This document shows positions 1-20,476 of a stretch of 20,476 nucleotides of DNA, in pieces. The stretch is from a virus. The notes under the pieces were generated by a model. The model searched no databases. It was not told the DNA's origin and saw nothing but the letters and a program-made list of their open reading frames with translations. The stretch is taken from the IMG/VR virus record IMGVR_UViG_3300009156_000463, positions 1-20,476 of that record, one strand, 5' to 3'. Position 1 is the stretch's first letter, and each line of letters opens with the position of its first letter. The translations under genes were made by a program, and so were the position numbers.

Positions 1-52
1 CGAGGATGAGGGCTAGCGCCTTCATCACCAAGGCTGCGTCCGTGTTTGTCAT
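1..52 (-). CDS. partial CDS, N-terminus of unknown protein
   Basis: The reading frame starts at ATG 52-50, runs leftward and leaves the window after 17 residues (MTNTDAALVMKALALIL). The ATG overlaps the integrase stop (ATGA), and a strong ribosome site (AAGGAAGG, 7 nt before the ATG) lies within the integrase 3' end. Both argue that this is a real translationally coupled gene. The visible part is too short to identify; it is mildly hydrophobic. Its presence means the integrase is not the last gene on this side, so the attachment site must lie beyond the window. Confidence 0.6.
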   Translation of the reverse strand, partial: MTNTDAALVMKALALIL

Positions 53-1254
53 GGGTTATCCTTCCTTGTTCGCAGTGCAGCGCGAAGAGACATCACCCGC
101 GCCGTTTTCTTGGCGCCGGTCCTGCTGTAGCGCTGCGTCATACTAATATTGCTATGCGCCGCGGCGTGCCGCACGTCCTCCAGCGGAGCCACGTCGGTCG
201 CCTCGGAAATGGCACCGGCCCGGGTATCCATCTGCCATACGTCGTCAGGCACCCCCGCCGCTCGAGCTATCGGCCGCCAACGCTGGGCAAATGTCCGGTA
301 GGGCAGGCCGGTCTTCTCATCGATGATCATGGGGCCGAGCTTCTGTCCCAAATTTGTATACAAATTGGGGACGGCTAATTCTGCAATCACCATGGGCGCC
401 AACTTCAAGTCAACAACGATTTCCTTTTGTTTCTTGCTAGTTACGTGACGCAGGATCAGGTTGGCGTCAATCTCCTCCCACCGTAACCCCCTCATCCATT
501 TCTTGCCGCGGTCGTGGATGGCCGACATGCCCGGCTCGTCCATCGGCGCCCATTCCCCAACGACGTCCTTCTGCCGCAAAGTGCATTCGAATTGCAGTGC
601 CTGGGCCAAGGCAATGGACGGACGCCCGAGCTCGTGGGCCTTGGCGCGGATCGCCACCACCATCTCGGCGGTGAGCACCTTAGTGCGCGGACTGCCAGCG
701 CTAAACTTCATGCCGTTTAAGATAGCCTTGAGCCGGATCGCCTCGGGGTCTTCCAGGTAGGTCGCCCCGTAGCTAATGACGGTCCGCAGCATGGAAATGC
801 ACGAGTGCCCCTCGTGGGTGCGGCCATTGCTCCACTCCCTGTACCAGCCCAAGAAGTTCCGGGCGGTCAGTTTCTCTAGCGGCTCGGCGCCGTGCTCGAG
901 CAACTTGCGGAGCTTGCTAACGTAGTTGTTGCGGGTGTTGTACCTGATCGTCTTGAACGTCGAATCTGGGTCGGCCTGATAGTGTTCGATCAGGCTCTTG
1001 AGGGTGCCGTCAAAGGGTCGGGCCATCGGGCCGCGCCTCCACTCGTGCATTTCGGCTTGGAGCACCTGGCACCAGCTCGCGATATATTCCCGCAACTCTT
1101 GGTCGGGGTCGTCATCCACGACGGACAGCCAGCGATATTGTGGCTTGAACCCGCGCTCCTGTGCCCGCCAGGTGGCGGACCAGAAGCCTTCGGTTTTGCG
1201 GGGAGTAAGGACTAGGCCAGGCGCGTCGTCTATGCGCGGCGGTTGCCGTGTCAT
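49..1254 (-). CDS. int: tyrosine-type site-specific recombinase (phage integrase)
   Basis: This 401-aa protein would catalyse integration and, with an accessory factor, excision of the phage at an att site. Visible catalytic-core residues are Arg227 (in CTLRQKD), Lys274/275 (in VTSKKQK), Arg345 (in MDTRAGA), His367 (in AAHSNI) and the nucleophile Tyr376 (in QRYSR). The family's usual H-x-x-R box reads M342-D-T-R345, so the first His is replaced by Met, a position known to vary. The N-terminal ~190 residues fit an arm/core-binding SAM-like domain. The start ATG 1254 overlaps the stop of the excisionase-like gene by 4 nt (ATGA), so the two are probably co-translated. It is the penultimate visible gene of the leftward operon. 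Family identity is secure; the integration target is unknown. Confidence 0.95.
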   Translation of the reverse strand: MTRQPPRIDDAPGLVLTPRKTEGFWSATWRAQERGFKPQYRWLSVVDDDPDQELREYIASWCQVLQAEMHEWRRGPMARPFDGTLKSLIEHYQADPDSTFKTIRYNTRNNYVSKLRKLLEHGAEPLEKLTARNFLGWYREWSNGRTHEGHSCISMLRTVISYGATYLEDPEAIRLKAILNGMKFSAGSPRTKVLTAEMVVAIRAKAHELGRPSIALAQALQFECTLRQKDVVGEWAPMDEPGMSAIHDRGKKWMRGLRWEEIDANLILRHVTSKKQKEIVVDLKLAPMVIAELAVPNLYTNLGQKLGPMIIDEKTGLPYRTFAQRWRPIARAAGVPDDVWQMDTRAGAISEATDVAPLEDVRHAAAHSNISMTQRYSRTGAKKTARVMSLRAALRTRKDNP

Positions 1255-1547
1255 TGTTGCCTCTCCATGGCGCTCCGCGGTGGGAGAGGGCGCGGCAACC
1301 TCGCGGAGTCGAGGGGTTCGGGGATCAGCCTAGCCGCGCCTTTGGGCACCATACCATGGTCTTCCTCGAAACGGCGAATGACGGCGGGCAGGTAACGACG
1401 ATTTCCCCAGACAAGATCACGGCGGGGAAATTTGCTGCGGGGGTTGGCGTCAAGCTTCTTGAGGGCTTCCCGGCCGACGTCCTCGGGCACGCCAAGGATG
1501 CGGATCAGCTCCGCATCTGTCACCCAGAGTTTGCCAGCCTCGTTCAA
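1251..1547 (-). CDS. excisionase-like small DNA-binding protein
   Basis: This 98-aa protein lies directly upstream of the integrase and overlaps it by 4 nt. Residues 8-63 (WVTDAELIRILGVPEDV, then WGNRRYLPAVIRRFEE) look like a winged-helix/MerR-like DNA-binding fold. A short protein of this kind beside an integrase usually serves as a recombination directionality factor or integrase regulator. The proposed start is TTG 1547-1545, which overlaps the stop TGA (1546-1544) of the old methyltransferase frame (TTGA), with GAGGCG just upstream. A downstream GTG (residue 9) would shorten the HTH and is less likely. Function is inferred from position and fold impression, not from a recognised motif. 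Confidence 0.7.
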   Translation of the reverse strand: MNEAGKLWVTDAELIRILGVPEDVGREALKKLDANPRSKFPRRDLVWGNRRYLPAVIRRFEEDHGMVPKGAARLIPEPLDSARLPRPLPPRSAMERQQ

Positions 1548-1908
1548 ATCAGCGCCTCTTGTATTGGAATCGCACGGCGTTCGATTTCTGCGAACATGTC
1601 GGGCGCGCTGGCGGCAGCCTCTAGCCGGCGCTTGGCCGTCCCGGATTAACCTTGTCCCAGATAACCGAGTGAAAGAACCTGAGCCCTGAGTTGTCCATTC
1701 TATTCGCCACCCACGCGAAGGTCGGGCGCGGGCCGCCGCCGCCGCCGCAGCAGCAGCAGCAGCAGCAGCAGCAGTCCGGTTTCAGGATCCTGGCGGCCTC
1801 GGTTAGCATGGCATCCACGACGGTTCGCATAGTTGGAATGCCCGCGAGCACCTCTCGGCAGTCCCCGAGGTGGATTGTGGCCGAATTGCCTATAGTGTGA
1901 ACGGTCAT
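1544..1908 (-). pseudogene. remnant of a site-specific DNA methyltransferase with internal deletions and a frame change
   Basis: Reading from ATG 1908 (GGAG upstream), the protein begins with a methyltransferase-like start containing GDCREVLAGIP. It then jumps to AMLTEAARILKPD, a tract of 9 Cys and 5 Gly, PRPTFAWVANRM and FFHSVIWDKVNPG, and stops early at 1621. The expected D/N-PP-Y catalytic motif and its surroundings are absent. In the next frame, from about 1645 to the stop at 1546-1544, lies TAKRRLEAAASAPDMFAEI, which looks like the usual C-terminal end of such enzymes. One gene therefore seems to have lost two internal segments, the second with a frame change. The product should be inactive. 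It sits 5 nt after the 80-aa gene, and its old stop still overlaps the excisionase start. A short functional peptide cannot be excluded. Confidence 0.75.
1732..1773. repeat. triplet repeat (GCC)5(GCA)9
   Basis: On the plus strand five GCC units (1732-1746) are followed directly by nine GCA units (1747-1773). On the minus strand, in the frame of the methyltransferase remnant, they encode nine Cys and five Gly. Such tracts change length by slippage. I have an uncorroborated recollection of Cys/Gly runs at this place in intact relatives, so the tract may be ancestral rather than an expansion in the decayed gene. Confidence 0.9.
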
Positions 1909-1913
1909 TCGGT

Positions 1914-2156
1914 TTACTCCGTGCCTTCGTAGTGCCGCCGACCGGGTGCTGCGACCCAGGCCTGGGAAGACACGGAGAATAGCGTGGCCTGCGCCAATAA
2001 GTCGGCTATCTGTCGGCACAACTCATCTGCGGGCCAAGACGTGTAGCCAACTTTTCCTAGTTGATCGCGGAGCCTTTCCCAGTCATTGGCCATCATGGTG
2101 ATCGTCAGCGTGTATTCGATCGCCTCGGGCTTCTCGCACTTCAGCCGACATTTCAT
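1914..2156 (-). CDS. hypothetical protein, 80 aa
   Basis: Unrecognised small protein. It begins MKCRLKCEKPEAIEYTLTI and continues with a helical stretch (ANDWERLRDQLGKVGY, then ADELCRQIADLLAQA). The N-terminal part looks like beta strands and the rest like two helices. Its gene lies between the 63-aa gene (15-nt gap) and the methyltransferase remnant (5-nt gap), in line with the operon. No clear ribosome site precedes ATG 2156. Ordinary composition and operon position support a real gene; no function can be given. Confidence 0.65.
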   Translation of the reverse strand: MKCRLKCEKPEAIEYTLTITMMANDWERLRDQLGKVGYTSWPADELCRQIADLLAQATLFSVSSQAWVAAPGRRHYEGTE

Positions 2157-2171
2157 GTCAAGAGACTCGTC

Positions 2172-2363
2172 TTAGGGGTTTTCCGTGTTTGCGCCGTCTC
2201 GAACGCCGGCCTCATACGCAAGACGCAGCGCATCGATCATGCATTCCTGCTCGCGGGTGCCCTCGCAGTAGCCGCCATCGCGCATGAATCGTTCAAACTC
2301 TCGACGATCCAAGATGCGGGCTTTGCATCTGGCGTTGTGGTAGCGCTGCGTTGGCGTAACCAT
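2172..2363 (-). CDS. hypothetical protein, 63 aa
   Basis: Unrecognised small, charged protein (QRYHNARCKARILDRREF, then CMIDALRLAYEAGVRDGA). It is predicted to be helical, with no membrane segment or known motif. It lies in the leftward operon 12 nt downstream of the 51-aa gene. The ribosome site is weak. Real-gene status rests on tight packing and protein-like composition. Confidence 0.6.
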   Translation of the reverse strand: MVTPTQRYHNARCKARILDRREFERFMRDGGYCEGTREQECMIDALRLAYEAGVRDGANTENP

Positions 2364-2375
2364 CCAAATTCTCGT

Positions 2376-2531
2376 CTAGTTTGTGCCCTCGAACTTGGAT
2401 CTGATGAACACCAGAACCTCATCGAGCGTTGTACAGGCAAAGATCGGCACCCCGATCTCGTAGGGAGGGGTGGGACCCGGATAAACCAGAAACCCCCCTT
2501 CTACCGCCTCAACAATTTTATATTGTTTCAT
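2376..2531 (-). CDS. hypothetical protein, 51 aa
   Basis: A 51-aa frame from ATG 2531 (MKQYKIVEAVEGGFLVYPG ... PIFACTTLDEVLVFIRSKFEG). The pattern is a beta hairpin around GGFLVYP followed by an amphipathic helix (TLDEVLVFIRSKF). I associate this pattern with small phage and rhizobial proteins of unknown role that end in such a helix, but I cannot name a family. It fills a gap between two tiny membrane-protein genes and the 63-aa gene. No strong ribosome site is visible. Confidence 0.6.
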   Translation of the reverse strand: MKQYKIVEAVEGGFLVYPGPTPPYEIGVPIFACTTLDEVLVFIRSKFEGTN

Positions 2532-2575
2532 GGTTCAAACTTTCGTCGTCTCTTTGTGTTCAAACTCTGGGTTAG

Positions 2576-2671
2576 TTACAGCGGCCTGCTCGCGAAGTAG
2601 ATAACGGCCGCGGCGGCAAGACAGAGTGGTCCCCAAAACAACACGAAGACCACGAGCGGATGAACCTCCAT
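2576..2671 (-). CDS. tiny membrane protein, 31 aa
   Basis: The frame from ATG 2671 encodes 31 residues, of which about 22 (LVVFVLFWGPLCLAAAAVIY) form one transmembrane helix, ending in the positive tail FASRPL. Its ATG overlaps the stop of the preceding 31-aa frame (TGATG), a typical reinitiation junction, and GGATG/GGAG sequences lie nearby. An in-frame ATG at 2680 is an alternative start. Function unknown; small phage membrane proteins can be holin-like, exclusion or host-membrane factors, but nothing here decides. Confidence 0.6.
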   Translation of the reverse strand: MEVHPLVVFVLFWGPLCLAAAAVIYFASRPL

Positions 2672-2766
2672 CACATCCATCCGAGCTCGTCCTGAAAGGT
2701 GAAGAGGAGTCCCACGAGTAGCGGGACTCCAAAGAGCGTCACCATGAATGTGATTAGCTGGATCAT
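2671..2766 (-). CDS. tiny membrane protein, 31 aa
   Basis: ATG 2766 overlaps the stop of the coiled-coil gene (ATGA). The 31-residue product is almost entirely a hydrophobic helix (LITFMVTLFGVPLLVGLLF) with a short acidic C-terminus (QDELGWM). It is coupled by TGATG to the next tiny membrane protein, so the two are made as a pair. The proline within the helix may kink it. Function unknown. Confidence 0.65.
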   Translation of the reverse strand: MIQLITFMVTLFGVPLLVGLLFTFQDELGWM

Positions 2767-3239
2767 GGCTCGGCGGCTGGTGCTGGCGCGACGATGCCGG
2801 GCAGCAGGGTTTCGGGATCGACCGGCGGCGCCTTGTCTGGCAACGCCTTGTTGATGTCCTGCATGAGCTCGAGAAGGTTGTTGGCTAGCATCCCCGCCCG
2901 CGCCTTGGTGCCGTGGACGTCGGCACGCAACTGGTCAAGTTCTCTCCGCTGCGCGGCGATCGTCTCTTGCGCGACGTCAAGCTCGGCCTCGAGGCGACAG
3001 ACCTGCCGCTCGAGCCCGCCGACCTTCGCCGCCGCCTCTGACCGCAGCCGGTCAATCTCCTGCTGGTACTCGACCTCGGTCTGCCGATTGGCGGCCTCAA
3101 GGGCCGCAATCTGCACAGACTCGCGCGAGGCCGGGGACAGCTTGGGTGCAAACACGACGGGCGGCTGCTCAAGGTCGCGCGGCTCGTCGTGGCCGTTCGT
3201 CTTCCGGCGTCTGCCGGACAGTGTTTCGATCATTGACAT
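2763..3239 (-). CDS. coiled-coil phage protein, 158 aa
   Basis: Residues ~40-125 form a long helix with heptad-like spacing (IAALEAANRQTEVEYQQEI, then GGLERQVCRLEAELDVAQE), typical of a coiled coil. The N-terminus is basic (SGRRRKTNG) and the C-terminus is rich in Pro/Ala. The start ATG 3239 lies 3 nt after the ATPase stop with GGGAG 8 nt upstream. It immediately follows the recombination ATPase in the operon and might be a structural or regulatory partner, but no motif supports a specific role. Confidence 0.75.
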   Translation of the reverse strand: MSMIETLSGRRRKTNGHDEPRDLEQPPVVFAPKLSPASRESVQIAALEAANRQTEVEYQQEIDRLRSEAAAKVGGLERQVCRLEAELDVAQETIAAQRRELDQLRADVHGTKARAGMLANNLLELMQDINKALPDKAPPVDPETLLPGIVAPAPAAEP

Positions 3240-3242
3240 TTG

Positions 3243-4232
3243 CTACTCTCCCGCGTTGAACAATGGCGTTAGTTCAGTTTTGATAGCCCTGATCTTGGTT
3301 TTTTCCTCCGTGTTGCAGTTTTTATAGAAGTCGTCGAAAACGGTGCGGCCTCGCATGGCCGCCTCTCGTGCCATGTCCTCTACTGAAAGAGTGGCGGCGG
3401 GCGAGCCACCCAACTCACCCGCCGCCTGCTCCACCGAGGGTCGCGGGGGAGGGTCCGCTGTACCCCGCGCCCACTCGGCGAGAGCTTGGCCGGTCTGCTC
3501 GTCGAGCGGCCGGCTGTCCGCGAATATCTTTTCGAAGTGGCGCGGCAATTTAATCATTTGCCTCTCGCCCATATTCTCACTTTGCCAAGTCGGAATACCC
3601 TTGCTGTTCGGCAGCAATAGACAATTGACGGTCTGCTCGAACAGGAATTCCTCGCCGGCAATTGGCATAAAGCCTTGCGGCACGACCTCGGTCTTGCCGT
3701 TGATCTTGACGGGCTTGGCGACATTCTTGGCGCGAAAGCAGAAGATAAAGTTAGCGGTCAGCTGCAGCAGCCCGTTGATAAGATGCCGGCGGGCAGATTT
3801 GGGTTTCTGCCACGCCAGCATCTTAACGCGCTCCCGCCTCCCGAAGTCGTTTCCCGCCATGCGGTCGAGTTCTTGATCGTGCAGGTCGATCATTCCGCCA
3901 GGCCCCTCGTGCTCATGGGACATAGAGTCGACCACGACGACACCGGCGCCGGCCGCTACCTGCTGCCGGATTGCCTCGAGGTAGTCGACCGAGCCGAAGG
4001 GCGGCACAAACTGGACATGCTTGAAAGAAAACTGGTCGGCATAGTGCAGCGCCCTCTTCGCCTCGGTGTCGATGACGTGGATGTCGCCCCCCGCGACCTT
4101 CTGGATGCCGGTTGCGAGCCGCAACGCCGAGAAAGTCTTGCCGGAACCCGAAGGCCCCATGAGCCCGACGAGCAGCGGCACCCGGTCGCGGGTCGCCGGC
4201 TTGGCGACGAAAGATCGTTGCGGCGCGTTCAT
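3243..4232 (-). CDS. AAA/RecA-like ATPase, probable phage recombination protein (Sak4-like)
   Basis: A 329-aa P-loop ATPase. Walker A is G26-PSGSGKT33; the hydrophobic strand ending in Asp102 (VVVVD, then SMSHEHEG) is Walker B. The architecture, a minimal RecA-like core without helicase motifs, matches phage ATPases of the Sak4/AAA_24 type, which assist single-strand annealing recombination. The next gene upstream is a RecE-like exonuclease with a 3-nt gap, the usual partner for such a protein. Together they would resect and pair DNA ends during phage replication and recombination. The ribosome site GGGGGC precedes ATG 4232 by 6 nt. The C-terminal ~70 residues are Pro/Ala rich and of unknown use. 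The ATPase call is secure; assignment to Sak4 is an inference. Confidence 0.8.
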   Translation of the reverse strand: MNAPQRSFVAKPATRDRVPLLVGLMGPSGSGKTFSALRLATGIQKVAGGDIHVIDTEAKRALHYADQFSFKHVQFVPPFGSVDYLEAIRQQVAAGAGVVVVDSMSHEHEGPGGMIDLHDQELDRMAGNDFGRRERVKMLAWQKPKSARRHLINGLLQLTANFIFCFRAKNVAKPVKINGKTEVVPQGFMPIAGEEFLFEQTVNCLLLPNSKGIPTWQSENMGERQMIKLPRHFEKIFADSRPLDEQTGQALAEWARGTADPPPRPSVEQAAGELGGSPAATLSVEDMAREAAMRGRTVFDDFYKNCNTEEKTKIRAIKTELTPLFNAGE

Positions 4233-4235
4233 TGG

Positions 4236-5183
4236 TCAGCCCCCAGCCAGAATATTGAAGGCCGCCCGCGGGTATCCGCCGAGCGGCTCGCCCTCATCCT
4301 TGCGGCGGGCGAGTTCGTCCTCCCGCACCTCGCGGTCGAGCCATTGCCATTCGGCCCAGGTTGGAAACTCGGGCTGCAGTATTTCGGCGGGATAGCCGGG
4401 GAAGCGATCGGTGGCGAGGCACTCGGCCCACAAGTCGACCGCCCGCTGAACCATCTTGGCGCCCATCGTCAGGGCGACCTCGCCGATCTCAGCCACGTTC
4501 AGGCAATACGGCGGCTCGGCCTCCTGCACGACAAATAGGTAGCGGCGCCGGCCCGCCCGCTCGGGGTCGAGCACGCCGAGGCCGCGGTCGGCCATGGCCG
4601 CCTGTATCTGCCAGCCGGCGTTGACCATCATTCGCGGCACAGCCATGGGTGCCGCGGCGAGTTCGGTCGTCTTGTAGTCGACAACGGTCAGCCTGTCGGT
4701 CGATAGGAAGTCCAAAAGCTGACGGCACCATGTCGCGCCCTCGTTCCACATCAGCATGACCTCGGCGTCACCATGGCCGAGCAGTCCGCCAAGTCCGCGG
4801 AGCGCAAGCTGTTCGCGCGCCGCGACGACCATTTCCCCGGCGCGCTTGCGAGTCTTGAGGAGCACGGCCAGCTTCCCCATTTGCCTAGCCTCCTCGCGGG
4901 CAATTCGAGCTTCCTTAGTGCGCCAATCGTCATATGGCAGCGTGGCGATTTCCTTGCCGCGGCCAAGCAGCAAGGCGTGAGCGGTATTGCCAAGGTCGAA
5001 CTTTGTCGGATCGGCAGGCTTCCAATCGGGATTTAAGCGCGGGTGCTTATGCCAAGCGTGCAGCGGCGACCGGTCGAGCAGCATCTTGACCAGCGACTGC
5101 GTCAGGCTCGGCGCCGGACACGGGTCGCGGTAGTAGTCGTCAATCGGAAAGTTGACGTAGATGCCGGGGGCGGCGGTGGTCAC
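4236..5183 (-). CDS. PD-(D/E)XK exonuclease, RecE/exodeoxyribonuclease VIII-like (DUF3799 type)
   Basis: A 315-aa protein with the features of RecE-type nucleases: GNTAHALLLG (65-74), Asp158 in LLDFLS, the core D169-Y-K171 in VVDYKTTE, and the W-Q-I-Q-A motif at 191-195. In RecE-like enzymes these Asp/Lys residues bind the metal and cleave, resecting double-stranded DNA 5' to 3'. The proposed start is GTG 5183, which overlaps the upstream stop (GTGA) and has AGGGGG 7 nt upstream. A longer frame from ATG 5240 would overlap the upstream gene by 60 nt and adds only low-complexity residues. Paired with the downstream ATPase, it makes a recombination module. Confidence 0.85.
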   Translation of the reverse strand: MTTAAPGIYVNFPIDDYYRDPCPAPSLTQSLVKMLLDRSPLHAWHKHPRLNPDWKPADPTKFDLGNTAHALLLGRGKEIATLPYDDWRTKEARIAREEARQMGKLAVLLKTRKRAGEMVVAAREQLALRGLGGLLGHGDAEVMLMWNEGATWCRQLLDFLSTDRLTVVDYKTTELAAAPMAVPRMMVNAGWQIQAAMADRGLGVLDPERAGRRRYLFVVQEAEPPYCLNVAEIGEVALTMGAKMVQRAVDLWAECLATDRFPGYPAEILQPEFPTWAEWQWLDREVREDELARRKDEGEPLGGYPRAAFNILAGG

Positions 5184-5761
5184 GCTGCTGCCCCCTGCGC
5201 TGTTTTTGCCGCCGACTGGTGCGCTTTCAGGTAGTTCCAAAGTCGCAACTCGTTTCCCTTTCGAGGTTTGCGTTCCTCGCCGCTAGTGCCACGGGTCCTG
5301 CTCGGGCGATTGGTCTTTCCGGTGCGCGGATTTTTTCCCCTCTTGATTGGGTATAGCGTAACCTTAATTGGCCCACTCTTTCGAATCCGTCCGAGCAGTT
5401 TTTGCAGCGCAGATCGACCGCCATCAAAGAGCGCCTCGACTGTGTCGTAGTGAGCATAGCAGTAGCAAATAGCGACCCCATTCCTCTGGCGACCCGCACT
5501 CAGAAACACCCGGGAGTGCCACCAATCGACTAACGCCGAAACCTCATGATCAAACAGTTTCTTGTGCTTTGGGCGGCACACACAAACAGCGCCGGCACAG
5601 TTTTGTCCGTCAGCAAACCCATCTCGCCGGATGGCCTCGACAAGGTCGCCCTCTTCGACTTCGATCTCCACCTTTCTTCGCGGGTGTTTGACGAGTGCCT
5701 TCACTTCGAACTTAGTTCCGTCGGGCATAATCCGACGAAAAGTGTGGTAGTATCTTTTCAT
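5180..5761 (-). CDS. hypothetical protein, 193 aa
   Basis: Not recognised. The N-terminal half has a beta-rich look (YYHTFRRIMPDGTKFEVKAL) and a Cys cluster (GQNCAGAVCVCRPKH) that could bind metal. The C-terminal third is very basic (KRGKNPRTGKTNRPSRTRG), suggesting nucleic-acid binding. Start choice: GGGAG at 5772-5768 abuts ATG 5767 but lies a proper 6 nt before ATG 5761, so 5761 is preferred. ATG 5767 overlaps the upstream stop (ATGA). It directly precedes the exonuclease, so a role in DNA metabolism is plausible but unproven. Confidence 0.7.
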   Translation of the reverse strand: MKRYYHTFRRIMPDGTKFEVKALVKHPRRKVEIEVEEGDLVEAIRRDGFADGQNCAGAVCVCRPKHKKLFDHEVSALVDWWHSRVFLSAGRQRNGVAICYCYAHYDTVEALFDGGRSALQKLLGRIRKSGPIKVTLYPIKRGKNPRTGKTNRPSRTRGTSGEERKPRKGNELRLWNYLKAHQSAAKTAQGAAA

Positions 5762-5763
5762 AA

Positions 5764-6240
5764 TCATCTCCCATCTAGTTTGTTTGCAAGTTGAGTCCAC
5801 GCCTCGGCAGTTTGCCTACATGCGCGCCGGATTTCGGCATCAACCGGTCCCTCATAGTTCGCAAGCTCCTCTCGCGCGATTCGTGTTGCCGCGTGACAGT
5901 TCATTAAAATAGCCGACCGCTGGTTCGATTTTGCGATATGGCGCGGAAAGCTTACGCTTATGTCGGGGTCTTCTGCCGCCCGATCCTTGGCCCACGCCGC
6001 AATGTGGTTTCTATTTTTTTCTTCAACATTTTCAACGTCTGCGTTGCCAACAACTGCGGCCCTTTTTGCCTTAATGCGCTGTCTTTCGCGCTCATTCCGA
6101 TCTGCATGTCTCGCTGCCGCGACTTGGAGTGCCTGCATCCGGGCGGTTGAATTACAGCCACAGGACTTGTGGTCCTCCCCACCACACGTATCGCAAACCC
6201 ATATCTGGGCCGCGCGGACTATCTGTGCGGGCTCCAGCAT
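5764..6240 (-). CDS. hypothetical protein with N-terminal Cys motif, 158 aa
   Basis: Residues ~15-30 carry WVCDTCGGEDHKSCGCNS, a CxxC...CxC arrangement with a His that could form a zinc knuckle. Then comes a long charged helix (ADRNERERQRIKAKRAAV) and a second helical region up to the C-terminus. ATG 6240 overlaps the stop of the upstream tiny membrane gene (TGATG); a GTG at 6243 is an alternative start. The family is not recognised. Related short Cys proteins occur in phage early operons. Confidence 0.65.
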   Translation of the reverse strand: MLEPAQIVRAAQIWVCDTCGGEDHKSCGCNSTARMQALQVAAARHADRNERERQRIKAKRAAVVGNADVENVEEKNRNHIAAWAKDRAAEDPDISVSFPRHIAKSNQRSAILMNCHAATRIAREELANYEGPVDAEIRRACRQTAEAWTQLANKLDGR

Positions 6241-6335
6241 CACTGTGCCGCCAACAAAAGGGCCATCCCCACCACTACAAACCCTATTGCAAAGCCGGTC
6301 ATATAGAGGAGCGCGTTAGCGTGGGTGGTCGTCAT
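6240..6335 (-). CDS. tiny membrane protein, 31 aa
   Basis: ATG 6335 has an excellent ribosome site (AAGGAG, 8 nt upstream). The 31-aa product begins MTTTHANALLY and then has a single membrane helix (GFAIGFVVVGMALLLAA). It ends on TGATG with the next gene and starts inside the 3' end of the 43-aa membrane gene. The perfect Shine-Dalgarno sequence makes it one of the best supported small genes of the window. Function unknown. Confidence 0.75.
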   Translation of the reverse strand: MTTTHANALLYMTGFAIGFVVVGMALLLAAQ

Positions 6336-6447
6336 TGGGTCGTCTCCTTGGAAACATGGTGGAAAGCAGAGCAACTGCGGTGATTACACCTGCGCCCGAG
6401 CAGGCGATCAGCGCCAGCAGCAGCAGGTTGGCTACGGGGTCATGCAT
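6316..6447 (-). CDS. small membrane protein, 43 aa
   Basis: ATG 6447 is preceded by AGGAGG with good spacing. The product (MHDPVANLLLLALIACSGAG, then VITAVALLSTMF) has one long hydrophobic helix of about 25 residues and a very basic, hydrophilic tail (PRRRPNDDHPR), predicting an N-out/C-in single-pass protein. The internal Cys16 could suggest a lipobox, but the preceding residues (ALIAC) lack a positive N-region. It overlaps the upstream 86-aa gene by 16 nt and the next tiny membrane gene by 20 nt. Confidence 0.7.
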   Translation of the reverse strand: MHDPVANLLLLALIACSGAGVITAVALLSTMFPRRRPNDDHPR

Positions 6448-6692
6448 GGGTGGTTTTCCTCCTGCTCGCGGTGAAGGCGGTCGGCCAGATGTGCGATTGT
6501 GAGGAAGTAGTCGTAGGCGGTCGGCGGGTCTTTCAGCGCGGACAAGTCACCGCGCACGAACCGCGTATACAGCTGTTCCCAGGTGTCGAGTTCCCGCGCC
6601 AAAAACCGGGAACGCTCGCTGTGACCGGGCAGCGCGGCAAGGTGAGCGTCGAGCCTGGCCACGTACCGGGTAGTCCGATCTGGCTCGTCCAT
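6432..6692 (-). CDS. hypothetical protein, 86 aa; first gene of leftward operon
   Basis: ATG 6692 has GGAGG 6 nt upstream and lies about 30 nt downstream of the proposed leftward promoter, making it the first gene of the operon. The protein is helical and charged (RYVARLDAHLAALPGHSER, then FLARELDTWEQLYTRFVRG). No motif is recognised. Its position is that of a phage delayed-early or host-takeover protein, but that is only positional inference. Confidence 0.75.
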   Translation of the reverse strand: MDEPDRTTRYVARLDAHLAALPGHSERSRFLARELDTWEQLYTRFVRGDLSALKDPPTAYDYFLTIAHLADRLHREQEENHPCMTP

Positions 6693-6723
6693 TTTTACCC
6701 TCCACCAACCGAACGATGGAGGG

Positions 6724-6753
6724 CTTATCGCATAGGTACTATTACCGCGTCAA
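6724..6753 (-). promoter_or_regulatory. leftward early promoter with internal operator
   Basis: On the minus strand the -35 is TTGACG (6753-6748) and the -10 GATAAG (6729-6724), 18 nt apart. The spacer contains GGTACTATTACC (6735-6746), with inverted GGTA/TACC arms. The layout matches the rightward promoter at 7171-7200. A repressor bound in the spacer would block RNA polymerase. The -10 is imperfect, so promoter strength is uncertain. Confidence 0.6.
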
Positions 6754-6763
6754 GCGGTTTTTT

Positions 6764-6775
6764 GGTATCCTAACC
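6764..6775. promoter_or_regulatory. second operator-like site upstream of the leftward promoter
   Basis: GGTATCCTAACC shares the GGT-N6-ACC form of the promoter-internal sites. It lies 10 nt upstream of the leftward -35 and overlaps the stop codon of the repressor gene. Read on the minus strand, the flank AAATCTGGTT also occurs at 7177-7186, so similarity extends beyond the core. Confidence 0.45.
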
Positions 6776-7117
6776 AGATTTTCGCCGTTGCCGAATTATT
6801 GCGGCGGCATTGCGATATTCCTTGGCCTTGGCCTCGAGTTCGGCCGCCTGAGCATCGCACCAGTCTGCGTCAGACAGGCTGTTGGCGGGCCGTGGCGGCT
6901 CGGGAACCAACACCCCGGGCGGGGGCTCACCCAGTACGCGGAACAGGTCGGCCAGCGTTTCCTGCTTGGGCCGAGGGCGTGTCCGGCCCTGCTTAACCGT
7001 CCGGCGCATGTTCTGGATGACATACGGGTGGCCGGCGCGGATCGATGCCTCGTGGGCACTGAGGTTCTGCTCCTTGAGCAGGCGCTCAACGATTTTCAAT
7101 AGTTCCGATAGTTCCAT
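6770..7117 (-). CDS. HTH repressor-like protein (phage immunity regulator), 115 aa
   Basis: Residues ~8-63 form an HTH of the XRE/phage repressor type: LLKEQNLSAHEASIRAG, then HPYVIQNMRR as recognition helix region, then KQETLADLFRVLG. This matches the N-terminal half of S24-type phage repressors. The remaining 50 residues are Pro-rich linker and a helix (AAELEAKAKEYRNAAAIIRQ) that may dimerise; there is no S24 peptidase domain, so RecA-stimulated self-cleavage is not expected. ATG 7117 (MELSELL) is chosen because upstream sequence is the operator/promoter region. It has no clear ribosome site. It is divergent to the Cro-like gene, the classical switch layout. Which of the two maintains lysogeny cannot be told from sequence. 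Confidence 0.75.
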   Translation of the reverse strand: MELSELLKIVERLLKEQNLSAHEASIRAGHPYVIQNMRRTVKQGRTRPRPKQETLADLFRVLGEPPPGVLVPEPPRPANSLSDADWCDAQAAELEAKAKEYRNAAAIIRQRRKSG

Positions 7118-7170
7118 ATCGGCGTCAGGATAACCGATTGGTTGTTTTTGTGGGTTGTTTAAAAAAACCG

Positions 7171-7200
7171 TTGACAAATCTGGTTTTCCTACCGCATAAG
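7171..7200 (+). promoter_or_regulatory. rightward early promoter with internal operator
   Basis: The -35 is a perfect TTGACA (7171-7176) and the -10 CATAAG (7195-7200), 18 nt apart. GGTTTTCCTACC (7182-7193) occupies the spacer. The start of transcription would fall at about 7206-7208, next to ATG 7209, so the first mRNA could be leaderless. Just upstream are AACCGATTGGTT (7132-7143) and a T/A-rich stretch, possible extra control sites for the divergent gene. Confidence 0.65.
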
Positions 7201-7208
7201 TTCCAAGC

Positions 7209-7469
7209 ATGATGGGGACCGAAGCACTTTTGGCCGTTGCCCACGCCTTTTGCGCGGCCCGGGGTCTAAAATTGAGTACCGTTTCCGGCCTAGTGCTAAA
7301 CGACTGGAAGCGGCTCGGACAGATAGAATCCGGAGCCGACATCACGGTCGGTAGACTAACCGCTGTGATGCAGCGGTTTTCGGACAATTGGCCCGATGGC
7401 GCCGCATGGCCGGTAGATGTACCACGACCCGCCCCGGCTGTCGATAAAAATCGGCGTGAACGCTCATAA
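7209..7469 (+). CDS. Cro-like small HTH regulator, 86 aa
   Basis: This 86-aa protein (ALLAVAHAFCAARGLKLST, then VSGLVLNDWKRLGQIESGAD, then VMQRFSDNWPDGAAWP) resembles small XRE-type regulators that I associate with Bradyrhizobium and relatives. It is the first gene from the rightward promoter and diverges from the repressor-like gene, so a Cro-type or repressor role is likely. There is no Shine-Dalgarno sequence, and the predicted transcription start coincides with the start codon; ATG 7209 and ATG 7212 are adjacent. The DNA-binding assignment is by pattern, not by a perfect HTH signature. Confidence 0.7.
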   Translation: MMGTEALLAVAHAFCAARGLKLSTVSGLVLNDWKRLGQIESGADITVGRLTAVMQRFSDNWPDGAAWPVDVPRPAPAVDKNRRERS

Positions 7470-7727
7470 TCAAGGCTTATGACGCCCATGGTTGTGCCAG
7501 CCTCCCGACTTAACGTCGCCCTGATTGGTACTATCACCATGATGACACACAAATGACAAGTAGGTATATGCCCTTACAGCAGGCGCGTTAACCCCATGAA
7601 TCTGTTGTGAATTTCCCCTAAGCTGTTGAGGTGGCATAGGAACTTTTACCACTATAACCAAAGTTATATACAATATGTCGCAGGTTGTGTGTCCCAAATG
7701 AGCAAAAATCTGGCGGAGGAAAGCAAA
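7470..7727 (+). promoter_or_regulatory. non-coding control region before the GapR-like gene
   Basis: 258 nt without a convincing gene. It holds GGTACTATCACC (7527-7538), nearly identical to the operator in the leftward promoter, and a perfect dyad TATAAC-CAAA-GTTATA (7653-7668). It may be the leader of the rightward transcript with its own control sites or a second promoter. No clear -35/-10 pair was found. Confidence 0.4.
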
Positions 7728-7991
7728 ATGAACGACGAACCGGCCCCCATCGGACACAACACGAGCGGCGATCAGCTGAAATCGGTGGTCGACCGCATCG
7801 AGGCGCTCGAGAGCGACAGGGCCGCAATCGCCTCGGATATCAGAGACATATACGCCGAGGCCAAGAGCAGCGGGTTCGACGGCAAGACGCTGCGGACCAT
7901 CATTCGGCTGCGAAAGCAAACCCCCGAGGACCGAAAGGCGCAGGAGGAAATCCTCGCGACATATATGGCCGCGCTCGGGATGCTCGACTGA
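7728..7991 (+). CDS. DUF2312/GapR-like nucleoid-associated protein
   Basis: This 87-aa protein fits the DUF2312 family: an N-terminal tail (PIGHNTSGDQLKSVVDRIEA), a long helix with LESDRAAIASDIRDIYAEAK, then GFDGKTLRTIIRLRKQTPED and a final helix. In Caulobacter, GapR forms a clamp on overtwisted DNA and assists topoisomerases ahead of replication and transcription. Start ATG 7728 has GGAGGAAAG upstream; longer starts lack one. A phage copy beside replication genes suggests a role in handling supercoiling during phage DNA synthesis. The family call is firm, the phage role inferred. Confidence 0.85.
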   Translation: MNDEPAPIGHNTSGDQLKSVVDRIEALESDRAAIASDIRDIYAEAKSSGFDGKTLRTIIRLRKQTPEDRKAQEEILATYMAALGMLD

Positions 7992-8002
7992 TTGGGCCGC
8001 CC

Positions 8003-8593
8003 ATGAAGCTCTGGACCGCGAGCGAAATGGCGTCGGTGCGCAGCCTATATCCCGGTGCGCCATGGATAGGGATACTTCATGCGCTGCCTGGCCGCAATCG
8101 TAATCAGGTCAGGCTGAAGGCTGAACGCATGGGAGTCGTGCGCCGGTCTCATCACGACTGGCTTGGGTCCGAGGTGGTGCTCCTGCGCAAAAAGTACAGT
8201 ACAGACATCGCTACGGACGCTCTCTGCGCCCTGTTTCCGAGGCACTCCGCGGCATCGATCAGACGAAAGGCATACGAGTTTGGCCTGCGTCGAAAAAAGC
8301 AAAAGAAAACACCGCGATATTCCCTGTTGAGGGCATTGCAGGACGAGCGGGAGAGGCTCGGGCTAACTCAACGCGAAATAGCCAGACGAATTCGCTTCCA
8401 ACCTCAGGACTATAACAAGTTCGAGATAGGGACCCGCGTGCCAAGCTTCGAACTTCTTCTGCGATGGGGAAAGGCACTTGGGTTAGAACTGCGGTGGAAA
8501 CCCATAAGGGCCAGTATGCACGAGCGCAATTCCCGTCAGTGGAGCGATCGTTCAGTGCAGCAAACAGTAGGAGTCAACAATGCAGTTCGCTGA
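8003..8593 (+). CDS. multi-domain DNA-binding regulator (two SANT/Myb-like units plus XRE HTH), 196 aa
   Basis: Three apparent DNA-binding units. Residues 3-46 (WTASEMASVRSLYPG, then IGILHALPGRNRNQVRLKAE) and 53-97 (WLGSEVVLLRKKY, then LFPRHSAASIRRKAYEFGL) share the same W-x(n)-R...R-x-KA pattern of SANT/Myb-like helices and look like a duplication. Residues 108-167 are a Cro/CI-type HTH (LLRALQDERERLGLTQREIA, then PQDYNKFEIGTRVPS). Start ATG 8003 lies 12 nt after the GapR-like stop with a weak ribosome site. It probably regulates phage transcription or marks a replication site. It overlaps the DnaA-like gene by 14 nt. Confidence 0.75.
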   Translation: MKLWTASEMASVRSLYPGAPWIGILHALPGRNRNQVRLKAERMGVVRRSHHDWLGSEVVLLRKKYSTDIATDALCALFPRHSAASIRRKAYEFGLRRKKQKKTPRYSLLRALQDERERLGLTQREIARRIRFQPQDYNKFEIGTRVPSFELLLRWGKALGLELRWKPIRASMHERNSRQWSDRSVQQTVGVNNAVR

Positions 8594-9179
8594 TCCCGAG
8601 ACCGCTTATGGCGTACGTAGACTGAAAACGGCCGAAGAGGTGCTGGCGCGTTCGCGGCTTGTCGTGCGGAAGCAAAGGGAACGGGACTTTCTCCAGATTC
8701 GAATTAAACGGGAGGCCAAAAACCGCGCGTGGACCGCTGCCGCTGACGCTGCCGCCAAGGCAGTTCTTTTTGCCGAGATGGAGGAAGCCTGGGAACGGGA
8801 GTTTTCCAACAAACCGCAGGCGGAACTAACAGGCGCGCCGCCCAGGAGGACAGTTCCCGTAACCCCCGCCGACAAAATAATAAACGCCACCTGCCGATAC
8901 TTTCACATAACATGCGACGATATCTTCTCATGCCGGCGCGGCGACAAAATCTCGTATCCGCGACAAATTGCCATGTATTTAGTTAAAGAGGCAACTAAGC
9001 GGACACTCCCGGAGATAGGGCGCAAGTTTAGTCGCGACCATACGACCGTCCTTCATGCAATTAGAAAAATCGGGGGACTGCTTGGGGTGAATGACGAGCC
9101 GACCGTCGCCGACGTCTCGGCGCTGAAAGCCATACTAAAGCACGCTGGCGTGGAATTTAAGCAACCGGGAGAACCATGA
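8580..9179 (+). CDS. DnaA domain-IV (DNA-binding) protein lacking AAA+ domain, 199 aa
   Basis: Residues ~97-165 match the DnaA C-terminal DNA-binding domain: IINATCRYFHITCDDIFS, YPRQIAMYLVKEAT, LPEIGRKFSRDHTTVLHAI. The RDHTTVLHA stretch (152-160) is the DnaA-box-contacting signature. There is no Walker A/B or domain III. The first 90 residues are helical and charged. The start has AGGAG 7 nt upstream. Host DnaA opens oriC with domain III, so this protein could bind DnaA boxes but not unwind by itself. It might compete with host DnaA, or direct it or phage replication proteins to a phage origin. It overlaps the next gene by ATGA. Confidence 0.85.
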   Translation: MQFADPETAYGVRRLKTAEEVLARSRLVVRKQRERDFLQIRIKREAKNRAWTAAADAAAKAVLFAEMEEAWEREFSNKPQAELTGAPPRRTVPVTPADKIINATCRYFHITCDDIFSCRRGDKISYPRQIAMYLVKEATKRTLPEIGRKFSRDHTTVLHAIRKIGGLLGVNDEPTVADVSALKAILKHAGVEFKQPGEP

Positions 9180-9634
9180 GCAGCGAGTTAAAGGAATTCT
9201 CCGCGGAAGAAGACGCGCTGATCTGCCGGCTGCACGGCGAGGGGCGAAAGCCAAAGCAAATCACCTCGGAGCTGTGGAGGGCCGGACACATCAGGCGAAA
9301 CCACGCCACGGTTTACAGACACATGCACGAATTGGAACTGTTCGACGACGACCCAAGCCAAAACAACAAGGACGATCGCGCCGAGCGTGTCGACAAACGA
9401 TGGGACAAAGCACTGGCTCGCGAACGTCCCAACATGATCCGCGGCTGTTCGCCCGCTGACGCAGCAACTCTCACAGAGGGGCCGCCGACGCACTCGCAGG
9501 AAGAAAGGGGCGAGGGCGAACAGCCGCGGGACGATTACGACGCCACGGCAGACGCATGGGGCTCCGTCGCCGAGGCCTACAGATTAATCCGCGGGCGGAT
9601 GGCAGGTGGCGGGCCGGGGTGGGAGCCGAAGTGA
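9176..9634 (+). CDS. small HTH/SANT-like DNA-binding protein, 152 aa
   Basis: Residues 6-53 (EFSAEEDALICRLHGEGRK, then QITSELWRAGHIRRNHATVY) resemble a SANT/Myb or resolvase-type helix-turn-helix: an F-S-x-E-E-D-x-x-I start and a basic recognition helix ending in YRHMHEL. The rest is acidic and low complexity and probably disordered. ATGA overlap with the DnaA-like gene and GGGAGAACC before the start show coupling. Likely a DNA-binding accessory of the replication block; function unproven. Confidence 0.7.
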   Translation: MSSELKEFSAEEDALICRLHGEGRKPKQITSELWRAGHIRRNHATVYRHMHELELFDDDPSQNNKDDRAERVDKRWDKALARERPNMIRGCSPADAATLTEGPPTHSQEERGEGEQPRDDYDATADAWGSVAEAYRLIRGRMAGGGPGWEPK

Positions 9635-9637
9635 ACA

Positions 9638-10636
9638 ATGAGCAACAACCTAATTCGATACGATGCGGCGTGCCGAGCTCTAGCTGAAGCAAAGGCCGTC
9701 GATGAGGCAAAAGACATACGGGACAAAGCGGTCGCTATGGCCGCCTATGCGCGCCAAGCCAAAAACAAAGACCTTGAGGCAGACGCGGTCGAGATCAGAA
9801 TGCGCGCTACGCGCAGGCTCGATCAGTTGCGCCAAGCGCAAAAGGAAACGGTCGGCCTGGCGCCGCCTGGCCCTAAAAAGATCGGGGTATCCAATACCCC
9901 GATCCTAGACGATCGCCCGACGCTCTCCTCACAGGGCATAGATAAGAATCTCGCAAAGCAAGCGAGGGCGCTCGGGTTGCTATCGGACGAGGACTTTGAG
10001 GCTAGCGTTGCTCGTACTAGGGAGGCGGTTCAGCGCACCGTAAAGATTGAATCTGACCGCAGCGAAAGAATTGCCAGACTTGTCGAAATTTCTAAGGGCA
10101 ACTCCGACCTGAATACGTCCATACGGTTTCCTATCATATACGCCGACCCGCCTTGGCAGTACGAAAACCCCCCTATTGGCGCAACAAATAGGGCGATCGA
10201 AAATCATTATCCCACGATGACGCTGGAGGAAATATGCCAAATGCCAGTCTCCGATCTTGCAACAGACGACGCGGTCCTGTTTCTCTGGGCTACGGCACCC
10301 AAGCTTGCCGAATGCATGGAAGTTATTACCGCATGGGGGTTTGTTTATCGTACAAACCTTGTTTGGGACAAAGAACTTATTGGCATGGGTTATCATGCGC
10401 GGAATCAACACGAACTTTTGCTAATTGCGAAGCGCGGGCAGGTTCCGCCCCCGGAGCCAGCCAACCGCCCGCCCTCAGTGCATCGCCAACGACGAGGAGA
10501 GCACAGCGCCAAGCCGGATTATTATTACGAAATGATCGAGCGAGCCTACCCCGCCCTACCCAAAGTAGAACTGTTTTGCAGGGGTAAGGCCAGATCAGGA
10601 TGGGATGCACGGGGCAATCAGGCCGATGTTGCATAG
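9638..10636 (+). CDS. MT-A70 family adenine-N6 DNA methyltransferase
   Basis: The C-terminal half is a complete MT-A70 domain. The catalytic DPPW is at 170-173 (IIYADPPWQYEN), followed by HYPTMTLEEICQMPV, AVLFLWATAPKL, NLVWDKELIGMGYHARNQHE and the final KPDYYYEMIERAYP ... ELFCRG. The N-terminal ~150 residues are helical and probably DNA-binding or regulatory, a common extension in phage homologues. It would transfer a methyl group from S-adenosylmethionine to adenine, possibly protecting phage DNA or timing replication. The target site cannot be read from sequence. All core motifs seem intact, unlike the decayed methyltransferase at 1544-1908. Confidence 0.9.
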   Translation: MSNNLIRYDAACRALAEAKAVDEAKDIRDKAVAMAAYARQAKNKDLEADAVEIRMRATRRLDQLRQAQKETVGLAPPGPKKIGVSNTPILDDRPTLSSQGIDKNLAKQARALGLLSDEDFEASVARTREAVQRTVKIESDRSERIARLVEISKGNSDLNTSIRFPIIYADPPWQYENPPIGATNRAIENHYPTMTLEEICQMPVSDLATDDAVLFLWATAPKLAECMEVITAWGFVYRTNLVWDKELIGMGYHARNQHELLLIAKRGQVPPPEPANRPPSVHRQRRGEHSAKPDYYYEMIERAYPALPKVELFCRGKARSGWDARGNQADVA

Positions 10637-11141
10637 TTTTGCGGAGAGCTTGGCGCGATCGCATCACCAAGCAGACGCGCCATGGTGGATTGAAGTCTAC
10701 AGGCAGGCGTTTCCAAGCCTCGTGTCGGCGGTGTCTGTTCGGGATGACGGCTGGGCGCAGCGGGGAGGCATAGATCGCGTCCTCACTCTCAGTTGCGGCC
10801 GAACTTTAACCATTGACGAAAAGGTAAGGGAAAGGGATTGGGACGACATATTGCTCGAGAGGTGGTCTGATGAGGGCCGCAGAATTCCGGGCTGGGTTCA
10901 AAAACCCTTGGCGTGCGATTTTATCGCCTATGCGTTCATTCCCAGCCAGACCTGCTACCTATTTCCAACGCAAACGTTGCAGCGTGCATGGCGCCTATTC
11001 GGTCAGCAGTGGGTTGAGACGTACCCAGCAAAGAGGGCGCAAAATCGGGGGTATGTAACCGTTTCATGCCCCGTTCCAATCCCCATCCTAAAGTCGGCAA
11101 TTGCCGACGCCATGATCGTCGGGTGGAGCGGCGAGGCGTGA
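10605..11141 (+). CDS. PD-(D/E)XK-like hypothetical protein, 178 aa
   Basis: Asp57 in GGIDRVL followed 14 residues later by D71-E-K73 in LTIDEKVRERDWDD is the spacing of a PD-(D/E)XK nuclease core. The following helix (ILLERWSDEG) and CDFIAYAFIP strand fit the fold. No firm family name is available to me. ATG 10605 overlaps the methyltransferase by 32 nt; ATG 10626 (11-nt overlap) is equally possible. Placed after a methyltransferase it could be a nuclease of a modification-linked system, but a structural or DNA-repair role is also possible. Confidence 0.65.
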   Translation: MHGAIRPMLHSFAESLARSHHQADAPWWIEVYRQAFPSLVSAVSVRDDGWAQRGGIDRVLTLSCGRTLTIDEKVRERDWDDILLERWSDEGRRIPGWVQKPLACDFIAYAFIPSQTCYLFPTQTLQRAWRLFGQQWVETYPAKRAQNRGYVTVSCPVPIPILKSAIADAMIVGWSGEA

Positions 11142-11995
11142 ACGTGAAGCGCCCATTCCTGAAATTCTTTGTTTCGGATTGGCGCGGCGATCCTCGCGTT
11201 AGAATGTGTTCGCTGGCCGCCCGTGGGTTGTGGGCCGATATGCTGGCCATTATGCACGAAAGCGAACCGTATGGCCACCTGACAATCAATGGAAAACCGC
11301 CAAAATTAGAGGAATTGGCGAGGGTAATTGGGTCGTCAAAACGAGAGGTTGAAGACGCCTTCCTCGAGCTAGCAAAACACCAAGTTTTTAGCACGAACAA
11401 CGGGGTCGTTTTCTCCCGTAGGATGGTGAGAGATCACGAGAAATCCCAAAAGGGAGCAGAGGCCGCAGCCAAAGGGTGGGCCAATAGGAAACCCAATGGG
11501 TCACCCAATGGGTCACCCAATGGGTCACCCAATGGGGATGAGCATGGGTCACCCAATACTTATATTCTAGAGTCTAGAGTAGATATAGAATCTAAAGAAG
11601 ATTCTATATCTACGCCCGCACAGGAAAGCGGGAAGCCAAAACGGGGTAGGAAGCCAAGCCCTAAGCAACACCTTCCCCAAGGCTGGATGCTAGACCCAGT
11701 CGACATTGAGCACGCCCGCAAGCATGGCTGGGACGACAACAAAATCGCCACCGAAGAACAGCGCTTTGCAGACTACGCCAAGGCCAATAATTGGCTGAAA
11801 GCCGACTGGCACGCGACCTGGAGGAACTGGGTCACGTCGCCATTTCAACAACAGCGAGCGAAAAATGGGGTTCATAAGGCCCCCGCCGAGAAATTCGGCC
11901 CCCGGCAAGGAATGAGCCCTGACGTGGGCAACGACTATCGCTCGCCCCCGCGGACCAGGCCGCAGAACGAACTCAAGCCACTGCCTGAGAAATGA
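11138..11995 (+). CDS. phage replication (primosome/DUF1376-type) protein carrying origin-like DNA, 285 aa
   Basis: Residues 1-100 match the winged-helix N-domain of phage replication proteins: FLKFFVSDWRGDPRVRMC, SLAARGLWADMLAIMHES, LEELARVIGSSKREVEDAF, then VVFSRRMVRDHE. Residues 119-140 are a (NGSP) repeat linker. The C-terminal part contains FADYAKANNWLKADWHATW, usual for proteins that recruit helicase or loader. By analogy with lambda O or DnaD-type organisers it would bind the phage origin and load host helicase. The start GTG 11138 overlaps the upstream stop (GTGA); GTG 11144 is an alternative. The linker-coding DNA is itself unusual (see the origin candidate). Confidence 0.8.
   Translation: MNVKRPFLKFFVSDWRGDPRVRMCSLAARGLWADMLAIMHESEPYGHLTINGKPPKLEELARVIGSSKREVEDAFLELAKHQVFSTNNGVVFSRRMVRDHEKSQKGAEAAAKGWANRKPNGSPNGSPNGSPNGDEHGSPNTYILESRVDIESKEDSISTPAQESGKPKRGRKPSPKQHLPQGWMLDPVDIEHARKHGWDDNKIATEEQRFADYAKANNWLKADWHATWRNWVTSPFQQQRAKNGVHKAPAEKFGPRQGMSPDVGNDYRSPPRTRPQNELKPLPEK
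11491..11560 (+). repeat. iteron-like 12-bp tandem repeats
   Basis: The unit ACCCAATGGGTC occurs three times exactly (11491-11502, 11503-11514, 11515-11526), then as ACCCAATGGG (11527-11536) and, after a short gap, ATGGGTC-ACCCAATA (11544-11558). Each unit is itself a dyad (ACCCA-A-TGGGT). In protein the repeats give the NGSP linker. Confidence 0.9.
11561..11613. other. candidate phage replication origin: AT-rich segment with perfect inverted repeat
   Basis: Directly after the iterons the base composition drops to strongly AT-rich. It holds a doubled TCTAGAG (11566-11579) and a perfect 14-bp inverted repeat, GTAGATATAGAATC / GATTCTATATCTAC (11579-11592 and 11600-11613), with a 7-nt loop. Three GANTC sites lie at 11570-11574, 11588-11592 and 11600-11604. 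Iterons plus AT-rich DNA inside the initiator gene is the arrangement of the lambda origin in gene O. No DnaA box (TTATCCACA) was seen here. Confidence 0.55.
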
Positions 11996-12672
11996 CCGCC
12001 AGCAGCATGACATACCAAATCGGGCCTATCGCCAACGCCGCCTTACGGTGGTTGCAGCGCAAGATCGGCGGGGAAATTCGGGACGATAAGCTGCACCCGA
12101 TCGGCCCATACCTGACGGCGTTTCGTCCGCTCGAACCGGCCTGCGACCTGCAAAGGCGTTGGCATGTAGTGCAGGTCGAACCCCAGCAGGAGGCCAAGGT
12201 GGCCAATTCCCTGCGCTCCGAGCTGATTGATATCTTCGACCCCAAGGTGCCCAAGCGCATTCGGGTCAACAAGCACAGGCACCGGATCGTGCTGAGGCCG
12301 ATGCTTGTAGGCTACGTGTTCGCGGGGTTCGACGTCGCCGCCGAGGATTGGCGCTGGGGAAAAATCAACGATACCCGCGGCGTCCTGCGATTACTGACCA
12401 TAGGCGAAAGGCCGGTACCTGTACCGGACGCGATAATCAAACATCTGCGGGAAAAGGAGGTAGAGCTCTCGGGTGCTAATTCCCCAAAGGGACCTCCGAT
12501 CACGCTGAAAGTTGGTTCCTACGTTAGAATTCTTGAACCCCTATCCTTTGCCGGATTGTTCGGAAGCGTGGTTTCCGTGAACGATAAGGCTAGGAAAGTC
12601 GGGGTAGAACTGGATCTGTTCGGCAGAATGGTGCCACTGTTGCTAGAACCGGAAATGGTGGAGGCGGTGTGA
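11992..12672 (+). CDS. NusG-like transcription elongation factor (phage paralogue)
   Basis: Residues ~56-155 form a NusG N-terminal domain (RRWHVVQVEPQQEAKVANSL, then LRPMLVGYVFAGFD, VLRLLTIGERPVPVPDAII). Residues ~172-225 are a KOW-type domain (LKVGSYVRILEPLSFAGLFG, then VSVNDKARKVGVELDLFG). NusG-type factors bind RNA polymerase and modulate pausing and termination; specialised paralogues such as RfaH antiterminate particular operons. ATGA overlap with the replication gene. The ~55-residue N-terminal extension is unusual. Located just before the late genes, it is a good candidate for late-operon processive antitermination, although this role is inferred. Confidence 0.85.
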   Translation: MTASSMTYQIGPIANAALRWLQRKIGGEIRDDKLHPIGPYLTAFRPLEPACDLQRRWHVVQVEPQQEAKVANSLRSELIDIFDPKVPKRIRVNKHRHRIVLRPMLVGYVFAGFDVAAEDWRWGKINDTRGVLRLLTIGERPVPVPDAIIKHLREKEVELSGANSPKGPPITLKVGSYVRILEPLSFAGLFGSVVSVNDKARKVGVELDLFGRMVPLLLEPEMVEAV

Positions 12673-12959
12673 TTACGTTAATTTCTACGCAAGACGCAGA
12701 GGACATTCTCGGCGTCGCGCATGGGGCTCTAGGCTCATATGCGCACAGGCTCAGGCACGTTGCCGTGCGATTTTTTAAACACGGTCACACAGTTGCGTGG
12801 GGCTGGCCGGAAGATATTATCAAAGAAGCCGCTGCGATGCGAAAAGAAAATCGCAGGCTTGGAGTTGCTGCGGCAATTGAGGCGATTGGAAGGAGACGCC
12901 ATGTCACTGGACGCAAAACTAGCAATAATTCGCAGGCGATTGTCCGACCCAGGGTTTAG
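12669..12959 (+). CDS. hypothetical protein, possible HTH, 96 aa
   Basis: It starts at GTG 12669, overlapping the NusG-like stop (GTGA), with GGAGG 4-5 nt upstream. The N-terminal part (ISTQDAEDILGVAHGALGSY) reads like an HTH start (a DNA-reading helix after ILGVAHGAL), followed by a strand/turn (KHGHTVAWGWPEDIIKEAAA) and a basic tail. It overlaps the following small gene by 59 nt. Possibly a small regulator such as an AlpA-like or late activator, but no motif is decisive. Confidence 0.6.
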   Translation: MITLISTQDAEDILGVAHGALGSYAHRLRHVAVRFFKHGHTVAWGWPEDIIKEAAAMRKENRRLGVAAAIEAIGRRRHVTGRKTSNNSQAIVRPRV

Positions 12960-13173
12960 GTCACGAGTGGCCGAGCCAGAGCTAACGGATGATGAAAAAC
13001 AAGAATTATATTCGCGCGGTCGCCCGCTTAAAAATCGTTGGAATGCCAACCACGAGGGCCATGATTGGCGAAATACCCCCATACATCCCGGCTCTGGGTG
13101 TATTATTGTCCGATGTTTTAGGTGCGGCTGTGCCCAACTAACTAATGGTGAGACGCCGAAGTGTTGGGGTTGA
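12901..13173 (+). CDS. hypothetical protein with C-terminal Cys cluster, 90 aa
   Basis: ATG 12901 is preceded by AAGGAG (5-nt spacing), a clear start. The protein begins MSLDAKLAIIRRRLSDPGF, and the C-terminus has CIIVRCFRCGCAQLTNGETP then KCWG, with cysteines suited to a zinc ribbon. A longer upstream frame exists but lacks a ribosome site. Its stop lies inside the TTGACA of the putative late promoter. Function unknown; such zinc proteins are frequent before phage terminase modules. Confidence 0.7.
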   Translation: MSLDAKLAIIRRRLSDPGFRSRVAEPELTDDEKQELYSRGRPLKNRWNANHEGHDWRNTPIHPGSGCIIVRCFRCGCAQLTNGETPKCWG

Positions 13174-13204
13174 CATAGGGTACGAATAGCTATATGTAGT
13201 ACCC
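13170..13204 (+). promoter_or_regulatory. putative late-gene promoter with inverted repeat
   Basis: TTGACA (13170-13175) is a perfect -35. A weak -10 (TATGTA, 13193-13198) lies 17 nt on. The interval is bracketed by GGGTAC (13178-13183) and GTACCC (13199-13204), a perfect 6-bp inverted repeat that spans the spacer and -10, as an operator or a hairpin would. It opens a 137-nt gap before the next gene, with no other feature seen. Confidence 0.45.
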
Positions 13205-13310
13205 CGTCTAAGGCCGGCGCCATGGCGTACCCGCATCCGGCACCCAGGTGTGAGCGGTCGAGGCCAAGCCCGACAAGACGCCGCCCCCAGCAACGCATTG
13301 ACAAAATCAT

Positions 13311-13475
13311 ATGGAAGCATGGCTTGCTTACCGCAAGCTCTATCTCGACGCCGTTGAGAGGGAAGCGTTCCTCTTGGCCGAGATATATCAATACATGATG
13401 GCCGTGGCCTTTGCTGCCATGACCACAGAAGACGATGGCCCGCAAGCCCCCATCCCTCCTACCTCAGTCCACTGA
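13311..13475 (+). CDS. small hypothetical protein, 54 aa
   Basis: ATG 13311 opens a 54-aa frame (MEAWLAYRKLYLDAVEREAF, then LLAEIYQYMMAVAFAAM) with a long amphipathic helix and a Pro-rich end. It overlaps the HNH gene start by 41 nt and has no clear ribosome site. Protein-like composition and filling of the gap support it, but a longer frame from 13222 in another phase makes the choice uncertain. Confidence 0.45.
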   Translation: MEAWLAYRKLYLDAVEREAFLLAEIYQYMMAVAFAAMTTEDDGPQAPIPPTSVH

Positions 13476-13755
13476 GCGCGAACGCAAGGCTGCGCTAGAC
13501 AAGCGGCGCCCGAACTCACAGGCCAGAGGGTATGACCGAGACTGGTATGTGGTACGCAACGCTTACCTGCGGGCTCATCCTCGTTGCATGCACTTGGGCT
13601 GCACAGCACCAGCAACCGAAGCACATCACGTTCAACGAGTTCGATCGCGCCCGGATTTGCGACTTGAATTTTCAAATCTTATCGCGTTGTGCAAGCGATG
13701 CCACAGCCGCGTCACGGCGGCCGAGGATTCCTTCGGTAGGCGAGGGGGGGGATGA
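13435..13755 (+). CDS. HNH endonuclease
   Basis: A 106-aa HNH protein: Cys51 and Cys56, the catalytic H64-H65 (TEAHHVQRV), then N81-LIALCKRCH with Cys86, Cys89 and His90 as zinc ligands and the last HNH histidine. In HK97-like phages a small HNH nuclease next to the terminase is needed for efficient packaging-site cleavage. The gene is directly upstream of the terminase module. It ends within a run of eight G (13744-13751). The ribosome site is weak. Confidence 0.9.
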   Translation: MARKPPSLLPQSTERERKAALDKRRPNSQARGYDRDWYVVRNAYLRAHPRCMHLGCTAPATEAHHVQRVRSRPDLRLEFSNLIALCKRCHSRVTAAEDSFGRRGGG

Positions 13756-13841
13756 TTATGTTTTGGACACGCCTAAAGAATAACCGCGCCGTGGTCATTT
13801 TTTTGGGGGGGCAATTTTTGGAAAGTGGGCTAGGCCGATGA
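13752..13841 (+). CDS. possible small coupled ORF, 29 aa
   Basis: ATG 13752 overlaps the HNH stop (ATGA) and directly follows eight G residues that could serve as ribosome site; ATG 13758 is an alternative. The product (MIMFWTRLKNNRAVVIFLGG, then QFLESGLGR) is short and has homopolymer-coded residues. Its stop overlaps the start of the next gene (ATGA). Coupling at both ends is the only support. Confidence 0.35.
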   Translation: MIMFWTRLKNNRAVVIFLGGQFLESGLGR

Positions 13842-13999
13842 ATGTCCCGCACCGGGTCGCTGCTGAAAACCTGGTCGTTGACTGGTGCCAGATCAGTGGC
13901 ACGTATGTAGAGCCCGAGGACATGGCGGAACTGATCGAGCGAATATACCGGGCGATCGAGAAGGCTTACACCGAGGGCCACGCCGAGGACTGGAAGTGA
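13838..13999 (+). CDS. small hypothetical protein, 53 aa
   Basis: The frame from ATG 13838 (MNVPHRVAAENLVVDWCQIS, then EPEDMAELIERIYRAIEKAY) is helical and acidic and ends by TGATG overlap with the small terminase start. Composition and double coupling make it credible. Small proteins of this size and place occur in many terminase modules; the family is not recognised. Confidence 0.65.
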   Translation: MNVPHRVAAENLVVDWCQISGTYVEPEDMAELIERIYRAIEKAYTEGHAEDWK

Positions 14000-14421
14000 T
14001 GCCCGGCAAGGTGTCTGACGACGTCAAGGCATTGCGCGGCACAAATAGGCTCAATCGCGAGCGCTCCGTTGTTGACCTATATCCCAACCACCTGAGCCGG
14101 CCCGATCCGGACGACCTGCCGCCGCCGGCCGACATGACCGACTCCGGCAAGCAGATTTGGGTGACTAAGGTTGAACGCTATCGGCAGCGCGGCCAGAAGG
14201 TCGACGGCTGCCAGGAGGCGCTGCGGCAGTACTGCGAGCTCGAGGCCAAAATGATCCGGCTTTGGAAGGAGGGGCCTCACCCGACTCCGTCCATGCTGAA
14301 CTGTTATCTGACTTACGCGAATAACTTCACAGACACGCCCGCCTCGCAGCGCATGATTGTTTCCGCCGGCGCAAAAGAAAACCCCTTCGTCCGAAATGGC
14401 AAGTTCAAAAAGCAAGGGTGA
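13999..14421 (+). CDS. terminase small subunit (P27-like)
   Basis: A 140-aa protein from ATG 13999. Visible features: an N-terminal basic stretch, SVVDLYPNHLSRPDPDDLPP, a helix rich in the pattern QIWVTKVERYRQRGQKVDGC, and a final YLTYANNFTDTPASQRM. This arrangement and its place immediately before the large subunit fit P27-type small terminases, which bind the packaging site and load the large subunit. The start overlaps the previous stop (TGATG), and the 3' end overlaps the large subunit by 26 nt. Confidence 0.8.
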   Translation: MPGKVSDDVKALRGTNRLNRERSVVDLYPNHLSRPDPDDLPPPADMTDSGKQIWVTKVERYRQRGQKVDGCQEALRQYCELEAKMIRLWKEGPHPTPSMLNCYLTYANNFTDTPASQRMIVSAGAKENPFVRNGKFKKQG

Positions 14422-16120
14422 TTATTCCTCGCAAGGCGCTTTGTATGCCCGTAGGGTGGCCGCTGGTGAGGTTTTAGCGGGTCGCCTATGCCGGCTAGCC
14501 TGTGAGAGGCATTTACGCGACCTACGGCGCTCTAATTGGGAATACGAGTACAACGCCGAACGCGCGAATGACGTTTGTGACTTCATTCAAAAGTTGCCCC
14601 ACGTTGAAGGCACGTGGGGTACGCCTACCATAAAGCTTGAGCCGGTCCAGATTTTCCTGCTCACGACTATCTTCGGATGGCGGCGGAAATCGGACGGCGG
14701 CCGGCGATTTAGTACGGTCTATATCGAGGCCGCTCGGAAGTTTGCAAAGAGCACCCTCTCAGCTGCGGTTTCCCTTTATTGCCTGACCTGCGAGCAGGAG
14801 GTCGGCCCGCAGATAGTTATCGGCGCCACGACGGCCGAGCAGGCTCAAAAGGTATTTGTACCGGCGAAGCGGATGGTCGAGCGCACTGGGGACTTGCGCG
14901 AGGCTTTCGAACTTGAGCCCTGGGCGCGGGCGGTGACGTGTCGCCAGAATGGCGGGACTATTCAAACGATTAACGCGAAAGGCAGAACGCAGGACGGGTG
15001 GAATCCCCACGTCGTCATGCTGGATGAGTTGCACGCCCACCCCGACCGCAGCTTGTTCGACGTGATGCGGTCGAGCTTTGGCGCCCGGAAAAATCCCCTG
15101 CTCTGGATAATCACCACGGCGGGCTATAATACCAACGGGGTTTGTTACGAGCAGCGGTCGGCCGCGGTCAAGGTCCTCGAGGGCGTGATCGAGCTAGACC
15201 ACCTCTTCGCCGTTATTTTCACGATTGACGAAAAGGACGACCCCTTCAATGAGCGGGTATGGGTGAAAGCCAACCCCATGCTCGGGATTACGCCCTCGCT
15301 GGAGTCTATGCGGGCCTATGCTGCAGATGCGAAGGTCTCGCCCGGCGACGAGGGGGAATTCAAGACTAAGCGGCTCAACGTCTGGATGTCCTCGGCGTCG
15401 GCCTGGCTCAACCAGCAGCAATGGATGGAATGCGCCGACCCGACGCTAGCGTGGTCAGACTTTGAGGGCCTCGACTGCTATGTCGGTGCCGACCTCGCTG
15501 ACAAAAACGATATCACGGCGATCGTGCTGGCCGCGATTGACACGAGCGGCCGGCTTCTTTGTAAGCCTGTGTTTTGGTTGCCCGATGAGGTCCTGGCCGA
15601 CCCGAAGCACGCCGAGGGGCGCGGCCCGGCGCCATACCGGACGTGGTCGACGCAGGGACACTTGCGGTTAACGCCCGGCGATTGGGTGGACCATAACGAG
15701 GTCGAGGAACAGATCGAGGAATGGCTGAAACGTTTCAGCGTCCGCGCGATAACGTTTGACCAGTTTGCCGCGGCGCAGGCGATGGCCTCGAGGCTGAACG
15801 AAAAGCACGCTACGCCTGACAAGCCCATCGCGACTGTCCTGCACAAGAAGGCGTCGGCGACGACCGACCCTTGCAAGGAGATCGAGGCGCGCGTGAAAGG
15901 CGGGCCGTTGCGGCTGCGGCACGACGGCAACCCGGTCATGAATTGGATGGCGTCAAACGTTGTCGTTGCCCGCCGCCGGGATGAGACGATTTTGCCGATC
16001 AAAGAAAGCGCGATGAGCCCGAATAAGATCGACGGCATCGACGCGCTGGTGAATGCCATATCGCCGCTTGTCCTGCACAAGCAGGAGCGGGAGCCCGAAT
16101 ATCGGATGCTGTTCGTATGA
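14396..16120 (+). CDS. terL: terminase large subunit
   Basis: This 574-aa motor-nuclease packages phage DNA. The ATPase has a Walker-A-like EAARKFAKST (111-120), lacking the usual GKS glycine as often seen in terminases, and Walker B VVMLDE (206-211) followed by LHAH. The coupling motif lies at LLWIITTAGYN. The nuclease third has Asp366/369 in YVGADLADKND, ITFDQFAAA, and the late Asp in NKIDGIDALVNAI. These fit the Terminase_1 family. ATG 14396 is preferred over ATG 14357, which would extend far into the small-subunit gene; no strong ribosome site, so coupling is likely. ATGA overlap with the next gene. Confidence 0.95.
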   Translation: MASSKSKGDYSSQGALYARRVAAGEVLAGRLCRLACERHLRDLRRSNWEYEYNAERANDVCDFIQKLPHVEGTWGTPTIKLEPVQIFLLTTIFGWRRKSDGGRRFSTVYIEAARKFAKSTLSAAVSLYCLTCEQEVGPQIVIGATTAEQAQKVFVPAKRMVERTGDLREAFELEPWARAVTCRQNGGTIQTINAKGRTQDGWNPHVVMLDELHAHPDRSLFDVMRSSFGARKNPLLWIITTAGYNTNGVCYEQRSAAVKVLEGVIELDHLFAVIFTIDEKDDPFNERVWVKANPMLGITPSLESMRAYAADAKVSPGDEGEFKTKRLNVWMSSASAWLNQQQWMECADPTLAWSDFEGLDCYVGADLADKNDITAIVLAAIDTSGRLLCKPVFWLPDEVLADPKHAEGRGPAPYRTWSTQGHLRLTPGDWVDHNEVEEQIEEWLKRFSVRAITFDQFAAAQAMASRLNEKHATPDKPIATVLHKKASATTDPCKEIEARVKGGPLRLRHDGNPVMNWMASNVVVARRRDETILPIKESAMSPNKIDGIDALVNAISPLVLHKQEREPEYRMLFV

Positions 16121-16872
16121 CCGTCTACACCGCCCGCCGGAAGAACCGCATTCTCGTATGGCCGACCTATGATGTAGCCGCCGCGGCCGATACGGAAGAT
16201 ACCGGTGTGAAAAACCGCATGACGGTTTGGCTCACGGAATCCGAGGCGGCGGCAGCAGATCAGACCTATGACACCACCCCGGAGTGGGTGCCGGACGGAG
16301 CACTAACTCATGCCGATTTCATGAATGGATTGTATTGGGACGGCGCCACTGTTGTTGCTGTGGGCGGGCTGGTTGGACAGAACCCCGGCAACTGGGGGCC
16401 GTTTAATCCGGCAACTGATATCGATTCTAATGGAATAATTTCCGGGTCGCCTATTTTGGTTGGGGCGGCACTCGCGGCGGCGCTTGGCGGCAGCACGTTG
16501 GTATTTACGTTCAATTCGCCAACTGGAAACGGTGACATTTCATGCGAAGCCATCAAATCTGCTGATTTTTCCACTGATCTATACATGAATTGCGGGACCA
16601 ATCTTAGTAATTTTGTCCTTGTCAAGGACTTTGTCGCAAACGTCTCCGATTCGGAGGCGCCCGGAGTGGTCGAGGGTGTCAACAAAGTGGCGTTCACTCT
16701 CTCGGCAACCAAGTTGTCGGCGTCCCTGAACGGCGACAACATCGCGACCTGCGTCGCGACCGTCGCGACGGCGATAGACGAGATAGTTTTTTCAGGCACC
16801 GCACAGATACGCTCGCTGACGATCTACCCAGAGCAGGCCGATGGCGCACTCGTGGCGCTGAGTGCCCCCTGA
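16117..16872 (+). CDS. beta-rich hypothetical phage protein with N-terminal duplication, 251 aa
   Basis: The N-terminus contains two copies of a ~23-residue unit, KNRILVWP...AAAADTEDT (9-28) and KNRMTVWL...AAAADQTYDT (32-53). The rest alternates strands and loops (ALGGSTLVFTFNSPTGNG, FTLSATKLSASLNGDNIATC), as in jelly-roll or concanavalin-like domains used for phage decoration or adhesion. ATGA overlap with the large terminase. Its location between terminase and capsid suggests a virion protein. Family and ligand unknown. Confidence 0.7.
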   Translation: MTVYTARRKNRILVWPTYDVAAAADTEDTGVKNRMTVWLTESEAAAADQTYDTTPEWVPDGALTHADFMNGLYWDGATVVAVGGLVGQNPGNWGPFNPATDIDSNGIISGSPILVGAALAAALGGSTLVFTFNSPTGNGDISCEAIKSADFSTDLYMNCGTNLSNFVLVKDFVANVSDSEAPGVVEGVNKVAFTLSATKLSASLNGDNIATCVATVATAIDEIVFSGTAQIRSLTIYPEQADGALVALSAP

Positions 16873-16874
16873 AC

Positions 16875-16982
16875 GTGATTCTCCTCGCCGCCATCCTCGG
16901 CATCATCCTCGCGCTGTTCGACCTCGCCGCGCAATGGGCGCGGCCAAACGTGGAGCCGTACCTATGTGCGATTATAGCCTGA
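16875..16982 (+). CDS. tiny membrane protein, 35 aa
   Basis: A frame from GTG 16875 gives 35 residues, mainly one hydrophobic helix (VILLAAILGIILALFDLAAQ) with a short polar end. It starts 2 nt after the previous stop and its 3' end overlaps the next gene by 19 nt in another phase. The ribosome site is poor. Plausible, but a chance hydrophobic frame is possible. Confidence 0.45.
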   Translation: MILLAAILGIILALFDLAAQWARPNVEPYLCAIIA

Positions 16983-17359
16983 TGCACTTGAAGTCGCGTC
17001 CCGCTGCAGTTGGCGACAAGCTGACGGTGAAAAACTTCGGTGTTGGCACTCGCGGTTTCTGCTCGCCGAGCGAGCCGGACACCGCCGTTTGCGTGCTGCC
17101 CGGCACCGAGTTGGCATTCGCCGAGAATGTGGAAATGTACGGCGAAAACAAAACTTTCTCGAAAACCGCCATCTTCCGGCAGATCAATCGCGACCTTTTG
17201 CACGCACACCACGATGCGCTCGAATTTCCTCCGGACGGGGAAACCAAACTGCTGACCTACGTTATCGAGGGTCAGGAGGCGACTGTTTTGCAGCTGCCGG
17301 CCGCGCCGCGAAATGAGGCCGAGGCGAAGGAGCAAACCCGCCTCGAGGTCGTCGGCTAA
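16964..17359 (+). CDS. MCDYS-type hypothetical protein, 131 aa
   Basis: ATG 16964 has GGAG 8 nt upstream. The protein begins MCDYSLMHLKSRPAAVGDKL, and has GTRGFCSPSEPDTAVCVLPG then TELAFAENVEMYG. I associate this family with chromosomes of Bradyrhizobium and related Rhizobiales, where its role is unknown; the body looks beta-rich. In a phage head module it is out of place and may be a captured host gene. The gene ends 7 nt before the tRNA-like element. Confidence 0.75.
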   Translation: MCDYSLMHLKSRPAAVGDKLTVKNFGVGTRGFCSPSEPDTAVCVLPGTELAFAENVEMYGENKTFSKTAIFRQINRDLLHAHHDALEFPPDGETKLLTYVIEGQEATVLQLPAAPRNEAEAKEQTRLEVVG

Positions 17360-17366
17360 TCCGCTA

Positions 17367-17430
17367 GGGGGAGGGCGCCGGTTCAAGTCCGGCCGGATTG
17401 ACTCCGTAGCTCAGAAGAAAGAGCGCCCCC
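17367..17430 (+). ncRNA. circularly permuted tRNA-like RNA element
   Basis: Read in order the segment contains: GGGGG (17367-17371, anticodon-stem 3' strand), AGGGC (variable loop), a T-arm GCCGG-TTCAAGT-CCGGC (17377-17393), a short hairpin CGGA-TTGAC-TCCG (17394-17406) where the acceptor stem would be, TA (17407-17408), a D-arm GCTC-AGAAGAAA-GAGC (17409-17424), G, and CCCCC (17426-17430) that pairs with the opening GGGGG. All canonical features (T8, A14, G15, A21, G26, C48, TTCAAGT) appear in permuted order, with the RNA ends in the anticodon loop. The D-loop lacks the usual GG. There is no CCA and only a 4-bp acceptor, so aminoacylation is unlikely. An alternative pairing TAATCCG/CGGATTG (17357-17363 with 17394-17400) would give a truncated-tRNA minihelix. 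Confidence 0.45.
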
Positions 17431-17449
17431 GCTTGTTCCTCCCGCGACT

Positions 17450-17484
17450 GGGGCCGACCCGGATGAACGGTCGGCCCCTCTTTT
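17450..17484 (+). terminator. intrinsic terminator before the capsid gene
   Basis: A perfect 10-bp stem GGGGCCGACC / GGTCGGCCCC (17450-17459 and 17469-17478) with a 9-nt loop is followed by TCTTTT (17479-17484). It lies between the tRNA-like element and the protease-capsid gene, so it would stop late transcription unless read through. Confidence 0.8.
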
Positions 17485-17499
17485 CATGGGCATATCACT

Positions 17500-19518
17500 A
17501 TGATGCATCGGGCATATAGCCTGCTTGATATCAAGCAGGTGAGCGATGAGCAGCGGGTAATTACCGGGATTGCTACCACTCCCGCGCCCGATCGCGTCGG
17601 CGACATCGTTGAGCCGCTCGGCGTCAAGTTCACCAACCCCATGCCGTTACTCTGGCATCACCGCAGCGATATGCCGGTTGGCACCGTCAAGTTTGATAAG
17701 CCGACAAAGGCCGGCATCGGCTTCACGGCCACTATGCCAAAGGTGGCCGAGCCTGGTCCGCTAAAGGACCGCATCGACACCGCATGGGGCGAGGTAAAGC
17801 TCGGGCTAGTGCGCGGCGTGTCGATTGGTTTCCGAGAACTCGAATTCTCGCGCATGGAAGACGGCGGGCTTCGCTTTATCGAAAGCGAGGTGCTGGAACT
17901 TTCGCTTGTTACCATTCCAGCCAATGCCGACGCGAGCATTCAAACCGTTAAGTCGCTCGACGAAAACCTTCGGACCCTGAGCGACAACGAAAGTGACCAC
18001 TCACCGGCAACGCTCCTGAAGGAGCAACGGCCGCCGCGTGTAGTGAAACTAAGCCATCCCGCCGCAGCGGGCTTTCCAAAATCGTGGAAACCCGGAGCGG
18101 TTAACATGAAAACCTATGCAGAGCAGATTACTGCTCTCGAGGCCAAGCGCGCAGCCAGCCAGGCGGCGCAGGAGGCTGTTGCACAGAAGTCGCTTGCCGA
18201 GGACCGCACTATGGATGCGGCCGAGGATGAGCAGTTCGACAACCTGCAATCCGAGCTTGAGGCGATTGACAAGCAGTTGGTCCGCCTGCGTCAACTCGAG
18301 GCCAACCTTGCCAAGACGGCGAAGCCGGTCATCAAGGCCGACGACGCGCAGTCCGCGAGCGAGGCCCGCGGCGGTCACATCGTCGTCAAGACTCCGCCGA
18401 AGCTCGAGCCCGGCATCGGTTATACGCGGCTCGTGAAGGTCAAGATGGCGGCCCGTTTGGCCGGCGAGGCGCCACTCGTCATGGCGCAGCGCATGTATGG
18501 CCCCGACAGCGAGGTCGTCGGGATCATCACCAAGGCCAACGAGGTGGTTGCCGGCACGACGTTGTCCGGTAACTGGGCCTACGACCTGGTCTCGCAGGAG
18601 GGCGCGGCGGTTGCGGCGTTCCTCGAGTATCTGCGCCCGGCCACCATTGTCGGCAAGTTCGGCACGGGTGGCATTCCCGGCCTGCGGCGGCTCGACTTCT
18701 ATACGCCGTATGTCACGCAGACCGGTGGTGGTGACGCCTACTGGGTCGGCGAGGGCAAGCCCAAGCCGCTGACCGCGTTCGACTTCGACCGGTCGACGCT
18801 GACTCCTCTCAAGATCGCAAATATCTGCGTTCTGACCGAGGAGAACATTCGCTACAGTTCGCCGAACAGCGATGCCATCGTTCGCGATGCATTGGTGCAG
18901 GCGATCGTGGCGGGTCTGGATGTCGCGTTCATCGATCCGTCGAACTCGGGCTCGGCGAATGTGAAGCCGGCCTCTATCACCAACGGTGCCGAGACGATCG
19001 TCTCGTCCGGTGACGATGCGGACGATGTCCGCCTCGACCTCCGCGCGCTGTTCGCCAAATTCCATGAGGCGGACAATCCTCCGAGCAATGGCGTGCTGAT
19101 TATGCCGACCAGTGCGGCAATGGCCATTGCGATGATGACGAACGCGTTGGGCCAAAGCGAATTCCCGTCGATGAATATCAATCGGAGTTCGGCGAGCGGG
19201 TCGCTGTTCGGCTTCCCGGTCATCGTCAGCGACCACCTCAGCGATGTCGTGGTTCTGGTCAATGCGTCGGACATCTTCCTCGGCGACGAGGGCGGGGTGT
19301 CCGTCGACATGAGCCGCGAGGCATCGATCGAGATGCGTTCCACCGGCCTCGGCATGGACGCGACGGCTGGCACCGCCACGGCGGCGTCGGTTTCGATGTT
19401 CCAGACCAACAGCGTTGCTCTTAGGGCGGAACGTACGATTTCGTGGAAGCGCGCTCGCGCTTCGGCTGTTGCGTATCTCACGTCGGTTGATTGGGGCGGC
19501 GACGTCCCGACTGCGTAA
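17500..19518 (+). CDS. prohead protease-major capsid protein fusion (HK97-type)
   Basis: A 672-aa fusion. Residues 1-~155 are a phage prohead protease (HK97 gp4/U35 type): His53/54 in LLWHHRSDMPVG, Ser108 in LVRGVSIGF and the VLELSLVTIPANADA strand. Residues ~203-300 form a helical scaffold-like segment (YAEQITALEAKRAASQAAQE, then LQSELEAIDKQLVRLRQLE). Residues ~310-670 are the HK97 capsid fold (FLEYLRPATIVGKFG, then GGDAYWVGEGKPKPLT, ICVLTEENIRYSSPNSD, and the final SVALRAERTISWKRA). The protease normally removes the scaffold segment. ATG 17500 has no good ribosome site. An internal ATG 18106 (residue 203) with GGAG could also give capsid alone. Confidence 0.9.
   Translation: MMHRAYSLLDIKQVSDEQRVITGIATTPAPDRVGDIVEPLGVKFTNPMPLLWHHRSDMPVGTVKFDKPTKAGIGFTATMPKVAEPGPLKDRIDTAWGEVKLGLVRGVSIGFRELEFSRMEDGGLRFIESEVLELSLVTIPANADASIQTVKSLDENLRTLSDNESDHSPATLLKEQRPPRVVKLSHPAAAGFPKSWKPGAVNMKTYAEQITALEAKRAASQAAQEAVAQKSLAEDRTMDAAEDEQFDNLQSELEAIDKQLVRLRQLEANLAKTAKPVIKADDAQSASEARGGHIVVKTPPKLEPGIGYTRLVKVKMAARLAGEAPLVMAQRMYGPDSEVVGIITKANEVVAGTTLSGNWAYDLVSQEGAAVAAFLEYLRPATIVGKFGTGGIPGLRRLDFYTPYVTQTGGGDAYWVGEGKPKPLTAFDFDRSTLTPLKIANICVLTEENIRYSSPNSDAIVRDALVQAIVAGLDVAFIDPSNSGSANVKPASITNGAETIVSSGDDADDVRLDLRALFAKFHEADNPPSNGVLIMPTSAAMAIAMMTNALGQSEFPSMNINRSSASGSLFGFPVIVSDHLSDVVVLVNASDIFLGDEGGVSVDMSREASIEMRSTGLGMDATAGTATAASVSMFQTNSVALRAERTISWKRARASAVAYLTSVDWGGDVPTA
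18094..18108 (+). promoter_or_regulatory. internal ribosome site and start within the capsid fusion
   Basis: GGAG at 18094-18097 sits 8 nt before the in-frame ATG 18106 (MKTYAEQ), exactly at the border between the protease and the scaffold-capsid part. It may allow separate, more abundant synthesis of the 470-aa scaffold-capsid protein alongside the fusion. Confidence 0.5.
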
Positions 19519-19544
19519 ACTGCCGTTATCAGCAAGCAATATGA

Positions 19545-19573
19545 GGGGCGGGCCATTTGGCCCGCCCCTTTTT
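19545..19573 (+). terminator. intrinsic terminator after the capsid gene
   Basis: A perfect 10-bp stem GGGGCGGGCC / GGCCCGCCCC (19545-19554 and 19559-19568) with the loop ATTT is followed by five T residues. It lies 27 nt after the capsid stop and would reduce transcription of the downstream head genes, giving capsid excess. Confidence 0.9.
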
Positions 19574-19587
19574 ATGTGGAGGCGTGG

Positions 19588-19884
19588 ATGGAACAGCAAA
19601 AGCTAATTGCGCGAAAGCGCCTGACCTATAATCACCGCAAGCTTGCGGCCGGCGACGAATTCTATGCCCCCGCGCTCCATGCGCTGTTGCTTGTGGCGCA
19701 GAACAAGGCGCGGTCTGCGCCGCCGCCGGTGACTGCATACGGCCAGGGCGGTTATTTCAGCGGCAAGAGCAGGATGACGGACCTGCGCGAGCAGGCCGGT
19801 GCGCTTGGTATCGAGATCGACGGTCGCTGGGGCGAGCGTCGGCTTGCGGCCGAGATCGAACTCGCGAGGTCTGCTCGCCGATGA
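19588..19884 (+). CDS. small phage head protein, 98 aa
   Basis: ATG 19588 has GGAGG 5 nt upstream. The protein begins MEQQKLIARKRLTYNHRKLA and has AAGDEFYAPALHALLLVAQN, a pattern common to small phage proteins near the connector region, followed by a Ser/Gly linker and a helical end (MTDLREQAGALGIEIDGRWG), which resembles a short SAP/LEM-like helix pair. The 3' end overlaps the portal start (ATGA). The role is probably in head assembly; no specific family. Confidence 0.7.
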   Translation: MEQQKLIARKRLTYNHRKLAAGDEFYAPALHALLLVAQNKARSAPPPVTAYGQGGYFSGKSRMTDLREQAGALGIEIDGRWGERRLAAEIELARSARR

Positions 19885-20476
19885 AACTTTTCGGCTGGCG
19901 CATTCCCTTCACCGGAACGAAGGGCAAGGCGCTGCAAATGGTCAGCGAGGGTCGCGGCGGCTGGTGGCCGATCATCCGCGAGTCCTACGCGGGGGCGTGG
20001 CAGCACAACGTCGTGGTCGACAATGCTGCGGCGATGTCCTACTACGCTGACTTCGCCTGCAAGACGCTTATCGCGTCGGACATTGCGAAGTTGCGCGTAA
20101 AGTTTGTGAAGCGGGACGCTGACGGCAATTGGCTAGAGACGCCAAACCCCGCCTATGATCCGGTTCTGCGCAAGCCGAACCCGTACCAGACCCGCATCCA
20201 GTTTTGGGAAAGCTGGATGCTATCAAAGCTTAACCGAGGGAATTCCTACATTCTCAAGTCGCGCGATTTGCGCGGGGTTGTGAATGCGCTCTACCCGCTA
20301 GACCCCAACAGGGTATGGCCACTCGTCGCCGATGATGGGTCGATTTTCTATAGGCTGGCGGCAGACAAGATCAGCGGGCTTGACGAAGATATAATCGTTC
20401 CGGCGCGCGACATCATCCACGACCGCATGAACTGCTTATTCCACCCGCTTTGCGGAATCCCGCCCCTGTTTGCAAG
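19881..20476 (+). CDS. phage portal protein (HK97 family), N-terminal part
   Basis: The frame from ATG 19881 is open to the window end (198 residues). It has typical portal features: MSYYADFACKTLIASDIAKL, TPNPAYDPVLRKPNPYQTRI, QFWESWMLSKLNRGNSYIL and VNALYPLDPNRVWPLVADDG, then ARDIIHDRM. Portals form the dodecameric DNA gate of the head. ATGA coupling with the 98-aa gene. In HK97-type modules the portal usually lies before the protease and capsid; here it follows them. Confidence 0.9.
   Translation, partial: MKLFGWRIPFTGTKGKALQMVSEGRGGWWPIIRESYAGAWQHNVVVDNAAAMSYYADFACKTLIASDIAKLRVKFVKRDADGNWLETPNPAYDPVLRKPNPYQTRIQFWESWMLSKLNRGNSYILKSRDLRGVVNALYPLDPNRVWPLVADDGSIFYRLAADKISGLDEDIIVPARDIIHDRMNCLFHPLCGIPPLFA

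Follow-up and report, generated by a model that had tools for sequence, protein, structure and literature searches.

A probable lambda-like replication origin embedded in the initiator gene of a phage contig

Results

A putative initiator gene with repeats in its linker-encoding region

The DNA analyzed here (hereafter, the window) is a viral contig of 20,476 nt (IMG/VR record IMGVR_UViG_3300009156_000463, positions 1–20,476), which encodes a putative replication initiator directly followed by a NusG/RfaH-like antiterminator (Table 1). Dyad-symmetric iterons, an AT-rich stretch, and a perfect inverted repeat all lie inside the DNA that encodes the linker of the initiator. Upstream on the same strand, positions 8580–9179 encode a 199-aa protein that consists of DnaA domain IV only (Bac_DnaA_C, E = 7e−27), without the AAA+ ATPase, and that could bind host DnaA boxes or aid initiation. 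Positions 7626–7991 (+) encode a predicted GapR-like nucleoid-associated protein (NF010247 above the cut-off; resembling Caulobacter GapR), a gene that phages do not usually carry and that points to an alphaproteobacterial host. Elsewhere in the window, a single ORF at 17500–19518 (+) fuses a prohead protease with a major capsid protein, and uninterrupted triplet tracts (GCC ×5.7 and GCA ×9.3) at 1732–1774, in or beside a small ORF, are likely contingency-type or low-complexity sequence.

Table 1. Positions in the window of the features at the putative origin
Feature	Position	Strand	Remarks
Putative initiator gene	11138–11995	+	GTG start at 11138 or 11144; ~285 residues
Degenerate half-unit	11480–11488		GCCAATAGG; 5' of the array
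Whole iteron array, putative initiator sites	11491–11537	+	12-bp dyad units (ACCCAATGGGTC); 3 perfect and 1 near-perfect
Perfect dyads (×3)	11491–11501, 11503–11513, 11515–11525	+	ACCCAATGGGT; read from the sequence
Iteron 4	11527–11537	+	ACCCAATGGGG; one change from ACCCAATGGGT
Degenerate dyad half-unit	11545–11557	+	TGGGTCACCCAAT; read directly
AT-rich stretch, presumed unwinding region	11553–11612	not applicable	26.7% GC
Heptamer repeat	11566–11580	+	TCTAGAG ×2.1; counterpart of the CCAGAAG array of relatives
GANTC sites (×3)	11570, 11588, 11600 (11570–11604)		Within 35 bp; the last two are in the arms of the inverted repeat
Perfect inverted repeat, putative hairpin/cruciform	11579–11613		Arms 11579–11593 and 11599–11613; loop AAAGA
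NusG/RfaH-like antiterminator gene	11992–12672	+	PF02357 (8e−15), phrog_6386 (9e−23); directly 3' of the initiator gene

The top named family for the window protein was phrog_1408, annotated as "replication initiation protein" (E = 3e−6), and phrog_13246 was also matched. A Pfam search returned no family up to E = 10, and hence neither PF07120 (DUF1376) nor the lambda O family. Meanwhile, the protein of Paracoccus phage Pkon1, which shares 24% identity with the window protein (tblastn E = 6e−4), matched PF07120 at 1e−20. The AlphaFold2 model was confident at residues ~11–112 and 175–240, and had a pLDDT below 50 in the linker (residues 127–165), which is predicted to be disordered. The N-terminal part was modeled with high confidence as a winged helix (helices between residues 11 and 79, strands 84–86 and 89–91, and a long helix at 93–114), and the C-terminal part as a small helical domain (~186–241). 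Structure matches in BFVD were DUF1376 phage proteins, with E-values down to 2.5e−8; according to the model, the window protein is DUF1376-like in fold and architecture (winged helix, linker, and small C-terminal domain), an architecture shared by DUF1376/YdaU-type proteins such as those of the Rac prophage (ydaU), Pkon1, and Pseudanabaena phage Pam1. No significant sequence match was found between the window protein and any solved structure. In structural comparison of the winged helix with solved structures, 4pql, 4pt7, 4pta, and 5kbj, which we take to be N-terminal domains of RepA_N initiators, were near the top with Z of ~7, no better than the CRP-type winged helices with which they were tied.

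The repeats of the window are not a by-product of coding

The original prediction described four to five dyad-symmetric 12-bp repeats, followed by an AT-rich stretch with a 14-bp perfect inverted repeat, all inside the coding sequence of an initiator-like protein and arranged as in the lambda origin in gene O. The repeats are indeed present, as three perfect dyads, one near-perfect dyad, and degenerate half-units on both sides, the whole spanning 11480–11557; Tandem Repeats Finder reported 3.8 copies of a 12-bp unit with 100% matches at 11491–11536. The AT-rich stretch also lies where it was predicted, within a gene of 54% GC, and is the lowest-GC 60-bp segment among all 20,476 bases. As for the inverted repeat, its presence was borne out, but its arms are 15 bp long rather than 14, making it the longest perfect close inverted repeat of the window; folded as single-stranded DNA, it has a predicted energy of −11.5 to −11.8 kcal/mol (z = −7). 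When the initiator gene was shuffled among synonymous codons, none of 2,000 shuffles contained more than two copies of any one perfect-arm 11-mer dyad, compared with four in the real gene, and arms of at least 15 bp were reached in 4 of 2,000. These results indicate that the elements are real and unlikely to have arisen as a by-product of the coding sequence. An origin based on DnaA boxes was also considered and rejected: the 16 near-matches in the window compare with 17.2 by chance, and none lies within the origin (the nearest, at 11250, has one mismatch).

Relatives share the order and place of the elements

Relatives of the initiator gene were collected from phages, viral contigs, and genome contigs by tblastn and profile scans; the survey comprised ~170–220 non-redundant relatives overall, and the main set contained 168 non-redundant sequences including the window. 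With the window protein as a single query, a scan of viral contigs yielded no relative, nor did one of plasmids. The linkers of the relatives have a common three-part order of dyad iterons, CCAGAAG-type heptamers, and a hairpin that usually has a C(TNNC)G loop, and this lambda-like arrangement recurs in dozens of related phages. Palindromes peak at 360–420 nt of the gene (112 observed versus 25 expected from synonymous shuffles); dyads are most frequent 15–60 nt 5' of the first heptamer, and hairpins 0–30 nt 3' of the last. For example, the linkers of Pkon1 and Pam1 contain dyads, CCAGAAG heptamers, and a hairpin in a window-like order. The lambda-like arrangement that had been predicted for the window is therefore well supported, as dyads, AT- or purine-rich repeats, and an inverted repeat follow one another at the same place in many relatives of divergent sequence.

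The dyads themselves vary among the relatives. One phage contig (L456) has iterons identical to those of the window at the same place, whereas ACCTAATAGGT units occupy the corresponding place in L003, L005, L067, Pam1, and several contigs, and GGGTTAACCC-type dyads are found in another large group of relatives. Between the window and the ACCTAATAGGT units, CCC/GGG is replaced by CCT/AGG, in both arms together, only one of the two changes being synonymous. Two of the window's dyads also occur at ~856–877 (minus strand) of another contig (L455) with no recognized initiator frame around them, possibly an origin remnant or a recombination junction.

Tandem heptamers, typically CCAGAAG, follow the dyads on the 3' side in most relatives, and CCAGANN heptamers were found in 93 of the 168. 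Because the period is seven, the copies fall into each of the three reading phases, and QKPEARS is simply the peptide that results from translating them. When viral contigs were scanned blindly at the DNA level with CCAGAAGCCAGAAGCCAGA, the matches were mostly DUF1376-like initiator genes with heptamers in the linker.

Hairpins are conserved in structure rather than in sequence

Hairpins with arms of at least 7 bp were found within 75 nt 3' of the heptamers in 56 of 158 heptamer-bearing relatives, versus 8 expected, and about half of the heptamer-bearing relatives had no hairpin of at least 6 bp after the heptamers. At 420–450 nt of the gene, 29 hairpins were observed against 3.4 expected from synonymous shuffles. 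The linkers contained 40 hairpins with a C(TNNC)G loop (2.0 expected), 39 of which share one codon phase, and the commonest loop was C(TAAC)G. The hairpin of the window is atypical among these, having 15-bp arms, a 5-nt loop (AAAGA), and another codon phase.

We then used all 27 in-phase CTAACG sites of the linkers as seeds, so that the sites were not selected for complementarity. Watson–Crick pairing was found in 25–26 of the 27 at pairs 2–6, in 20 at pair 7, and in 11 at pair 8, and fell to background from pair 9 onward. Pairs 2–6 include all four pair types, and G·T was seen once and A·C twice among the 162 stem cells. Furthermore, a close pair of relatives (L003 and L004) differs by a compensatory double change, CAATTAC-TAAC-GTAATTG versus CACTTAC-TAAC-GTAAGTG, and L456, despite its identical iterons, has at the corresponding place a 9-bp hairpin unrelated to that of the window, suggesting that the arm sequence is free to change. 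Since the arms vary while Watson–Crick pairing is strict and wobble pairs are almost lacking, a DNA hairpin or cruciform is a better fit than an RNA structure. On the bottom strand, the loops read GTTA, CTTG, and TTTA and would match types known to form stable DNA hairpins.

GANTC sites and CcrM methylation

The original prediction further noted three GANTC sites within 35 bp, two of them in the inverted repeat, and proposed that CcrM methylation of this cluster could tie origin firing to the host cell cycle. The three sites are present as described (Table 1). Two of them are not independent, because both are arms of one inverted repeat, and for 38 sites placed at random, a cluster of three within 35 bp anywhere along the contig has a p of ~0.05. 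A comparison of GANTC density, which had been suggested as a check, gave a divided answer: the contig as a whole is depleted (38 sites versus 84 expected), yet the sites cluster at the origin, and in the 40 relatives from alphaproteobacterial genomes, the origin zones are 4–6 times denser in GANTC than either the flanks or the remainder of the gene. These 40 zones contain 36 sites, whereas the density in the remainder of the gene predicts ~6, and control palindromic motifs show no such excess. The alphaproteobacterial context indicated by the GapR-like gene also favors a role for CcrM, and the origins of repABC replicons, which have been described as GANTC-rich, make methylation plausible (PMC11514494, PMC6090056).

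Nevertheless, 13 of the 36 sites come from two loci, and the alphaproteobacterial loci whose origin zone contains any GANTC (16 of 40) are as many as synonymous shuffles predict (16.2), leaving 24 of the 40 zones free of GANTC. Across all relatives, origin zones are no richer in GANTC than synonymous shuffles. Among 79 hairpins of relatives with arms of at least 7 bp, that of the window is the only one containing GANTC, and GANTC-making variants account for 31 of 107 non-consensus heptamers, about the expectation for four equal last bases and thus no sign of preference. Moreover, RepC reportedly binds its GANTC-containing origin irrespective of methylation (PMC6090056). The proposal of CcrM gating consequently fared poorly, and we consider it an unlikely addition to the origin reading; the excess in alphaproteobacterial origin zones makes a role for methylation possible in a subset. 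Over the sequences compared, GANTC is not a general feature of these putative origins.

The linkers of three relatives (L138, L155, and L032) contain 5–8 GANTC per origin zone, arising from CAGAATC/CCAGAGTC variants of the repeats. In the window, positions 9638–10636 (+) encode a predicted MT-A70-type adenine methyltransferase, the target of which would bear on methylation of the origin.

Discussion

Comparison with known intragenic origins

The origin of phage lambda lies inside the initiator gene O (PMC5043065). As published, it consists of iterons and a 38–40-bp AT-rich stretch within that gene, and in the lambda record we found iterons, an A-rich stretch, and then an inverted repeat, GTCAGAGAATTC-TGGC-GAATCCTCTGAC, the loop of which belongs to the C(TNNC)G class and shares its codon phase with the loops in relatives of the window gene. 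The window resembles lambda in having dyad iterons midway through the initiator gene, an adjacent AT-rich stretch, and a distal inverted repeat. It differs in that the initiator belongs to another family by sequence, the iterons are 12 bp rather than 18–19 bp, the inverted repeat has 15-bp perfect arms with a 5-nt loop, the gene that follows the initiator is NusG-like, and no lambda P homologue was identified in the contig. The putative origin of the window is thus lambda-like in its predicted working but outside the O protein family. Among the window genes that were scanned, neither a helicase nor a helicase loader turned up, the contig being partial; in Pam1 and Pkon1, a helicase gene adjoins the initiator gene.

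Within the lambda O family, the lambda-type inverted repeat is patchy, and several members have iteron dyads only, while P22 and PSA04 have hairpins with other loops at a similar place. A viral scan with lambda O returned near-identical copies only. The published minimal lambda origin spans 39034–39160, with its right border (39160) just 5' of the inverted repeat, so the inverted repeat may be dispensable in lambda; we found no statement on its function in open papers. In the ydaU gene of the Rac prophage, dyad-like repeats are accompanied by an A-rich stretch, but a clear C(TNNC)G hairpin is absent.

Other replicons also place the origin inside the initiator gene. The oriV of alphaproteobacterial repABC plasmids lies within the coding sequence of repC and, like the putative origin of the window, includes an AT-rich stretch, which is essential there; unlike the window, repC of p42d showed no direct repeats (PMC3155836), and its initiator comes from another family. 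In the RepA_N plasmid pSK41, the Rep boxes are central in rep, and the linker that joins the N-terminal DNA-binding domain to the C-terminal domain is encoded by the origin DNA (PMC5703833). The putative origin of the window joins this known class of origins inside initiator genes, exemplified by lambda, pSK41 rep, and repC.

Proposed mechanism and alternative explanations

We conclude that the window very probably contains a lambda-like phage replication origin embedded in its own initiator gene. The comparison with relatives, whose hairpin arms vary yet stay complementary, and with lambda, whose origin has the same parts, speaks for this reading. In the mechanism that we propose, the N-terminal winged-helix domain would bind the dyad iterons (11491–11537) as dimers, and the bound array would strain and open the adjacent AT-rich heptamer stretch (11553–11580). 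At the border of this opened region, the palindrome (11579–11613) would then extrude as a DNA hairpin or fold into one on the exposed strand. This hairpin may mark the helicase entry site or hold it open, with the C-terminal domain helping in loading and replication initiating at this site. That the origin DNA encodes a disordered linker may explain how the gene tolerates it.

Initiator-bound dyad arrays often double as control sites, and the dyads could accordingly be operators for autoregulation, copy control, or incompatibility-like titration, with the true origin elsewhere. We regard this as improbable, since the array lies in mid-gene rather than at a promoter and, across the relatives, keeps a fixed order with the AT-rich minimum, the heptamers, and the hairpin. 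A slightly weaker candidate is an RNA element of the transcript, whether nut-like, an attenuator, or a translational element, that is read by the neighboring NusG-like protein. The NusG/RfaH-like gene beginning at 11992 is in its favor, and UAAC-type loops are known in RNA too, as in phi21 boxB. Against it, the tolerance of wobble pairs expected of RNA is missing on either strand, no Rfam match was found, and the placement of the hairpin is fixed beside the iterons and heptamers; in addition, neither the Pam1 record nor a contig (L022) contains a member of the NusG family, although both have the hairpin element. A tRNA search of the window element was also negative. Finally, although tandem duplication could explain identical repeats and linkers evolve freely, a merely low-complexity coding linker, made by tandem duplication of NGSP codons plus a chance inverted repeat, is very improbable given that dyad symmetry is kept when both arms change (CCCAATGGG versus CCTAATAGG), that the heptamers are translated in three phases, and that covarying hairpins far exceed the expectation from synonymous shuffles.

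Implications for the family

Searches of the open-access literature found no report in which dyads, heptamers, and a C(TNNC)G DNA hairpin with variable arms occur together, the papers retrieved for DUF1376 did not mention that family, and the heptamer and peptide strings did not occur in open papers; absence there is no proof of novelty. The variable-arm hairpin common to the family appears to be new.

Returning to the lambda-like origin, we tentatively extend it to a broader hypothesis, which we hold at somewhat less than an even chance. In many phage initiator families, including that of lambda O, the intragenic origin may end in a single-stranded or cruciform DNA hairpin with a conserved loop class, stem length (~7 bp), and position but free arms. 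Such a hairpin would act as a signal through its structure, independently of sequence, and would probably serve the assembly of a helicase or primase on the opened strand, and the CCAGAAG heptamers would be a shared unwinding or single-stranded DNA-binding element.

If this is true, the initiator gene would reveal the replication origin directly in uncultured temperate phages that make up a very large class. What the lambda inverted repeat does would likewise become open to a comparative test, with dozens of natural hairpins in which the arms differ while the loop, length, and place are common, a pattern that points to the structure rather than the sequence as the signal. It would also provide a rule for building minimal plasmids of such phages in harmless laboratory strains of alphaproteobacteria.

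Follow-up and report, generated by a model that had tools for sequence, protein, structure and literature searches.

An element at positions 17363 to 17439 (plus strand) of a viral DNA fragment is probably an orphan, reduced, and divergent YrlA-type RNA, as judged from its sequence and predicted fold: a bacterial Y RNA pared down to its tRNA-mimicking effector module, with no Ro60 gene found close to it. The fragment (referred to here as the window; 20,476 nt, approximately 20.5 kb) corresponds to positions 1 to 20,476 of IMG/VR record IMGVR_UViG_3300009156_000463, and the element lies between late genes, directly before the capsid gene. It is best explained by kinship with known Y RNAs, which accounts for it better than a new kind of permuted tRNA does. 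Given that neither a Ro60-binding stem in the element nor a nearby Ro60 gene was found, we term it a YrlA-derived tRNA mimic rather than classifying it as a Y RNA.

Structure and genomic setting of the element

The linear order of the element is variable region, T arm, closed acceptor-like hairpin, UA, and D arm, with outer strands able to pair. Its 5′ end, GCUAG (17363 to 17367), corresponds by sequence comparison to the conserved 5′ YGUAG (the internal loop of the Ro module) of Ro60-linked phage Y RNAs. There follow the 5′ strand of a closing helix at the anticodon-stem position (GGGG, 17368 to 17371, which folds with CCCC at 17426 to 17429, an alternative register existing), the variable-region equivalent (AGGGC, 17372 to 17376; RGGTC in the family), the T arm (GCCGG-UUCAAGU-CCGGC, 17377 to 17393; Rfam alignment, fold, and pair probabilities), and the closed acceptor-like hairpin (CGGA-UUGAC-UCCG, 17394 to 17406; fold and pair probabilities). 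UA (positions 8 and 9) and the D arm GCUC-AGAAGAAA-GAGC occupy 17407 to 17424, and the G26 equivalent with the 3′ strand of the closing helix (CCCC) occupies 17425 to 17429. The last segment, CGCUUGUUCC (17430 to 17439), is identical to the 3′ strand that Ro60-linked Y RNAs of phages and Hyphomicrobiales have in their Ro-binding module. All of these features are on the plus strand.

The preliminary description had placed a circularly permuted tRNA-like element at 17367 to 17430; its sequence and coordinates were correct, although the 3′ limit lies beyond 17430, at 17439 at least, once CGCUUGUUCC is included. Folding 17367 to 17430 alone (−26.9 kcal/mol) returned exactly the structure drawn there, namely, a GGGGG/CCCCC closing stem, a 5-bp T arm, a 4-bp hairpin, UA, and a 4-bp D arm. 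The permuted order and the equivalents of the conserved tRNA residues T8, A14, G15, A21, G26, and C48 were likewise confirmed. The GGGGG/CCCCC stem is that of the isolated fold; in a longer transcript, the register is ambiguous: the fold of 17345 to 17490 and the Rfam alignment preferred GGGC (17373 to 17376) with GCCC (17425 to 17428). The G18G19 of normal tRNA elbows was absent from the D loop of the element (AGAAGAAA). The permuted T-arm/D-arm pattern occurred once in the window and in none of 100 shuffles.

Archaea and algae have permuted tRNA genes, and alphaproteobacteria have a permuted tmRNA; in these, as in the window, the T half precedes the D half. Processing gives those RNAs mature ends, with CCA and an open acceptor stem, whereas the element in the window has no anticodon loop and its acceptor is closed into a hairpin. 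Neither the anticodon loop nor the open 7-bp acceptor stem of a translating permuted tRNA was found in the element, and ARAGORN detected no tRNA or tmRNA in the window. These results uphold the earlier view that a tRNA mimic or structured RNA is likelier than a translating tRNA.

The setting is a phage head region with a terminase (14357 to 16120), capsid, and portal. Upstream of the element is a 131-amino-acid (aa) open reading frame (ORF) on the plus strand with no assigned function (16964 to 17359; stop codon, 17357 to 17359), called from 16862 with its conserved part starting at 16964. Downstream, a hairpin search found a terminator-like structure on the plus strand (17450 to 17484), a perfect 10-bp hairpin (GGGGCCGACC/GGTCGGCCCC) with a 9-nt loop followed by TCTTTT; the consensus scan had missed it, its loops being limited to 3 to 8 nt. 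Next is an ORF of 672 aa (17500 to 19518, plus strand) with domain matches identifying a prohead protease-major capsid fusion (PF04586 and PF05065). The nearest capsid relatives in genomes (Microvirga, Methylobacterium, Devosia, and others; ≤52% identity) point to a likely alphaproteobacterial host. Elsewhere in the window (1691 to 1900), nine Q codons in a row (nine C codons on the opposite strand) form a low-complexity repeat within overlapping small ORFs.

The consensus scan found no sigma-70-like promoter belonging to the element itself. Together with the location of the element, which follows a stop codon and precedes a terminator-like hairpin, this result would suit a 3′-untranslated-region (3′-UTR) structure of the upstream late mRNA, in which the tRNA-like fold and the terminator hairpin protect the end or recruit tRNA-processing enzymes with no role for Ro60. 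We regard this explanation as unlikely: it does not predict the Y RNA-specific CGCUUGUUCC, and the scan was consensus based, with phage and other promoter types outside its scope.

Similarity to YrlA and to Ro60-linked phage RNAs

YrlA RNAs are 90 to 150 nt in length and join a large basal stem, which binds Rsr (a Ro60 protein), to a tRNA-like domain similar to the D, T, and acceptor arms of tRNA (PMC8394870); the structure of Salmonella YrlA (PDB 6CU1) is cited in the same source. The YrlA effector domain binds PNPase, and YrlA is a substrate of DusA and TruB (PMC8394870). Phages with Ro60 and a Y RNA are also on record (PMC7765460; PMC7824862). The lack of precedent supposed in the preliminary description thus does not hold, the class being already known as the YrlA-type Y RNAs of bacteria and phages (PMC8394870; PMC7765460).

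The best match of the window among 4,227 Rfam families was RF02553 (YrlA, Y RNA-like), which aligned end to end (model positions 1 to 114) with 17352 to 17460 at 31.4 bits (E value, 0.0023 over all families; 5.3e-7 when RF02553 was searched alone). The permuted tRNA-like effector module of YrlA-type Y RNAs (T, acceptor, and D arms) was found in the element. Like the window, YrlA has a T arm, a closed acceptor-like hairpin, UA, a D arm, and a closing helix replacing the anticodon stem, with conserved CUA before and UGUUCC after this helix. Unlike YrlA, the window has no Ro60 gene near the element, no demonstrable outer Ro-binding stem, a D loop without GG, and a score of 31.4 bits, below the RF02553 gathering score of 69; none of the Ro60-linked phage RNAs scored reached 69 either.

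To calibrate the RF02553 score, we scanned IMG/VR with a pattern describing the permuted order and then searched 50 matching records. The pattern occurred in more than 120 IMG/VR stretches, many of which were adjacent tRNA pairs. RF02553 matched all 50 of the pattern-bearing phage records, with best scores of 28 to 56 bits, none at 69. A Ro60 (TROVE) gene was present in 27 of these records (26 above the Pfam cutoff), mostly within approximately 1 kb of the RNA. The RNAs linked to Ro60 scored approximately 30 to 56 bits, several being as low as the window (30.8, 32.2, and 33.0). Among Hyphomicrobiales, six of eight pattern matches were in Ro60-bearing genomes, near the Ro60 gene.

Genuine adjacent tRNA pairs scored equally high (36.4 bits with RF02553 and 55.5 bits with model R1, described below), and score alone therefore cannot tell a Y RNA from a tRNA pair; the 36.4-bit match (L086) consists of three contiguous tRNAs according to ARAGORN. 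That such pairs match the same pattern and models is what would favor a remnant of a tRNA attachment site or of two adjacent tRNA genes, the first contributing its 3′ end and the second its 5′ end. This origin is very unlikely for the element. In an adjacent pair, each tRNA has its anticodon arm, and acceptor strands take up at least 14 nt between the T arm and U8; the element has 13 nt there, too few for two 7-nt acceptor strands and a discriminator, and this stretch folds on itself. There is an anticodon arm on neither side, and ARAGORN made no call.

We built a covariance model (R1) from 12 Ro60-linked Y RNAs (11 from phage records and 1 from a Hyphomicrobiales genome). Their common architecture runs from helix A, a bulged U, GG, YGUAG, helix B, UUACUUC, often an anticodon arm, RGGTC, and the T arm through a closed hairpin, UA, the D arm, helix B, CGYYUGUU, and CC back to helix A. 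The model includes 33 pairs, 21 of which changed on both sides, and helices A and B both covary; the covariation score was 0.567 versus 0.173 for shuffled versions (0 of 500) and at most 0.143 for slid versions. The covariation check proposed in the preliminary description is thus passed at the level of the family (the 12 Ro60-linked RNAs), while the sole close copy found of the window element is identical to it.

The R1 search of the window returned the element at 42.2 bits (E value, 2.6e-11), the next best match being 11.7 bits; the 5′ strand was aligned only across a long insertion, to a substitute. These scores, with the E value of 0.0023 over all of Rfam, make a chance resemblance in G+C-rich DNA extremely improbable, even though the folding energy of the element is itself unremarkable (z, −1.2 to −1.4), as such a resemblance would have it.

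A complete anticodon arm before the variable region was present in 16 of the 27 Ro60-linked phage Y RNAs versus 9 of 513 shifted positions. These 16 RNAs (IMG/VR; L092, L097, L104, L112, L118, L126, L134, L142, L149, L159, L163, L168, L187, L194, L196, and L200) have U33, purine 37, and, in all but one (15/16), a 5-nt variable region. With the help of re-ordering and an added GCCA end, ARAGORN called every one of them (16/16) as a tRNA once it was put back in tRNA order, with eleven different anticodons (CUU, UGU, GAU, GUG, GUC, GCC, GUU, and others). By sequence, they appear to be nearly whole permuted tRNAs. The window element has no such anticodon arm. We also observed permuted tRNA-like modules arrayed head to tail, none with a full anticodon arm, in L160 (6633 to 6745), L170, L192 (7316 to 7424), L189, and L178; Ro60 was not found in the array records L160, L170, L192, and L189.

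The Ro-binding module and the search for Ro60

The motif CGCUUGUUCC lies directly 3′ of the closing helix, and CTTGTTCC was found once in the window with both strands counted. CGCUUGUUCC is also exact in L168, L194, and L264, and 8 to 10 of its 10 positions were matched in 9 of the 27 Ro60-linked phage RNAs. Short stand-alone RNAs of approximately 60 to 90 nt, YrlB-like in having the Ro-binding module without the tRNA-like module, adjoin long phage Y RNAs (L168, 650 to 710 and 721 to 809; L187, 4187 to 4249; L159, 1400 to 1536; L194, 403 to 466; and L112, 10794 to 10855). The phage module formed by helices A and B thus occurs as a short RNA alone, as does Salmonella YrlB, which belongs to the operon rsr-yrlBA-rtcBA. 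Because this module stands alone, we infer that the motif CGYUUGUUCC is part of the Ro-binding module and not of the tRNA mimic. In a Hyphomicrobiales genome (G094; L257/L264), three Y RNA model matches occur in succession beside the Ro60 gene, and the successive Y RNAs adjoining Ro60 in L264 end in CGCCTGTTCC and CGCTTGTTCC.

Like the window, the Ro60-linked phage Y RNAs (e.g., L168, L187, L194, and L159) carry CGCUUGUUCC beside the helix that bears the tRNA-like module, with UAG on the 5′ side. They differ in having GG-YGUAG opposite the motif, where the window has CC-GCUAG, as well as a covarying helix of approximately 7 bp, a Ro60 gene in the vicinity, and, in many cases, an anticodon arm. 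The fold of a long transcript and its pair probabilities offered a possible 5′ strand of an outer stem at 17347 to 17355 (plus strand; GGUCG, bulged U17352, CGG), pairing with 17442 to 17449. This strand is the end of the coding sequence, overlapped by the last codons of the 131-aa ORF (GAG GTC GTC GGC TAA), and the stem GGUCG-U-CGG/CCG-CGACU is not significant, as 12.6 to 20.5% of window 27-mers pair as well. No large Ro60/Rsr-binding stem joining the 5′ and 3′ ends was found in the window element.

No Ro60 gene (TROVE; PF05731) was detected in the 20.5-kb window or in an overlapping 14.2-kb contig, both of which are fragments of a genome. The second contig is identical over the shared part and reaches approximately 4 kb further; its identical copy of the element argues against an assembly error. 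None of nine genomes holding capsid relatives contained Ro60. Over the order that includes Microvirga (Hyphomicrobiales), Ro60 was above the cutoff in 16 of 397 genomes, and host Ro60 is therefore possible but not the default.

No divergent homolog of the window element was found, and among the inspected loci of relatives of the capsid (in viral contigs and genomes) and of the upstream ORF, none had a comparable element at the corresponding site. Low R1 matches at relatives of the neighboring genes were ordinary tRNAs (L054, L067, and L045) or weak (L218). A DNA search of phage records for close homologs gave short matches, mostly tRNA T arms, and one weak unannotated match (H1). Three others, among them the longer Y RNAs L207 and L208, matched a pattern designed for short elements that carry the 3′ motif, and a relaxed version of this pattern added 18 matches, none with model support.

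The isolated occurrence, the failure to find Ro60, the broken 5′ Ro strand, and the degenerate D loop would all be expected of a decayed Y RNA, i.e., a nonfunctional relic drifting between two late genes after the loss of Ro60. This is the strongest rival, and we consider it possible though not favored. Arguing against a relic, pairing is complete in every stem (those of the T arm, the acceptor hairpin, and the D arm, and the closing helix), although decay would be expected to reach the stems too, and the 10-nt motif matches exactly.

Possible function and implications

As a YrlA-derived mimic, the putative RNA would most likely arise from late transcription of the upstream gene, forming the 3′ part of that transcript and ending at the 17450-to-17484 hairpin. 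In the predicted tertiary fold, the T arm would stack on the closed acceptor-like hairpin and the D arm would lie alongside, the short closing helix replacing the anticodon stem. The resulting tRNA-like face may be recognized by host factors (in studied species, PNPase and the tRNA-modifying enzymes TruB and DusA). The Ro60-binding stem appears to be partly worn, with its 3′ motif CGCUUGUUCC intact and its 5′ strand not; any tethering to Ro60, itself doubtful, would depend on a Ro60 supplied by the host. A tentative and rather improbable proposal is that the effector module works alone, independently of Ro60, as a late RNA or 3′-UTR element engaging PNPase or tRNA-handling host enzymes during head production.

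A "permuted tRNA" between phage head genes accordingly has a precedent and belongs with the Y RNAs. In the Ro60-linked Y RNAs of phages, tRNA mimicry may exceed the D, T, and acceptor arms described previously (PMC8394870). A Y RNA tRNA mimic can occupy a phage late region with no Ro60 nearby, which makes the module's own role testable.
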